The notes beneath the pieces are model-generated. The model was not told the origin of the DNA, made no database searches, and worked only from the letters and a program-made list of their open reading frames with translations. This document shows, piece by piece, positions 1-64,000 of a stretch of 64,000 bases of DNA (its first letter is position 1; each line of letters begins with the position of its first letter). The stretch is from Methylobacterium sp. (GTDB lineage Bacteria > Pseudomonadota > Alphaproteobacteria > Rhizobiales > Beijerinckiaceae): NCBI RefSeq assembly GCF_028290105.1, contig NZ_JAQGKL010000037.1, positions 40,194-104,193 of the forward strand, written 5' to 3'. The position numbers and the translations under genes were made by a program.

Positions 1-969
1 CAACTGGTCCTGCTCTGGGGCGTGGTCGTCGGCATCGGCACGGGTCTCACCGCCCTGGTGCTCGGCGCCACGGTGGCCACGCGCTGGTTCTCGCATCGGC
101 GCGGCCTCGTCGTCGGGCTGCTCACGGCGAGTTCGGCCACGGGCCAACTGGTGGTGCTGCCAGTGCTGGCGGCCCTCACCGAGGCGATGGGCTGGCGCGC
201 CGCGCTTCTCGTCATCTGCGGGCTTCTGTTGACGGCGGGACTCGGCGTGCTCGCGCTGATGCGGGACCGACCGGAGGATCTGGGGCTGGCGCCCTATGGC
301 GAGACCGCGCCGGCCGTCGCCCGGGCCGCACCGGGTCCGAGCGCGGGCGGCGCGATCGCGGCCCTGCGCGAGGCTGCCCGCACCCGGGTGTTCTGGGTCC
401 TGTTCGCCACCTTCTTCATCTGCGGGGCGAGCACCAACGGTCTGATCCAGACCCACTTCATCCCGCTCTGCGCCGATTACGGCATCGGCCCGGTCCAGGG
501 TGCCAGCGTGCTCGCCGCGATGGGCGTGTTCGATTTCGTCGGCACGGTGGCGTCGGGCTGGCTCTCCGACCGCTACGACAACCGCTGGCTCCTGTTCTGG
601 TACTACGGCCTGCGCGGCCTCTCGCTGATGTTCCTGCCGTTCTCGGACTTCTCCTTCGTCGGCCTGTCGCTGTTTGCCGTGTTCTACGGCCTCGACTGGA
701 TCGCCACGGTGCCCCCCACCGTTCGCCTGACGGCGGCCCGGTTCGGGCGCGAGCGGGCCAACCTCGTCTTCGGCTGGGTCTTTGCCGGGCATCAGCTCGG
801 TGCGGCCACGATCGCCTACGGCGCGGGGCTCTCGCGCACGGAGCTCGCGAGCTACCTGCCGGCCTTCTTCGCCGCCGGGGCGCTCTGCCTCACCGCGGCC
901 CTGCTGATCCTCAGCCTCGGCCGCCCGTCCACGCGTGAGGTCCCCGCCGGAGCGACGGGGCGCGCCTGA
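1..969 (+). CDS. MFS transporter (5' end outside window)
   Basis: The reading frame is open from base 1, so the GTG at 22 in the ORF track is not the true start; the N-terminal part of the protein lies upstream. The visible C-terminal ~320 residues form about nine hydrophobic segments, with a cytoplasmic loop around the RDRPEDLG motif and a second conserved loop (GWLSDRYDNR), both typical of major facilitator secondary transporters. The substrate cannot be read from the sequence. It is followed by 334 non-coding bases before the glt-type ABC operon on the same strand, so it is probably a separate transcription unit. Confidence 0.85.
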   Translation, partial: QLVLLWGVVVGIGTGLTALVLGATVATRWFSHRRGLVVGLLTASSATGQLVVLPVLAALTEAMGWRAALLVICGLLLTAGLGVLALMRDRPEDLGLAPYGETAPAVARAAPGPSAGGAIAALREAARTRVFWVLFATFFICGASTNGLIQTHFIPLCADYGIGPVQGASVLAAMGVFDFVGTVASGWLSDRYDNRWLLFWYYGLRGLSLMFLPFSDFSFVGLSLFAVFYGLDWIATVPPTVRLTAARFGRERANLVFGWVFAGHQLGAATIAYGAGLSRTELASYLPAFFAAGALCLTAALLILSLGRPSTREVPAGATGRA

Positions 970-1303
970 CGCGTTACGACGTCCTCCGGATCGGAACGCC
1001 CAAGCTCTGGTCCGGATGATGCTAGGGGCGGGCACCGATGCTCCGCCCGCGCGCACTCCCGAATCGATGCAGGACTCAAGAAGGACCCAAGGCGCGCCCG
1101 CTTCCGGCGGAGCGCGCCCTTGTGCGCGCCATACCCGGATCTGCCCGGAAAAGCGGCAAACCTTGGGAAATGTCAGTGCGCGATGGTAGCGCGGCCTTTG
1201 AAGCCCTGGACCTTCCGGCCAAGGTCTCGGCACTGTCCGACACAGCACCGCCACATTCCACGGGCGCCCGCCCGCACGCCCGACCACGGGGAACGAGGAC
1301 GCG
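970..1303. other. intergenic region before ABC importer
   Basis: No credible gene is visible; the ORFs here are GC-rich shadows. A hairpin pairing ggcgcgc with gcgcgcc lies near 1090-1120 without a T-tract and might end the MFS transcript. A short purine-rich stretch (aacgagga) just before 1304 is the ribosome binding site of the first permease gene. I see no clear sigma-70 promoter. Confidence 0.5.
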
Positions 1304-2026
1304 ATGAACTACAACTGGAACTGGGGCATCTTCCTCGAACCCTCGCCGGAAGGCGCCGGCACCTATGCGGGCATGCTGCTCTCGGGTCTGGTCTGGACGG
1401 TGGTGACGGCGCTCTGCGCCTGGGTGATCGCCTTCCTCCTCGGCTCGGTCATCGGCGTCATGCGCACGCTGCCGTCCAAGACCGCGAACGCCGTCGGCAC
1501 GGCCTATGTCGAGCTGTTCCGCAACATCCCGCTCCTGGTGCAGATGTTCCTCTGGTACTTCGTGCTGCCGGAGGTGCTGCCCGAATCCTGGGGCGGCTGG
1601 ATCAAGCAGATGCCCAACGCGCCGTTCTACACGGCGGTGGTGTGTCTGGGTTTCTTCACCGCCTCCCGCGTCGCCGAGCAGGTGCGCGCCGGCATCCAGG
1701 CCCTGCCCCGCGGGCAGAAGATGGCCGGCACCGCCATGGGCCTCACGGTCAACCAGACCTACCGCTACGTGCTCCTGCCCAACGCCTACCGGATGATCCT
1801 GCCCCCCCTGACCTCGGAATTCCTGAACAATCTCAAGAACACCTCCGTGGCGCTGACCATCGGCCTGCTCGAACTCACGGCGCGGGCCCGCGCCATGCAG
1901 GAATTCTCCTTTCAGGTGTTCGAGGCTTTCACCGCCGCCACCATCCTCTACGTCCTCATCAACGTCGTGGTGATCTTCACTTCCGGCTGGATCGAGCGTC
2001 GCGTCGCCATACCGGGCCATCGCTGA
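1304..2026 (+). CDS. gltJ: polar amino-acid ABC transporter permease (GltJ-like)
   Basis: 240-residue inner-membrane permease of the HisM/GltJ family, which forms a heterodimeric channel with a GltK-type partner for glutamate/aspartate or related polar amino acids. The N-terminus (NYNWNWGIFLEP) is characteristic of GltJ. The EAA-type loop contacting the ATPase is seen as 'GTAMGLTVNQTYRYVLLPNAYR' shortened here to GLTVNQTYRYVLLP. The ATG has an AGGA-type ribosome site six to eight bases upstream. The gene is first of three (gltJ-K-L) with 41 and 27 base gaps. Substrate is inferred from family only, because the periplasmic binding protein gene is absent from this window. Confidence 0.88.
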   Translation: MNYNWNWGIFLEPSPEGAGTYAGMLLSGLVWTVVTALCAWVIAFLLGSVIGVMRTLPSKTANAVGTAYVELFRNIPLLVQMFLWYFVLPEVLPESWGGWIKQMPNAPFYTAVVCLGFFTASRVAEQVRAGIQALPRGQKMAGTAMGLTVNQTYRYVLLPNAYRMILPPLTSEFLNNLKNTSVALTIGLLELTARARAMQEFSFQVFEAFTAATILYVLINVVVIFTSGWIERRVAIPGHR

Positions 2027-2067
2027 GGGGCTGTCCTTCGCGTCTCCGTCTTCAAGGATAGCTCCCG

Positions 2068-2760
2068 ATGCTCTCGAATTTCGACTTTTCCGTCATCACC
2101 TCCGCGCTGCCGTACCTGTTCCTCGACGGCATGCGCTTCACCCTGACCCTGACCGCGCTCGCCGCCATCGGCGGCATCGTCCTCGGCACCCTCATCGCCA
2201 TGATGCGGCTTTCGAGCATCCCGGTGGTTCCCCTGGTGGCCAAGGGCTACGTCAACCTGATGCGGTCGCTGCCGCTCGTTCTGGTGATCTTCTGGTTCTA
2301 CTTCCTCGTGCCCTATCTCGGGCAATGGATGACCGGAGCCGACCGGCCGATGACGGTGGGGGCCTTCACCTCCTCGCTCGTGACCTTCACGCTGTTCGAG
2401 GCGGCCTACTTCTCCGAGATCATGCGCGCGGGCATCCAGTCGATCCCCAAGGGACAGGCGGCCGCCGCCTCGGCCCTCGGCCTGACCTACTTCGCCTCGA
2501 TGCGCAGCGTGATCCTGCCCCAGGTCTTCCGCAACATGACGCCGATCCTGCTCACCCAGACCATCGTGCTGTTCCAGGATACCTCGCTGGTCTACGTGCT
2601 CTCCGTCACCGACTTCCTGGGGGCCGCCTCGAAGATCGCCCAGCGCGATGGCCGCCTCGTCGAAATGTACCTGTTCGCGGCCGTCGTCTACTTCGCGGTC
2701 TGCTTCATCGCCTCGATGGCCGTGCGCCAGCTGCAGAAGAAGATCGCCATCATTCGCTGA
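2068..2760 (+). CDS. gltK: polar amino-acid ABC transporter permease (GltK-like)
   Basis: 230-residue permease, the second membrane subunit of the importer. It has about five transmembrane segments, the conserved loop motif NLMRSLPLVLVIFW, and the ATPase-coupling EAA loop (ASALGLTYFASMRSVILPQ). The segment LFQDTSLVYVLSVTDFLGAA near residue 170 is typical of GltK rather than GltJ. It lies between gltJ and the ATPase gene, all on one strand, and is expected to be co-transcribed with them. Confidence 0.88.
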   Translation: MLSNFDFSVITSALPYLFLDGMRFTLTLTALAAIGGIVLGTLIAMMRLSSIPVVPLVAKGYVNLMRSLPLVLVIFWFYFLVPYLGQWMTGADRPMTVGAFTSSLVTFTLFEAAYFSEIMRAGIQSIPKGQAAAASALGLTYFASMRSVILPQVFRNMTPILLTQTIVLFQDTSLVYVLSVTDFLGAASKIAQRDGRLVEMYLFAAVVYFAVCFIASMAVRQLQKKIAIIR

Positions 2761-2787
2761 CGCATCCCGAACCCGAGGATCTCCCCC

Positions 2788-3564
2788 ATGACCACGCCGC
2801 TGAACACCGCGCAGGCCCCCGTGACCACGGGCCCCATGATCACGATGAAGTCCGTCAGCAAATCGTACGGCGACTTCCAGGTTCTCACCGACTGCACCAC
2901 CGCCGTGAACAAGGGCGAGGTGGTGGTGGTCTGCGGTCCCTCCGGATCGGGCAAGTCCACCCTGATCAAGTGCGTGAACGCGCTGGAGCCGTTCCAGAAG
3001 GGCGAGATCGTGGTCGACGGCACGCCGGTCCATGACAGGAAGACCAACCTGCCCAAGCTCCGCGCCCGGGTCGGCATGGTGTTCCAGCATTTCGAGCTGT
3101 TCCCGCACCTCTCGATTACAGACAACCTGACCCTGGCCCAGACCAAGGTGCTCAAGCGCGACCCCGACACGGCCCTCAAGACCGGGCTGTCGCTCCTCGA
3201 CCGGGTCGGCCTCTCGGCGCATGCCAAGAAGTTCCCGGGCCAGCTCTCCGGCGGACAGCAGCAGCGCGTCGCCATCGCCCGGGCGCTCGCCATGAACCCG
3301 GTGGTGATGTTGTTCGACGAGCCGACCTCGGCCCTCGACCCCGAGATGGTCGGCGAGGTCCTCGACGTCATGGTGCAGCTCGCCCGCGAGGGCATGACCA
3401 TGATGTGCGTGACCCACGAGATGGGCTTTGCCCGCAAGGTCGCCAACCGCGTCGTCTTCATGGACAAGGGCGAGATCGTCGAGGACGCGACGAAGGACGA
3501 CTTCTTCGGCAACGCCCGCTCCGAGCGCGCCCAGAACTTCCTGTCGAAGATCCTGGTGCACTGA
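2788..3564 (+). CDS. gltL: polar amino-acid ABC transporter ATP-binding protein (GltL-like)
   Basis: 258-residue ATPase that powers the GltJ/GltK channel. Walker A is GPSGSGKST near residue 51, the signature is [15 protein letters not shown] near 152, Walker B is [15 protein letters not shown] near 175, and the H-loop is CVTHEMGFA. It carries about 15 extra N-terminal residues relative to the usual ~241-residue GltL; an internal ATG (MITMKSVSK, residue 17) is an alternative start. Its last five codons and stop are tandemly duplicated just beyond the gene. A hairpin terminator follows about 55 bases downstream, closing the operon. Confidence 0.92.
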
Positions 3565-3583
3565 AGATCCTGGTGCACTGAAG
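3546..3583 (+). repeat. 17-bp tandem repeat over the gltL stop codon
   Basis: The unit gaagatcctggtgcact occurs at 3546-3562 and 3563-3579, followed by a further gaag. The first copy encodes the last residues of GltL and the stop TGA spans the unit junction. The second copy therefore repeats the end of the gene, stop included, in non-coding DNA. Replication slippage is the simplest origin. Confidence 0.9.
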
Positions 3584-3618
3584 CCATCCGCGACGAGGGC
3601 GTTCTCGCTCCCTGGTGA

Positions 3619-3651
3619 GAGCCGGTTCCGTGGAGACGGAATCGGCTCTTT
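3619..3651 (+). terminator. intrinsic terminator of the gltJKL operon
   Basis: A 13-bp stem (gagccggttccgt pairing with acggaatcggctc, one G-U-type mismatch) with a four-base loop is followed by ttt and a moderately T-rich stretch. It sits 55 bases after gltL and ahead of the lipocalin gene. Confidence 0.75.
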
Positions 3652-3829
3652 GTCGTTCGCGCGCCGCGTTTGCCGCCTCGGAGCAGGTCCACGCGACGCG
3701 AAAACGCTCTATGCCCGTCAGGCCGGTACAATCGGCGGGCGGCCTCCCGGATCGGGTTTCGACGCAGGCGCGAGTCGCCCAGGCGCCGAAGCCCGTGGTG
3801 CGGCCCGCACCTCCTGGGAGGATTTTGCG

Positions 3830-4327
3830 ATGCGAACGCTGACGACCCTGTCGATCGCCGCGCTCACGGTGGCGTACCTGCTCCCGGCGGCGGCCCACGC
3901 CGAGGCGGCCCCGGACCTGAAGGGGCTCTGGAAGCTCGTCTCCTACGAGGTCGAGGTCCGCGCGGACGGCAGGAAGCAGCCGGTGATGGGCGAACACCCC
4001 ACCGGCTACGCCTACTTCACCCCGGAGAACCGGGTCTTCTTCCTGCTCACGGGCGAGGGGCGCAAACCCGCCGAGACCGATGCCGAGCGCGCGGCCCTGA
4101 TGAAGACCCTGGTGTCCTACACCGGAACGGTCACCCTCACGGGGGACCAATGGACCGCCAAGCTCGACGCGGCCTGGGACCCGAAATGGGTCGGTACCGA
4201 GCAGACCCGCTCCTTCACGATCGAGGGCAGCCGCCTGCGCGTCCTGACCCCCTGGCGCGTGATGCCGAACTGGGCCGACCAAGGCGAGACGCGCAGCATC
4301 GTCACCTTCGAGCGCGCGAAGGACTAG
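3830..4327 (+). CDS. secreted lipocalin-like domain protein
   Basis: 165 residues. Start chosen at ATG 3830 because a GGGAGGA ribosome site lies eight bases upstream and because it opens a clean signal peptide (MRTLTTLSIAALTVAYLL, cleavage after AHA). The longer ORF in the track runs back through gltL and is an artefact. The mature part resembles the lipocalin-like family often called Lipocalin_5: it starts with DLKGLWKLVSYE, continues with GYAYFTPENRVFFLLTGEGRKP and ends with RSIVTFERAKD. Members are small beta-barrel proteins of unknown ligand. Predicted periplasmic. Function is not known. Confidence 0.8.
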   Translation: MRTLTTLSIAALTVAYLLPAAAHAEAAPDLKGLWKLVSYEVEVRADGRKQPVMGEHPTGYAYFTPENRVFFLLTGEGRKPAETDAERAALMKTLVSYTGTVTLTGDQWTAKLDAAWDPKWVGTEQTRSFTIEGSRLRVLTPWRVMPNWADQGETRSIVTFERAKD

Positions 4328-4659
4328 CGGACGTCCGACCTTCGGCCCTCGTTCGGTCGAGGGCTCCTACGGCCATGTGACAGGCGCCGACCCTGGCCAA
4401 TTCCACGAGCCATCATTGCGCGGGGTGCACGATGGTTCGCGGCCCTGGCCCCAAAACCAATCCTGACAAGTCCGAAAACCCAGACAAAAAAACCGAAACC
4501 CGTAACAAATTTCGCAGACCAAATACTTGCGCGCCCACCGAAGCCATTGCCAGAAAAGGCGAAAATTGCTTGGTTGAGTTTGGCACGAAGGCTGCTCAGC
4601 GGGCTTCAGCCAAATAAGCGGGTTTCGCGATCCGCATAAAATCCCAAGGAGGATGCCCC
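4328..4659. other. intergenic region and leader of the pyruvate dehydrogenase operon
   Basis: The stretch 4440-4530 is markedly A-rich for this genome and has no convincing gene; the 61-codon ORF at 4432-4617 has atypical codon use. It probably holds the promoter of aceE. A taaaat -10-like hexamer at about 4636-4641 is very close to the start codon, so it may be coincidental. The ribosome site AAGGAGGA (4646-4653) is unusually strong and fits a highly translated gene. Confidence 0.5.
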
Positions 4660-7323
<2,664 letters not shown>

Positions 7324-7444
7324 TCCGTTCCGCGCCGGCTGCCCGATCCCGGGGGCCGGCGCCCGCGAATTCCCGACCCTTCCATCGAACAGACCGCACG
7401 AGGGGGCCCGCGAGAGGCTCCGCTTCACCCAGGGAGAATGCGCA

Positions 7445-8755
7445 GTGGGCATCGAGATCCAGATTCCGGATATCGGCGACTTCAAAGACATCCCGATCAT
7501 CGAGATCCACGTGAAGGAGGGCGACACGATCGGGCCCGACGACCCGCTGGTGTCGCTCGAATCCGACAAGGCGACCATGGACGTGCCCTCGCCGAGCGCC
7601 GGCGTGGTCGAGACGATCCTGGTCAAGATCGGCGACAAGGTCAGCGAGGGCTCGCCGCTCCTGGTGTTCAAGGGCGAGGGGGCCAAGGGCGACACGGCCG
7701 CGGCCGAGAAGGCCGCCGACGCCCCCGCCGGCGCCGACAGCGCCGCGCTGCTGGCCAAGCAGGAGCCGGCGCCGAGCGCCGCGCCCGCTACTCCCGCTGC
7801 CCCGGCCGGCAACCTGCCCGATTTCTCGCAAGTCCATGCCAGCCCCGGCGTGCGGCGCCTGGCCCGCGAACTCGGCCTCGACCTCACCGCCGTGAAGGGC
7901 ACCGGCGAGAAGGGCCGCGTGACCAAGGAGGACGTGAAGGGCCACCTCACCCGCTCGGCCACGCCCGCGCCCGCCGCCTCCGGCACCGCCGCGTTCTCCG
8001 GCGGCGGCATGGGCATCCCCGAGATCCCGGCCGTCGACTTCTCGAAGTTCGGCCCGATCGAGACGCAGCCCCTGTCGCGGATCAAGAAGATCTCCGGCGC
8101 GCACCTGCACCGGTCCTGGCTCAACGTGCCGCTCGTCACCCACCAGGACGAGTCCGACATCACCGAGACGGAGGCCTACCGCAAGGAACTCGACAACGCG
8201 GGCAAGGAGCTCAAGGACAAGGGCTACCGCGTCACCCTGCTGGCCTTCCTCATCAAGGCCGCCGTCTCTGGCTTACGCAAGCATCCCGAGTTCAACGCCT
8301 CGCTCTCCCCCGAGAAGGACGCGCTGATCCTCAAGCGCTACTACAATATCGGCGTGGCGGTGGACACGCCGGACGGCCTCGTAGTCCCGGTGGTGAAGGA
8401 TGCCGACCGCAAGGGCATCATCGAGATCAGCCGCGATCTCGGCGCGATCTCGGCGAAAGCCCGCGAGGGCAAGCTTAGCGCCGCCGACATGCAGGGCGCG
8501 ACCTTCTCGATCTCCAGCCTCGGCGGCATCGGTGGCACCGCCTTCACGCCGCTGGTCAACGCCCCCGAGGTGGCGATCCTCGGCGTCGCCCGCTCGAAGA
8601 TGGCGCCGGTCTGGAACGGCACCGAGTTCAAGCCGCGCCTGATCGTGCCGCTCTCGCTCTCCTACGATCACCGCGTCATCGATGGGGCGCTCGCCGCGCG
8701 CTTCGCCCGCCACCTCGCCCACGTCCTCGAGGACGTCCGGCGCCTCGTCGTCTGA
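7445..8755 (+). CDS. aceF: pyruvate dehydrogenase E2, dihydrolipoamide acetyltransferase
   Basis: 436 residues starting at GTG 7445, with a GGGAGAA ribosome site upstream. It moves the acetyl group from E1 to CoA and forms the core of the complex. Order of domains: one lipoyl domain (residues ~1-80, lipoylated Lys in ESDKATMD), an Ala/Pro linker, an E1/E3-binding domain ([16 protein letters not shown], ~130-165), and the catalytic domain ending with the active-site motif [10 protein letters not shown] near 405. Having one lipoyl domain makes it shorter than the three-domain E. coli enzyme. A 121-base gap separates it from aceE. Confidence 0.96.
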
Positions 8756-8800
8756 GGACGATGAAGGCCCCGCAGCGCGCGAACAGAGTGAGGTGAAGCG

Positions 8801-10645
8801 ATGAGCAGCAACGACGTCCACCTGCCGGATATCGGCGACTTCAAGAACGTGCCCGTCATCGAGGTCAGCGTCAGCCCCGGCGACGTGATCTCGGTCGACG
8901 ACGTGATCATCGTGCTGGAATCCGACAAGGCGACCATGGACATCCCGTCCCCAGTGGCCGGCACGGTGGCCGAGGTGAAGATCAAGGCCGGCGACGCGGT
9001 CAACCAGGGCGACCTGATCCTGGTGATGGCGGAGGCCGTGGCGACCGGTGCGCCGAAGCCCAGCGTGACGGATACGACCAGCACGGGCGGCGCGGCGGCG
9101 CCCGCCGCCCACGCGCCCGGCGAGGGCCAGGCCGGCTACGGCTCGTCGGCCAAGGACACGGGTGGCGCCGCGTCTGCCCCGGCCCCGAAGGGTGCGGCCC
9201 CGGTCTCCGGCGAGGAGACGCGGGCCCAGGTGATCGTCATCGGCGCCGGTCCCGGCGGCTACACCGCCGCGTTCCGAGCCGCCGATCTCGGCCAGTCGGT
9301 GGTGCTCGTGGAGCGCTGGCCGAACCTCGGCGGCGTCTGCCTCAACGTCGGCTGCATCCCCTCGAAAGCCCTGCTGCACGCGGCCAAGGTCATCGACGAG
9401 AGCCACGCCATGGCGGCGCACGGCATCTCCTTCACCGCGCCCGAGATCGACATCGACAAGCTGCGCGAGTGGAAGGACGGCGTGGTCAAGCGCCTCACCG
9501 GCGGGCTCACGGGGCTCGCCAAGCAGCGCAAGGTCACGGTGGTGACGGGTGAGGCCCGCTTCGTCTCACCCCATCAGGTCGCGGTGGAGCACGAAGGCCA
9601 GACCCGCGTGATCGGCTTCGACCACGCCATCATCGCCGCCGGCTCCGAGCCCGTGCAGATGCCCTTCATCCCGCACGAGGACCCGCGGGTGATCGATTCG
9701 ACCGGCGCCCTCGAACTCGACGGCGTGCCCGCCCGCCTCCTGGTGATCGGCGGCGGCATCATCGGGCTCGAGATGGCCACCGTCTATCACGCGCTCGGCT
9801 CCAAGGTGACCATCGTCGAGCTGATGGACCAGATCATCCCGGGCGCGGACAAGGACATGGTCACGCCGCTGATGAAGCGCATCCAGAAACAGTACGAGGC
9901 GATCCACCTCAAAGCCAAGGTCACGGCCGTGGAGGCGACGCCGGAGGGGCTGAAGGTCTCCTTCGAGGGCGGCTCCGCGCCCGCCACCGACACTTTCGAC
10001 AAGGTGCTGGTCTCGGTGGGGCGGCGCCCCAACGGCAAGCGCATCGGCGCGGAGGCCGCCGGGGTGGCGGTGGACGAGCGCGGCTTCATCGCGGTCGACC
10101 GCCAGATGCGCACCAACGTGCCCCACATCTTCGCCATCGGCGACGTGGTCGGCCAGCCGATGCTGGCCCACAAGGCGACGCACGAGGGCAAGGTCGCGGC
10201 CGAGGTCGCCGCCGGCAAGGCCAGCGCCTTCGACGCCAAGGTCATCCCGTCCGTGGCCTATACCGACCCGGAGGTGGCCTGGGTCGGCATCACGGAGAAC
10301 GAGGCGAAGGCCAAGGGCCTCAAGCTCGGCAAGGGCGTGTTCCCTTGGGCGGCCTCCGGCCGCTCCCTGGCGCTCGGGCGCGAGGAGGGCCTGACCAAGG
10401 TGCTGTTCGACCCCGAGACCGACCGCATCCTCGGCTGCGGCATCGTCGGGCCTTCGGCGGGAGACCTCATCGCGGAGGCCGCACTCGCCATCGAGATGGG
10501 GGCGGATGCCGAGGATATCGGCCTGACCATCCATCCTCACCCGACCCTGTCGGAGACGATCGGGCTGGCGGCCGAAGCCTTCGAGGGCACCATCACCGAC
10601 CTCTACATGCCCAAGAAGGACGGTTTGAAGAAGGCTGAGCATTAG
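8801..10645 (+). CDS. lpdA: dihydrolipoyl dehydrogenase with N-terminal lipoyl domain
   Basis: 614 residues, about 140 more than a standard E3. Residues ~1-82 form a lipoyl domain (lysine in ESDKATMD) very similar to that of the adjacent aceF product. An Ala/Gly/Pro linker follows to ~140. The flavoprotein then begins with GAGPGGYTAAFRAADLG (FAD site), the redox disulfide GGVCLNVGCIPSK, the NAD-binding GGGIIGLEMA and the catalytic TIHPHPTLSE near the C-terminus. It reoxidises lipoyl groups of the complex. Fusion of a lipoyl arm to E3 is known in some bacteria. Third gene of the operon, 45 bases after aceF. Confidence 0.96.
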   Translation: MSSNDVHLPDIGDFKNVPVIEVSVSPGDVISVDDVIIVLESDKATMDIPSPVAGTVAEVKIKAGDAVNQGDLILVMAEAVATGAPKPSVTDTTSTGGAAAPAAHAPGEGQAGYGSSAKDTGGAASAPAPKGAAPVSGEETRAQVIVIGAGPGGYTAAFRAADLGQSVVLVERWPNLGGVCLNVGCIPSKALLHAAKVIDESHAMAAHGISFTAPEIDIDKLREWKDGVVKRLTGGLTGLAKQRKVTVVTGEARFVSPHQVAVEHEGQTRVIGFDHAIIAAGSEPVQMPFIPHEDPRVIDSTGALELDGVPARLLVIGGGIIGLEMATVYHALGSKVTIVELMDQIIPGADKDMVTPLMKRIQKQYEAIHLKAKVTAVEATPEGLKVSFEGGSAPATDTFDKVLVSVGRRPNGKRIGAEAAGVAVDERGFIAVDRQMRTNVPHIFAIGDVVGQPMLAHKATHEGKVAAEVAAGKASAFDAKVIPSVAYTDPEVAWVGITENEAKAKGLKLGKGVFPWAASGRSLALGREEGLTKVLFDPETDRILGCGIVGPSAGDLIAEAALAIEMGADAEDIGLTIHPHPTLSETIGLAAEAFEGTITDLYMPKKDGLKKAEH

Positions 10646-10656
10646 CACCCCTGCAG

Positions 10657-10724
10657 GGGACGCGCCCTTGCCTGTGATGCGCCCTTCCATGTGACGCGCC
10701 CTTGCCTGTGACGCGCCCTCGGCA
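10657..10724 (+). repeat. four-unit 17-bp tandem repeat downstream of lpdA
   Basis: Four contiguous 17-base units (10657-10673, 10674-10690, 10691-10707, 10708-10724) share the core gtgacgcgcccttgcct; units 1 and 3 differ only near the start, while 2 and 4 have diverged. It begins 11 bases after the lpdA stop. No spacer structure, so it is not a CRISPR. Role unknown; slippage is a likely origin. Confidence 0.85.
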
Positions 10725-10816
10725 CGAGCGGTGCCGCATCGGGAAGACGGGGTCGCGCCGGATCGGTGCGGCCCTCCCGGAGCCTGTCGGGGCTCCGGCT
10801 TCGGGAGACGCGTGAG

Positions 10817-11290
10817 ATGGCATCCAACGAGACCGACCCGCCGCGCGATTCGGCACTGCAACGCGCCGAGGCCGCCGGTGATGCGGTCGCCGAGGCCCTG
10901 GAACGCTACCTCGACCGCCTCGTGACGGCGAGCGGCACGGCTCGCACCGAACTCGACGCGGACCTGCGGGCGGCGGGCCGGCTGATGGCCCGCCACACCC
11001 ACCGGCAGCTCGCCGCCAATCTCGGCCTGATGCAGGGACTGATGGCGTCGCGCGGCATCCCGGCGATGCTGCAGCTCCAGCAGGACTTCCTGCGCCGCCA
11101 GGCGGAATGGGCGATCCGCGATTGGGAGCGGGCAGGGGCTCAAGCCCTCGACCTCCTGGACGAGGCTCGGCGCACGGCGAGAGGAAGCGGACCGCCGGAC
11201 GTTCCCGGGCGGGGTGCGACCCAGTCCGACGTTCCTGGGCCCGCCCTGCCGTCGCCGGAGGCGGATCCCGAAGCCGGCCGAGTCGATTGA
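10817..11290 (+). CDS. phasin-like helical protein
   Basis: 157 residues. ATG 10817 was preferred to the upstream GTG of the track because GGAGACG lies just upstream and the extra residues are Arg-rich. The region 15-115 is predicted all-helical and Ala/Leu/Gln rich, with a patch (ANLGLMQGLMASRGIPAML, then QQDFLRRQAEWAIRDWE) resembling phasins that coat polyhydroxyalkanoate granules. The C-terminal ~40 residues are a disordered Gly/Pro tail. The genus it suggests makes PHB, but the assignment rests on general resemblance only. Confidence 0.55.
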   Translation: MASNETDPPRDSALQRAEAAGDAVAEALERYLDRLVTASGTARTELDADLRAAGRLMARHTHRQLAANLGLMQGLMASRGIPAMLQLQQDFLRRQAEWAIRDWERAGAQALDLLDEARRTARGSGPPDVPGRGATQSDVPGPALPSPEADPEAGRVD

Positions 11291-11332
11291 CCGACGTCGC
11301 GGCTGCCCGGTATCCGGCGCCCCGCGAGCGCT

Positions 11333-11869
11333 TCAGCCGATCCGCAGGCGCGTACGCGGCCCGACCCGGCGCAGCAGGCGCACCAGATCGGATCGCTTCA
11401 GGGCGACGCAGCCTTCCGTCGGCAGGTAGCCGGGCCGAGCCACGTGCAGGAAGATCGCCGAGCCGTGGCCGCGCCGGATGGGTCCCCGATTGTAGTCGAG
11501 GTCGACCACGAGGTCGTAGAGCCCGTCCTCCCGCCACATTCGCTCGTGCCCGACGCCTGGCGCCGGCAGGCGGATCGGCCGGTTGTAGCGCCGGTCCCGG
11601 GTATCGTCGCACCAGCCGTCCCCGGGCGCGCTCGGGCGCAAGGGGAGGGGGCTCCGGGGGCGTCCCCCGAAATGGTCCGGCCGGTAGACCCCGCCGCGCA
11701 GGCGGAACGCGCCGCGCGGCGAGGCGCCGTCGCCCTCGCGCTTGGTCTGTGCGATCCCGGAGCGCCCGAGGGCGCATGGGATCACCGCAGCGCCCGCCAG
11801 GACCTGTCCCCGGGTCCGGTCGGCGACGAGGGCGCGCACGCGCAGGTAGGAGACGGTGGTTCGCTTCAT
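11333..11869 (-). CDS. L,D-transpeptidase (YkuD-fold) family protein
   Basis: 178 residues, read on the minus strand from ATG 11869. The catalytic signature is near the C-terminus: SAIFLHVARPGYLPTEGCVAL, where His and the Cys of TEGCVAL match the HX(n)[ST]xGC[IV] motif of enzymes that make 3-3 peptidoglycan crosslinks or anchor proteins to peptidoglycan. A conserved TKREGDGASPRG segment precedes it, typical of the small alphaproteobacterial members. No clean signal peptide is visible. The 732-residue ORF of the track runs far upstream through unrelated sequence. Divergent from the response regulator. Confidence 0.85.
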   Translation of the reverse strand: MKRTTVSYLRVRALVADRTRGQVLAGAAVIPCALGRSGIAQTKREGDGASPRGAFRLRGGVYRPDHFGGRPRSPLPLRPSAPGDGWCDDTRDRRYNRPIRLPAPGVGHERMWREDGLYDLVVDLDYNRGPIRRGHGSAIFLHVARPGYLPTEGCVALKRSDLVRLLRRVGPRTRLRIG

Positions 11870-11962
11870 GAAACGCCTTATTGCCTGCGGGCGAAACCAG
11901 CGCCACCTTCGCGACAGGCGCGTTGAAACTTCCGGGCACCCGCCGACGTTGTGATGTTGTTT

Positions 11963-11991
11963 GGCTGCGCACAACCGTATTGTGCGCAGCC
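11963..11991. promoter_or_regulatory. perfect 12-bp inverted repeat between divergent genes
   Basis: ggctgcgcacaa and ttgtgcgcagcc are exact reverse complements separated by five bases (ccgta). No T-tract follows on either strand, and it lies between the L,D-transpeptidase gene (minus) and the response regulator gene (plus). This suits an operator or a 5'-UTR hairpin better than a terminator. The bound factor is unknown. Confidence 0.5.
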
Positions 11992-12163
11992 GAAATAGCT
12001 GCATATGTGTCCGCGGGTTGAAATCTCGGAGGTCGAACAGCGTGGCCATGTCATCGACGTGCCCTGGATCCGCGCTCGAAGCGTCCGTGTTTTCTTTCAC
12101 CCACCGCCTGCGGAATCCGAACCGCCGGCGTGCCCTCGAAACTGCCTGAAAGTTCTTCGGTCG

Positions 12164-12850
12164 ATGCCGAATACCCATCGCTTGCTGATCTGTGACGACG
12201 ATGCCTCCTTGCGTGAGACGTTGATCGAACAACTCGATCTCCACGAGGAATTCACGCTGCTCAGTGCCGTCGACGGGCAGAGCGCGGTCGATCGCGTCAC
12301 GGAGGACCGCATCGATCTGGCGGTGATGGATGTGGGCTTGCCCGATATGGACGGGCGCGAGGCGGTGCGCGCCATGCGCCGCAACGGGTATCGCGGCCCC
12401 GTCATCATGCTGACGGCGCAGGATTCCGAGGACGACACCGTCGAGGGCCTGGAGGCGGGCGCCAACGACTACGTCACCAAGCCCTTCAAGTTCGCGGTAC
12501 TGCTGGCACGCATCCGCGCCCACCTGCGCAGCCACGAGGCGAGCGAGGACGCGGTCTTCCAGATCGGTCCCTATACCTTCCGCCCCGGCGCCAAGCTGCT
12601 GGTGGGGGAGCGCGGCTCCAAGCTGAAGCTCACCGAGAAGGAAACCGCGATCCTGCGCTTCCTCTACCGGGCCGGGCGCGAGGTGGTGGGCCGCGACACG
12701 CTGCTGGCCGAGGTCTGGGGCTACAACGCGCAGGTCACCACCCATACCCTCGAGACCCACATCTACCGCCTGCGCCAGAAGATCGAGCCGAACCCTGCGC
12801 TTGCGGCGATCCTTGTGACCGAGGGCGGCGGCTACAAGCTGCTGCCGTAG
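12164..12850 (+). CDS. OmpR/PhoB-family response regulator
   Basis: 228 residues. ATG 12164 (MPNTHRLLICDDD) is chosen because the receiver domain begins there; the 53 extra residues of the track ORF look non-coding. Receiver residues: acidic pair in CDDD, phosphoacceptor Asp in AVMDVGLPDMDG, Thr in VIMLTAQD, Lys in NDYVTKPFKF. A winged-helix DNA-binding domain follows (LTEKETAILRFLYRAG through THTLETHIYRLRQKIE). No sensor kinase gene is adjacent, so its partner is unknown. The palindrome about 175 bases upstream may be its regulatory site, but that is conjecture. Confidence 0.88.
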   Translation: MPNTHRLLICDDDASLRETLIEQLDLHEEFTLLSAVDGQSAVDRVTEDRIDLAVMDVGLPDMDGREAVRAMRRNGYRGPVIMLTAQDSEDDTVEGLEAGANDYVTKPFKFAVLLARIRAHLRSHEASEDAVFQIGPYTFRPGAKLLVGERGSKLKLTEKETAILRFLYRAGREVVGRDTLLAEVWGYNAQVTTHTLETHIYRLRQKIEPNPALAAILVTEGGGYKLLP

Positions 12851-12916
12851 CGCGTATCGCGGACCTCGGGTCTCGGCTAAGCTCTCCCCCACGATCACGA
12901 GGGGACGGGGCGGCAC

Positions 12917-13375
12917 GTGGGGCTCGACGACGACATCGCGATCCTGAGCGCCGCCCCCCTGTTCGGGTTCATGGGCCGGGACGCCCTGCGCCTGCTTTCC
13001 TTTGCGGCCGAGCGTCGAACCCTGACGGCGGGCGAGCGCCTGTTCGCGCAGGGAGAGCGCGCCGATGGCGGTTTCATCGTGATGTCGGGGGCTCTCACGC
13101 TCACCCCGCGCGGGAGCCATGCCGTCCCCGTCACGGTCGGGCGGTCGAGCCTGATCGGCCGCCTCGCCCTGTTCCAGCGTGGAGAGCGGCCCTGCGACGC
13201 CGACGCGGCGAGCCCATCCGAGGTGGTTCGCATCACCCCGACGCTGATGCGCCGGGTGCTGGAGGAGTTTCCCGACGCCGCGCGGGCGATCCACGACGAA
13301 CTCACCGACGATCTGGCCGCCTTCGCGGGGGACCTCGTCGGCCTGAGCGCCCGCTTCGACGCGGTTGCCCCGTGA
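12917..13375 (+). CDS. cyclic-nucleotide-binding-domain protein without DNA-binding domain
   Basis: 152 residues from GTG 12917, with a purine-rich ribosome site (gaggggacgggg). The sequence starts like a Crp/Fnr sensor domain (LSAAPLFGFMGRDALRLL, then ERLFAQGERADGGFIVMSGAL) and ends in a helical region after residue 110. No helix-turn-helix follows, so it is a stand-alone cNMP-type domain, likely a signalling protein. The phosphate-binding cassette is not well conserved, so ligand binding is doubtful. It lies 66 bases after the response regulator on the same strand and may be co-transcribed. Confidence 0.72.
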   Translation: MGLDDDIAILSAAPLFGFMGRDALRLLSFAAERRTLTAGERLFAQGERADGGFIVMSGALTLTPRGSHAVPVTVGRSSLIGRLALFQRGERPCDADAASPSEVVRITPTLMRRVLEEFPDAARAIHDELTDDLAAFAGDLVGLSARFDAVAP

Positions 13376-13533
13376 CACCTGCCCCCTGAAACTTGCCCCC
13401 GATCTTCGCCATCGGAGTGGGCGCGGGCGCGAAAACGCGACCCCGTTTTCCCGCCGGACCCGAAGGTGACAGGCCGGACGGGCTTTTGTAAGCACGGGGC
13501 CCGTCACCGCCCGTTCCGGAAAGCGCCGCATCC

Positions 13534-14376
13534 ATGTCCCACGCCGACCTCGCCACCACCATCGAGTCCGCCTGGGAGGAGCGCGCCGGCATCGACACCG
13601 GCACCAAGGGCGCCGTGCGCGAGGCCGTCGAGGAAGCCCTCGACCTGCTCGATTCCGGCAAGGCCCGCGTCGCCGAGAAGGTCGGCGAGGAGTGGCAGGT
13701 CAACCAGTGGCTCAAGAAGGCGGTGCTCCTGTCCTTCCGCCTCAACGACATGGAGATCATCCATGGCGGCCCCGACGGCGCGACCTGGTGGGACAAGGTG
13801 CCCTCGAAGTTCGAAGGCTGGAAGAAGAAGCATTTTCGCGAGGCCGGCTTCCGGGCCGTTCCCGGCTGCTTCGTGCGCCGCGGCTCCTACATCGCGCCCG
13901 GCGCGGTGCTGATGCCGTCCTTCATCAATCTCGGCGCCCGCGTGGGCGAGGGCACCATGGTGGACACCTGGGTCACCATCGGCTCCTGCGCGCAGGTGGG
14001 GAAGAACTGCCACATCTCCGGCGGAGCCGGCATCGCGGGCGTGCTCGAGCCGCTCCAGGCCAACCCGGTCATCATCGAGGACAATTGCTTCATCGGCGCC
14101 CGCGCCGAGGTGGCCGAGGGCGTGATCGTCGGCGAGGGCAGCGTGCTCTCCATGGGCGTCTACATCGGCGCCTCGACCAAGATCATCGACCGCGCCACCG
14201 GCGAGGTCATGTATGGCCGCGTGCCGCCCTACTCGGTGGTGGTCTCCGGCACGACGCCGGGCAAGGACCTGCCGGACGGCAGCCCCGGCCCCGGCCTGTA
14301 CTGTGCCGTGATCGTCAAGCGCGTCGATGCCGGCACCCGCTCGAAGACCGCCATCAACGAGCTCCTGCGCACCTGA
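13534..14376 (+). CDS. dapD: tetrahydrodipicolinate N-succinyltransferase
   Basis: 280 residues, normal for DapD. It transfers succinyl from succinyl-CoA to tetrahydrodipicolinate in the lysine/meso-diaminopimelate pathway in the cytoplasm. The C-terminal two-thirds is a left-handed beta helix built of hexapeptide repeats ([54 protein letters not shown]). The N-terminal start [17 protein letters not shown] fits the family. The ribosome site is weak. The gene starts about 160 bases after the cNMP gene and is followed by the alpha/beta-hydrolase gene after 103 bases. Confidence 0.96.
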
Positions 14377-14479
14377 TCCCGACATCGGACGGGGCGTCCG
14401 TCGGTCGCGTGCCCGCACGCGGCGGGCCGCCCCATCTGATGGCGATGGGATCGTCCAGGATGCGAGGAAGAGGCGAACG

Positions 14480-15355
14480 ATGACCGAGCCGGCCCATTCC
14501 GCCCGAAGTGTCGCGCTGACCTTCGCCGGGCGCCGCGTTCCCACCCCCTACGACGTGATCGGCAACGGCCCCGACGCGCTGCTGCTGCCGGCCCTGTCGT
14601 CGATCTCGGCGCGGATGGAGATGCGCGGCCTCGCCAAGGATCTCGGGCACGGCTACCGCTGCCTCATTCCGGACTGGCCGGGCTTCGGCGACCATGTCCG
14701 TGCCCGCGTGCCCATGAACCCCGAGACGATGCACGCCTTCCTCGACGCGCTGCTGGAGGCCGTCCCCGGACCCTATGCGCTCGGCGTCGGGGCGGGCCAT
14801 GCGGCGGGCTATCTCGTCGCCGCCGCGCGTCGCCACCCGGGCGTGTTCGAGCGCCTCGTCCTCGTCGCCCCGACCTGGCGGGGCCCGTTGCCCACCGCCA
14901 TGGGGCCGGAGCGCAAGGGCCTGTTCGCGGGCCTGCGCCGCGCCGTCGAACTTCCGCTGCTGGGAGACGCCCTCTACCGCATCAACATCAGCCGGCCCGT
15001 CATCCGGCGGATGATGCGCGCCCATGTCTACGCCGATCCGGACCACGTCACGCCGGGAGTGGTCGCGGACAAGCACGCGATCACGCGCCAGAACGGCGGG
15101 CGCTTCGGCACCGCCGCCTTCGTCACCGGCGGCCTCGACCCCTACGAGACCCGCAAGGACTTCCTCGACCTGTTCGAGGCGCCCGGCCTGCCGCCGATCC
15201 TGGTCCTGAGGCCGGAGCGGGCCCCGCGCCGCTCGGGCGCCGAGATCGACGCGCTCATCGCCACGGGCCGGGTCGCCCGGGCCGCGGTGCCGGGGGCGCT
15301 CAGCCCCCACGAGGAATATCCGGGCGAGGTCGCGGACGCGATCCGCGCCGTCTGA
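14480..15355 (+). CDS. alpha/beta-hydrolase-fold protein lacking the nucleophile serine
   Basis: 291 residues. ATG 14480 has GAGGAAGAGG upstream; the track ORF extends too far. Overall pattern is alpha/beta hydrolase: LIPDWPGFGDH, a nucleophile-elbow position reading GVGAGHAAGY, LVLVAPTWRG, and a C-terminal SPHEEYPGEVADAI that could supply the catalytic His. At the elbow, G-x-S-x-G is replaced by G-V-G-A-G, so the usual serine is missing. It may be a non-catalytic member or use another residue. Gene position after dapD does not imply a shared pathway. Confidence 0.7.
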   Translation: MTEPAHSARSVALTFAGRRVPTPYDVIGNGPDALLLPALSSISARMEMRGLAKDLGHGYRCLIPDWPGFGDHVRARVPMNPETMHAFLDALLEAVPGPYALGVGAGHAAGYLVAAARRHPGVFERLVLVAPTWRGPLPTAMGPERKGLFAGLRRAVELPLLGDALYRINISRPVIRRMMRAHVYADPDHVTPGVVADKHAITRQNGGRFGTAAFVTGGLDPYETRKDFLDLFEAPGLPPILVLRPERAPRRSGAEIDALIATGRVARAAVPGALSPHEEYPGEVADAIRAV

Positions 15356-15370
15356 ACGCGCACCGGCCCG

Positions 15371-15393
15371 GTGCCGGCGCGCGCTTCCGGCAC
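15371..15393. terminator. hairpin between convergent genes
   Basis: A seven-bp stem (gtgccgg / ccggcac) with a nine-base loop, preceded by an overlapping gcaccg/cggtgc hairpin, fills the 37-base gap between the hydrolase (plus) and manganese catalase (minus) stops. There is no T-tract, so intrinsic termination is uncertain. Confidence 0.4.
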
Positions 15394-16247
15394 TACATCT
15401 GCTGGGTCTGGGCGCCGCTGTCGGGCCGGGCCGGCCCGAGATTCGGCTCCTCGCCCATCGGCTCGTTCTGGACGACGGTGAAGGTGCCCTTGCCGTCGAG
15501 GGAGGGGCCGCTGGTCCAGCGCCCGGCCGGCGGGGCGGAGCCGTCGCGGGTGGTGGCGAAGAAGTTGTAGTTGAACTTCTCGTGCTCCGCGCTCTGCGGG
15601 AAGCTGTTGGGGATCGGCAGGTTGCCCTCGTTGCCGCCGAGTTCCTCCACAACCGCCAGCCATTGCTGCTGGTGCATGGTGTCGCGCGCGATGAGGAAGT
15701 GCAGCATGTCCTTCATGCCGGCGTCGTGCGCGGCGTTGAACAGGCGCACCGCCAGCACCCGGCCCGTCGCCTCGGCCGCGACGTTGCAGTACATGTCCGC
15801 CGCGAGATTCCCGCTGGCATAGACGTGGCTCATGTCGAAGGGCACCCCGTCGCAATTGACGGGCAGGGCGGCCATGCCGGTGGAGAGCACGTGCCGGTGC
15901 AGCATGCCCTCGATGGCGTGGCGCGGGTTTCCGCCGCCCATGACGGCCCCGACGACGCCGTCGGCGGCCCCTTCCTCCTGCAGCTTCGTCGGGGCGTTCT
16001 CGAGGTTCAGCGCCACGGCGGTGGCCAGCATCTCGATATGACCGACCTCTTCGGTGGCGGTGTTCAGCAGCATGTCGCGGTACTTCGTCGTCGGCCCGCG
16101 CGCGCCCCAGCCCTGGAAGAAGTACTGCATGCAGACGCGGATCTCGCCCTCGATGCCGCCGATCGCCTGCTGCAGCATGCGCGCGAAGATCGGGTCCGGG
16201 CTGTCGACCTTGACCGGATATTGGAGGCGCTTATCATAGTATAACAT
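15393..16247 (-). CDS. manganese catalase family protein
   Basis: 284 residues, non-haem dimanganese catalase of the ferritin-like fold, which converts hydrogen peroxide to water and oxygen. Metal ligands are seen as Glu in IEGEIRVCMQYFFQ, Glu and His in TATEEVGHIEM, Glu in NVAAEATGRV, and His in RDTMHQQQW. N-terminus MLYYDKRLQYPVKV is typical of the KatN/YjqC group. Such genes are commonly part of the general stress response, but I found no EcfG box on its own strand upstream. Convergent with the hydrolase gene. The upstream 247 bases are AT-richer than average. Confidence 0.92.
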   Translation of the reverse strand: MLYYDKRLQYPVKVDSPDPIFARMLQQAIGGIEGEIRVCMQYFFQGWGARGPTTKYRDMLLNTATEEVGHIEMLATAVALNLENAPTKLQEEGAADGVVGAVMGGGNPRHAIEGMLHRHVLSTGMAALPVNCDGVPFDMSHVYASGNLAADMYCNVAAEATGRVLAVRLFNAAHDAGMKDMLHFLIARDTMHQQQWLAVVEELGGNEGNLPIPNSFPQSAEHEKFNYNFFATTRDGSAPPAGRWTSGPSLDGKGTFTVVQNEPMGEEPNLGPARPDSGAQTQQM

Positions 16248-16346
16248 GCGTTAATCTCGCTATGCTCGAACGAAAAGAGCCCACACGTCATGGAGACGTT
16301 GGTGCGAATGGCCTTGGATCGGACGGTGTTGCCTCCGAATATCAGG

Positions 16347-16371
16347 GGAACGGAGAAATTCACCTGTTGTT
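16347..16371 (+). promoter_or_regulatory. near-match to EcfG stress promoter
   Basis: GGAAC at 16347-16351 and TGTT at 16368-16371 are 16 bases apart, one base from the EcfG consensus GGAAC-N16-CGTT. It points at the isochorismatase-like reading frame starting at 16495. One mismatch in the short -10 element leaves this weak. Confidence 0.35.
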
Positions 16372-16494
16372 CATTTTCTCGAAGGTGGCAATTTATCGCC
16401 GAGGCCCGACCTCTAGCCTCGCAGAACTCAACCGCACGATCCGGGTTGACCGACACCGCCGGAGCCCCGGCGGACGCGTTCGGGGAGGCGAGGT

Positions 16495-17104
16495 GTGGGT
16501 GAGTGGCGTGCGTATCCCGGGGCGCTGGGTGAAACCTGCCTGCACCTGTGTGTCGACATGCAGCGCCTGTTCCGGGAGGAGACGGACTGGCACACGCCCT
16601 GGCTGGCGCGGGTGCTGCCGCGGGTGGAGCGCCTCGTGGCGGCGCACCCCGCCCGGACGATCCTCACCCGCTTCATCCCGGCGCAGCATCCCGGCGAGGG
16701 GCGGGGCACGTGGAGCGGCTATTCCCGGCGCTGGGCCTCGATGACGCTCGACCGGCTGGAACCGGGTCTGCTCGATCCCGTGCCCGAACTCGCGCGCTTC
16801 GTGCCGCCGGCCGAGACCTTCGACAAGGCGGTCTATTCGCCGTGGCTCGGCACCGACCTCGATGAACGTCTGCGGGCGCGCGGGATCGACACCCTGGTGG
16901 TGACGGGGGGGCGAGACCGAGGTCTGCGTGCTGGCGACCGTGCTCGGCGCCGTCGATCTCGGCTACCGGGTCTTTCTCGTCACCGACGCCCTGTGCAGTT
17001 CCTGCGACGCGGCCCACGACGCGCTGCTGACCATGTATCGCCGCCGCTACGGCCAGGAGGGCCACACGGTGACCGCCGAGGAGGTGCTCCTCGCCTGGAC
17101 CTGA
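16495..17104 (+). pseudogene. isochorismatase-family cysteine hydrolase, frameshifted
   Basis: Read from GTG 16495, the first ~139 residues match the isochorismatase-like fold: catalytic Asp in LCVDMQRLF, Lys in FDKAVYSPW, and the strand DTLVVTGG. The frame then turns into Arg-rich nonsense. Removing one G from the seven-G run at 16905-16911 restores GGETEVCVLATVLGAVDLGY, including the catalytic Cys, and a normal end (EVLLAWT) with stop at 17102-17104. The repaired protein would be 202 residues with all three catalytic residues. It is either a recent inactivation, a phase-variable tract, or a sequencing error. Confidence 0.85.
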
Positions 17105-17758
17105 TCAGGCGGACCGCGCCAGCAGGCGGCCGCCGGCGAGGCCGTTGGCCACGATGACGAGACCCACCACGACGAGGTGCAGGAGGAGATCGCTCGCCGT
17201 GGCGTCATGCGGGTGGAACGGCACCAGAAGCGCGGCGGCGGCGGCCGCCGCCGAGAGGCCCGCGAGCGCCGCCGTGAGGTTGGGGCGCAACGGACAGGCC
17301 CGTCGCAGCATCAGCACGAGCCCAAGGGAGAGGGGCATCGAGACCGCGAGCAGGAACACGAGGCATCCGCCGGCTTCGGCCCGTTCGGTGCCCGGCGCCA
17401 CCCAGTCGCGCAGGCAGCCCATGCCGCTCGCCCCGATCCAGAGGGCGGCCGGCCCCAGGGGCAGCAGCGCCCAGCTCGGCGAGCGCCCGGGTACGCTGGT
17501 CTGGAAGGCGGCGAGCGCCGCCGTGAGGGCGGTGAGCACGGCGCCGAGGGCGGCGTAGCGCAGGTCGGGGATCGCCATGCGGATGCGCAGGGCGTCGAGG
17601 TCGGCGAACGGCAGCAGCGCGAGACCGAGGCCCATGGCCGCCGCGCACCAAGCGAGCGCCCGGAGGGAAGGCGCGCGCAGGCGTCGAACCGGCCGCAGGC
17701 CGCCCGAAAGGCTCTCGACCAGCCGGTCGTGCGGGGAGGTGTGGGCACCGTCAGACAT
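17105..17758 (-). CDS. nrsF: NrsF-family anti-sigma factor (DUF1109)
   Basis: 217 residues with six hydrophobic segments (ALAWCAAAMGLGLALL, ALGAVLTALTAAL, and others), the layout of NrsF/DUF1109 inner-membrane anti-sigma factors that hold an ECF sigma factor until a signal arrives. The conserved core WxxxxLxxxxAAlWIGASGMGCL and a GG/CxL pattern are visible. Its ATG overlaps the sigma factor gene's stop (ATGTCTGA), implying translational coupling and balanced amounts of the pair. The signal is not known; in Caulobacter a similar pair responds to chromate, cadmium and singlet-oxygen-type stress. Confidence 0.85.
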   Translation of the reverse strand: MSDGAHTSPHDRLVESLSGGLRPVRRLRAPSLRALAWCAAAMGLGLALLPFADLDALRIRMAIPDLRYAALGAVLTALTAALAAFQTSVPGRSPSWALLPLGPAALWIGASGMGCLRDWVAPGTERAEAGGCLVFLLAVSMPLSLGLVLMLRRACPLRPNLTAALAGLSAAAAAAALLVPFHPHDATASDLLLHLVVVGLVIVANGLAGGRLLARSA

Positions 17759-18365
17759 CGCGTGTTCCTCCGTCGCGCCGACCGGGCCCGGCCTCCGAAC
17801 CGCCCCCTGCTTCGGGTTCCGATCCGAGCGTCCGGCGCAGGGCCTTCAACGCCCGGTGCAGGTTCACCTTGAGGGCGCCCTTGCTGCGCCCCGTGAGGTG
17901 CGCGGTCTCGTCGAGGCTCCGCTCGCGCAGGGCCAGATGCTCCACCGCCTGGCGCTGCCCCTCGGGCAGGGCCGCCACGGCCCGCGCGAGGATGCGTGCC
18001 CGGTCGCGGGCCTCGAGGCCCTGGCCGGGCGCCGGCCCGTCGTCGGCCCGGGCCTCGTAGGCGATGGGGTCGTGAACCTCGCGGGGACGCCGGCCGGCCC
18101 GGCGCATCCCGTCGATGGCCCGACGCTGGGTGATGGCGCGCAGCCAGGGCAGGAAGGGCCGCGCCGGATCGTAGGTCGCCCGCGCCCGGTGGATCGTCAG
18201 CAGCACGTCCTGCACCACGTCGTCCACCGCCTCGGGCCGCACGCCCTGTGCCCGCGCCATCCCGGCCACCACCGGCAGGCAGGCGCGCAGCAGGCGGCGA
18301 TAGGCTTGCGCGTCGCCCGCCTGCGCCGCCGCCATGGCGTCCGAGAGCGACCGGTCGAGGGTCAT
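17751..18365 (-). CDS. ECF-family RNA polymerase sigma factor
   Basis: 204 residues from ATG 18365; the track ORF extends further upstream without support. Sigma region 2 runs from AYRRLLRACLPVVAGMAR through VDDVVQDVLLTIHRARATYDP and FLPWLRAITQRRAIDGMRR. Region 4 is LPEGQRQAVEHLALRERSLDETAHLTGRSKGALKVNLHRALKALRR, with its helix-turn-helix. It is the first gene of a two-gene unit with the NrsF anti-sigma factor, overlapping it by eight bases, and such pairs usually regulate their own promoter. Region upstream contains GGAAC at 18501-18505 (minus) but no matching -10. Confidence 0.92.
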   Translation of the reverse strand: MTLDRSLSDAMAAAQAGDAQAYRRLLRACLPVVAGMARAQGVRPEAVDDVVQDVLLTIHRARATYDPARPFLPWLRAITQRRAIDGMRRAGRRPREVHDPIAYEARADDGPAPGQGLEARDRARILARAVAALPEGQRQAVEHLALRERSLDETAHLTGRSKGALKVNLHRALKALRRTLGSEPEAGGGSEAGPGRRDGGTRDV

Positions 18366-18573
18366 CCGACCCTCCGTCGAGGGGCGGATCGCGCCGCGCC
18401 ACCCGGGCTCGCTCCCCGAGCGCGGCGCGATGGGGCCGTGTCCGGCCGAGAGCACAAAGGCCACCGTGCGGGCTCCCTGGTGCGAGGGGGCGGACCCCTC
18501 GTTCCAGGAGCATTCGTCCGGTCGGCCGCCAGGGTTACGGTGCGTGCGTGCGGGCCCTTCGGAAAGCCCCGTC

Positions 18574-19356
18574 TCATCCGGCGAGGCTGAAGCGGTCGAC
18601 GTCGCGCAGGAGTTCGAGGAATGCGCGGGCGCCGTGATCGAGGGCGATGGCGCCGGCCTCCGCCGTGCCGAGGCGGGCATCGCCGATGGCCCCCGCTGGG
18701 TTGAGGTCTTCCGCCTTCCAGGCGAAGGCGGCGGGCCGGCCGGCCCGCAGATGCGTGAAGGTCCGGGTCATCGCCGCCGTGCGGGGGGTGAAATCCGCGA
18801 TTTGCCCGAGCCGGACGAGGTCGGGACGCAGGGCCAGCATCAGGGCGGTCTCGATACCGCCGCCATGGATGCCGTGCCGGATCTCGTCCTCCGGAAACAG
18901 GCCATCGGGATAGCCGAAGCGGCTCCAGGCGGTGGTCACCGCCACCATGGCGTGGCGCCCGCGCAAATCGCCCGCGACGAGGTCGATGAGACCGCTGTTG
19001 CCGCCATGCGACGTGACGAGGACGAGCTTCCCGCAGCCCGCCCGATGGACGGCGTCGCCGAGGCCGGTCCAGGCCGCCAGAGCGGTCGCGGTGGAGAGCG
19101 TCAGGGTGCCGGGGAAACCGTCGTGCTCGTCGGACTTGCCGACCGCTTGGACGGGCAGGAGCAGGACGTCGAGGTCGTCGGCGGGGAGTGCGGCGAGGCG
19201 GGCGAGGTAGCCCTCGGCGATGAGGGTGTCGGTGGCGAGCGGCAGGTGCGGCCCGTGCTGCTCGATGGCCGCGACGGGCAGCACCGCGATGGCGCGCCGC
19301 ATGTCGCGGGTCCGGAACGCATCCGTCGTCAACTCGGCCCAGTGGTGGATCGGCAT
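18574..19356 (-). CDS. creatininase-family amidohydrolase
   Basis: 260 residues. Family signatures: EQHGPHLPLATDTLIAEG near residue 33 (metal-binding Glu, His, Asp), SHGGNSGLIDLV near 115, and GIHGGGIETALML near 165, close to the HAGxxET motif. Members hydrolyse cyclic amides or act in cofactor maturation (creatininase, FAPy deformylase ArfB, MftE peptidase). No mycofactocin or creatine genes are nearby, so the substrate is open. It is about 210 bases upstream of the sigma gene on the same strand and may be independent. Confidence 0.85.
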   Translation of the reverse strand: MPIHHWAELTTDAFRTRDMRRAIAVLPVAAIEQHGPHLPLATDTLIAEGYLARLAALPADDLDVLLLPVQAVGKSDEHDGFPGTLTLSTATALAAWTGLGDAVHRAGCGKLVLVTSHGGNSGLIDLVAGDLRGRHAMVAVTTAWSRFGYPDGLFPEDEIRHGIHGGGIETALMLALRPDLVRLGQIADFTPRTAAMTRTFTHLRAGRPAAFAWKAEDLNPAGAIGDARLGTAEAGAIALDHGARAFLELLRDVDRFSLAG

Positions 19357-19525
19357 CCCGGCGCTCCTGCGGCGGTCGCCCCGCCAGCGTCACCCTGGGT
19401 GCCACGGAAACCGTCCCCGATCCACATGGCCCCAGAGAAACCGGCCGGCGGGAGGGGGCCTCGAAACGCGAATGGCTGGAGCGCATCGACGCCCCGGCCA
19501 TCCGTTGGAAACGAGGGAACGTCGC

Positions 19526-19909
19526 TCAGCCCGCGCGGCGCAGCAGCCAGCCGGCGCCGAAGGCAGCCACGGCCACCAGCAACAGGGTGGTTCCCTTGTT
19601 CTCGTCGGCCCGGTTGGCGACGGCGCGCCCCCGCCGCACGGCCTCGTCCTGGTAGGCCCGGCCCCGCTCCTGCAGGTCTCCCGCGAAGGCACGGCCCCGG
19701 TGGCGCGCCTCGTCCACGAGGTGCTCGCCGTCGCGCTGCAGGTCGTCGGCGGCATCGCGCGCCCGGCCGTAGGCATATTGCACGGCGCCGGCGGCCTGCT
19801 CGAAGGCACCCTCCGCCTGCGGTCGCACCCGTCCGGTCACGGCACCGAGGGCGGATTGCCCACGGCCCTTGATGTTGCGAAGCCCGCCCTCGATCTGGTC
19901 CCTGTTCAT
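19526..19909 (-). CDS. CsbD-like protein with C-terminal membrane anchor
   Basis: 127 residues. Two in-frame ATGs exist; AAGGA sits directly against the first (19918) but nine bases from the second (19909), so MNRDQIEGGLRNIKGRGQ is the probable start, matching CsbD proteins. The middle ~60 residues repeat patterns such as RGRAF, RGRAY and RGRAV in a long helix. The C-terminus (GTTLLLVAVAAFGAGWLLRRAG) is a glycine-rich transmembrane tail like those of ElaB/YqjD/DUF883 proteins. This looks like a fusion of a stress-protein head and a tail anchor. Role unknown, probably stress related. Confidence 0.7.
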   Translation of the reverse strand: MNRDQIEGGLRNIKGRGQSALGAVTGRVRPQAEGAFEQAAGAVQYAYGRARDAADDLQRDGEHLVDEARHRGRAFAGDLQERGRAYQDEAVRRGRAVANRADENKGTTLLLVAVAAFGAGWLLRRAG

Positions 19910-20074
19910 TGTCGTCATTCCTTGGGTTGCGCGCCCGCGTCGTGGAATCCGGTTCCATTGCCCTGGATCCGCGCCGTCTCGGGACGCTCGGTTCTGGCGG
20001 CGGGTCGGACCCGCCGTCGCGTCATGATCCGCGCCGCGCGATCCGTGAGATCGCGGGCGCATCGGTCGAACGGT

Positions 20075-20118
20075 CAGATCTTCTTGCGATCAGATCTTCT
20101 TGCGATCAGATCTTCTTG
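20075..20118 (-). repeat. 16-bp tandem repeat over the csbD stop codon
   Basis: cagatcttcttgcgat occurs at 20075-20090 and 20091-20106, and 12 bases of a third copy (20107-20118) lie inside the coding end of csbD. On the minus strand each copy reads aagaagatctga, the last codons and stop of the gene. The stop-containing gene end is thus present three times in a row. Confidence 0.9.
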
Positions 20119-20318
20119 ACGGCGTCGGCCGCGCTCTGGGCCGCGCCCTTGATGCCGTCCTTGGCGTCGCCGACGGTCTTCTGGGCTTCGCCCTTCAGCT
20201 CCTGGGCCTTGCCCTCGGCCTGCAGCTTCTCGTTGCCGGTGGCCGAACCGATGCCCTGCTTGATGTTGCCGACAGCCTCGTTGGCCAGACCCTTGATCTT
20301 GTCCGTCGTGCTGCTCAT
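20106..20318 (-). CDS. CsbD-family stress protein
   Basis: 70 residues, start at ATG 20318 with AGAGTTTG upstream. The pattern MSSTTDKIKGLANEAVGNIKQGIG, then EKLQAEGKAQELKGEAQKTVGDAKDGIKG is typical of CsbD proteins: short, highly charged, Lys/Glu/Ala/Gly-rich helical proteins produced in stress and stationary phase. The track ORF adds 47 residues that lie in the promoter and are not coding. It stands behind a perfect EcfG-type promoter and ends in a tandem duplication of its last codons. Confidence 0.85.
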   Translation of the reverse strand: MSSTTDKIKGLANEAVGNIKQGIGSATGNEKLQAEGKAQELKGEAQKTVGDAKDGIKGAAQSAADAVKKI

Positions 20319-20673
20319 CAAACTCTCCGTGAAGCTGGTATCCCGCCCAAGGTCCGGTCGCGGAATGCAACCGGGCGTCGTCGGCCAAGCTGAACGGTGC
20401 AGCCGGCCGATTGTTCCATTTCCGACATTGCGGCCACCGGACCGAAGCGCATGTCCCATCCGAGGCGGCGTATTGCAGGCCGAGCTTTGCTGCGCTGCAA
20501 GAAGAGCGTCAGCGACGTCAGGTCGAAGACCAGCATTTCAAATTTTTTAGACCGACAACCCAAAAATTTTGCAGCTATCGCCAAGGCTTAGGCGAGTCCC
20601 TGCGGCTTGAATTCAAAATAATTGCCGATAGAACCGGAGGCCATAAACAAGACTTGAGCCGAGGAAGACGCCC
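20319..20673. other. divergent control region between csbD and oxalate cluster
   Basis: The part near csbD holds the EcfG promoter. The part near the transporter gene (20520-20640) is AT-rich and carries two dyads: an imperfect caaatttttt / caaaaattttg repeat at 20539-20571 and the palindrome ttgaattcaa at 20607-20616, plausible operator or promoter material for the oxalate genes. The purine-rich ribosome site of the transporter is aggaagacgc just before 20674. Confidence 0.5.
20393..20417 (-). promoter_or_regulatory. EcfG (general stress) promoter of csbD
   Basis: On the minus strand GGAAC (20417-20413) and CGTT (20396-20393) are separated by exactly 16 bases, matching the alphaproteobacterial PhyR-NepR-EcfG promoter consensus GGAAC-N16/17-CGTT. 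It lies 75 bases upstream of the csbD start. This predicts induction by heat, osmotic, oxidative and starvation stress. Confidence 0.85.
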
Positions 20674-21987
20674 ATGACTGCGCGCATCGCTGCGCCTGCC
20701 GCCCCCGGGACGACGGCGCTCGCGTCCGCCGGGGTGGATTCGCCCCCGCTCGGTCGCTGGGGACAGCTCTTTCTCGGCGTCCTCTGCATGTCGATGATCG
20801 CCAACCTGCAATATGGCTGGACGCTGTTCGTCGATCCAATCCAGCAGAAGTTCGGCTGGGAGCGCACCGCGATCCAGTGGGCGTTCACGATCTTCGTGGT
20901 GATGGAAACCTGGCTCGTGCCGATCGAGGGCTGGTTCGTGGACCGGTACGGCCCGCGCCTGGTCACGATCTTCGGCGGCGCCCTCTGCGCGCTGGGCTGG
21001 GTCCTGAACTCCTACGCCGACAGCCTGACGGCGCTCTACGTGGCCGCCGCGATCAGCGGCATCGGCGCGGGCGCGGTCTACGGCACCTGCGTCGGCAACG
21101 CCCTGAAGTGGTTCCCCGACCGGCGCGGCTTCGCGGCCGGCCTCACCGCCGCCGGCTTCGGCGCCGGCTCGGCCCTGACCGTGATCCCGATCGCCAACAT
21201 GATCCGGGATTCCGGCTACCAGCACACCTTCCTCGTCTTCGGCCTCGGCCAGGGCCTGATCGTCATGCTGGCCGCCCTGCTCCTCGTCTCGCCGAGCGCC
21301 GCCTTCAAGGACCGCATGCTGGCGGGTCGCACGGCCCTCGTGAACATCGTCACGCGCCGCCAGTATTCCACCGCCGAGATGGTGCGCACGCCCGTCTTCT
21401 GGCTGCTCTACCTCATGTTCGTGATGATGGCGGCCGGCGGCCTGATGGCGGCGGCCTCCCTCGCCCCCATCGCCAAGGACTTCAAGGTCGCGGGCGTGGA
21501 CGTTTCGCTCATGGGCATCACCCTGCCGGCGCTGACCTTCGCGCTGACCATCGACCGGGTGCTCAACGGCGTGACGCGGCCCTTCTTCGGCTGGGTCTCG
21601 GACAAGATCGGCCGCGAGAACACCATGGTCATCGCCTTCATGATCGAGGGGGCCGGCATCCTGGCGCTCGGCATGTTCGCCCACATCCCGATGGCCTTCG
21701 TGCTGCTCACGGGCCTCGTGTTCTTCGCCTGGGGCGAGATCTACTCGCTGTTCCCCGCCACCTGCAGCGACACCTACGGTGACAAGAACGCGGCCGCCAA
21801 CGCGGGCCTCCTCTACACCGCCAAGGGCACGGCCGCCCTGCTGCTGCCGATCCTCCTCACCATCCAGGCCAAGACCGGCACCTGGCAGACGGTGTTCTAC
21901 GCCGCCTCCGGGATGGCCTTCCTGGCGGGCTTCCTCGCGCTCTTCGTTCTGAAGCCGATGCGCGCCCGGTTCATCGCCCGGAGCTGA
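20674..21987 (+). CDS. oxlT: oxalate/formate-type MFS antiporter
   Basis: 437 residues with 12 predicted membrane segments. It begins with a cytoplasmic Ala-rich tail and RWGQLFLGVLCMSMIANLQYGWTLF, then the loop WFVDRYGPRLVTIFGG and GxGAGAVYGTCVGNALKWFPDRRG, all typical of OxlT transporters, which exchange oxalate for formate. Loop 8-9 motif FGWVSDKIGRENTM is present. It heads a same-strand cluster with a FAH protein, a PanE-like reductase and a CoA ligase, 5 bases separating it from the next gene, which fits oxalate uptake coupled to metabolism. Confidence 0.85.
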   Translation: MTARIAAPAAPGTTALASAGVDSPPLGRWGQLFLGVLCMSMIANLQYGWTLFVDPIQQKFGWERTAIQWAFTIFVVMETWLVPIEGWFVDRYGPRLVTIFGGALCALGWVLNSYADSLTALYVAAAISGIGAGAVYGTCVGNALKWFPDRRGFAAGLTAAGFGAGSALTVIPIANMIRDSGYQHTFLVFGLGQGLIVMLAALLLVSPSAAFKDRMLAGRTALVNIVTRRQYSTAEMVRTPVFWLLYLMFVMMAAGGLMAAASLAPIAKDFKVAGVDVSLMGITLPALTFALTIDRVLNGVTRPFFGWVSDKIGRENTMVIAFMIEGAGILALGMFAHIPMAFVLLTGLVFFAWGEIYSLFPATCSDTYGDKNAAANAGLLYTAKGTAALLLPILLTIQAKTGTWQTVFYAASGMAFLAGFLALFVLKPMRARFIARS

Positions 21988-21992
21988 CCGAC

Positions 21993-22757
21993 ATGGCCCG
22001 CTGGCTTCGCTACATCCACGACGGCCGGGACGGCTTCGGCCGCCTCGACGGAGAGACCATCGCCGTCCACGCGGGCGACCTCTTCGCCGATCCGGTGCCC
22101 ACGGGCGAGACGTTGCCCCTCTCAGAGGTCACCCTCGACCTGCCGTGCCGGCCCTCGAAGTACATCGCCCTGTGGAACAACTTCCATGCGGCGGCGGAGA
22201 AGCAGGGCCTGACCCGGCCCGAGACGCCCCTGTACTTCGTGAAGCCCGCGAGCTGCTATCTGCCGAGCGGGCAGACCGTCACGGCGCCCGAGGGCGTCGG
22301 TCGGCTCCTGTTCGAGGGGGAACTCGGGATCGTGATCGGAAAGCGCGGCCGCGACCTCACCCCCGAGGCGGCGGGCGCGCACATCTTCGGCTACACCTGC
22401 GTCAACGACGTCACGGCTCTCGAGGCGCTCAAGGCCGATCCGAGCTTCGTCCACTGGACCCGGTCCAAGGGCTTCGACGGTTTCGGGCCCTTCGGTCCGG
22501 TGATCGCCACCGACATCGATCCCGAGGCACTGGACGTGGCCGTGCGCGTCAACGGGCGCGAGCGCCAGCGCTATCCGCTCGCCGACATGATGCTGAAGCC
22601 CGCCGAACTCGTGGCCCTGCTCTCCCGGGGCATGACGTTGGAGCCCGGCGACCTCATCGCCTGCGGAACCTCCGTGGGGGCGGGCCCGATCCCCAAGGGG
22701 GCGACGGTCGAGGTGGAAATCGCCGGCATCGGCGTCTTGTCGAACGGATTTTCGTGA
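21993..22757 (+). CDS. fumarylacetoacetate hydrolase (FAH) family protein
   Basis: 254 residues starting five bases after the transporter stop. The FAH fold is seen from PSKYIALWNNFHAAAEK onward, with metal ligands in LLFEGELGIVIGKRGR (Glu-x-Glu) and an Asp in SKGFDGFGPFGPVIATDID, and the C-terminal motif ELVALLSRGMTLEPGDLIACGTSVG. Such enzymes cleave or decarboxylate 2-oxo acids and acylpyruvates using magnesium. In an oxalate cluster an oxaloacetate-decarboxylase or acylpyruvase-like role is conceivable, but not shown by the sequence. Confidence 0.85.
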   Translation: MARWLRYIHDGRDGFGRLDGETIAVHAGDLFADPVPTGETLPLSEVTLDLPCRPSKYIALWNNFHAAAEKQGLTRPETPLYFVKPASCYLPSGQTVTAPEGVGRLLFEGELGIVIGKRGRDLTPEAAGAHIFGYTCVNDVTALEALKADPSFVHWTRSKGFDGFGPFGPVIATDIDPEALDVAVRVNGRERQRYPLADMMLKPAELVALLSRGMTLEPGDLIACGTSVGAGPIPKGATVEVEIAGIGVLSNGFS

Positions 22758-22824
22758 GCCCTCCGCCCGTCAACGAACCGGACGCGACCCGAACCGCTTC
22801 AGGGACACCAGCAAGGACACCAGT

Positions 22825-23835
22825 ATGAGCATCGCGATCGTCGGCGCCGGCGCCATCGGAGGATTTCTCGGCGTGCGCCTCGCCCATGCGGGCGAGGACG
22901 TCACCTTCATCGCCCGCGGCGCCAACCTCGACGCCATCCAGCGGAACGGCATGCGCCTGATCGAGGAGAACGGCTCCGAGATCCACGTGACCAACCTCAA
23001 GGCCACCAAGTCGATGGCCGAGGCGGGGCCGCACGACATCGTGCTCCTCACCGTGAAGGCGCACCAGGTCGGGCCGATCGCGGCCGACCTCCACCACCTC
23101 GTCGGCCCCGAGACCATCGTGGTGACGATGCAGAACGGCATTCCGTGGTGGTACTTTTCCGGTGGCCACGGCGGTGATCTCACCGGCACGCATCTCGAGA
23201 CCGCCGATCCGGGCGGGCTCATCGCCAAGCACCTCGACCCGAAGCACGTCATCGGCTCGGTGGTCTACCCGGCCGCCGTCCTCACCGAGCCCGGAATCGT
23301 CCAGGTGGTGGAAGGCCATCGCTTCGGTCTCGGCGAACTCGACGGTTCGATGTCCCCGCGCGTCCAGGCCCTGGCCCAGACCCTGATCAAGGCGGGCTTC
23401 CGCGCGCCGGTGACCAGCGACATCCGGGCGGAGATCTGGCTCAAGCTCTGGGGCAACCTCAGCTTCAACCCGATCTCGGCGCTCAGCCACGCGACACTGG
23501 TGGACATCTGCCAGTTCCCCGAGACCCGGACGCTCGCCGCCGACATGATGCGGGAGGCGCAAGACATCGCGAACCGCCTCGGCGTCACCTTCAAGCTCGG
23601 CATCGAGCGGCGCATCGCGGGCGCCGAGAAGGTCGGCGCGCACAAGACCTCGATGCTGCAGGACGTGGAGGCCGGGCGGCCCATCGAACTCGAGGCCCTG
23701 GTCGGCTCGATCATCGAGCTCGGGCGCCTCACCGACACCCCGACCCCGCATATCGGCACCGTCTACGCCCTGATGCGCCTCCTCTCCCAGAGCCTGGAGC
23801 GGGCGCAGGGGCGCCTCTCCATCACGCCGGCCTGA
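22825..23835 (+). CDS. panE2: PanE-family ketoacid reductase, candidate oxalyl-CoA reductase
   Basis: 336 residues of the 2-dehydropantoate 2-reductase (ApbA/PanE) family. The NADP-binding motif is GAGAIGGFLGVRLAHAG near residue 7; catalytic Lys is in AEIWLKLWGNLSFNP near 210; HKTSMLQDVEAGRPIELEAL near 275 is the family's substrate-side motif. In Methylobacterium extorquens a PanE-like protein (PanE2) was reported to reduce oxalyl-CoA to glyoxylate. The position between an oxalate antiporter and a CoA ligase favours that role over pantothenate synthesis. An insert (WYFSGGHGGDLTGTHLE) near 110 is present. Gene symbol is an inference from context. Confidence 0.75.
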   Translation: MSIAIVGAGAIGGFLGVRLAHAGEDVTFIARGANLDAIQRNGMRLIEENGSEIHVTNLKATKSMAEAGPHDIVLLTVKAHQVGPIAADLHHLVGPETIVVTMQNGIPWWYFSGGHGGDLTGTHLETADPGGLIAKHLDPKHVIGSVVYPAAVLTEPGIVQVVEGHRFGLGELDGSMSPRVQALAQTLIKAGFRAPVTSDIRAEIWLKLWGNLSFNPISALSHATLVDICQFPETRTLAADMMREAQDIANRLGVTFKLGIERRIAGAEKVGAHKTSMLQDVEAGRPIELEALVGSIIELGRLTDTPTPHIGTVYALMRLLSQSLERAQGRLSITPA

Positions 23836-23854
23836 GCCCCAACATTCGAGGACG

Positions 23855-25411
23855 ATGACCATGGCCGAGACTTCACCGCCCATTCCCGCCGCCACCACCC
23901 TCCACGCCCTGATCCAGGCCGGCGCCGACGACGCCACCGCCCTGTCGAGCCCCGGCGGCGTGCCGCTGACCTTCGGCCAGCTCCGCGCGCTCACCGAACG
24001 GACCATCGCGGACCTGAACGCGCAGGGCATCGGCCGGGGCGACCGGGTCGCCATCGTCCTCGACAACGGGCCGGAAATGGCGGCGGCCTTCATCGCTATC
24101 GCGGCGGGCACCACCTCGGCGCCGCTGAACCCGAGCTACAAGGCCGACGAGTTCACGTTCTACCTCACCGACCTCAACGCCAAGCTGCTCGTGGTCGCGG
24201 AAGGCTCGGAGAGCCCGGCGGTCGCGGTCGCCGAACGCCTCGGCGTGCCGGTGGTGCGCCTGGTGCCGACCCCGGAGGCGGGGGCCGGCAGCTTCACCCT
24301 GTCCTTCAACGGGGCCGGTGCGGCGCCCGCCCGGAACGGCGGCCCGGCGCACGCCGACGACATCGGCCTCGTGCTGCACACCTCGGGCACCACCTCGCGC
24401 CCCAAGATCGTGCCCCTGAAGCAGTCGAATGTCTGCGCCTCGGCGCGCAACATCCGCAACACCCTGGCCTTCACGGCGCAGGATCGCGGCCTCAACATCA
24501 TGCCGCTGTTTCACATCCACGGGCTCATCGCCGGCATCCTGGCCCCGCTCTCTGGGGGCGGTCAGGTCTCCTGCACGCCGGGCTTCAACGCCCTGAAGTT
24601 CTTCGGCTGGATGAGCGAAGTCCGCCCGACCTGGTACACGGCGGTGCCGACCATGCATCAGGCGATCCTGGGGCGGGCCACCCGCAACCGGGAGATCATC
24701 GAGGCCAACCCCTTGCGCTTCATCCGCTCCTCGTCCTCCTCCATGCCCCCGCAGGTAATGAAGGAGATCGAGGCGGCGTTCGGAGCGCCCTTGATCGAGG
24801 CCTACGGCATGACGGAGGCCTCCCACCAGATGGCCTCCAACCCGCTGCCGCCGCGCCCGCACTACGCTGGCTCGGTCGGTCTGGCGGCGGGCCCCGAGAT
24901 CGCCATCGTGGACGAGGACGGCGAACCCCTGCCCGCCGGCGAGACTGGCGAGATCGTCATCCGCGGCGACAACGTGATGTCGGGCTACGAGAACAACGAC
25001 AAGGCCAATGCCGAGGCCTTCACCCGGCAGGGCTGGTTCCGCACCGGCGACCAGGGCACGCTCTCGCCCGAGGGCTACCTCGCGATCACCGGGCGCCTCA
25101 AGGAGATCATCAACCGGGGGGGCGAGAAGATCTCGCCGCGCGAGGTCGACGAGATCCTCATGGACCACCCGGCGGTGTCGCAATGCGTCACCTTCGCGAT
25201 GCCGCACGACAAGCTCGGCGAGGACGTCTGCGCGGCCATCGTCCTGCGCGAGGGTCAGCACCTGGCCGAGAAAGAGCTGCGCAGCTTCGCCTCGGAGCGG
25301 CTCGCCGCCTTCAAGGTGCCGGCCAAGATCATGATCCTCGACGAGATCCCCAAGGGCGCCACCGGCAAGCTCCAGCGGATCGGCCTGGCGCAGAAGCTCG
25401 GGCTGGTGTGA
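23855..25411 (+). CDS. AMP-forming acyl-CoA ligase, probable oxalate-CoA ligase
   Basis: 518 residues of the ANL superfamily. Phosphate-binding motif HTSGTTSRPKIVPLKQSN near residue 178, A5 motif EAYGMTEASHQM near 315, A7 motif WFRTGDQGTL near 397, hinge GRLKEIINRGGEKISP near 415 and the catalytic Lys in PKGATGKLQRIGLAQ at the end. The sequence around the acyl pocket (MPLFHIHGLIAGILAPLSGGG) resembles AAE3-type oxalyl-CoA synthetases. It lies 19 bases after panE2 and closes the cluster, so it would activate imported oxalate to oxalyl-CoA. Substrate is inferred, not proven. Confidence 0.75.
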   Translation: MTMAETSPPIPAATTLHALIQAGADDATALSSPGGVPLTFGQLRALTERTIADLNAQGIGRGDRVAIVLDNGPEMAAAFIAIAAGTTSAPLNPSYKADEFTFYLTDLNAKLLVVAEGSESPAVAVAERLGVPVVRLVPTPEAGAGSFTLSFNGAGAAPARNGGPAHADDIGLVLHTSGTTSRPKIVPLKQSNVCASARNIRNTLAFTAQDRGLNIMPLFHIHGLIAGILAPLSGGGQVSCTPGFNALKFFGWMSEVRPTWYTAVPTMHQAILGRATRNREIIEANPLRFIRSSSSSMPPQVMKEIEAAFGAPLIEAYGMTEASHQMASNPLPPRPHYAGSVGLAAGPEIAIVDEDGEPLPAGETGEIVIRGDNVMSGYENNDKANAEAFTRQGWFRTGDQGTLSPEGYLAITGRLKEIINRGGEKISPREVDEILMDHPAVSQCVTFAMPHDKLGEDVCAAIVLREGQHLAEKELRSFASERLAAFKVPAKIMILDEIPKGATGKLQRIGLAQKLGLV

Positions 25412-25425
25412 TCGGGTAAACTGCC

Positions 25426-25466
25426 GCGACAGGCCCCCTTTCCATCCACGAAAGAGGGCCTGTCGC
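25426..25466. terminator. strong hairpin between convergent transcripts
   Basis: A 17-bp stem with a single mismatch (gcgacaggccc... pairing with ...gggcctgtcgc) and a seven-base loop starts 14 bases after the CoA ligase stop. It separates the oxalate cluster from the convergent histidine kinase gene. No T-tract follows, but the stem is long enough to act on both strands. Confidence 0.65.
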
Positions 25467-25498
25467 GCGCGATCATGCCGGCGCGATCCGCGAAGCCC

Positions 25499-26650
25499 TC
25501 ACGCCTGCGGCGGGATCACCAGCGAGAAATGCGCGCCCTGGACGTCCGGGGCGACGCGCAGGCTCCCGCCGAGCTGGCGGGCGAGGCTGTTGATGATGCG
25601 CATGCCGAGGCTGGCGCTGCGGGCGGCGGTGGGATCGAACCCCTCCGGCAGTCCGGCGCCGTCATCCGCGACACCGACGACGAGGCCGCCCGCGTCGTCG
25701 GGCCGGGCCTCGACGCGGATCTCGCCCTCACCCTCGCCGTAGGCGTACTTGATGGCGTTGGTGACGAGTTCGTTGACGAAGAGCCCGAGCGGGATCGCGA
25801 GGTCGGCGGGGATGTCCATCCGGGTTGCCCGACAGACGAGGCGATGGCGCGGGGCGCTCTCCCGCAGCTTGGCGCAGAGCGCCTCGAGAAAGCCCGCGAC
25901 GTCGATCGCCTCCAGGCTCGGCTGGCGCCAGAGCTGGTCGTGGACCTGGGCCACCGCTTCGACCCGCGTGCGGGCATCCGCAAGGGCATTCTTCACGTCG
26001 GCGTTGTCCGAGCCCCGGGCCTGGAGCCCGAGGAAGCCCGCCACCACCGCCAGGCTGTTCTTCACCCGGTGGCTCATCTCGCGCGACAGCAATTCCTGTC
26101 GCTCCAAGGCCGCCTTCAGCCGCGCCTCGGCCCGCTGACGCTCGATGGCGCCGCCGACGAGGTTGGCAAAGCCCTGCATGAAAGCGATGTCGGCCTCCTC
26201 GAACTGGCCCTCGCGGGTGTCGTCCACCTCCAGCACGCCGTAATTGCCGTCGCGGTTGGCGATCAGCACGTTGATCGCCCGGCGGATGCCGTGGTCGGCC
26301 ATGAGCTTCGGGGTGCGAAAGCGCGTCTCGTTCTCGAGGTGGTTCGAGATCACGGGGCGGCCGGTCTTGAGGGCGTAGCCAGCGGGTGAGGCGAGGTCGG
26401 CGCCGATGATCGTGGTGCCCACCGTATCCGCCGCCCAGCCGATTCCCGCGCAGACGAGGAGGCAATCCTGGTGCGGCTTGTATTCGAGCGCCTTGCAGAA
26501 CTCGGCCTCCATGCCCTCGGCACAGAGTTCGGTGGCGCGCTGGAGCAGGGGCAGCAACTCGGTGGCGCGCAGGGCCTCCACCCCGAAATCGGAGAGGATC
26601 GCCTGCTGCCGGAGGCGGATCGCCAGGGCCTTCGGCGCGAGGTCGGTCAT
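25499..26650 (-). CDS. GAF-domain histidine kinase (HisKA_2/HWE-type)
   Basis: 383 residues, cytosolic, no membrane segment. N-terminal GAF domain (~20-170) with LLVCAGIGWAADTVG and NVLIANRDGNYGVLEVDD. The dimerisation/phosphorylation helix of the HisKA_2 type holds the His in SREMSHRVKNSLAVVAGFLGLQA near 197. The ATPase domain has the N-box LVTNAIKYAYGEGEGE and the G-box GVADDGAGLP. Such alphaproteobacterial kinases often feed PhyR or single-domain receivers. No partner regulator is adjacent; the lone receiver at 49.5 kb is one candidate but too distant to infer. Confidence 0.88.
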   Translation of the reverse strand: MTDLAPKALAIRLRQQAILSDFGVEALRATELLPLLQRATELCAEGMEAEFCKALEYKPHQDCLLVCAGIGWAADTVGTTIIGADLASPAGYALKTGRPVISNHLENETRFRTPKLMADHGIRRAINVLIANRDGNYGVLEVDDTREGQFEEADIAFMQGFANLVGGAIERQRAEARLKAALERQELLSREMSHRVKNSLAVVAGFLGLQARGSDNADVKNALADARTRVEAVAQVHDQLWRQPSLEAIDVAGFLEALCAKLRESAPRHRLVCRATRMDIPADLAIPLGLFVNELVTNAIKYAYGEGEGEIRVEARPDDAGGLVVGVADDGAGLPEGFDPTAARSASLGMRIINSLARQLGGSLRVAPDVQGAHFSLVIPPQA

Positions 26651-26783
26651 CGCAACGCTACGCTTCTCGGGTTCGGCGGCGGCCCGTTCGCCCGCCGCAC
26701 TCGCCCCTTTTGCGACAGCCCACGCGCCGGTCGCAAGTCCCTGCGGCCAGGGTTGAGCGAGGTTTGATGCGCCCGCCCCGCGC

Positions 26784-28685
26784 TCAGATCTCGATCTCGG
26801 TGCCGACTTCCACGAGCTGGCGCGTCGGCACGCAGAAATGGGCGCCCGTGCGCTCGGCGTTGCGCAGCAGGAAGGCGTAGATCTCCTCCCGCCAGGTGGC
26901 CATGCCGCGATGGTCGCTCTTCGGAATGATGGTCTCGTGGCCGATGAAGATCGTGAGATCGTCCAGGCATTCCGGCGGCAGGCGCTGGGACTCCACCGCG
27001 CAGCGCAGGCCGTCCGGCACAGAGGCGTCCTCCATGAAGCCGTAGCGCAGGATCACCCGGGTGATGTCCGGCGTGATCGTGATGACCTCGGCGCGCCGCT
27101 CGCGCGGCACCGTGGGTTCCTCCTCGTAGCGTGCGGTGACGATGAGGATGCGCTTGTGCAGCGCGTGGCTGCGGGCGACGAAGCGCGACAGGTGCAGCGG
27201 AACGGCACTGGTGGCCGAGGACAGGAAGGCGGCGTTGCCCGGCAGGACGATCGGCGGATCGCGCCGGAGCTGGGCCAGGAATTCATCCTCCGGCTGGCGC
27301 AGGGAGACCCGCGCCGCTTCCACGAGTTCGTTGCCCTTGCGCCAGGTCAGCATCAGGAACGCGACGAGACCGGCGAGCAGCAGCGGAAACCAGCCGCCCT
27401 CCAGCAGCTTCACGCTGTTGGCGCCGAGGAACACCAGGTCGATGGCCAGGAAGAAGCCGTTGACCGCCAGGACCGCCACCGGGTTGTAGCCCCATTTCAG
27501 CGCCACCAGGGCGGCGAGGAGGGTGGTGATCGCCATCAGTGAGGCCACCGCGATGCCGTAGGCGCCGGCCAGGGCATCCGACGAGCCGAAGATCACCACC
27601 GCGCTCAAGGTGGCGGCGGCGAGCAGCCAGTTCACCATCGGCACGTAGATCTGCCCGCGCTCGTGCCGGGCGGTGTGGACCACCCGCATCGGCGGCAGGA
27701 AGCCGAGCTGGATCGATTGCTGGGTCAGCGAGAAGGCGCCCGAGATGATCGATTGCGAGGCGATGACGGTGGCGAGCGTCGCCAACCCGATCAGCGGGTA
27801 ATGCGCCCAGTCGGGGCTTAGGCGGTAGAACGGGTTCTCGATGGCGTCGGGCTCGACCAGCAGCAGCGCGCCCTGTCCGAAGTAATGGATCACCAGGGCG
27901 GGCAGCACGAGGCCGAACCATGAGGCGCGGATCGGCCCAGCCCCGAAATGCCCCAGATCGGCATACATCGCTTCGCCGCCGGTGACCGCGAGGAAGGCGG
28001 CACCCAGCATGGCGAAGCTGACGTGCCAGCCCGCATGGGTCAGGAATTCGACGGCCCTCAGCGGGTTGAGCGCGGCCAGGATCTGCGGCGCGTGCCAGAT
28101 GCCACCGAGACCCAGCAGCGCCAGCACGACGAACCAGACGAGCATCACCGGCCCGAAGATGCGTCCGATGAAGGCGACGCCTCGGCTCTGGACGAGGAAC
28201 AGCCCGACCAGGATCGCGATGGTGATCGGCACCACGAAGCGCGACAGGGCGGGCGCCTCGACCTTCAGGCCCTCCACGGCGCTGAGCACCGAGATAGCCG
28301 GCGTGATGGCGCCGTCGCCGTAGAGGAGTGCCGCGCCGATCAGGCCGACCACGAGGAGTACGCCGGTCCAGGAGCCGGGCTTGGCATGGCGGGCGCCGAG
28401 CAGCGCCAGCATCGCCACGATGCCGCCCTCGCCGCGATTGTCGGCGCGCAGGATCAGGACCGCGTACTTGATCGACACGATGAGGATCAGCGACCACAGG
28501 ATCAGCGACACAGCCCCCGTGACCGCGATGGAGGTCGGGGGCGCACCCGCGCTGGCGGCGCGCACGGCTTCCTTGAAAGCGTAGAGCGGGGAGGTGCCGA
28601 TATCGCCGTAGACGATGCCGAGCGCCCCCAGCATCACCGCGGGGCGCAAGGCCCCATGCTGGGTTTGGGATTCCTCGTCGGCCAC
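26784..28685 (-). CDS. kup: Kup-type potassium transporter
   Basis: 633 residues from GTG 28685, chosen because GGAGAG lies eight bases upstream and the length then fits Kup; the track start adds 30 residues without support. Kup proteins import K+ with H+ through the inner membrane. Family motif GALGIVYGDIGTSPLYAFKEA is near the N-terminus, followed by about 12 membrane segments (for example ALLYGDGAITPAISVLSAVEG, and FFSLTQQS-like AFSLTQQSIQLGF) and a ~180-residue cytoplasmic tail. Lies downstream of bioD in the same direction, possibly co-transcribed with it by chance of location. Confidence 0.92.
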   Translation of the reverse strand: MADEESQTQHGALRPAVMLGALGIVYGDIGTSPLYAFKEAVRAASAGAPPTSIAVTGAVSLILWSLILIVSIKYAVLILRADNRGEGGIVAMLALLGARHAKPGSWTGVLLVVGLIGAALLYGDGAITPAISVLSAVEGLKVEAPALSRFVVPITIAILVGLFLVQSRGVAFIGRIFGPVMLVWFVVLALLGLGGIWHAPQILAALNPLRAVEFLTHAGWHVSFAMLGAAFLAVTGGEAMYADLGHFGAGPIRASWFGLVLPALVIHYFGQGALLLVEPDAIENPFYRLSPDWAHYPLIGLATLATVIASQSIISGAFSLTQQSIQLGFLPPMRVVHTARHERGQIYVPMVNWLLAAATLSAVVIFGSSDALAGAYGIAVASLMAITTLLAALVALKWGYNPVAVLAVNGFFLAIDLVFLGANSVKLLEGGWFPLLLAGLVAFLMLTWRKGNELVEAARVSLRQPEDEFLAQLRRDPPIVLPGNAAFLSSATSAVPLHLSRFVARSHALHKRILIVTARYEEEPTVPRERRAEVITITPDITRVILRYGFMEDASVPDGLRCAVESQRLPPECLDDLTIFIGHETIIPKSDHRGMATWREEIYAFLLRNAERTGAHFCVPTRQLVEVGTEIEI

Positions 28686-28800
28686 GTGCGCGCTCTCCGG
28701 CAACGGCGATGATTCGCTTCTCTCGCAGGCGAGGTAGGCCGCGCGACCTTGACCGTCCAGGGGTGGGCCGCGCATCCCGTCCGAAGGACGAGCCGATCCG

Positions 28801-29481
28801 TCAAAGAAGGTCCGCGAGGGTCTCCGGGCACGCGCCGTCCCGTGCGATCACGTGGGCCGGTGTCCCCCCGTGCCGGACGATCGCGGCGGCGACGGTCTCG
28901 GGCGGCGTCGGGGCCTTCGGGCTCTCGCAGACGACGATGCCGAGGAGCGGAACGCCATGCGCCCGCAGGGTCTCGATCGCGGTGAGCGCGTGACTGATCG
29001 CGCCGAGATAGGAGCCCGAGACGAGGAGAGCCGGCAGGCCGAGCGCCTCGAGCCAGTCGAGGCCGGTGGCCTCCGGGGTGACCGGGCTCATCAGGCCGCC
29101 GACGCCCTCGATCAGCAGCGTGGCGCCGGGGGGCGTCGCGGCGATCTCCGCGCGGCACCAGCCGACGAGATCGCACAGGGCCAGGGATCGCCCCTCGCGC
29201 GCCGCGGCGAGATCGGGACTCAAGGGAGCGGCGAAGCGCCAGGGCGAGCAGGCCGCGACCGTGGCGGACGTCACCGGCAGGCCCTGTGCGGCGAGGAGCC
29301 GGGCGGTGTCGCTCTCGGCGAATCCGGGGTCGCCGAGGGCGGGCACGCCGCTCGCCAGGGGCTTCAGGGTGCGCACGGCCCGACCCGCGTCCCGCAGGCG
29401 CCGCGTCAGGGCGGCGGTGACGTAGGTCTTGCCGATCTCGGTGCCCGCCCCGGCGACGAAGATGGCGCTGGAGCGGCTCAC
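28801..29481 (-). CDS. bioD: dethiobiotin synthetase
   Basis: 226 residues from GTG 29481; an in-frame TTG at 29508 overlapping the fpr end is an alternative start, and neither has a good ribosome site. The enzyme closes the ureido ring of dethiobiotin using CO2 and ATP. P-loop GAGTEIGKTYVTAALTRRL, Lys in LKPLASG, and acidic motif LLIEGVGGLMSP are present. The other biotin gene in the window, bioA, is 21 kb away, and bioB/bioF are not here, so the pathway is dispersed. It directly follows fpr. Confidence 0.88.
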   Translation of the reverse strand: MSRSSAIFVAGAGTEIGKTYVTAALTRRLRDAGRAVRTLKPLASGVPALGDPGFAESDTARLLAAQGLPVTSATVAACSPWRFAAPLSPDLAAAREGRSLALCDLVGWCRAEIAATPPGATLLIEGVGGLMSPVTPEATGLDWLEALGLPALLVSGSYLGAISHALTAIETLRAHGVPLLGIVVCESPKAPTPPETVAAAIVRHGGTPAHVIARDGACPETLADLL

Positions 29482-29494
29482 GTCGCGACGCGGC

Positions 29495-30268
29495 TCACTT
29501 CTCCACAAACGCCTTCTCGATGACGTAGTGGCCGGCCTCGCCGTGATTGCCCTCCTCGTAGCCGCCCTCGGTGAGGAGCTGGCGCGTGTCGCGGATCATG
29601 TCCGGCGAGCCGCAGAGCATGAAGCGGTCGTTCTCGATGGACATCGGCGGCAGACCGATATCCTCGAACAGCTTGCCCGAGGTCATGAGGTCGGTGATGC
29701 GGCCGCGGTTGCGGAAGGGCTCGCGGGTGACGGTGGGGTAATAGATCAGGCCGGCGCTGATGACCTCGCCGAGGAACTCGTGGTTGGGCAGGTCCTGCGT
29801 GATGGTCTCGCCATAGGCGAGTTCCTGTACCTGCCGGCAGCCATGGACGAGCACGACCTTCTCGAAGCGATCGTAGGTCTCCGGATCCTTGATGATCGAC
29901 ATGAACGGCGCGAGCCCCGTGCCGGTACCGAGCAGGTAGAGGTGCTTGCCCGCCATCAGGTTGTCGAGCACCAGGGTGCCGGTGGGCTTCTTGCCGATGA
30001 TGATCGGGTCACCGACCTTGAGGTGCTGCAGCTTCGAGGTGAGGGGCCCGTTCGGCACCTTGATCGAGAAGAACTCCAGTTCCTCCTCGTAATTGGCGGA
30101 GACGACGCTGTAGGCGCGCAGCAGCGGACGGCCCTCGACCTCGAGGCCCATCATCACGAACTCGCCGTTGCGGAAGCGGAAGGCGGGGTCACGGGTGGTG
30201 CGAAAGGAGAACAGCGTGTCCGTCCAGTGATGGACGCTGAGCACACGCTCCTCGTTGAACTTACTCAT
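29495..30268 (-). CDS. fpr: ferredoxin--NADP reductase
   Basis: 257 residues from ATG 30268 (MSKFNEERVLSVHHWTDTLFSFRTTRD), the family-typical start; the track ORF extends 49 residues too far. Plant-type fold: FAD-binding RAYSVVSANYEEELEFFSIKV near 52 and the NADP-binding GTGTGLAPFMSIIKDPETY near 112, with CGSPDMIRDT and a C-terminal YVIEKAFVEK whose end is the alphaproteobacterial kind. It passes electrons between NADPH and ferredoxin or flavodoxin in the cytoplasm. Its 3' end overlaps the possible early start of bioD. Confidence 0.93.
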   Translation of the reverse strand: MSKFNEERVLSVHHWTDTLFSFRTTRDPAFRFRNGEFVMMGLEVEGRPLLRAYSVVSANYEEELEFFSIKVPNGPLTSKLQHLKVGDPIIIGKKPTGTLVLDNLMAGKHLYLLGTGTGLAPFMSIIKDPETYDRFEKVVLVHGCRQVQELAYGETITQDLPNHEFLGEVISAGLIYYPTVTREPFRNRGRITDLMTSGKLFEDIGLPPMSIENDRFMLCGSPDMIRDTRQLLTEGGYEEGNHGEAGHYVIEKAFVEK

Positions 30269-30579
30269 CGACGCAGGCTTCCCCGAATCCGGATCATTTT
30301 GCCGCCTTTTCGCAGGTGCAGCACCCCGGTTCAAGCCACGCTGATGTCCCAGCGGCCGTGTCGTCCGCGCAGGGCAAAGAAGCCTGCGCGCCCTGCGCTG
30401 TCCCAGCGAGATCACCCGAAATCAGACCTAGGTTCGAGAAACCGCCATTTTTCAACCTGAGGATGATTTTTGGCTGGAAAAACCAATATATCTAAGCTTA
30501 CGGTAGCGTCCGGTGGCGCCGCAGACGTGGATCCTGCGGAACTGCAAATCATCATTCATCGAACGACCTGGAGGGGATC
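30269..30579. other. divergent region between fpr and DyP peroxidase gene
   Basis: No gene is visible. A perfect nine-bp inverted repeat (gcgcagggc / gccctgcgc, 14-base loop) lies at 30367-30398 and would be in the leader of fpr. The stretch 30445-30500 is AT-rich (ttttggctggaaaaaccaatatat) and may hold the DyP promoter; no exact sigma-70 match. GGAAC at 30538-30542 lacks an EcfG -10 (CGAA instead of CGTT). GGAGGGG just before 30580 is the ribosome site. Confidence 0.45.
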
Positions 30580-32032
30580 ATGGCGATCAACCTGTCGATT
30601 CCGCTTGCGTGGACGAAGGCCGGTGCGGACGAACTGAACATGCTTCAGTGCCTCCAGGGCAACATCCTCAAAGGGCATGGCCGGCGTTTCACCGCGAACC
30701 TGTTCTTCCGGTTGGACCCCGCCAAAACCCTGCGCTCCCGCCGGATGCTGCGCGATCTCGCCAACTTCCACATCTCCAGCGCCTATCGCCAACTCCTCGA
30801 CGCGCAACGCTTCAAGGAAACCGGGCAAGGGGCCGGTCCGTTCGTGCATCTGGCCCTCGCGGCCAAGGGCTATCAGGCGCTCGGGCTCGCCTCCTCCGCC
30901 CCGACCGACCCGGATTTCCGGGCCGGCATGAAGGCACCGGCCAGCCTCGCCGCGCTCCACGACCCCGCCGTCTCGGATTGGGAGCCCCCGTTCCAGCAGG
31001 AGATCCACGGCGTCGTCCTCGCCGCCGAGGAGACCGCGAGCCTTCTCGGCGCCCTTGCCCTGTCGTTGCGGGAACTGGTCGAGGATGGCGGCGGCACGGT
31101 GGCCTTCGTTCAGCACGGCGCGAGCCTGTTCAACGCCGCAGGCGAGGGCATCGAGCATTTCGGCTATGTCGACGGGCGCAGCCAGCCGTTGCTCCTGCAG
31201 GAGGATATCGACACGGAGACGGCCGAGGCCGGTTCCTCGCGCTGGAACCCCGCCTTCCCCCCTGGCGACCGCCCTGGTGAAGGATCCGGGCACGACCGAT
31301 GCGGTGAGCTTTGGAAGCTACTTCGTGTTCCGAAAGCTCGAACAGGCGGTCAGGGCCTTCAAGACCCGCGAGCAGGCGATCGCGGATCGCCTCGGGCTGG
31401 CCGGGCCGGAGCGTGAACGCGCGGGCGCGATGATCGTCGGGCGCTTCGAGGACGGAACGCCCGTGACCCTGTCGCGCACGGCGCGCAGCGCCGCCCCGCC
31501 GAACAACTTCAACTACACGAACGATCCGGGTACGCGCTGTCCCCTGCACGGGCACATCCGCAAGACCAACCCGCGCGGCAGCGGCGGCGCCGAGCCGGAA
31601 ATGGCCGAGCGCGCCCACCTGATGGTGCGTCGGGGCATTCCCTTCGAGGACGTCAAGCGCGCCGTCCTGCCCTCCGAACTGCCGGATGCCGACACCATGG
31701 CGGCGTTCCTGGAGAAGGTCGCGCCCCTCCTGCCGGAGCGCGGCGTCGGCCTGCTGTTCATGGCGTACAACCACTCGATCGGAGAACAATTCCGGTTCAC
31801 CCAGCAGATCTGGGCCAACAACACGAACTTCCCGACCAAACCCGTCGGCGCGCACGGCCTCGATCCGGTCATCGGACAGGGCGCGAACAGGCCGGGCGAG
31901 CAGAAGCTCCCCAAGGCCTGGGACGATGCCACGGCGGGGACGCTCGACACCGAGCCGTTCGGCGGGTTCGTGGCGATGAAGGGCGGCGAGTACTTCTTCT
32001 CGCCGAGCCTGACCTTCCTGCTGAACCTGTAG
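30580..32032 (+). pseudogene. DyP-type haem peroxidase, frameshifted
   Basis: The frame starting at ATG 30580 (strong GGAGGGG ribosome site) carries DyP residues to about 227: LQGNILKGHGRRFTANLF, the GXXDG motif as FGYVDGRSQPLL. At a six-C run (31257-31262) the frame shifts; removing one C joins it to the second frame (LATALVKDPG...). That part has the haem-ligand region RCPLHGHIRKTNPR and LLFMAYNHSIGEQFRFTQQIWANN, ending at 32032. Repaired length is 483 residues. No TAT signal and no encapsulin gene nearby. Either inactivated or a sequencing error. Confidence 0.88.
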
Positions 32033-32061
32033 CGGCCCCGACCGATCCGGCCGGGGGCCGC
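32032..32061. terminator. hairpin between DyP and dioxygenase genes
   Basis: gcggcccc and ggggccgc form a perfect eight-bp stem with a 14-base loop in the 29-base gap between two convergent genes. No T-tract; may act as a bidirectional terminator. Confidence 0.5.
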
Positions 32062-32997
32062 TCAGAGCGGCTTCAAGCCGGCCTCGATCTCGGCGCGACG
32101 GCCCTCCAGGAACGGCGGCAGGGCGAGGCGCTCGCCCAGCGTCTCCATCGGCTCGTCCGTGGCGAAGCCGGGCCCGTCGGTGGCGATCTCGAACAGGATG
32201 CCGTTGGGCTCGCGGAAGTAGAGGCTCTGGAAGTAGTAGCGGTCCACCGGCCCGCTCGTGGGCATGCGGCGCTGCTTCAGGCGATCGGCCCAGGCCTCGT
32301 AATCCGCATCCGGGATGCGGAAGGCGACATGGTGCACGCCGCCCGCGCCCTGGCGCGCGGGGGCGGCGTTCGGGTCGGCCAGGAGGTGGAGTTCGGCGGC
32401 GGGACCACCCGCGCCCATGCGGTAGACGCGGATTTCGCCTTCGGGCAGCGCGTAATTCCGGTCGTGGCTCATGCCGAGCACCTGCGTGAGCACGGCCTCC
32501 GTGCGGCCGATCTCGGCGACGCTGAGCCGGATCGGGCCGAGGCCGCGGATCTGGTGCTCGACCGGGACCGGGCTCTGCGCCCATGGGTGGGCCTCGCCGA
32601 TTCCGCCGTCGTCGACCAGCATCAGGCGCTGGCCCTCGCCATCTTCGAAATCGAGGGTCAGGCGCCCGTCGCACTCCGCCGGCACGGCGTGGGTCACGCC
32701 CTGGCGTGCGAAGTGTTCGCGCCACCACGCGATGGCCGCGAGGCCGGACACCCGCAGGCCCGTGCGGCTGATGCTGTTGGTGCCGCGCCGCTCGCGCGGC
32801 GCCGGCCAGTCGAAGAAGGTCATGTCCGTGCCGGGGGAGGCGAGGCCGTCGGCATAGAACAAGTGGTAGGCGGACACGTCGTCCTGGTTCACCGTCTTCT
32901 TCACCAGCCGCAGGCCGAGGATGCGCGTGTAGAAGGCCAGATTGTCGGCGGCCTGCGCGGTGATGGCGGTGAGGTGGTGAATTCCGGTGAGCTGCAT
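32062..32997 (-). CDS. ring-cleaving dioxygenase of the VOC family (MhqO-like)
   Basis: 311 residues from ATG 32997 ([19 protein letters not shown]). Two VOC modules: residues ~1-130 and ~145-280. Iron ligands are suggested by His in GIHHLT, His in [18 protein letters not shown] and Glu in [15 protein letters not shown]. It resembles the CatE/MhqO group, which oxygenates hydroquinones and related electrophilic compounds. Next to it on the other strand is the remnant of an azoreductase gene, a pairing also seen in the quinone-stress systems of Bacillus (mhqO, azoR). Confidence 0.85.
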
Positions 32998-33139
32998 CGC
33001 GGATGTCCCTGGTGTCGTTGGCCCCCGAGCCTCAGATGAGGTCGCGGCTCGGAATGACAAAGCGGTGCGCGCCCCTGGCCTCCCATCGCCTCCGCGATAG
33101 CTGGTGCTCCGACGCGACCTCGGGACTGGAACCCGCCCG

Positions 33140-33490
33140 ATGCCGCACGTCCTCTACATGGAAGCGTCCCCGCGCAAGCCGCGTTCCGCCTCGATCGAGG
33201 TGGCGAAGGCCTTCCTCGACGCCTGATGTTCGACGAACCCTGGGGGCAGCGTCGACACTCTCGATGTCTGCAGCACGCCGCTGCCTGACTTCGACGGCGA
33301 GGTCATGGTGGGTAAGTACGCGACGCTGGCCGGTGAAGCCTTGAGCCCGGAGCAGGAGGAGGCTTGGCGCACGATCCAGGCACTGGCCGACCGCTTCCTC
33401 AAGGCCGACCTGCTGCGGTTCGCGGTGCCGCTATGGAACAACACCGTTCTCGACGGGCTCAAGCACCTGTTCGATCTGGTGTCGCGGAGG
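33140..33490 (+). pseudogene. azoR: azoreductase (AzoR-type FMN reductase) remnant
   Basis: From ATG 33140 the frame reads [28 protein letters not shown], typical of AzoR (P-loop for FMN in SPR-xxS). An in-frame TGA at 33224-33226 interrupts it. The same frame continues with PGGSVDTLDVCSTPLPDFDGE, KYATLAGEALSPEQEEAWRTIQ and LRFAVPLWNNTVLDGLKHLFDLVSRRD, then similarity ends near 33490, where a gagggacg/cgtccctc hairpin lies. About half of a ~200-residue protein remains. Function (NADH-dependent quinone or azo reduction) is lost. Confidence 0.85.
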
Positions 33491-33576
33491 GACGCGCGCA
33501 GGCGTCGTCCCTCTGATCGGACGAGTGGATCTGAGATCGGGCCGAGCCCGCAGCCGCGCGCCGCTCTCCACACCCC

Positions 33577-34188
33577 TCAGAAGGCGCCGGCGAGCAGCCC
33601 CAGGCCGGCGGCGGCGAAGGCGGCCCCCGCTACCCGGAGGGCCGGCCGGTCGGCGGTGCGGTTCGAACGTCCCGCAATGAGCCCCAGACCGAGGCCGGCG
33701 GCGTGCAGCAGGGCGGTGGCGGCGACGAAGCCGAGGCCGTAAGCCAGACCGTACGCCGCATCCGGCATCTCGGCGCCGTGGGCATGTCCGTGGAACACCG
33801 CGAAGGCGCCGACGAGGAGCATGGCGCCCGCGACGGGCAGCGGCGTGCGGAGGGCCAGGACGGCACCGAGCACCATCACGGAGAGCGCGATCCCGACCTC
33901 GACGAAGGGCAGGGCGATCCCGGCCGTGCCGAGCGCACCGCCCACGATCATCATGGACAGGAAGGAAAACGGTACGAGAACCCGGGCCCGACCGCCGATG
34001 CGAGCCGCGACGAGACCGACGGCCACCATGGCGAGCACGTGGTCGAGGCCGCTGAAGGGATGCAGGAAGCCTTGCGAGAACCCGCCCGCCGCCTCGTGGC
34101 CGGGATGCGCCAGGGCCGGCGTCGCGGTGAGTCCCAGTGTCGCCACGAGGGCAAGGCGGGCTGGCAGGGAGGCGAGGCGTATCGTCAT
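33577..34188 (-). CDS. HupE/UreJ-family membrane metal transporter
   Basis: 203 residues from ATG 34188, with a signal peptide (MTIRLASLPARLALVATLGLTATPALA) followed immediately by the family signature HPGHEAAGGFSQGFLHPFSGLDHVLAMVAVGL. Six further hydrophobic segments hold FHGHAHGAEMPDAAYGLAYGLGF, whose histidines would bind nickel or cobalt. HupE/UreJ proteins import nickel for hydrogenase or urease. No hydrogenase or urease gene is in the window. The azoR remnant overlaps its downstream side, on the opposite strand. Confidence 0.9.
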   Translation of the reverse strand: MTIRLASLPARLALVATLGLTATPALAHPGHEAAGGFSQGFLHPFSGLDHVLAMVAVGLVAARIGGRARVLVPFSFLSMMIVGGALGTAGIALPFVEVGIALSVMVLGAVLALRTPLPVAGAMLLVGAFAVFHGHAHGAEMPDAAYGLAYGLGFVAATALLHAAGLGLGLIAGRSNRTADRPALRVAGAAFAAAGLGLLAGAF

Positions 34189-34315
34189 GCGGACAAATCC
34201 CGACAGGTCACGTGAGCGGCGCGGTATCGTCGGCGCCCCGAGGCTAACTAGCAACCGCCATGCCCGCGCACAGTCCTGAAATCCGCCGCGACCCGCGGCG
34301 GTTCGCCGGTCGGTG

Positions 34316-35614
34316 TCAGAAATCCGTCGGGCGCCCGGCGGCCACCACCAGCATCCGGCCGTCCGCGAAGGTGCGGGCGCCGGCGCGGCGGATGTCGGCC
34401 TGGGTCACCTCGGCGACGAAGTCGTTGCGCCGCGCGATGTAGTCCATGCCGAGGCCCTCGAAGGCGATCTGTACGAGCTGGTGCGCGATCTTGGTCGAGG
34501 TGTCGAAGCCGAGGGCATAGGAACCGGTGAGATAGTCCTTGGCCTTCTGCAGCTCCTCGTCCGAGGGCCCCTCGGTGATGAGGCGGCCGATCTCCTCGCC
34601 GATCACCGATAGAGCCTCGCCCACGCGCTCGTTCTTGGTGGCGGTGTAGCCCCAAGTCATCGAGGCGGCACGGTGGCTGACCAGGGAGGTCCCCACCGAG
34701 TAGGCGAGGCCGCGCTTCTCGCGCACTTCCTGGAACAGTCGGGAGGTGAAGGAGCCGCCGCCGAGGATGTGGTTGAGCACGTAGGCCGGGATGAAGTCGG
34801 GGTCGCGCCAGGCCACGCCGTTCATGCCGAAGCGGATCACCGATTGCGGCACGTCGAGATCGACCACGTGGCGTTGGCCGAGGTTCTGCACCCGGGTCTG
34901 GGGCACGGCCTTGAGTGGCGCGGCCAAGTCGAGGCGGCCGAAGGCCCGGTCGAGGGCATCGGCGAGGCGGGCGGCGTCGATGGCGCCCACCGCCGCGACC
35001 TTCACAGCCCCGCGCCCGATGATCCGGCGGTGCATCGCCACGAGGTCGTCCCGGGTGATCGCCGCGATGCTCTCCGGCGTGCCCGAGGACGGGCGGGCAT
35101 AGGGATGGCCCGCATAGGCCTCGGCGAAGAAGCGGCGCGAGGCCATCACGCCGGGATCGTTCTGCTGGTAGCGCAGCCCGGCGAGCGTCTGAGCCCGCAC
35201 GCGCTCGATGGCGTCGGGGTCGAGCCGGGGCTTGGCCAGGGCCAGGGCCAGGAGGTCGATGGCCTCGTCGGCGTGCTTGACCAGCATCTTGAGCGAGCCG
35301 CCAAGCGCATCGGCGCCGGCATGGAAGGAGAGCTCGATGGCGCGGGCCGCGAGGCGCTCCTGGAAGGCGTCGGAGGGGAGGTCGCCGGCGCCCTCGTCGA
35401 GGAGGCGGGCGAGCATCTGGGCGACACCGGCCTTGCCCTCCGGGTCCTGCGCCGCGCCGCCTTCGAACGTGAAGGCGAGCGCGATCAGCGGCACCACCGG
35501 GGATTCGACGTGCCACGCCTCGATGCCGGCGGCGGTCGCGACGGGCACGGCCTGGGTGGGCGATGTCGCGGAGCGGGTGGCGGTATCGACCAGATGGGTG
35601 GTGGCCACGGTCAT
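34316..35614 (-). CDS. M16 peptidase-like subunit, non-catalytic
   Basis: 432 residues from ATG 35614 (MTVATTHLVDTATRS). It has the M16 fold, but the zinc motif HxxEH is missing: the corresponding helix reads AQMLARLLDEGAGDL. The C-terminal substrate-binding motif is conserved: LGGGSFTSRLFQEVREKRGLAYSV near residue 290. In bacterial M16B pairs one subunit carries the zinc site and the other the R/Y substrate-binding pair; this is the latter. Its catalytic partner is the next gene upstream, 80 bases away. Probably periplasmic or cytoplasmic, with no signal peptide visible. Confidence 0.9.
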   Translation of the reverse strand: MTVATTHLVDTATRSATSPTQAVPVATAAGIEAWHVESPVVPLIALAFTFEGGAAQDPEGKAGVAQMLARLLDEGAGDLPSDAFQERLAARAIELSFHAGADALGGSLKMLVKHADEAIDLLALALAKPRLDPDAIERVRAQTLAGLRYQQNDPGVMASRRFFAEAYAGHPYARPSSGTPESIAAITRDDLVAMHRRIIGRGAVKVAAVGAIDAARLADALDRAFGRLDLAAPLKAVPQTRVQNLGQRHVVDLDVPQSVIRFGMNGVAWRDPDFIPAYVLNHILGGGSFTSRLFQEVREKRGLAYSVGTSLVSHRAASMTWGYTATKNERVGEALSVIGEEIGRLITEGPSDEELQKAKDYLTGSYALGFDTSTKIAHQLVQIAFEGLGMDYIARRNDFVAEVTQADIRRAGARTFADGRMLVVAAGRPTDF

Positions 35615-35694
35615 GGAAACCTCATGCTGTGCGGGGCGCGGCGGCGAGCGCCGCAGCCTCCGGGAAGGGGGGTCGGCCGAGGCCCCGAAGGGTC

Positions 35695-37074
35695 TCAGGC
35701 CGCGTCGGCCTCGCGGGCCTTGGTCAGGTAGCCGGTGACGGACCGGGACGGCGTCAGGTAGCGCTCGGCCACCGCCGCGAGGCGCGCCTTGGTCACGCCC
35801 TCGATGTCGGAGGGCCAGCGGCGAACCTCCTCGATCGATTCGCCGATGGCCAGGGCCGAGCCGTAGATGCGGGCGAGCGAGGACTGGCTGTCGGAGGAAT
35901 AGACCGTCTCGGCCACGAGCCGGGTCTTGGCGCGCTCGATTGCCTCCGGCTCCAGGGCCTCGGAGGGGACGCGGCGCAGGACGCGGTCGACCTCCTCCTC
36001 CAGCTTCTCCAGGCTCACACCCTCGGCCGGGATCGCGTAGACCGAGAAGCGGGTGTCGTCGATGGCCGAGCCCATGTACCAGGCGCCGGCATTCACCGCG
36101 ACGCCGAGCTCCATCACCAGCTTGCGGTAGAGGTAGGAGGTCGAGCCGCCACCCATCACCTCGGCGAGCAGTTCGAGGGCGTGGCACTCGCCGTCGCGCG
36201 CGGTGATGCAGGACGGGGTCAGGTAGAGCCGCTGCAGGGTGGGCTGCTCGACCTTCGGGTCGGCGACCGCGAGGCGGCGCAGCGCCTTCGGCTCCGGCTC
36301 CTTGGCACGTAGGCGCACGGGCCGGGTGCCCTGCGGGGTGACGCGGCCATAGGTGTCGTCGGCCATACGGCGGACGTCGTCGGGCGTCACGTCGCCGGCC
36401 ACCACCAGGATGGCGTTCTCGGGCGTGTAGAAGCGCTTGTAGTAGTCGAGGGCGTGGGTGCGGTTCAGCTCCTCGATCTCGTGCATCCAGCCGATGATCG
36501 GCGTGCCATAGGGATGATGCACGAAGAGCGAGGCGGCCATCGCCTCGGAGAGCTGCGCCGAAGGGTCGGTCTCGACCCGCATGCGGCGCTCTTCCAGCAC
36601 TACGTCGCGCTCGGGCGCCACCACCGCGTCGTCGAGGACGAGGCCGGTCATGCGATCGGCCTCGAATTCCATCATGGTCTTGAGGTGGTCGCGGGCCACG
36701 CGCTGGAAATAGGCGGTGTAGTCGTAGGAGGTGAACGCGTTCTCCTGGCCGCCGAGGCCCGAGACGGCCTTGGAGAAGGCGCCGATCGGATGCTGCTCCG
36801 TGCCCTTGAACATCAGGTGCTCGAGGAAGTGGGCAATGCCCGACTGGCCGAGCGGATCATCGGCCGAGCCGTTGCGGTACCAGACCATATGGGTGACGAC
36901 GGGCGCACGGTGATCGGGAACGACGACGACGTCGAGGCCATTGTCGAGCGCGAAGGCACTGACCTCGGGGCCACCCGCCTCGGAGCGACCGAAGGGCGCG
37001 GCTTCCGCCCGGCCCGCGCTGGCAAAGCCGCGCGACGGTCCAAAGAGTGGGACGTCCTTCCTGAACAGGTGCAT
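35695..37074 (-). CDS. M16-family zinc metallopeptidase, catalytic subunit
   Basis: 459 residues from ATG 37074. The inverted zinc motif HFLEHLMFKG lies near residue 88, with the third ligand Glu downstream in LVLDDAVVAPERDVVLEERRMR. The C-terminal half has MGGGSTSYLYRKLVMELGVAV. The ~50-residue N-terminal extension is Gly/Ala-rich without a clean signal peptide. It pairs with the downstream non-catalytic M16 gene, giving the heterodimer organisation known for processing-peptidase-like enzymes in alphaproteobacteria. Substrates are not known. Confidence 0.92.
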   Translation of the reverse strand: MHLFRKDVPLFGPSRGFASAGRAEAAPFGRSEAGGPEVSAFALDNGLDVVVVPDHRAPVVTHMVWYRNGSADDPLGQSGIAHFLEHLMFKGTEQHPIGAFSKAVSGLGGQENAFTSYDYTAYFQRVARDHLKTMMEFEADRMTGLVLDDAVVAPERDVVLEERRMRVETDPSAQLSEAMAASLFVHHPYGTPIIGWMHEIEELNRTHALDYYKRFYTPENAILVVAGDVTPDDVRRMADDTYGRVTPQGTRPVRLRAKEPEPKALRRLAVADPKVEQPTLQRLYLTPSCITARDGECHALELLAEVMGGGSTSYLYRKLVMELGVAVNAGAWYMGSAIDDTRFSVYAIPAEGVSLEKLEEEVDRVLRRVPSEALEPEAIERAKTRLVAETVYSSDSQSSLARIYGSALAIGESIEEVRRWPSDIEGVTKARLAAVAERYLTPSRSVTGYLTKAREADAA

Positions 37075-37228
37075 CAAAGCTGATCCTTCCGCGTCCGGCT
37101 CGTCGCGAAGCCGTCCGTCATGTTGGCATTGCGCCTCTCCCGCGCCACCGGGTGGCATCTCAAGGGAGCTAGGGCGCCGGTCCTCGATGGCGACCGGTGC
37201 CCGCGCGGCACCGGGCCGGACCCTGGGT

Positions 37229-37867
37229 TCAGTTCGCCGAGCGCGCGCGCAGATACGCGCCTGGATCGGATTCCTCACGCTCGCGCGAGGGGTTGTTGAT
37301 GGGGTCGCCGTTGGACTTGGCGATCTTGCGCGGCGGCTTGCGGTAGCCGGTCGGCGGATCGGTGAGCACGTCGCGGTCCGGCTCGACCGCGGAAGGCTCC
37401 GCGACCTCGGCGGAGCGCAGGCCGAAGGGGTTGGACCAGAACGAGTTCCGGTCGTCGTTCTCGCCCTCGGGACGCCCCGGCTCGGTGCGGGCCTGCGCGC
37501 CCTCCCGGCGGCCGCCGCGCATCTCGTCGATGGACAGGGTCATGTTGTTGTCGTTCATCCGGCCCTGCGCACCGCGCACGATGGGCTTCTTCAGGTCCGC
37601 GCGCTCACGCTCGCGCTGGACGATCTCGGGGTCCTTGGGCCACTGGGCCGAGGCCTCCGGCTGGCGCGGGGCCGGCAGGGCCTTGCCGTCGAGCTTGGGC
37701 GGCATCACCAGGGGCGCCCGCTCGCGATAGTTGATCGTTGGCTTCTCCGGCTCGATCAGGCCGATATTGCTGAGGGCGTCGCGCATGAACACGCCCTGCT
37801 GCGCCTGTGCGCCCCCGGCGGCCAGTACGCCCGCCACCACCATCAGCAAACCGCGATGCCCGATCAT
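37229..37867 (-). CDS. secreted protein of unknown function
   Basis: 212 residues from ATG 37867. A signal peptide (MIGHRGLLMVVAGVLAAGGAQAQ) is followed by a hydrophilic protein with no recognisable domain. The mature part contains VFMRDALSNIGLIEPEKPTINYRERAPLVMPPKL and many charged and Pro residues, ending with NNPSREREESDPGAYLRARSAN. Similar proteins sit next to lspA in Rhizobiales, as here, so it is probably conserved. I cannot name it. Confidence 0.8.
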   Translation of the reverse strand: MIGHRGLLMVVAGVLAAGGAQAQQGVFMRDALSNIGLIEPEKPTINYRERAPLVMPPKLDGKALPAPRQPEASAQWPKDPEIVQRERERADLKKPIVRGAQGRMNDNNMTLSIDEMRGGRREGAQARTEPGRPEGENDDRNSFWSNPFGLRSAEVAEPSAVEPDRDVLTDPPTGYRKPPRKIAKSNGDPINNPSREREESDPGAYLRARSAN

Positions 37868-38076
37868 GCTATCCCCGCTCTCCGCCCGGTGGGTCGGCCC
37901 TGCTCGTTCGGGCCCGGATGGTCGCCTTGTGCCGCGCTCCTGATCCGACCGATCTGGCCTGATCCCGGTTTCAGGCGATCGTATGGCGCCTTGACCGCAC
38001 TGCACCAGCCTCGGCCGCACAACGATCCCCGGTGTGGTTTACGGATCACAGACGTGTCCGAAGTGCCGGGACGTCC

Positions 38077-38622
38077 TCAAAGGCCGGAACCGGTGCCTTT
38101 CGGTGTCGGCCGGAGGCTGTCGAGGATCAGGCCGATCACACCCGCGACGATGGCCGCATCGGCGATGTTGAACACGTACCAGGACCATCCGCCCCAGTGC
38201 AGATGCACGAAATCGAACACGGCCCCGTAGGCGGCCCGGTCGATGGCGTTGCCGAGGGCGCCGCCCGCCACCAGCCCAAGGCTAAGGCCGAGCAGGCGCG
38301 ATTCGGCCCGCCGCATCCAGGCCGACAGGGCCAGTGCCGCGAGGCAGGACACCGCCACCAGAACCCAGCGGCCGAGGCCGCCTTCCTGCTGGAACATCCC
38401 GTACGAGACGCCCCGGTTCCAGACGACAAGGAAGTCGGCGAAGGGCGCGAGGCGCCAGGGCTGCGTCAGCACCAGGTCGGTGCCGAAATACAGCCCGAGC
38501 TTCGTGACCTGATCGACGAGAAGGGTGACGACGAGCGCCGCGAGGCCGAGGCGGAAGGGGGCGGTACCCCTTCGCGCCGTCGTGATCGGGTGTGCGCCGT
38601 CGGTGGCCGAAACGCGCGTCAC
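38077..38622 (-). CDS. lspA: lipoprotein signal peptidase
   Basis: 181 residues from GTG 38622, whose GTGA overlaps the TGA of ileS, implying translational coupling. Four membrane segments. Catalytic motifs: [27 protein letters not shown], and the Asp pair in [19 protein letters not shown] and FNIADAAI. It removes signal peptides from prolipoproteins in the inner membrane. The ileS-lspA order is widespread. Confidence 0.93.
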
Positions 38623-41594
38623 GCGGCGTCCGCAGCGCCCTGGGCCGCGTCCCACTCGCGCAGGGCTCTGGCGTCGCGCGGCGTCACGTCCGGATAATCC
38701 GGGTCGCTGCCGACCTCGGGGGTGACCCGCCAGGAGCGGGCGCATTTGCGGCCCTCGGCCAGCGCGGACACCACGGCGACGCCGCGCACGTCCTCGAGGC
38801 GGAAGGCCTCCGCCGGGCCCTCGCCGTCCACGATGCGGATGGCGGAGGTGATGCAGATATCGGCGAAGTCGACACCCTCGACGGCGGCGCGCAGCTCGTC
38901 ATCGGCGATGAAGACGGTGGGCGCCGCCTCGAGGCTCGCGCCGATGCGTTTGGCCGTGCGCTCGATCTCCAGGGCGCCCGTGACGACCCGGCGCACCCGA
39001 CGGATCTTCTGCCAGCGGGCGGCCAGAGCTTCGTCGCGCCAGGAGGCGGGCGTCTCCGGCAGGGTCTGGAGATGGACCGAACCGGTCTCCGACGGGTAGC
39101 GGTCGAGCCAGGCTTCCTCGGCAGTGAAGGCCAGCACGGGTGCCAGCCAGATCGTGATCCGCCGGAACGTCTCGTCGATGATCTGGAGGGCGGCCCGGCG
39201 CACCGGCGACGAAGCCGGGTCGCAGTAGAGCACGTCCTTGCGCACGTCGAAGTAGAAGGCCGAGAGGTCGCCGGTCATGAAGCCGTTGAGGAGCGCCACC
39301 ACCCGCTTGGTGTCGAAGCTGGCATAGGCCTCGCGGATCTCGCCATCGAGTTCGGCCAGGCGATGGCGGATCAGCCGTTCCAGTTCCGGAAGGTCTGCCT
39401 GCGCGATCTCGGTGCCCGGCTCGAAATGTGCGAGCGAGCCCAGCATCCAGCGGATCGAGTTGCGCAGCTTGCGGTAGGTCTCCGCGAAGGTCTTGATGAT
39501 CTCCGGGCCGATGCGCAGGTCGTCGGCGTAGTCGGAAGCCGCCACCCAGAGGCGCAGGATGTCGGCACCGGAATCCTTGATGACGTTCTGCGGGGCGACG
39601 ACGTTGCCCTTCGACTTCGACATCTTCAGGCCCTTCGGGTCGAGGACGAACCCGTGGGTGAGGACGATGTCGTAGGGCGCCCGGCCCCGGGTGCCGGCGG
39701 ATTCCAGGAGCGAGGACTGGAACCAGCCACGATGCTGGTCGGAGCCCTCGAGATACATCACCGTGTCGCTGCCCCCGTCGCGGCGGCGCTTGACGCCGGA
39801 AAGCCCCGGGAACTGCTCCGGGTCATCGAGCACGAAAGCGTGGGTCGAGCCGGAATCGAACCAGACGTCGAGGACGTCCGTGACCTTTTCGTATTCCGCC
39901 GGATCGTAGTCGGGGGCGAGGAAGCGGGCCCCGTCCGCATCCGTGAACCAAGCGTCGGCGCCCTCCGCCTGAAAGGCCGCCGCGATACGGGCGTTGACGG
40001 CCTCGTCGCGAAGAACCTCGTGGGTGCCGCGCTTGACGAAGACGGTGATGGGCACGCCCCAGGCGCGCTGGCGCGAGACCACCCAATCGGGGCGGTTGCC
40101 GACCATGCCGTTGATGCGGTTTTTTCCTTGTGGCGGCACCCACTGCGTTTCCTCGATGGACCGCAGGGCGACATCGCGCAGGGTACGGCCGTCCAGGGTT
40201 TCGACGGGCTTGTCCATCCCGATGAACCATTGCGGCGTGTTGCGGAAGATGACCGGCTTCTTCGAGCGCCAGGAATGCGGATAGCTGTGCTTGAGCGTGC
40301 CGCGCGCCACGAGGGTGCCGGCCTCTATCAGCGCCGCGACGACCGCCTTGTTGGCGTCGCCCTTCTCGCCCTTGTGGTTGAGGACGAGTTTTCCCGTGAA
40401 ACCGGGAGCCTCCTCGGTCAGCGCCCCATCCGCATCCACGGTGTAGGGGATGCGGGTCTCGATGCCGCGTGCGGCGAGCGCCCGGCCGTTGGCGGTCCAG
40501 ACCTCGAAATCCTCGCGTCCGTGGCCTGGGGCCGTGTGGACGAAACCGGTGCCGGCCTCGTCGGTGACGTGTTCGCCGTCGAGGAGCGGAACGGCGAAAT
40601 CGTAACCCGGCACATGGCCGGCGAGGGGATGCGCCAGGGTCAGGCCGGCGAGGTCCACCGCCGCGACGTCGCGAAGGCGCTCGAAGCCTTCGACCCGCGC
40701 GGCCGCGAAGACCGAAGCCGCGAGGGTATCGGCGAGGATGTAGCTGTCGCCGACCTTGGCCCAGTTCTCGTCCGCCGCCGCGGTGACGCGGTAGAGGCCG
40801 TAGGCGACGCGTTTCGAATAGGCCACGGCGCGGTTGCCTGGCATGGTCCAGGGCGTCGTGGTCCAGATCACCACCCGGGCATCGGCTAGGTCCCCGGATG
40901 CTCCGGCGGTCGGCCGGAAGGCCGCGAAGATAGTGTCGCTGACGTGGTCCTCGTACTCGACCTCCGCCTCGGCGAGCGCGGTCTTCTCCACCACCGACCA
41001 CATCACCGGCTTCGAGCCGCGATAAAGCTGGCCCGTCATCGCGAAGGTCATGAGTTCGCGGGCGATGGCGGCTTCCGCCGGAAACGACATGGTGACGTAG
41101 GGGTGATCCCAGTCGCCGGTGACGCCGAGGCGCTTGAACTCGGCGCGCTGCACGTCGAGCCAGTGGCCAGCGAAGGTCCGGCATTCCTGGCGGAACTCGA
41201 TGACCGGCACGTCGTCCTTGCTGCGGCCCTTGGCGCGATACTGCTCCTCGATCTTCCACTCGATGGGCAGGCCGTGGCAGTCCCAGCCCGGCACGTAGTT
41301 GGCGTCGTAGCCGAGGGTCCCCTGCGCCCGAACGATGACGTCCTTCAGGATCTTGTTCAGCGCGGTGCCGATGTGGATGTTGCCATTGGCGTAGGGAGGG
41401 CCGTCATGCAGCACGAATTTCGGCCGACCGGCGGCCTGCACGCGGATCTGGCGATAGAGGTCGGTGGCGGCCCAGCGCTCCAGCAGCAGCGGCTCGCGCA
41501 CGGGCAGGCCGGCCCGCATCGGGAACTCGGTCCGGGGCAGGAACAGGGTCTTCGAATAGTCGCGGGTCGGCGCGGGGGCGGTCTGGTCGCTCAT
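38619..41594 (-). CDS. ileS: isoleucyl-tRNA synthetase
   Basis: 991 residues from ATG 41594. Class I signature appears as [20 protein letters not shown] near residue 65, with HIGT in place of the standard HIGH. KMSKS motif is in [15 protein letters not shown] near 655. The editing domain covers ~200-400. The C-terminal zinc-finger region reads [16 protein letters not shown], keeping only one of the usual cysteines, common in this lineage as far as I recall. The enzyme charges isoleucine tRNA in the cytoplasm. It is transcribed with lspA. Confidence 0.97.
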
Positions 41595-42020
41595 GGGAAT
41601 TCTGCAAGGTCTTTGGCGCGGGTCGTGTGAGGCGGTCGGTGACGCGGCACCGGGCCAGCGGAACGGAGGCGAGTCCTCGCCCTCCCGGCCTTCGCATCGG
41701 TCCGCCGCGGCGGCCCTCAGGCGCAGGCCGGGCTCATAATTCGCGTTATCGACGGGGCCGGCAGGCCGGCCCAAGTCCGATGATCACCATGAGCGCGCAT
41801 GCGGCGGCTTCTAGGCGGATTTCGCCACACTGGCCACCGGTATTGCAGAACGCGGTCCGCCAGGAGGCGACCCCGGACTCGGTGAACGCCGCGCCTGCGC
41901 ACACCACCGCGATTTTTTCGATGTCACCTTTTTCAAGCTCGGCCGTTGTCACGCACGCGTTCGGGACCTTCGCCGATGGGGGGAGTGGGCCGAAACGCGG
42001 CGTCAATGGGAGACACGACC
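41595..42020. other. divergent region upstream of ileS
   Basis: This 426-base region holds the ileS promoter (not identified) and a possible small minus-strand gene at 41746-41952. The stretch 41905-41945 is unusually T-rich on the plus strand (gattttttcgatgtcacctttttc). GGAAC at 41669-41673 has no EcfG -10. On the plus strand GGGAGA at 42008-42013 is the ribosome site of the next gene. Confidence 0.45.
41746..41952 (-). CDS. possible small Cys-rich protein
   Basis: Up to 68 residues from GTG 41952 (TTG 42006 is an earlier possibility). The composition is unlike a shadow [21 protein letters not shown], then [16 protein letters not shown] and [16 protein letters not shown], with five cysteines and third codon positions mostly G or C. 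It has no clear ribosome site and no family that I recognise. It lies inside what would otherwise be the ileS leader region. Reality uncertain. Confidence 0.35.
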
Positions 42021-42281
42021 ATGAGAAAAGCTCTGCTCGCCGCCAGCCTCGTCCTGTCCGCCTTCGCCCTCTCGGGCGCGGCCGAAGCGCAGGGCCTGCC
42101 CGGCGGCATCCGCCGCGGAGCGGCCGAGGGTGACCGGGTCGCCGGACCCGTGGGTGGTATCGTGGGCGGCGCCGTCGGCGGCGCGGTGGGTACGGTGAAC
42201 GGAGCGCTCGGCATCGATCCGGGCCGTCGCGCCTACCGCACCCGCATGAAGTCGCGCCGTCATCATCACCGTCACCGCTAA
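42021..42281 (+). CDS. small secreted glycine-rich protein
   Basis: 86 residues from ATG 42021, chosen because GGGAGA lies seven bases upstream and it opens a signal peptide (MRKALLAASLVLSAFALSGAAEAQ). The mature part is VAGPVGGIVGGAVGGAVGTVNGALG, a glycine-zipper-like hydrophobic stretch, followed by a basic tail (RRAYRTRMKSRRHHHRHR). Similar short proteins are common in Rhizobiales envelopes. Function unknown. Convergent with the EamA transporter; the two stops overlap by a few bases. Confidence 0.75.
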   Translation: MRKALLAASLVLSAFALSGAAEAQGLPGGIRRGAAEGDRVAGPVGGIVGGAVGGAVGTVNGALGIDPGRRAYRTRMKSRRHHHRHR

Positions 42282-43180
42282 ATCGGCCGCTCTGTCACCG
42301 GGCGGCGTTCCTGGGCCAACAGGTAGAGCCCGGAGCCGATGACGATGGACGCGCCGATCAGCGTCCATCGGTTCGGCACATCGCCGAACACGAGGTAGCC
42401 GAGCATCAGCGACCAGAGCAGCTGGGTGTAGATGAAGGGTGCCAATACGCTCGCCGGCGCGCGGGCATGGGCCAGGACCAGCAGCCAGTGCCCCGCCGTG
42501 CCGAACAGGCCGACGCCGATCAGCAGCGCCCAGGTGCTCCCCGCGGTCGGCGTCGTCCAGATCCAGGGCAGGAGCGGGCTCATCACGGCCAGTCCCGCGA
42601 GGCCTGAGTAGAACACCGTGGTGGCGGTGGAATCGACGCCCGCGAGCTTGCGCGTGGTCAGCACGTAGAACGCGTAGCACAGCATGTTGCCGATGCTGAG
42701 GAGCACCGCCGGCTGGAAGGCTCCGACGCCCGGGCGCACGATGACGAGCACGCCGAGGAAGCCGATCCCCACCGCCACGAGCCGGCGCGGCGACGACCAT
42801 TCGCCGAGGAGCGGCCCGGCGAGCAGCGCCACCATCAGCGGCGTGGCGAACTGGATCGACAGGGTCTCGGCGAGTTGGAGCTTGCGCAGGGCCAGGAAGT
42901 TCAGCGCGGTGGAGCCGAACAGGAGCAGGGAGCGCAGGATCTGAAGCGCGAGCCGGTTGGTCCGCGCGACGCCCGGCGTCCGCACCGGATTGAGCACCAT
43001 CAGCACCAGCGTGACGTTCACCGCGTAGCGCATGAAGGTCGAGAGCAGCGGGTCGACGCCGTGGTGCGCGAGGGTCTTGGCCGAGGCGTCGAGGCAGGCG
43101 AAGAACGCCAGCGTTCCGCACATCAGCGCGATGCCGGCCAGGCGCCGGTTCGGCGCCGGTGCGCCCCCTGAATCTCCCAT
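42278..43180 (-). CDS. EamA/DMT-family transporter
   Basis: 300 residues with ten predicted membrane segments forming two EamA repeats. The first runs from GIALMCGTLAFFACLDASAKTLA and the second from AVLLSIGNMLCYAFYVLTTRKLAG; FLALRKLQLAETLSIQFATPLMVALL is a family feature. Drug/metabolite transporters of this class export amino acids or related compounds. Substrate unknown. ATG 43180 is preferred. Confidence 0.88.
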   Translation of the reverse strand: MGDSGGAPAPNRRLAGIALMCGTLAFFACLDASAKTLAHHGVDPLLSTFMRYAVNVTLVLMVLNPVRTPGVARTNRLALQILRSLLLFGSTALNFLALRKLQLAETLSIQFATPLMVALLAGPLLGEWSSPRRLVAVGIGFLGVLVIVRPGVGAFQPAVLLSIGNMLCYAFYVLTTRKLAGVDSTATTVFYSGLAGLAVMSPLLPWIWTTPTAGSTWALLIGVGLFGTAGHWLLVLAHARAPASVLAPFIYTQLLWSLMLGYLVFGDVPNRWTLIGASIVIGSGLYLLAQERRPVTERPI

Positions 43181-43434
43181 CTCGACATGATTCCGGTTGC
43201 GGGCGCATCACCCGTGCGGGTTGCGTGGCGGGCGAAGCTTTAGAGCAGCGCGTCCCTGTGGACATCAGCGCCGGGGGCAGGGGAGACCCGATGCGAGCGA
43301 TGCGCGCCTGTTCGCGATGGCTTTTCCCGGCCGCCTCAAGACGCGGGAACCTTTGGATGCCGCCCGCTGCATCCACCTCTTGTTATTCTCTGTGCCGGAT
43401 ACCCGAGTCGAAGGATTTCGGCGGAGGGCCGAAG

Positions 43435-43794
43435 ATGGCGAGATGGATCCCATCGCTGGCGGTCGTCGGAGTGGTCAGCCTGATGGCCGTGCCGGGGCCC
43501 GGACTCTGGGGGCTCCTGATTGCCTTGGCCTGTTCGTTCGGGATCGTGGTGTCGGCGATCCTGTGGCTGCTCGACCGGATGGTCACGCGCCTTGCGCTCG
43601 GCTGGGACAGAAACAGCACCCGCCGCCCGCGCCGTCGCGTGCGTCCGGGTTCCGGGGTGATCCAGGAGGCGGGAACACAACCGAAACCCGCTCCCGCCGC
43701 TGGGCCAGCGATCCCATCGCCGATCCAGGAACGGGCGAGGCTCGCGGCCCTTCGCCGCGAGGCGCGCAGGCTCGAGCCGTTACGCCTGCGCTGA
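43435..43794 (+). CDS. small membrane protein, unknown
   Basis: 119 residues from ATG 43435, with GGAGGG about eight bases upstream. The N-terminal third has two hydrophobic segments (WIPSLAVVGVVSLMAV, WGLLIALACSFGIVVSAILWLL). The rest is a basic, proline-containing cytoplasmic tail (RRPRRRVRPGSG, PAPAAGPAIPSPIQ). The upstream portion of the track ORF is discarded. No family recognised. Confidence 0.6.
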   Translation: MARWIPSLAVVGVVSLMAVPGPGLWGLLIALACSFGIVVSAILWLLDRMVTRLALGWDRNSTRRPRRRVRPGSGVIQEAGTQPKPAPAAGPAIPSPIQERARLAALRREARRLEPLRLR

Positions 43795-43826
43795 GGGGCG
43801 GGAGCTGGTCCGACCCCGCGAGCGTT

Positions 43827-44504
43827 CTATGGAACGTCCGGGACCGCCAGGGTTTCGGGCTCGTCCTCGTCCATCTCGGAATCGCCCTCGACCTCGTGGC
43901 CGGTGACGCCGGAGACGTCCGCGAGGTTGCGGGCCGCCTTGCGCAGCAGCTTGCGAAGGCGCCGCTTCTCCTTGCCGTCGAACCCGCCGAGGAGTTCGGC
44001 CTCGACGTCGTCCCAGATCCCCTCGATGGCGGCGGCCTTGGCGAGGCCCGTCTCGGTGAGGCGGACGCGCACGATGCGGCCGTCCCCGGCCTCGGCCCGG
44101 CGCTCGACGAAGCCGAGCGCCGCCAGCCGCGAGATGGTCTTCGAGGCGGTGGGCGGGCGCACCCTCAGGGTCGCGGCGAGGTCGCCCATCGTCATGGTGC
44201 CGGCCGCTGCCAACGCCTGCACCACCTGTTCCTGGCCGGCGAAGAGGTCGAGGGCGGCCAGCCGGTCGCCGACGCGGGAGCGGTGCAGGCGCGCGGCCTG
44301 GACCAGGGCCCAGCCGACGCTCTTCGAGCCAGGCGGACGCAGGCGCTTATCGGACTTCGCCATCTCGGACTTCGCCATGCTCCGCTCGGATTCCCGGTCG
44401 CCCTTCACCGCCTCGGCGCGCGGGGAGATCGCGGCGTGGGCCGAGCTCTCTCCAGCCAACCCCCCGCCGGGTTCGGCCCCGATGCGCTCGTCCGCGGCCC
44501 GCAT
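43827..44504 (-). CDS. MarR-family transcriptional regulator
   Basis: 225 residues from ATG 44504, supported by GAGGA eight bases upstream. The winged-helix core is TMTMGDLAATLRVRPPTASKTISRLAALGFVERRAEAGDGRIVRVRLTETGLA near residue 125. A ~70-residue disordered N-terminal part (AKSEMAKSDKRLRPPG) and an acidic C-terminal tail (DSEMDEDEPETLAV) are additions beyond a standard MarR. It would dimerise and bind DNA. Targets are not evident; it is not close to a divergent operon it would obviously control. Confidence 0.8.
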   Translation of the reverse strand: MRAADERIGAEPGGGLAGESSAHAAISPRAEAVKGDRESERSMAKSEMAKSDKRLRPPGSKSVGWALVQAARLHRSRVGDRLAALDLFAGQEQVVQALAAAGTMTMGDLAATLRVRPPTASKTISRLAALGFVERRAEAGDGRIVRVRLTETGLAKAAAIEGIWDDVEAELLGGFDGKEKRRLRKLLRKAARNLADVSGVTGHEVEGDSEMDEDEPETLAVPDVP

Positions 44505-44883
44505 GGTACGTCCTCTTCGAGATGATAGCGGGCAGGGCGCGCGCCCGCGCCGGTGATTCCGAACGCATCCACCGGCAAAGGGGCACCGCCGTTCCAGGGG
44601 GGACATGGCCCGCGCATGTGAAGCTGAGATGACAGGAGCCGATCGGGACGCGCTTCGCGCCGGGACGGAAGCCCCAAGGGTTTGCGGGAACGGATGGCGC
44701 GCCGTCGGCTGCCGCCTGGACGAAGCGGAACCCCTCGACTAAGCCTTGGCGTATTCGGCGCGGTGCTTCGCGAGGCGGCGCTGACACGCCTTCGAGTCCG
44801 GCTCGGAGCCCTGACCGGACCTGGCTCCGGGATCCGCGGGATCTTCGAAGGCGCACGAGATCCGCACAGACCTCAGGACCCCC
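44505..44883. other. intergenic region upstream of the sugar operon
   Basis: No gene is supported; overlapping ORFs on either strand look like shadows, although the C-terminal stretch of the minus ORF 44739-44996 (ACQRRLAKHRAEYAKA) is not impossible. The region must hold the MarR gene promoter (minus) and the sugar operon promoter (plus), neither of which I can identify. A weak ribosome site (AGGA) precedes 44884. Confidence 0.4.
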
Positions 44884-45651
44884 ATGAAGGCAGTCATCCT
44901 CGCAGGCGGTCTCGGCACGCGCCTCTCCGAGGAGACGGTGACGCGTCCCAAGCCCATGCTGGAAATCGGCGGCCGCCCGATCCTCTGGCACATCATGCAG
45001 ATCTTCGCCGCCCACGGGGTGCGCGAGTTCGTGATCTGCCTCGGCTACAAGGGCTACGTCATCAAGGAGTTCTTCCTGAACTACCGGCTGCACCTCTCCG
45101 ACGTCACGGTCGATGTCGGGCGCGGCCATGTCGACTTCCACCGCAGCACCGCCGAGGATTGGCGTGTCTCTCTCATCGAGACCGGCGAGACCACGATGAC
45201 GGGCGGGCGCCTGAAGCGGGTGCGCGACTATCTCGGCGACGACGATTTCTTCATGACCTACGGCGACGGCGTCGCCGACGTGGACCTGACCGCGCTCGCC
45301 GCCTTCCACCGTTCGCACGGCAAGCTCGCCACCCTCACGGCGGTGACCCCGCCCGGCCGCTTCGGCGCCCTCGAGCTCCGGAACGGCGCCGTGCGCAGCT
45401 TCCGCGAGAAGCCGGCGGGGGACGGGGCGACGATCAACGGCGGGTTCTTCGTGCTTTCGCCGCGCGTCCTCGACCGGATCGAGGGGGATTCCACGGTCTG
45501 GGAGGCCGAGCCCCTGGAGGGCCTCGCCCGCGAGGGCCAGCTCGCGGCCTTCGTGCATTCCGGCTTCTGGCAGGCCATGGATACCTTGCGCGACAAGAAC
45601 CACCTCGAAGCCCTCTGGGCGAGCGAGGCACCGCCCTGGAAGTGCTGGTAG
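44884..45651 (+). CDS. rfbF: glucose-1-phosphate cytidylyltransferase
   Basis: 255 residues, full length. It makes CDP-glucose from CTP and glucose-1-phosphate. The nucleotide-binding motif is LAGGLGTRLSEETVTRPKPM at residue 6, with the catalytic Asp in MTYGDGVADVDL near 130 and the C-terminal FVHSGFWQAMDTLRDKN. These are specific to RfbF-type rather than RmlA enzymes. First gene of a five-gene operon on the plus strand with very short gaps or overlaps, which would make a modified CDP-deoxysugar. Confidence 0.94.
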   Translation: MKAVILAGGLGTRLSEETVTRPKPMLEIGGRPILWHIMQIFAAHGVREFVICLGYKGYVIKEFFLNYRLHLSDVTVDVGRGHVDFHRSTAEDWRVSLIETGETTMTGGRLKRVRDYLGDDDFFMTYGDGVADVDLTALAAFHRSHGKLATLTAVTPPGRFGALELRNGAVRSFREKPAGDGATINGGFFVLSPRVLDRIEGDSTVWEAEPLEGLAREGQLAAFVHSGFWQAMDTLRDKNHLEALWASEAPPWKCW

Positions 45652-45690
45652 TCTCGAAGACCCGCGACGCCACCGGAGATCATCGCAAGC

Positions 45691-46797
45691 GTGCAGCCCT
45701 CGCCTTACCCCCTGCCGCGCACCCGCGACCCGAATCCCGATCCCGCCTTCTGGGCCGGGCGGCGGGTGCTCGTGACCGGGCATACCGGCTTCAAGGGCGG
45801 CTGGCTCTGCCTCTGGCTGCAGCGCCTCGGCGCGTGGGTCAGCGGTCTGGCGCTGGCGCCCGAGGGCAGCCCGAACCTGTTCGAGGCGGCCGGAATCGGG
45901 GCGGGGATCGACTCGCACCTCGCCGATATTCGCGATGCGGGCGCCGTACGCGCGGGCCTCACCGCCACTGCTCCCGAGATCGTCATCCACATGGCGGCGC
46001 AGGCCCTGGTGCGGGCCTCCTATCGCGATCCGCTGGCCACCTACGCCACCAACGTCATGGGCACCGCCCACGTGCTGGAAGCCGTGCGGGCGGCGCCCTC
46101 CGTGCGCGCCGTGGTGGTGGTGACGAGCGACAAGGCCTACGAGAACCGCGAATGGCCCTACGGCTACCGCGAGACCGAGGCGCTCGGCGGACACGACCCC
46201 TACAGCAGCTCCAAGGCCTGCGCCGAACTCGTGGCCAGCGCCTATCGGGCCTCGTTCCTGGCCGAGCGGGATTGCCGGGTCGCCACGGCGCGAGCGGGCA
46301 ACGTCATCGGCGGCGGCGACTGGTCCGAAGATCGGCTGGTCCCCGACATCGTCCGGGCCTTCGCGCGGGGCGAGTCCGTGGAGATCCGGGCGCCGCATGC
46401 CACGCGGCCCTGGCAGCATGTGCTCGAACCCTTGAGCGGCTACCTGCGCCTCGCCGAATGCCTGTCGGGGGAAGACGGCGCCCGCTACGCCGAGGCCTGG
46501 AATTTCGGGCCCGCCGACGAGGATTGCCGGCCGGTCGCCCATATCGTGGACGAACTCGCACAGGCCTGGGGGGCGGATGCGCTGTGGCACCTCTCGGCGA
46601 CGATCCACCCGCACGAGGCGACCTTCCTCAAGGTCGATGCGGCGAAGGCCCGGGCTCATCTCGGCTGGGACCGGCGCCTGCGCCTCGACGCGGCGCTGGC
46701 CTGGACCGCCGCCTGGCACCGGGCGCAAGCGGGCGGGGCGTCCGCTCGTGACCTCACCCTGGCGCAGATCGCCGCCTATGAGAGGCTCGGAGCATGA
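45691..46797 (+). CDS. rfbG: CDP-glucose 4,6-dehydratase
   Basis: 368 residues from GTG 45691. Short-chain dehydrogenase fold with NAD-binding VTGHTGFKGGWLCLWLQRLG near residue 28; catalytic region GGHDPYSSSKACAEL (Tyr-x3-Lys) and EWPYGYRETEALGGHDPYSSS near 170 are typical of RfbG. It converts CDP-glucose to CDP-4-keto-6-deoxyglucose. The next gene starts within its stop (ATGA at 46794), so the two are translationally coupled. Confidence 0.95.
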   Translation: MQPSPYPLPRTRDPNPDPAFWAGRRVLVTGHTGFKGGWLCLWLQRLGAWVSGLALAPEGSPNLFEAAGIGAGIDSHLADIRDAGAVRAGLTATAPEIVIHMAAQALVRASYRDPLATYATNVMGTAHVLEAVRAAPSVRAVVVVTSDKAYENREWPYGYRETEALGGHDPYSSSKACAELVASAYRASFLAERDCRVATARAGNVIGGGDWSEDRLVPDIVRAFARGESVEIRAPHATRPWQHVLEPLSGYLRLAECLSGEDGARYAEAWNFGPADEDCRPVAHIVDELAQAWGADALWHLSATIHPHEATFLKVDAAKARAHLGWDRRLRLDAALAWTAAWHRAQAGGASARDLTLAQIAAYERLGA

Positions 46798-48050
46798 CGG
46801 AGGTGAACGCGAACCACCCGACCGGCCTTCGGCCCTGCCGCGCCTGCGGGGCGCCCCTGCACCGGAGCGTGGCCGATCTCGGCCTGTCGCCGCTCGCCAA
46901 CGCCTACGTGCCGGCGGAGCGCGCCAATCGGGGCGAGATGTTCCACCCACTCCACGCCTATGTCTGCGACGCCTGCTATCTGGTGCAGCTGGAGGCCTTC
47001 GAGACCCCTGAAGCGATCTTCTCGGACTACGCCTACTTCTCGGGCTTTTCCGCAGGCTGGCTCGCCCACGCGGAGGCCTATGTGGCGGCCATGCAGGCCC
47101 GCTTCTCGCTGGGGCCCGACAGCAAGGTCGTGGAGGTGGCGAGCAACGACGGCTACCTGCTGCAATACGCCGTGGCCCGCGGGCTTCCCGCCCTCGGTGT
47201 CGAGCCAGCCGCCAACGTGGCGGCGGTCGCGCGTGCACGCGGGGTTCCGACCGAGATCGCGTTCTTCGGGTCCAAAACCGCCGCCCGTCTTCGCGACGAA
47301 GGCCACGCGGCCGACCTGATGACCGCCAACAACGTGCTCGCCCACGTGCCCGACATCCACGATTTCGTGGAGGGGTTCCGCGTGCTCCTGAAGCCGGAGG
47401 GCGTCGCCACCTTCGAGTTCCCACACCTCCTGCGGATGATCGAGCAGCGCCAGTTCGACACGATCTACCACGAGCACTTCTCGTATCTCTCCCTCGGCGT
47501 CGTCGCGCCGATCCTGGAGGCTCATGGACTGCGGGTGTTCGACGTGGAGGCGTGGCCGACCCATGGCGGCTCGCTCCGCGTCTTCGTCTGTCACGCAGCG
47601 GCCACGCAATCCGGGACGCCGGCGGTGGCGCGGGTCCTGGCGGAGGAGCGGGCCGGCGGCCTGTTCGACCCGCAAGGCTATGCCGCCTTCGCCGAGGACG
47701 TGGTCGCCATCAAGTGCGCCACACTCCGCTTTCTCGCGGATCTGCGCCTGGCGGGACGGACGGTCTGTGCCTATGGGGCGGCGGCCAAGGGCAATACCTT
47801 CCTCAATTACTGTGGGATCGGACCCGAACTGGTGCGCGCGGTGGCGGATCGCTCGCCGCACAAGCAGGGCACGCGGCTCCCCGGCAGCCGCATCCCGGTG
47901 GTCTCGCCCGAAGCTCTGCTGGCGCTTCGGCCGGACTACCTCCTCATCCTGCCCTGGAACCTGAAGGACGAGATCGCCTCCGAGATGGCGGCCATCCGCG
48001 ATTGGGGCGGGCGCTTCGTCACGGCCATCCCACGCCTGGACGCGTTCTGA
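46794..48050 (+). CDS. sugar C-methyltransferase (TylC3/NovU-like)
   Basis: 418 residues, three-part architecture of nucleotide-sugar C-methyltransferases. An N-terminal zinc-binding module (CRACGAPL ... CDACYLVQLE), a SAM-binding core (VVEVASNDGYLLQY near 110, NNVLAHVPDIHDF near 175), an active-site segment TIYHEHFSYLSLGVV near 225, and a C-terminal domain with GAAAKGNTFLNYCGI. Such enzymes add a methyl branch to a 4-keto-6-deoxy sugar at C3 or C5. The gene starts inside the rfbG stop. Regiochemistry cannot be read from sequence. Confidence 0.85.
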   Translation: MTEVNANHPTGLRPCRACGAPLHRSVADLGLSPLANAYVPAERANRGEMFHPLHAYVCDACYLVQLEAFETPEAIFSDYAYFSGFSAGWLAHAEAYVAAMQARFSLGPDSKVVEVASNDGYLLQYAVARGLPALGVEPAANVAAVARARGVPTEIAFFGSKTAARLRDEGHAADLMTANNVLAHVPDIHDFVEGFRVLLKPEGVATFEFPHLLRMIEQRQFDTIYHEHFSYLSLGVVAPILEAHGLRVFDVEAWPTHGGSLRVFVCHAAATQSGTPAVARVLAEERAGGLFDPQGYAAFAEDVVAIKCATLRFLADLRLAGRTVCAYGAAAKGNTFLNYCGIGPELVRAVADRSPHKQGTRLPGSRIPVVSPEALLALRPDYLLILPWNLKDEIASEMAAIRDWGGRFVTAIPRLDAF

Positions 48051-48054
48051 TCCC

Positions 48055-48585
48055 ATGCGCTTCGAGGCCCTGCCGCTTGCCGGCGCCTTCCGCGTCAGCC
48101 CAGAGCCCCAAGCCGACGCGCGCGGGTTCTTCGCCCGCACCGCCTGCATGGAGGATTTCGCCGCGCAGGGGCTCATCGGCGCCTTCGTGCAGTCGAGCAT
48201 CTCCTACAATGCCCGGCGCGGCACCGTGCGCGGCCTGCACTTCTCGATCGATCCGCATGCCGAGACGAAGCTCGTGCGCTGCACCGCCGGGGCGATCCAC
48301 GACGTCATCGTCGACCTGCGGCCTGAATCCACGACCTATCTGCAGGCCTATGCAGCAGATCTCAGCGCCGAGAATCGCCACGCCCTCTACATCCCGGCCG
48401 GATTCGCCCACGGTTTCCAGGCGCTGAGCGACGGGGCCGAGGTGCTCTACATGATCGACCGGGCCTACGTGGCGGCCGGCGCGCGGGGCCTGCGCTGGAA
48501 CGACCCCGCCCTCGACGTGACCTGGCCCGAACCCGTCACGGTGATCGCCGAACGCGACCTCGCCTACCCGGACTGGGTCGCGTGA
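48055..48585 (+). CDS. dTDP-4-dehydrorhamnose 3,5-epimerase family protein
   Basis: 176 residues, cupin fold of the RmlC family. Catalytic His in RRGTVRGLHFSIDPHAETK near residue 63, and GFAHGFQAL near 125 with YIPAGF. It would epimerise the 4-keto intermediate at one or both of C3 and C5. Sequence context (CDP-sugar genes) suggests a CDP- rather than dTDP-linked substrate. Four bases after the methyltransferase stop, and the next gene begins within its own stop. Confidence 0.88.
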   Translation: MRFEALPLAGAFRVSPEPQADARGFFARTACMEDFAAQGLIGAFVQSSISYNARRGTVRGLHFSIDPHAETKLVRCTAGAIHDVIVDLRPESTTYLQAYAADLSAENRHALYIPAGFAHGFQALSDGAEVLYMIDRAYVAAGARGLRWNDPALDVTWPEPVTVIAERDLAYPDWVA

Positions 48586-49487
48586 CCGGCCGCATCCTCG
48601 TCACGGGCGCCACCGGATTCGTCGGCCGCCACGTACTGCCGGCCCTGCGGGCACGCGGCTTCGAAGTTCATGGGGTCGGACGCGGTCCACAGGCGGATGT
48701 GACGCTCCACGAAGCCGACCTGCTGGTGCCGGAAGCCCGTCGCGCGCTCGTCGAAACGATTCGCCCGACCCACCTGCTGCACCTCGCTTGGGAGGCCGAG
48801 CCCGGCCGATACTGGACCTCGCCGGCCAACCTCGACTGGGTGGCGGCGAGCCTCGACCTCGCGCGGCTCTTCGCGGAGCAGGGCGGACGACGGTTCGTCG
48901 GCGCCGGCACCTGCGCCGAGTACGAATGGGGGTCGGCCCGCCTCGACGAGGCGGCGACGCCCTGCCGGCCGGCGACCCTCTACGGGGCGGCCAAGGACGG
49001 CACCCGGCGCATCCTTGCCGCCTATGCCGATACCCATGCGTTCAGCCTCGCCTGGGCGCGACTGTTCTATCTCTACGGTCCCGGGGAGCGGCGCGGGCGC
49101 CTCGTCCCGGATGCGATCCATGCCCTGACGACCGGCAGCGTGTTCCCGACCTCGACCGGCCACCAGCGCCGCGACTTCCTCCATGTCGCGGATGCCGCCG
49201 GGGCGCTGGCCGCGCTCGCAGCCAGTGACGTGGCCGGGCCGGTCAATATCGGCTCGGGCGCGGCCATCCCGGTGCGCCGGATCCTCGACGGCCTCGCCGC
49301 GCGGATCGGAGGCGCCGATCGCCTCGCTTACGGTGCTCGGCCTTCAGGCCCAGCGGAGCCGCCGGTGATCGAGGCCGAGACACGCATCCTGACCGCCGAG
49401 ATCGGCTTCCGTCCGACGTTCGACCTTGAGCGCGGGCTCGACGATACGGTCGCGTGGTGGCGCACGCATGGCCCTGCTGCAAGCTGA
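48582..49487 (+). CDS. NAD(P)-dependent sugar epimerase/dehydratase
   Basis: 301 residues from GTG 48582, overlapping the epimerase stop by four bases. SDR fold: ILVTGATGFVGRHVLPAL at the N-terminus, catalytic PATLYGAAKDGTRR (Tyr-x3-Lys) near 135, and the RDFLHVADAAGAL motif near 195. It would act last, reducing the 4-keto group or epimerising at C4. Ends the operon, 30 bases before the convergent receiver gene. No glycosyltransferase is in the operon. Confidence 0.85.
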   Translation: MTGRILVTGATGFVGRHVLPALRARGFEVHGVGRGPQADVTLHEADLLVPEARRALVETIRPTHLLHLAWEAEPGRYWTSPANLDWVAASLDLARLFAEQGGRRFVGAGTCAEYEWGSARLDEAATPCRPATLYGAAKDGTRRILAAYADTHAFSLAWARLFYLYGPGERRGRLVPDAIHALTTGSVFPTSTGHQRRDFLHVADAAGALAALAASDVAGPVNIGSGAAIPVRRILDGLAARIGGADRLAYGARPSGPAEPPVIEAETRILTAEIGFRPTFDLERGLDDTVAWWRTHGPAAS

Positions 49488-49513
49488 GGTTTTGCAAGCG
49501 CCCGAGACCTCAG
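49484..49513. terminator. weak hairpin between convergent genes
   Basis: ctgaggt and acctcag form a seven-bp stem overlapping the last codon of the epimerase gene. It lies in the 30-base convergent gap with the receiver gene. Weak, no T-tract. Confidence 0.35.
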
Positions 49514-49517
49514 TGCC

Positions 49518-49907
49518 TCAGCAGGGCAGAAGTCCTCGCAATTGCGAGAGGATGTCCTCACCGGTGCAGGGCCGCGCGATGAACTTGGCGCCCGGCGGCA
49601 TCCGCTCGGGGTCGGGGGACGCCCGGCCCGACACGATGACGATCGGCAATGTCGGCCGGGCCGCCGATACGGCGCTGGCGAGTTCGAAACCGTTGGTCTT
49701 GCCGGACAATTCGACGTCGGTGACGAGGCCGCGGATATCCGGCCGGGAATGGAGGATGCCGAGCGCCCGCTCGGCGGAGGCGCATTGCACGGTCTCGTAG
49801 CCGCCATTTTCGAGCACGTCGCCGAGGTCCATGATCGTCAGGGCCTCGTCCTCGACCAGAAGAATCACCGGCCGATCGTCGTTCGCGTTCGTCGCCTCAT
49901 CCACCAC
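49518..49907 (-). CDS. stand-alone response regulator receiver domain
   Basis: 129 residues from GTG 49907 (GGAGGG six bases upstream). Receiver residues: acidic pair in LLVEDEALTIMDL, phosphoacceptor Asp in LVTDVELSGKTNGF, and Ser in PIVIVSGRA. The conserved Lys is replaced by Arg in FIARPCT, which might alter the output. No effector domain. Typical of single-domain receivers that act in phosphorelays in Rhizobiales. The nearest kinase (25.5 kb) is not adjacent. Confidence 0.85.
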   Translation of the reverse strand: MVDEATNANDDRPVILLVEDEALTIMDLGDVLENGGYETVQCASAERALGILHSRPDIRGLVTDVELSGKTNGFELASAVSAARPTLPIVIVSGRASPDPERMPPGAKFIARPCTGEDILSQLRGLLPC

Positions 49908-50084
49908 GATGCACCCTCCAGCCTGTTGGGCGGCGGGCCCCCGCCCGAAAACCGTGACCGTGTCGCCGCGCGCAAAGCCGAAGGCTCCCCGTGGGGCGGT
50001 CACGGGCGCGAGGCCAGCGCCACTCAAGCCCAACGAGCGACAGGGGCGCAGGTTGCAAGCCGCCTTGAGGGTGAGGCCGGGATC

Positions 50085-51338
50085 TCAGGCGGCCATTTCG
50101 GTGACCACCACCCGCATCGCATCGAGGAGATGCGCGAGGTCCGTATCCCCGATGGTGAGGGCCGGTGTCAGGTAGGCGATGTCGCCGAAGGGCCGGACCC
50201 ATGTGCCGCGGGCCAGGAACCGGCGCTTCAGGTCGGCGAGGTCCGGCGCCTGCCGAAACTGCACCGCGCCGATCGCGCCCATCACGCGGATGTCGGCCAC
50301 ATGGGCCAGACCGCGCAGGGGCTCCAGGCCCTCCGCCAGGGTGGCCGCGATGGCGTGGGCCTGGTCGAGGCGCGGCTCGCGCTCGAACAGGTCGAGGCTC
50401 GCATTGGCCGCCGCGCAGGCGAGTGGGTTCGCCATGAAGGTCGGCCCGTGCATCAGGGCGGCGGCGGGATCGTCGGAGAGGAAGCTCTCGAACACCGCCC
50501 GCGTGGCGATGGTGGCGGCCAGCGCCATCGTGCCCCCCGTGAGCGCCTTCGACAGGCACAGGATGTCGGGCACGATGCCGGCCTGCTCGCAGGCGAACAG
50601 GGTTCCGGTGCGGCCGAACCCGGTGAAAATCTCGTCGGCGATGAGGGGCAGTCCGTGGCGCTTGGCCAGCCGGGCCACCGTCGCCAGCACTTCGGGCGGG
50701 TGCATGCGCATGCCGCCGGCTCCCTGCACGAGAGGTTCGACGATCACCGCCGCCAGGGTCTCGCGTTCGGCCGCCATGCGGGCGTCCAGCGCCGCCGTCT
50801 CGGCCGCCGTCCGGGGCAGGTCGCAGAAGACCTGGGCCGGCAGGTAGGCGCCGAAGCGCCGGTGCATGCCCTCGTCCGGGTCACAGACCGACATCGCCCC
50901 GAGGGTGTCGCCGTGGTAGCCCTCGCGGAAAGCCAGGATGCGGGTGCGGCCGGTCACCCCCCGGTTGAGCCACATCTGCACCGCCATCTTCAGGGCGACC
51001 TCTACGGCCACCGATCCGGAATCGGTGAAGAACACGTGGTCGAGGTCGCCCGGCAGCTGGGCGGCGAGACGCGCGGCGAGGCGTTCGGCCGGCGCATGCG
51101 TCAGGCCTCCGAACATCACGTGCGGCATCGCCTCCAACTGAGCGGCGACGGCGGCGCGGATATGGGGATGATTGTAGCCGTGCGCGGCCGTCCACCACGA
51201 AGCGATGCCGTCGATCAGCTCGCGCCCATCCGCGAGCACGATCCGCGAGCCATGCGTGCGCTGCGCCTCCAACGGCGGGGCCGCCCCCCGCATCTGCGTA
51301 TAGGGCCGCCAGAGATGGTCGGTGCGCGGGCTGTCCAT
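50085..51338 (-). CDS. bioA: adenosylmethionine-8-amino-7-oxononanoate aminotransferase
   Basis: 417 residues. PLP-dependent class III aminotransferase that makes 7,8-diaminopelargonic acid in biotin synthesis, cytoplasmic. N-terminus DHLWRPYTQMRGA, active-site motif DGIASWWTAAHGYNHP near 48, PLP phosphate site FTDSGSVAVEVALKM, and the PLP lysine in LSKALTGGTMALA near 270. The partner bioD is 21 kb away and no other bio genes are here. It is oriented away from the siderophore receptor gene. Confidence 0.95.
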   Translation of the reverse strand: MDSPRTDHLWRPYTQMRGAAPPLEAQRTHGSRIVLADGRELIDGIASWWTAAHGYNHPHIRAAVAAQLEAMPHVMFGGLTHAPAERLAARLAAQLPGDLDHVFFTDSGSVAVEVALKMAVQMWLNRGVTGRTRILAFREGYHGDTLGAMSVCDPDEGMHRRFGAYLPAQVFCDLPRTAAETAALDARMAAERETLAAVIVEPLVQGAGGMRMHPPEVLATVARLAKRHGLPLIADEIFTGFGRTGTLFACEQAGIVPDILCLSKALTGGTMALAATIATRAVFESFLSDDPAAALMHGPTFMANPLACAAANASLDLFEREPRLDQAHAIAATLAEGLEPLRGLAHVADIRVMGAIGAVQFRQAPDLADLKRRFLARGTWVRPFGDIAYLTPALTIGDTDLAHLLDAMRVVVTEMAA

Positions 51339-51637
51339 GGACTGAGGGGATGGGAGTGCCGGGGCGCCCGGTCAAGGTCGGCGGAGCGATGCCGGAGCGC
51401 TGTACGGCGGTAGGGACCACCTTTGGGGCCGGCCTGGCATTGTGCGGAAGCGACCGCCGGGCCAGATCATAGAAATTCGATCTCTGACTTATAGTTACAA
51501 TGGCTGTGTATTCGTCCGTATCATCAGGCTTATACGGCTCGATCATCGCATTGGACAAATTCTAATCTTCTCACAAGATCTTGCGATCTACGCCACCGCG
51601 CATTACGGCGAAGCTTCTGCTCCGTCCGAGACCCGAT
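51339..51637. other. AT-rich divergent region before the iron-uptake genes
   Basis: The part 51465-51600 is the most AT-rich stretch of the window and probably holds the receptor gene promoter. Partial matches to Irr/Fur-type boxes (atagaaattcga, acaaattctaatc) are too weak to call. No gene. The ATG at 51638 has a poor ribosome site. Confidence 0.45.
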
Positions 51638-53824
51638 ATGCCCCGCGCGTCCCGTCGCCCCCGATCTCCCCTCAGCGGCCGACATCGCCGGCTGGCGGGT
51701 GGCGCGCTCTGGCTTCTCTCCGGCGGCGCGTCCCTCGCTCAGGAGGCGGCAACGTCCGGCGTCACCCTCGACGAGCTCAGCGTCGCGGGTCTCGGCAACG
51801 GCCTCGCCACCATCGGCTACCAGCCCAAGCGCACGACCTTCGGGGCCGGGGCCGACACCGCGATCCTCGATACGCCCGCCAACATCGCCGTGGTCTCGGC
51901 CCAGGTGCTGCGCGACCAGCGCGTGCTCTCGCTCGACGAGGCCCTGCGCAACGTCAGCGGCATCGCCCAGACCAACAGCGTCGGCGGCACGCAGGAGGCG
52001 GTGGTGCGGCGCGGCTTCGGCACCTTCCGCGACGATTCGATCCTGCGAGACGGCCGCCGCACGGTGCTGCAGCAGAATTTCAGCTACGACATCGAGCGCG
52101 TCGAGGTGCTCAAAGGCCCCGCCTCGCTCCTCTACGGCATCACCGATCCGGGCGGGCTCATCAACCTCGTCTCGAAGCGCCCCGAGTTCACGCCGCACGG
52201 CTCGCTCAACCTCACGAGCACCAGCTTCGGCGGCGGCCTCGTGCAGGGCGACCTTACCGGTCCGGTGGAGGGCACCAATCTCGCCTACCGAATGGTGGCC
52301 GATGTCCAGAGCACCGATTACTGGCGCAATTTCGGGCATTTCAGCCGGCAGGTCGTGGCGCCCTCGCTCACCTGGAAGGGCGACGACACCACCGTCACGG
52401 TGGGCTACGAATTCTCGCATTACCGGGTGCCCTACGACCGCGGCACGATCTTCGACCCGCGCACCGGTCGCCCCCTCGCGGTGCCACGCGACCGCCGCTT
52501 CGACGAGCGGTCGAGCCGGCACGAGGCCACCAGCCATCTCGCCACCCTCGACGTCGACCACCGCTTCGACAACGATTGGCGCCTGCACTTCGGCTACAGC
52601 TACTCGCAGCTCGGCTACGACGAGGACCAGATCCGCCCGGTCACCTTCTTGCCTACGACGGGCCTCCTGACGCGCCGGGCCGACGGCACCCGCAACGCCG
52701 ATTTCAGCGCCCATGTCGCCCGCCTCGACCTGACGGGCAGCTTCGACACCTTCGGCCTGCGCCACGACCTGCTGGCGGGCGTGACCTACGAAGACATCAG
52801 CTACAACCGGCCGGACATCATCCGGGGGCCGAACCGGACTGGGTTCAACCCGTTCGCGCCGGTCTACGGCAATCTCGCCACGGTGCCGGTGATTTCGGTG
52901 CCCGACAGCAACCTGCGCGAGCGGCTGTCCAACACCAGCCTCTACCTGCAGGATTCGCTGCACCTGACCGACCAGTGGATCCTGGTGGCGGGCGTCAGCG
53001 CCCAGATCTTCGACCAGTTCGCCAGCAAGGGCACCCCGGCGGTGACCTATGTCGACATCGACGGGGTGCGGGCGCTGCCGCGCGTCGGTCTCGTCTACAA
53101 GCTGGCTCCCAACCTCTCGCTCTACGGAAGCTATTCGCAGTCGTTCAAGCCGAACTCGTCCTTCGCCAACGTCGTCGTCTCGCTGCCGCCGGAGGAGGGC
53201 GAGGCGTTCGAGGTCGGCGTGAAGGCGGATGTGGCCGCCGGGCTCACGGTGACGGGCGCGATGTTCGACATCGACAAGTCGAACGTCGTCGTCACGCAGG
53301 TGATCAACGGCCTCACCGTGGCGAGCACAGCCGGCAAGGTTCGCTCGCGCGGGTTCGAACTCGACATCGCCGGCCAGATCCTGCCCGATTGGGCGGTGAT
53401 CGCCAGCTACGCATTCACCCAGGCGCAGGTCACCGACGATCCGGTACTGGCGGGCAAACAATTGCTCAACACGCCGCGCGTCACCGCCTCGGCCTTCCTC
53501 ACCCATCAGTTCGGCGCCGTCGCGGAGGCCGCGGAGTTCGGTTCCACGCGCCTCGGCCCGGGCTTCCTTGAGGCGGGCTTCGGCGCGCGCTATGTCGGCG
53601 CCCGGCCAGGGGATGCCACCAACACCTTCAAGCTGCCCGAATACGTCGTCTGCGATGCGTTCCTCGCCTACAACACCCAGGTGAATGGCTTGCCGACCAC
53701 CCTTCAGCTCAACCTCAAGAACCTGTTCGACCGGACCTATTATCCGTCCTCGGGCGGCAGCAACCTGCTGGTGGCCGTAGGTGAACCCTTCCAGGCCCTC
53801 GTCACCGCGCGGGTGGCGTGGTGA
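51638..53824 (+). CDS. TonB-dependent siderophore receptor
   Basis: 728 residues from ATG 51638; the TTG of the track ORF adds 19 residues. An Arg-rich stretch and signal peptide (LAGGALWLLSGGASLAQE) precede the plug domain, which begins near DTPANIAVVSAQVLRDQRVLSLDEALRNVSGI. A 22-strand barrel follows, ending with the aromatic C-terminus RVAW. Segments such as VEVLKGPASLLYG and ALPRVGLVYKLAPNLSLYGSYSQSFKPN are typical of ferric hydroxamate-type (FhuA/FoxA-like) receptors. No FecR/FecI pair or signalling domain is seen. Coupled to the next gene by a GTGA overlap. Confidence 0.92.
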   Translation: MPRASRRPRSPLSGRHRRLAGGALWLLSGGASLAQEAATSGVTLDELSVAGLGNGLATIGYQPKRTTFGAGADTAILDTPANIAVVSAQVLRDQRVLSLDEALRNVSGIAQTNSVGGTQEAVVRRGFGTFRDDSILRDGRRTVLQQNFSYDIERVEVLKGPASLLYGITDPGGLINLVSKRPEFTPHGSLNLTSTSFGGGLVQGDLTGPVEGTNLAYRMVADVQSTDYWRNFGHFSRQVVAPSLTWKGDDTTVTVGYEFSHYRVPYDRGTIFDPRTGRPLAVPRDRRFDERSSRHEATSHLATLDVDHRFDNDWRLHFGYSYSQLGYDEDQIRPVTFLPTTGLLTRRADGTRNADFSAHVARLDLTGSFDTFGLRHDLLAGVTYEDISYNRPDIIRGPNRTGFNPFAPVYGNLATVPVISVPDSNLRERLSNTSLYLQDSLHLTDQWILVAGVSAQIFDQFASKGTPAVTYVDIDGVRALPRVGLVYKLAPNLSLYGSYSQSFKPNSSFANVVVSLPPEEGEAFEVGVKADVAAGLTVTGAMFDIDKSNVVVTQVINGLTVASTAGKVRSRGFELDIAGQILPDWAVIASYAFTQAQVTDDPVLAGKQLLNTPRVTASAFLTHQFGAVAEAAEFGSTRLGPGFLEAGFGARYVGARPGDATNTFKLPEYVVCDAFLAYNTQVNGLPTTLQLNLKNLFDRTYYPSSGGSNLLVAVGEPFQALVTARVAW

Positions 53825-55086
53825 AGCGCCTGCGCGCCGTCCTGTTCCAGCTCCATTGGCTCCTGGGGCTCGGCGCCGGCCTCGTCCTGTCGGTGGCGGG
53901 GGTGACGGGCGCGCTCCTGAGCTACGAGAACGCCATCGGCGAGGCCTTCGATGCGGACCTGATCCAGGTTGCCGCGCACGCCGAGGACACGCTCTCCCCA
54001 GACGCGCTTCTCGCCCGCTTCCGGGCCCAGCGGTCCGACATCGTCGCGAACCTGACCCTCTCGTCCGAGCCCGGCACGGCAGCGACGGTGCGCCTCGGGC
54101 GCGACCCCGCCACGGGCCAGCGCCCGCCCTCGCTCTACCTCGACCCCCATGACGGCACGGTGCGGGGCGCGGCGCGAACGGAAGAGGTCTTCTCCACCAT
54201 CCGGCGCCTGCACCGCTGGCTGCTCCTGCCGGGAGACGGCAAGGGTTGGGGCCGGACCCTGACGGGCGCCAGCGTGTTCGCGCTCCTCGTGCTTCTCTGC
54301 ACCGGGCTTTATCTGCGCTGGCCGAAGGTGATGTCCTGGCGGATCTGGCTGAAGCCGAACCTCCGGCAATGGGGCCGCCCGACCTACTGGTCGCTGCATT
54401 CGGTCGCCGGCACCTGGGTCCTGCCGGTCTATCTCGTCATCGCGCTCAGCGGCCTGTGGTGGTCCTATGACGGGTTTCGCGAGGTCGCCAACACCCTCCT
54501 GACCGGCGGCGAGACCACCGGCAGGGTCGCGGATGCCAAGCCGGCGGCTCAGGAGACAAGACCCGCGGCGGCCCAGGAGAACAAGGCGGGTGGCCGGAAG
54601 GACGCCGCGACGCGGGCCGAGGGCGCGACCCGGCCTGGACGTCGCGAGGAGGGCCTGGCTGGCCCCGGCGCGCCGTCCCTCGACACGGCCTGGGCGGCCT
54701 TCCGAGCGGCCGACGCCGGCCAGTTTACCCGCGCCACCCTGATGCTGCCGGCGGGCTTTGCCGGCCCCGTGCGCATCCGCTCCGAGAACCGGAACGGCTG
54801 GCGCGACGACACCCGGATCGAGGCCGCGACCGGGCGCATCCTCGCACGCGAGGTCGGCGCGGAGCGGCCCCTCGGCGCGCGCATCGCCGCCAACATGCTC
54901 GACGTGCACAGCGGGCGCATCTTCGGCGTGCTCGGGCCGCCGGTGTTCCTCGTGGCAGCGCTGCTGATGCCGCTCTTCCTGGTCACCGGGTTGCTGCTCT
55001 ATCTCGGGCGCCGCGCCGCCACGGCCCGGCGGCGGGCAGCGCCCGCTGGCCCGCGGGCCGTGACGCCCGTGCGCTTGACCCCCTGA
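53821..55086 (+). CDS. PepSY-associated transmembrane protein
   Basis: 421 residues from GTG 53821 (GTGA overlap with the receptor stop; an adjacent GTG 53818 is an alternative). Four membrane segments with periplasmic PepSY-like domains: LHWLLGLGAGLVLSVAGVTGALLSYENAI, a loop with LYLDPHDGTVRG, LHRWLLLPGDGKGWGRTLTG, and LDVHSGRIFG near 370. The His residues in LHW, LHR and DVHSG fit haem-binding. Related proteins next to TonB receptors act as ferric-siderophore reductases or iron-release factors. An Ala/Arg/Glu-rich linker of about 60 residues sits in the middle. Confidence 0.85.
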   Translation: MKRLRAVLFQLHWLLGLGAGLVLSVAGVTGALLSYENAIGEAFDADLIQVAAHAEDTLSPDALLARFRAQRSDIVANLTLSSEPGTAATVRLGRDPATGQRPPSLYLDPHDGTVRGAARTEEVFSTIRRLHRWLLLPGDGKGWGRTLTGASVFALLVLLCTGLYLRWPKVMSWRIWLKPNLRQWGRPTYWSLHSVAGTWVLPVYLVIALSGLWWSYDGFREVANTLLTGGETTGRVADAKPAAQETRPAAAQENKAGGRKDAATRAEGATRPGRREEGLAGPGAPSLDTAWAAFRAADAGQFTRATLMLPAGFAGPVRIRSENRNGWRDDTRIEAATGRILAREVGAERPLGARIAANMLDVHSGRIFGVLGPPVFLVAALLMPLFLVTGLLLYLGRRAATARRRAAPAGPRAVTPVRLTP

Positions 55087-55166
55087 GCGGTTTTCGACAG
55101 GTTCCGCCGCCACAGAACCACGACCCGGCCCGTGCCGCGTCCGGCACCCGCAACTCCCGAGCTCCG

Positions 55167-56180
55167 ATGTCGCCAGGCGACGAACCCGCCGTCCCGCCCG
55201 CCGCATCCCCGCAGGCGCCGGCCTTCACGATCTGCCGCGCGGACGAGGCGGTGCCGCCGGCCATCGCCGGGGCCATCGCGGCGATCGGGAATTTCGACGG
55301 GGTGCATCTCGGCCACCGCGCGCTGATCGCGGCGGTGCGCGAGACCGCGCGTGGCGCCGGCCGGCCGGCGGTGGCGCTCACCTTCGAGCCGCATCCGCGC
55401 GCCTATTTCGCGCCCCACCTCCCCATGTTCCGCCTGACCGACGCAAGCGCCAAGGAGGTCGTCTTCGCCCATCTCGGCCTCGACGGGCTGATCGTGCGCC
55501 GCTTCGACGCGACGCTGGCGGGCACCGGCGCGCGGGACTTCGTCGAGGGATTGCTGGTGCGCGATCTCGGCGTCTCGGGCGTCGTCATCGGCCACGACTT
55601 CCACTTCGGCCGGGGCCGCGAGGGCACGCCGGCGGTGCTCGCCGACCTCTGCGCGCAGGCGGGCCTGATCTGCCGCATCATTCCCCCCGTCGCCCTGGCG
55701 GCGGATGCCGAGCCGGTCTCGTCGAGCGCGATCCGGGCGGCCCTCGCGGAGGGCGCGGTGGCGCGGGCCAATGCGCTGCTGGGCTACCGCTGGTTCGTGT
55801 CCGGCGAGGTCCGCCACGGCGACAAGCGCGGGCGCACCCTCGGCTACCCCACCGCCAACGTGGCGCTCGCCGATTGCGGCCTCGCCCACGGCATCTACGC
55901 GGTGCGGGTGCGCCTGCCCGGCGGGCGCATCCGGGACGGGGTCGCGAGCTACGGCCGGCGCCCGACCTTCGACGACGGCGCGCCGCTCCTCGAGGTCAAT
56001 CTGTTCGACTTCTCCGGGGACCTCTACGGCCAGGGCATCGCGGTGGAGTTCCTGGCCTATATCCGGGGCGAGGAGCGCTTCGACGGGGCCGAGGCCCTGA
56101 TCGCCCGGATGCATCTCGATGCGGCCGAAGCCCGCCGGATCATCGCGGGAGACCCCGTCCCCTCGATGTTCGACGCCTGA
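55167..56180 (+). CDS. ribF: bifunctional riboflavin kinase / FAD synthetase
   Basis: 337 residues. N-terminal nucleotidyltransferase domain with GNFDGVHLGHRALIAAV near 38, and VIGHDFHFGRGREG; C-terminal flavokinase with TLGYPTANVAL near 225 and YGRRPTFDDGAPLLEVNLFDFSGDLYG. It turns riboflavin into FMN and FAD in the cytoplasm. Start ATG 55167 follows an 80-base gap after the PepSY gene. Convergent with YcgN, nine bases apart. Confidence 0.95.
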   Translation: MSPGDEPAVPPAASPQAPAFTICRADEAVPPAIAGAIAAIGNFDGVHLGHRALIAAVRETARGAGRPAVALTFEPHPRAYFAPHLPMFRLTDASAKEVVFAHLGLDGLIVRRFDATLAGTGARDFVEGLLVRDLGVSGVVIGHDFHFGRGREGTPAVLADLCAQAGLICRIIPPVALAADAEPVSSSAIRAALAEGAVARANALLGYRWFVSGEVRHGDKRGRTLGYPTANVALADCGLAHGIYAVRVRLPGGRIRDGVASYGRRPTFDDGAPLLEVNLFDFSGDLYGQGIAVEFLAYIRGEERFDGAEALIARMHLDAAEARRIIAGDPVPSMFDA

Positions 56181-56189
56181 AGACGCGTC

Positions 56190-56741
56190 TCAATCCTCGT
56201 CGTCGTCCTCTGTCTCCGGCGTGCGGTTGGGCCAGGTCACGATGCGGTCGAGGAGTTCGTCGGCGCTGAACTCCTCCTCGTTGCCCGAGACACGTCCGCG
56301 CACGGAGATGCCGGCCTCGTGCACGCTGGCGGCGCGGCCGGAGACGAGGGGGTGCCAGGCGTAGAGGTCACGGCCCTCGCGGATCAGCCGGTAGGCGCAG
56401 GTCGGGGGCAGCCACGGGATCGTGCGCACGGCCTCGGGGGTCAGGCGCACGCAGTCGGGCACCCGCTTCTGGCGCCTCGGATAGTCGCGGCAGCGGCAGC
56501 CATGGCCGTCGAGCAGGGTGCAGCCGACATCTGTGTGGTAGACCTCCGCCGTGTCCTCGTCCTCGAGCTTGAGGAGGCAGCAGCGGCCGCAGCCGTCGCA
56601 CAGGCTCTCCCACTCGGCCGGGGACATCGCCTCCAGGCTCTTCGTGCGCCAGAACGGCGCGCGGGCGGGGCCGGTATCGGGGGGCGGGGTGTCTGAAAGG
56701 GCCGGCGGCGTCGGGGAACGCGCGGCCGAGCGGTCCCGCAT
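56190..56741 (-). CDS. YcgN-family cysteine-cluster protein (UPF0260)
   Basis: 183 residues from ATG 56741 ([11 protein letters not shown]). The YkgJ-type cysteine cluster is [41 protein letters not shown], then KRVPDCVRL. It may bind zinc or an iron-sulfur cluster. The family is widespread, with no proven function. The N-terminal 40 residues are Pro-rich. The divergent neighbour is the penicillin-binding protein gene, with a ~300-base gap containing only AT-richer promoter-like sequence. Confidence 0.88.
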
Positions 56742-57039
56742 CGGGAACACCTTGGGCTGGGAGCGGCGAAAAATCAGGGTGATCCGCCCCTGTGCCGCAA
56801 CGCGGAGCCGGGAGCAAGCGTTGCAACTGCGGGCGCGTCGAAAAGTCAAGTCGGCCGCGCCACCGGCGCGCCCCAATCCGGCGTCAAGGTTAAGAACAGA
56901 TGACGGCGTGCGGCGGCGGGACGCTTGCCGTACGCTTCGCATTCTCATCCAACGAAACCTCGCGGCGAAACGCGGGGCTTGGTAGGATCGTCGGGTTCGG
57001 CGCCGTGCCGGCTCCGGCTGCTCAAGGACTGGAACACAG

Positions 57040-59283
57040 GTGCGCCTGCCCAACGCGACCGCGATCACCACGCGCATCAAGCACGCCGCCCTGGCCTTCG
57101 ATGCCTGGGTGAATGCGAGCCTGTACGATGGCGGCCGTTCGGCCGGAGAGACCTACGAGCGCTTCCAGGAGCGCATGAACGCCTTTTCCGTGCGCGGCTG
57201 GAAACGCGTCGCCCTGGACCTGACCAGCGAGGCGGTGACGCTCGGCACCGGCGGCGCCGTGGTGATGCTGGCGTTGGCCCAATCGGCCTTCAACCTGACC
57301 AGCGACAACTGGCTGAAGGCCCAGGACCTCGCCGTGACCTTCCTCGACCGCTACGGCACCGAGGTCGGCCGGCGCGGGATCAAGCACGATGATTCGCTCA
57401 AGCTCGACGACTTTCCCGACATCATGATCAAGGCCCTGGTCTCGACGGAGGACCGGCGCTTCTACGAGCACTGGGGCATCGACCCGATCGGCACGGCCCG
57501 CGCCCTGGTCTCGAACTCGCGGGGCGGCGGCAACACCCAGGGCGGCTCGTCCATCACGCAGCAGCTCGCCAAGAACCTGTTCCTCACGAACGAGCGCTCG
57601 CTGGAGCGCAAGGTCAACGAGGCCTTCCTGGCGCTCTGGCTGGAGAGCCACCTCAGCAAGAACGAGATCCTCAAGCTCTACCTCGACCGAGCCTATATGG
57701 GCGGCGGCACCTTCGGCGCCGTGGCGGCGGCGGATTATTATTTCGGCAAGCCGTTGAAGGACATCAGCCTCGCTGAGGCCGCGATGCTGGCCGGCCTGTT
57801 CAAGGCCCCGACGAAATACGCGCCGCACGTGAACCTGCCGGCGGCCCGCGCCCGCGCGGCCGACGTGCTGCACAACATGGTGGAGGCCGGCTTCGTCACC
57901 GAAGGCCAGATCCAGACCGCTCTGCGCAACCCCGCCACCCCGGTGACCCGCACCCGCGACATCACGGCCGACTACTACCTCGACTGGGCGTTCGGCGAGA
58001 TCAAGCAGATGGCCGATGCGGGCCGCTTCCGCAGCGACCGCGTGCTCACGGTGAAGACCCCCCTCGACCTCACCATCCAGCGCAAGGCCGACGAGGTCGT
58101 GCAGGGCACCCTGCGCCGCCTCGGCGAGCAGTACGAGGTGGACGAGGCCGCCATGGTGATCCTCGATCCGGACGGTGCGCTTCGCGCCATGGTCGGCGGC
58201 GCCGATTACGGCGAGAGCCAGTTCAACCGCGCCACCGATGCGCTGCGCCAGCCCGGGTCGTCGTTCAAGCCATACGTCTACGCCGCCGGTCTCGCATCCG
58301 GGCTGTACCGCCCCGATACCCGGGTGGTCGACCGGCCGGTCTGCATCGGCAACTGGTGCCCGCAGAATTACGGGCGCTCGTTCTCCGGCGCCACGACGCT
58401 GACCGTGGCGGTCGCCAAATCCATCAACACCATCCCGATCCAGGTCTCGATCGCGCTCGGCAAGGCCATGGGCATCTCCCACGAGGCCCGGGCCGCGGCC
58501 GCCGGGCGCAAGAAGATCATCGAGATGGCGCACGCCATGGGCATCACCACGCAGCTGACGGATTCCGTCTCGCTGCCCATCGGCTCGGCCGAGGTGAACG
58601 TCATCGACCAGGCGGCCGGCTACGCGGTGTTCGCCAATGGCGGTCGCAAGGCCAAGCCCTACGCCGCGATGGAGGTGAAGAACTCCTCCGGTGAGGTGAT
58701 CTACCGCCACGCCGACGAACGGGTGGAGCAAGTGCTCTCGACCCAGGTGGTCGCCGACATGAACTTCATGCTGACCAAGGTGGTCGAGGAGGGCACCGGC
58801 AAGCGGGCGGCGCTGGAAGGCATCAAGGTCGCGGGCAAGTCCGGCACCACGAACGCCTATCGCGACGCCTGGTTCGTCGGCTACACGGGCAATTACGTGG
58901 GCGCCGTCTGGTTCGGCAACGACGACCACACCTCCACGAACAAGATGACCGGCGGCTCGCTCCCCGCCATGACCTGGCACGACGTGATGGAGGTCGCCCA
59001 CCAGGGTATCGAGCTCAAGCCCATGCCGGGTCTGAAGGACCCGGGGCGTGCAGTGGCGCAGGCGAGCCCGACCGCCGCGCCCGTCAACGCGGCGGCGAGT
59101 GCCGCCGGCAAGCTGTCGCGTCGCTCCTTCGAGGTCATCGGCAGCATGAACGGCCTGTTCCGGCAGGTCGAGAAGGCTGCGGAGAAGGCGCCCGAGAAAT
59201 CCTCCGGCCTCCGGCCGCTGCGTGCACCGGGCGCCGTCGCGGACGGGACGCGTCAAGCCGACGGCCGCATCGGCATCCCGTAA
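57040..59283 (+). CDS. class A penicillin-binding protein (PBP1-type)
   Basis: 747 residues from GTG 57040. One membrane segment ([16 protein letters not shown]) after ~65 cytoplasmic residues. The glycosyltransferase (GT51) domain has catalytic [24 protein letters not shown] and [15 protein letters not shown] near 170, and [20 protein letters not shown]. The transpeptidase domain has SXXK in [13 protein letters not shown] near 405, SxN in [11 protein letters not shown] near 460, and KTG-type [18 protein letters not shown] near 605. It polymerises and crosslinks peptidoglycan in the periplasm. The two small DUF1214/DUF1254 genes follow 24 bases downstream. Confidence 0.95.
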
Positions 59284-59307
59284 CCCGCACGCCTGTAACC
59301 ACCCACC

Positions 59308-60036
59308 ATGCGCATGACATTGGCCGAGACGGTCGCGCGGTTGCGCCCGGCCCAGACCCGAACGCCATCCCCCGAATCCCGGAGTGCCGATGGCTCACGG
59401 CCCCGCTCCGGCCGGGGCCTGGCGGCAGCCCTGCGCGGCGGGGTCCGGCGCGCCTCCACCGTTACCCTCGTCCTCTACGCCCTGGCGCTTGGCGTCGGGA
59501 TCGGGCTCGCCACCGCCGATTACGCCACCCGGGGCGGCTATCCCTTCGGGGGCGTGCGCGTCGCTGCCTGGACGGCGTGGCCGAAGGTCGGCTCGCCCGG
59601 GGCGGACCCCTATGCCCGCGCGGTCAATGCCCGCCGGGGCGAAATACCCCTGACGATCGGCGAGGGCATGCTGCTCACCGCCGACCGTGACGATTCCGGC
59701 CGGGCCCTCGACGCCGCCTGCACCTACGCGGTGGCCGGCGTGACGCCGCCCGCCCGGGCCTGGACGCTGACCGTGGCCGGGCATGGCGCTTCGGATCCGG
59801 CACGTCCTCCGATGCGCACGGGCTTCACCGCCACCGAGATCCTGCGCGAGACCGACGGACGCTTCGTGATCGCGCTCTCGCCCGAAGTGCAGCCGGGCAA
59901 CTGGCTGCCGATGCCGCCCGCGCGGGGCGCCGTGCGCCTGGCGCTGCGCCTCTACGACACCCCGGTGGCGGCGAGCGCGGGCAATCTCGACCGCTCGGCC
60001 GTGCCGGCGATCACCCGGACGGGATGCGCCGCATGA
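59308..60036 (+). CDS. DUF1214-domain protein
   Basis: 242 residues from ATG 59308. A membrane segment (STVTLVLYALALGVGIGL) follows a 50-residue Arg/Pro-rich N-terminus; the remainder is periplasmic. The C-terminal ~110 residues match DUF1214: ARAWTLTVAGHGAS, TGFTATEILRETDGRFVIALSPEVQPGNWLPMP, LRLYDTP. Related proteins in enzymatic fusions with DUF1254 are often called metal-dependent esterase-like, but the function is unknown. ATGA overlap with the next gene indicates coupling. Confidence 0.82.
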   Translation: MRMTLAETVARLRPAQTRTPSPESRSADGSRPRSGRGLAAALRGGVRRASTVTLVLYALALGVGIGLATADYATRGGYPFGGVRVAAWTAWPKVGSPGADPYARAVNARRGEIPLTIGEGMLLTADRDDSGRALDAACTYAVAGVTPPARAWTLTVAGHGASDPARPPMRTGFTATEILRETDGRFVIALSPEVQPGNWLPMPPARGAVRLALRLYDTPVAASAGNLDRSAVPAITRTGCAA

Positions 60037-60632
60037 GCCCGCGCGGCCGCTTTCTCGTGGCGACCCTGTCGGGCCTGGTGCTGGCCGGGCTCGTGCACGT
60101 CGTCGTCGTCCTGCTGATTCCCCGCCTGTCGGAGACCGACGCCTTGCCGCGGGCGCGGACGGAGGAGGCTCTCGACCATCCGGTGCCGGTCAAGTCCGTC
60201 GCCGGCGGCGAGGTCACGGCCACCGCCGAGGCCTGGCTGCCCGTTCCCGACCCGTCGGTCGCTGTCGGTCTCTGCGCCTACGATCTGGCGGACGGCCCGA
60301 TGCGCGTCTCCGCCCGGACAGGCCCGCTGATGATGTCGCTGGCGGTGCATGGGCGCCGTGGCGCCTTCTATGCGGTGACAGACCAGGCGGCGGTACGCGG
60401 CGCCCTCGATCTCGTGGTGCTCACCCGCGCCCAGTACGACGAGGCGCTCGCCAACGCCGACGAGGACGAGGTCAGCCACGATGTCCGCATCGTGGCGCCG
60501 GATTCCAAGGGATACGTGGTGGTGCGGGTGATCGCGGCGCTGCCGAGCCAGCGTCCGGCCGCCGATGCAGCGGTCCAGGCGGTCTCCTGCACCGTCGACA
60601 GCCCGGCCGAGGATTCCAAGCCGGGCGGCTGA
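60033..60632 (+). CDS. DUF1254-domain protein
   Basis: 199 residues from ATG 60033, the ATGA overlap with the DUF1214 gene; ATG 60024 is an alternative three codons earlier. One membrane segment (FLVATLSGLVLAGLVHVVVVLL), then periplasmic sequence with VAVGLCAYDLADGPMRVSARTGPLMMSLAVHGRRGAFYAVTD, VRIVAPDSKGYVVVRVI typical of the short DUF1254 form that accompanies DUF1214 in Rhizobiales. Together they look like a split version of fused DUF1254-DUF1214 proteins. Function unknown. Confidence 0.8.
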   Translation: MSPRGRFLVATLSGLVLAGLVHVVVVLLIPRLSETDALPRARTEEALDHPVPVKSVAGGEVTATAEAWLPVPDPSVAVGLCAYDLADGPMRVSARTGPLMMSLAVHGRRGAFYAVTDQAAVRGALDLVVLTRAQYDEALANADEDEVSHDVRIVAPDSKGYVVVRVIAALPSQRPAADAAVQAVSCTVDSPAEDSKPGG

Positions 60633-60648
60633 CCCGCGGGCTCGATCG

Positions 60649-61458
60649 TTAGTATTTCGCCACGATGGGCTTCGACGCGGCGGCCACCTCGACCTCCGGC
60701 ACGAGCCCGCAGCGCGCTTCAGCCTCCGGCGGCACCAATGGGTCGAGGATGGGCCGGCGGCCGTCGAGGGCCGCCAGCGTGCGCTCCACCGTCACCGCCT
60801 CCGGGCCCGGGACCTCGATGAGGAGATGCTCCAGGGCATAGCGGTAGCGCCCCGAGCGCAGGCCGGTCTCGAGGCGGACCCAGGCGATCAGGCACCGGTT
60901 CTCCGCCACCCGCATGGCGGCGTGACGGATGTCGTGGTCGTCCAGCGCCTTGACGAAGGGCAGGCTGCGCAGGCGCAGGGCATCGGCCTCCTTGACCCGT
61001 GCCGCCAGGGCGGCGAATTGCGGGATCAGGCGGGCATCCGCGCCGATATCCTCCGACAGCCGGCGATAACGCGAGACCGGCGAGCGGAAGGCCCCGTCCA
61101 TCAGCGTATCGTGGTAGGCGGCGGGATCGGATGAGCGCCAGTTCGGCGGCAGCAGGCGGCTGCGGGTCAGGTTGGCCAGCAGGTCGGTGAAGGCGTCGCG
61201 CCCGGCCGACGGCATCAGGAAGCGCCACGCTCGGTCGCGCAGGGTCCGTTCGTCGTCCGTGAGGGGAAAGTCCGAGGCCGGTTCCTCGCGCTCGCGCGCG
61301 GCCAGGGTCCCGGTGGTCTCCACGAGGCTGTTCCAGGCGCTCGCCTTCGGGCGCCCGAAATCGCCTTCCTGCGCGCATCCGGCGAGCAGCACCAGCAGGG
61401 CGACGGGAAACAGGCGAGCGGGCGCGGCGGAGCGGCTGGGTCTGCAGATCGGCGACAT
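60649..61458 (-). CDS. lipoprotein of unknown function
   Basis: 269 residues. A lipoprotein signal sequence (LFPVALLVLLAGCAQEG) with the lipobox LAGC places it in the inner or outer membrane via lipid; it would be a substrate of LspA. The mature part is mainly helical, with PLTDDERTLRDRAWRFLMPSAGRDAFTDLLANL and RLETGLRSGRYRYALEHLLIEVPG. No family name recognised, though similar proteins occur in Methylobacteriaceae. Start ATG 61458 lacks a strong ribosome site. Confidence 0.8.
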   Translation of the reverse strand: MSPICRPSRSAAPARLFPVALLVLLAGCAQEGDFGRPKASAWNSLVETTGTLAAREREEPASDFPLTDDERTLRDRAWRFLMPSAGRDAFTDLLANLTRSRLLPPNWRSSDPAAYHDTLMDGAFRSPVSRYRRLSEDIGADARLIPQFAALAARVKEADALRLRSLPFVKALDDHDIRHAAMRVAENRCLIAWVRLETGLRSGRYRYALEHLLIEVPGPEAVTVERTLAALDGRRPILDPLVPPEAEARCGLVPEVEVAAASKPIVAKY

Positions 61459-61481
61459 CCCTTCGGACCCGCGGCTCGCGA

Positions 61482-61694
61482 TCAGGACCGGCGGCGCAGA
61501 CGCGGCGCGGCGATGTCCGGCTCGGGCATGCGTTCATAGCGGACGCCCGTGAACAGCAGGATCGCGCCGCGCGGGGCCTGCTCGTCCTGGCGCCGGAACC
61601 GGCGGCCGGCGGTGGGAAACGTCACGACGGTGTTCGTCGGACGATCAGGGAGGCGCTCGATGCCTCCCAATTGTAGCGACCTGTCGGGGCTCAT
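61482..61694 (-). CDS. small protein, unknown
   Basis: 70 residues from ATG 61694 (MSPDRSLQLGG), upstream AAGAG. The end APRGAILLFTGVRYERMPEPD resembles a short conserved protein family of Rhizobiales that I recall only loosely. Ends 23 bases before the lipoprotein start, so the two may be one transcript. No function to suggest. Confidence 0.5.
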   Translation of the reverse strand: MSPDRSLQLGGIERLPDRPTNTVVTFPTAGRRFRRQDEQAPRGAILLFTGVRYERMPEPDIAAPRLRRRS

Positions 61695-61944
61695 CGGCTC
61701 TTTTCCGATCCCATGCATCATGTGGGGCGACCCGTCATCGGGGTTCGCCACCCCCGCCTCCGGGCCGTATCGGCGTCGCGGGGGAGCCGCCGGAGATCAG
61801 CACGGCGTGGTTAACGGAATGTTGCTGCGCGTGTCCCACGTTGGGCTGCACGGGGCGGGACGATGCGCTCCGCTCGCCCGTGTCTTTCGCATCACGCGAG
61901 ATTTTCCGCATCACTTCGGCGGCTCTGGGCGGTGGCGCATGATT

Positions 61945-62023
61945 TGCATTCAGTTTTATCGCCCATGGCGGGCATTTCCTCCCTTGCACTCGGCCCCGCT
62001 CGCCCGGCGAGCGGGGCTTTTTT
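61945..62023 (+). ncRNA. mmgR: candidate MmgR/alpha-r8 (suhB-motif) small RNA
   Basis: There is no protein gene on this strand for 300 bases upstream, yet a perfect intrinsic terminator ends at 62023. Just before it lies TTTCCTCCCT (61975-61984), which as I recall is the invariant single-stranded core of the alphaproteobacterial MmgR/alpha-r8 sRNA family. A small hairpin (gccc/gggc, 61961-61973) precedes the core. Such RNAs are about 77 nt, giving a start near 61945; the 5' end is a guess and no promoter could be named. The core can pair with ribosome binding sites; in Sinorhizobium it limits PHB accumulation. Confidence 0.65.
61993..62023 (+). terminator. intrinsic terminator of the small RNA
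   Basis: gccccgctcg and cgagcggggc form a perfect ten-bp stem with a five-base loop (cccgg), followed by TTTTTT at 62018-62023. This is the best intrinsic terminator in the window. Confidence 0.9.
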
Positions 62024-62208
62024 GCAATCCCGTGTGCGGATCGTGGGCGCCTCGTCCGCAGGACCAGCGGGAACACCTGGCCGAGCCAACGCTTGCTAAG
62101 GGCGGGGTACGCCCGATATGCCGATGGCCTTCGAGCGGGGGCTTCACGCTACGCCCCGACACCCATTCCATCCCCCATCGTTCCATTCCGAATGAAGGAC
62201 GCCGCAGC

Positions 62209-62502
62209 ATGCGCGTGTTGACCGCACGATCCACTCGCCCGGCCCTGGGCCTCCGCACCGCCCTGAAGGTCGCGCCTTTCGCCCTGCTGGTGCTGGCCGC
62301 AACCCCCGTCCAGGCCCAGCGCGAGGACCAGGGCCTTCAACTGGGTTGCGCGAACGACTATTTCCGCCTCTGTGCCGGTGTCGATCCCAACAGCCAGGAC
62401 GCCGAGCGCTGCATGGACCGCAACCGCTCGCGCCTCTCGCCGGAATGCCGGAACGCCATCGGCGACTACGACCGGCGGACCGGCGGCAAGTCGCAGAAAT
62501 AG
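62209..62502 (+). CDS. secreted Cys-containing protein (GLG1-repeat-like)
   Basis: 97 residues from ATG 62209, preceded by gaaggacgcc. Signal peptide (LRTALKVAPFALLVLAATPVQAQ) leads to a mature part of about 60 residues with four cysteines: LGCANDYFRLCAGVDPNSQDAERCMDRNRSRLSPECRNAI. The spacing resembles Cys-rich GLG1-type repeats, also found in short bacterial periplasmic proteins. Function unknown. Confidence 0.72.
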   Translation: MRVLTARSTRPALGLRTALKVAPFALLVLAATPVQAQREDQGLQLGCANDYFRLCAGVDPNSQDAERCMDRNRSRLSPECRNAIGDYDRRTGGKSQK

Positions 62503-62580
62503 GCCCAGCGCGGGGATCCGACCACGGGGTTCGGCGCCCCACGCTGGTCGGGGCCGGTTCGAGGACGGAGAGTTGAAAGC

Positions 62581-63531
62581 ATGGCCCTGACCGTCGCGGT
62601 GCAGATGGACCCGATCCAGGCGATCCGGATCGCCGGGGACACCACGTTCGCCCTGCTGCTCGAGGCACAGGCGCGCGGGCACCGACTCCTGCACTACACG
62701 CCCGATCGCCTGTCGATGCAGGGCAACACCGTGACGGCACGTGTCGAGACCCTGAGCGTGCAGGATGTCGAGGGCGCGCACGCAACACTCGGTGCGCCCG
62801 AGCGCATCGACCTGTCGGGCGTCGACGTGGTCCTGATGCGCCAGGACCCACCCTTCGACATGGCTTACATCACCGCCACCCACATGCTGGAGCGCATCCA
62901 TCCGCGCACCCTGGTGGTGAACAACCCGTCCGAGGTGCGCAACGCGCCCGAGAAGCTGTTCGTCCTCGACTTCCCCGAACTGATGCCGCCCACGCTCATC
63001 ACCCGCGACAAGGCGGAGATCGAGGCCTTCCGGGCCGAGCACGGCGCCATCGTGATGAAGCCCCTCCACGGCCACGGCGGCGCGGCGGTGTTCCGGGTGC
63101 TGCCGGAGGACGCGAATTTCGGCTCGATGTTCGACCTGTTCTCGGTGACGTTCCGCGAGCAGTGGGTGGTGCAGCGTTTCCTGCCGCGCATCACCGAGGG
63201 CGACAAGCGCATCATCCTCGTCGACGGCGAGCCCATGGGCGCCATCAACCGGGTTCCGGCCCTCAACGACATCCGCTCCAACATGGTGCGGGGCGGGGCG
63301 GCGGCGGCTTCCGATCTCACGGAGCGCGAGCGCGCCATCTGCGCCACCATCGGCCCCGAACTCCGTCGGCGTGGCCTCATCCTCGTCGGCATCGACGTCA
63401 TCGACGGCAACCTCACCGAGATCAACGTCACCTCGCCCACCGGCATCCGGGCGATCAAGCGCCTCGGCGGACCGGACCTCGCGATCACGGTGTGGGATGC
63501 GATCGAGGGGCGGCTCGGGGCGGTGGGCTGA
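62581..63531 (+). CDS. gshB: glutathione synthetase
   Basis: 316 residues. It joins gamma-glutamylcysteine and glycine with ATP. N-terminus [30 protein letters not shown] is characteristic; ATP-grasp motifs are [16 protein letters not shown] near 160, [26 protein letters not shown] near 200 and [13 protein letters not shown] near the C-terminus. ATG 62581 lies 78 bases after the secreted protein gene, with ggagagttga as ribosome site. Confidence 0.96.
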
Positions 63532-63559
63532 CCCGCTTTCGAGCCGAGGGGTGAGCGCC

Positions 63560-63730
63560 GTGACAGACTGGCAGGCGCTTCAGGTGGCCGGGATCTCAGG
63601 TGGCATGGCGCTGGCCTGCCTCATCGCCATGACAATCGCCTCCCCGATCTTCGAGGGTCATACAAGGGCCGGTGCCGCCCGTGAGGCGCCGGATGCCAGC
63701 AAGGTTCAGGATCGCCACCGGACGGCCTGA
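63560..63730 (+). CDS. small membrane protein, unknown
   Basis: 56 residues from GTG 63560 (MTDWQALQVAG); GAGGGG nine bases upstream favours this over GTG 63551. One hydrophobic stretch (AGISGGMALACLIAMTIA), then a charged tail. It is 28 bases after gshB and may be part of its transcript. Too small to classify. Confidence 0.5.
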   Translation: MTDWQALQVAGISGGMALACLIAMTIASPIFEGHTRAGAAREAPDASKVQDRHRTA

Positions 63731-63797
63731 CTTGATCGTGTCGTGACACGAGCCTGATCCATCACAGCACGCGCCGGACGCTGGAGCTTCCATTCGC

Positions 63798-64000
63798 TCA
63801 GGTCTCACCCCGCGGCGTCGCGTTCATCTCGGCCCAGTCGAATTCCTCCTCAAGCACGTAATAGGCGTCGTCTCCGATATCGCCGGAGCGGCGCAGGGCC
63901 AGCACCCGGTCGCGGGCGGCCTCGATGGCACGGCGGCGGGCCGCATCGGCCGGGAGTGCTTCCGCCGCAAAGCCCGTGTCACGGGACTTGGCCTGTTCCA
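63798..64000 (-). CDS. C-terminus of a monovalent cation:proton antiporter (partial)
   Basis: The minus-strand frame is open from the window edge to the stop at 63798-63800. The 67 visible residues (LRRSGDIGDDAYYVLEEEFDWAE near the end) look like the cytoplasmic tail of CPA1-type Na+/H+ antiporters, where the helix following an RRSGxIGDDAYxxLEEExD motif is conserved. The gene continues outside the window. Not listed in the ORF track because no start codon is inside. Confidence 0.6.
   Translation of the reverse strand, partial: EQAKSRDTGFAAEALPADAARRRAIEAARDRVLALRRSGDIGDDAYYVLEEEFDWAEMNATPRGET

Follow-up and report, generated by a model that had tools for sequence, protein, structure and literature searches.

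A candidate MmgR-type (alpha-r8) small RNA gene with a genus-conserved sigma-54 promoter element upstream of gshB in Methylobacterium

Does the short intergenic stretch at 61945-62023 of the 64-kb piece of Methylobacterium DNA analysed here (the window) encode a regulatory RNA, and if so, to which family does it belong and what controls it? The original prediction assigned the stretch to the alpha-r8/MmgR small RNAs, which pair with the ribosome-binding sites of mRNAs. Our analysis indicates that it very probably yields a short regulatory RNA of this kind. The most informative feature of the locus is a sigma-54 promoter element, which was absent from the original prediction. What is new here is a genus-conserved alpha-r8 lineage, apparently under sigma-54 control, that is distinct from the canonical copies carrying PhaR boxes.

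Results

Architecture and family assignment

The TTTCCTCCCT core at 61975-61984 is preceded by a small hairpin and followed by a strong GC terminator with a T6 tract (Table 1). Sequence, coordinates and fold agree with the proposed layout of a core between a gccc/gggc hairpin and a GC terminator. The terminator had been described as a perfect ten-bp GC stem plus T6; the T6 tract was found as described, but the stem (61992-62018) is longer, with 12 pairs, 10 of them GC. RNA folding gave a z-score of -3.2 for 61945-62023 and of -3.0 for 61960-62023, with the core left unpaired. The 10-mer core defines the alpha-r8 RNAs and has an anti-Shine-Dalgarno signature in Caulobacter (PMC12559287). In the 4,162,597-base genome the exact 10-mer occurs four times, versus no occurrence of the reversed control, and two of the four copies are unmistakable Rfam suhB/mmgR genes. 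The fourth copy, L010 (G000:C100:2027-2116), carries the exact core ahead of a terminator-like stem and scores 15.6 bits, and the same genome holds a further low-scoring alpha-r8-like locus with GTTCCTCCCG, L165 (G000:C193:25247-25322).

Table 1. Features of the sRNA locus and its surroundings (window coordinates)
Feature	Position	Strand	Basis
Conserved upstream element CAGCACGGCGTGGTTAACGG	61798..61817	.	Kept in loci with the same flanking genes
Sigma-54 (RpoN) -24/-12 promoter element TGGCGCATGATTTGCA	61933..61948	+	Orthologue invariance
Predicted ~65-nt sRNA transcript	61959..62023	+	Inferred from sigma-54 geometry and terminator
5' hairpin GCCC AUGGC GGGC (DNA GCCC-ATGGC-GGGC)	61961..61973	+	RNA fold, genus conservation
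Unpaired anti-Shine-Dalgarno core UUUCCUCCCU	61975..61984	+	Fold, conservation, alpha-r8 10-mer
Intrinsic terminator, GC stem plus T6	61992..62023	+	Terminator call, covariation
Conserved 97-aa protein, probably secreted, downstream neighbour	62209..62502	+	tblastn homologues, 19 Methylobacterium loci
Glutathione synthetase gshB, downstream neighbour	62581..63531	+	PF02955/PF02951; synteny anchor

A covariance search with the suhB model had been proposed as a check of the family assignment. RF00519 (suhB/mmgR) is the top Rfam match in an E-value search (61954-62032, 38.1 bits, E = 1e-6), but this score falls ~3 bits short of the family's gathering cut-off of 41 bits, and no Rfam family matches the window at the gathering threshold. 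We therefore class the window copy as a divergent variant and not as an ordinary member. The cut-off is passed by 16 of the 25 syntenic orthologues (41.3-52.3 bits), including that of M. goesingense (41.9 bits). The window copy has the alpha-r8 traits, namely an unpaired 10-nt core, a weak hairpin directly 5' of it and a Rho-independent terminator on the 3' side. Within its own genome it ranks third for suhB after the copies on contigs C240 and C15 (74.5 and 73.8 bits), and it is these two canonical copies (74 bits), not the window copy, that most resemble Sinorhizobium mmgR. The proposed alpha-r8/MmgR identity is thus borne out by the best Rfam match, by orthologues that exceed the cut-off, by the syntenic conservation of the core and by terminator covariation.

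Conservation and genomic context

A synteny comparison, proposed with the original prediction, showed that each of the 25 Methylobacterium/Methylorubrum gshB loci fetched has the core and hairpin 5' of gshB in the same orientation; the core reads TTATCCTCCC in two of them (M. salsuginis and M. rhodinum). The closest named relative of the window gshB is that of Methylobacterium goesingense (98% identity). No sRNA-like core copy was detected at 55 other alphaproteobacterial gshB loci. Of 111 genus genomes, 81 contain the hairpin GCCCAWGGCGGGC together with the core, and 17 contain a CTCATGGGCG-hairpin variant. An alignment of 26 orthologues revealed 97% standard pairs in the terminator stem with double-sided changes in six of nine pairs, a covariation exceeding that of shuffled and slid controls.

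The 97-aa protein encoded between the sRNA and gshB has conserved cysteines and no Pfam or NCBIfam match, and it is missing from aquaticum-type loci. On the other side, the element CAKCAYGNNRTGGTTAACGG at 61798-61817 is unique in the genome and absent from aquaticum-type loci that retain the sigma-54 promoter and the sRNA. Since it tracks the neighbouring genes and not the sigma-54 promoter, it probably lies outside the sRNA gene, and it probably regulates a divergent small gene (minus strand, ~61482-61751). The conserved upstream GTGGTTAACGG element was considered as an enhancer and rejected, because it accompanies this divergent gene rather than the sRNA.

The stable neighbourhood can also be read as that of a cis-acting leader, with the sigma-54 promoter driving the 97-aa gene and gshB, the terminator serving as an attenuator, and the short RNA being a by-product or both products being of importance. 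Loci that lack the 97-aa gene still have the sRNA beside gshB, at a distance of ~60 nt, and several orthologues have a poor T-tract behind the stem, which may make termination leaky in these loci. However, the terminator of the window copy is strong with its T6 tract, the distance between the sRNA and gshB ranges from ~60 to ~780 nt among loci, the predicted folds show no alternative antiterminator pairing, and the invariant 10-mer with its hairpin fits a known trans-acting family. We consider a cis-acting role improbable and favour a free-standing gene for a trans-acting sRNA.

The sigma-54 promoter element

The window element TGGC-N7-TTGC at 61933-61947 fits the GG-N10-GC pattern of sigma-54 promoters, with exactly 10 nt between the -24 GG and the -12 GC. 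Both strands of the 64 kb were scanned with TGGCNYRNNNNTTGCW, giving a single match. All 56 orthologue sequences carry an unchanged GG-N10-GC at 25-27 nt ahead of the core, against a rate of 2.4% for the sigma-54 element among stretches drawn at random from the window, although the orthologues are related and some represent one strain from two collections; the argument therefore rests on invariance against a variable background and not on counts as independent trials. T-GGC/TTGC is nearly invariant in the same 56 sequences, and in the 26-orthologue alignment the positions G17 G18 C19 and T28 G29 C30 are invariant upstream of the RNA. The GG-N10-GC element was absent from all 31 canonical paralogue promoters examined, which are those of the top-scoring copies, in most cases a single one from each genome. 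Among the CTCATGGGCG variants, all 14 sigma-54-flagged loci have a non-canonical spacer, and loci with the canonical AGACT spacer have no sigma-54 element. The genome encodes rpoN (PF04552 C-terminal match, 33.1 bits), in a gene truncated where contig C298 ends. Upstream sequences showed no enrichment of NtrC-like TGCACC-N3..7-GGTGCA-like sites.

Promoters of the sigma-54 type serve nutrient-starvation responses, and their geometry places the transcription start ~12 nt past the -12 GC. With GG-N10-GC located as above, this spacing gives a predicted start at ~61959 and a predicted RNA of ~65 nt. The start at 61945 in the original prediction is accordingly probably too early, since 61944-61947 is the -12 half of the promoter. 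An ordinary alpha-r8 copy transcribed from a sigma-70 promoter, with the sigma-54-like element lying unused, would have a precedent in the -35/-10 boxes of S. meliloti mmgR (PMC8401924). Nevertheless, no sigma-70-like site was found in 61500-62300, and GG-N10-GC is invariant and fixed in spacing within variable surrounding sequence, which makes this explanation very unlikely. The chance placement of a protein-gene terminator beside a random pyrimidine run, to which the sub-threshold Rfam score of the window copy taken by itself might point, has a negligible probability, being already refuted by genus-wide syntenic conservation and covariation.

A search across the order found the sigma-54 plus core pattern in five of nine genus genomes sampled and in one of 389 other genomes (G080), where the surroundings are not sRNA-like; these counts are lower bounds because the patterns require the exact 10-mer and TGGC/TTGC. 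A class-wide sample contained one convincing sigma-54 alpha-r8 gene in another order (G593, L230: TGGCACGCCCCTTGC, 44.5 bits). Thus, the layout is seldom seen beyond Methylobacterium, without being exclusive to this genus. L230 is flanked by an MFS transporter and a CDP-alcohol phosphatidyltransferase-like ORF.

Canonical paralogues and the PhaR box

All 37 Methylobacterium genomes searched contain 5-19 suhB matches at E <= 0.01, and other genera of the order contain 0 to 4 per genome (61 genomes searched in all). This sRNA family is unusually expanded in G006, G015, G020, G036 and other Methylobacterium, where a genome can have as many as 19 suhB-family matches. A PhaR-like YGCRNYGCR motif occurs within 70 nt of 30 of the 31 canonical copies versus 3 of the 56 sequences of the sigma-54 lineage (background 5%), and close to their promoters the canonical copies have TTGTGC[A/G]NTGC-like dyads. 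In S. meliloti, the YGCRNYGCR core is the PhaR/AniA motif and PhaR targets mmgR (PMC12542648). Mutation of phaR in M. extorquens AM1 rewires transcription with hfq going up, in a study that did not cover sRNAs (PMC6520949). A PF09361 phasin gene is located ~5 kb from the canonical alpha-r8 copy on G000:C240.

Candidate targets

A phasin-like gene in the window had been put forward as a connection to PHB accumulation. None of the four PF09361 phasin matches of the genome lies inside the window, where the nearest phasin candidate (10766-11290) reaches 14.9 bits against a TIGR01985 cut-off of 99.7 bits. A PHB/phasin link drawn from the window was rejected, as no phasin there passes a curated cut-off, and no strong Shine-Dalgarno match to the core was found among the genome's four phasins. 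From 24 ribosome-binding sites of the window tested, that of gshB showed the strongest pairing (-13.5 kcal/mol). The gshB mRNA was nonetheless rejected as a target, because orthologues do not preserve this pairing. A genome-wide scan for GGGAGGAA-N2-10-ATG gave 11 matches versus four in the reversed control, the best real gene among them being a sorbosone-dehydrogenase-like ORF on contig C132. One close homologue retains its Shine-Dalgarno match, and a match is also present at a single more distant homologous locus; as a putative sRNA target, this ORF is only a lead.

Discussion

Proposed function

With a probability of roughly 0.85, the locus would be an independent gene encoding a trans-acting alpha-r8/MmgR sRNA of ~65 nt whose transcription is started by sigma-54 and whose core blocks several mRNAs. 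RNA polymerase with sigma-54 would initiate at ~61959 under an enhancer-binding activator, the foremost candidate being NtrC, as suggested by S. meliloti mmgR, and the transcript would end at the terminator, near 62023. The RNA is predicted to display the single-stranded UUUCCUCCCU between two hairpins. This core, probably with the help of Hfq, would block the translation of several mRNAs by pairing with their G/A-rich Shine-Dalgarno regions; we infer repression of multiple mRNAs because Caulobacter SisA, which has the same 10-mer, represses many targets (PMC12559287).

The canonical copies, with their sigma-70-type promoters and PhaR-like boxes, should therefore report the PHB/carbon state, and the window copy a sigma-54 signal, with nitrogen limitation as the most likely one. 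A tentative extension, which we hold to be possible though less probable than not, is that Methylobacterium split the inputs of S. meliloti mmgR, assigning PhaR, and with it the PHB state, to the canonical copies and a sigma-54 activator, answering nitrogen or some other starvation signal, to a dedicated copy, the whole acting as a carbon/nitrogen integrator. If so, siblings with one anti-Shine-Dalgarno seed would integrate carbon and nitrogen at the RNA level. A multicopy alpha-r8 family divided by promoter type makes sibling redundancy versus separate action directly testable, and it suggests a route to separating nitrogen and PHB signals in an industrially used methylotroph genus.

Comparison with known systems

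The window sRNA resembles S. meliloti MmgR (RF00519) in its weak hairpin, unpaired UUUCCUCCCU, terminator and small size. MmgR is tied to nutrient state, with NtrC as a positive and AniA/PhaR as a negative regulator (PMC7143759, PMC8401924). It is encoded by one 77-nt gene whose -35 and -10 boxes enclose the PhaR dyad (PMC8401924), whereas the window copy combines a -24/-12 promoter with a shorter predicted RNA and lacks a PhaR-like box, with the spacer UUGCACUC in place of the S. meliloti AGACUU and the loop AUGGC. A published table lists MmgR under both RpoD and RpoN (PMC7143759), and a sigma-54 link has thus been suggested before.

AbcR1/2 (alpha-r15) share CU-rich anti-Shine-Dalgarno motifs and partial suhB similarity, but these RNAs of ~115-120 nt have three stem-loops and two such motifs, which the window element does not match. 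Pseudomonas CrcZ/CrcY are likewise sRNAs from sigma-54 promoters answering the carbon/nitrogen state (PMC8401924), although they sequester Hfq/Crc and are unrelated in sequence to the window sRNA. The organization in Methylobacterium is like that of Caulobacter SisA-D, with several siblings per genome, a common 10-mer and separate promoter control of each (PMC12559287). However, no conserved motif has been reported for the SisA-D promoters, whereas in Methylobacterium one sibling lineage carries a genus-wide sigma-54 element.
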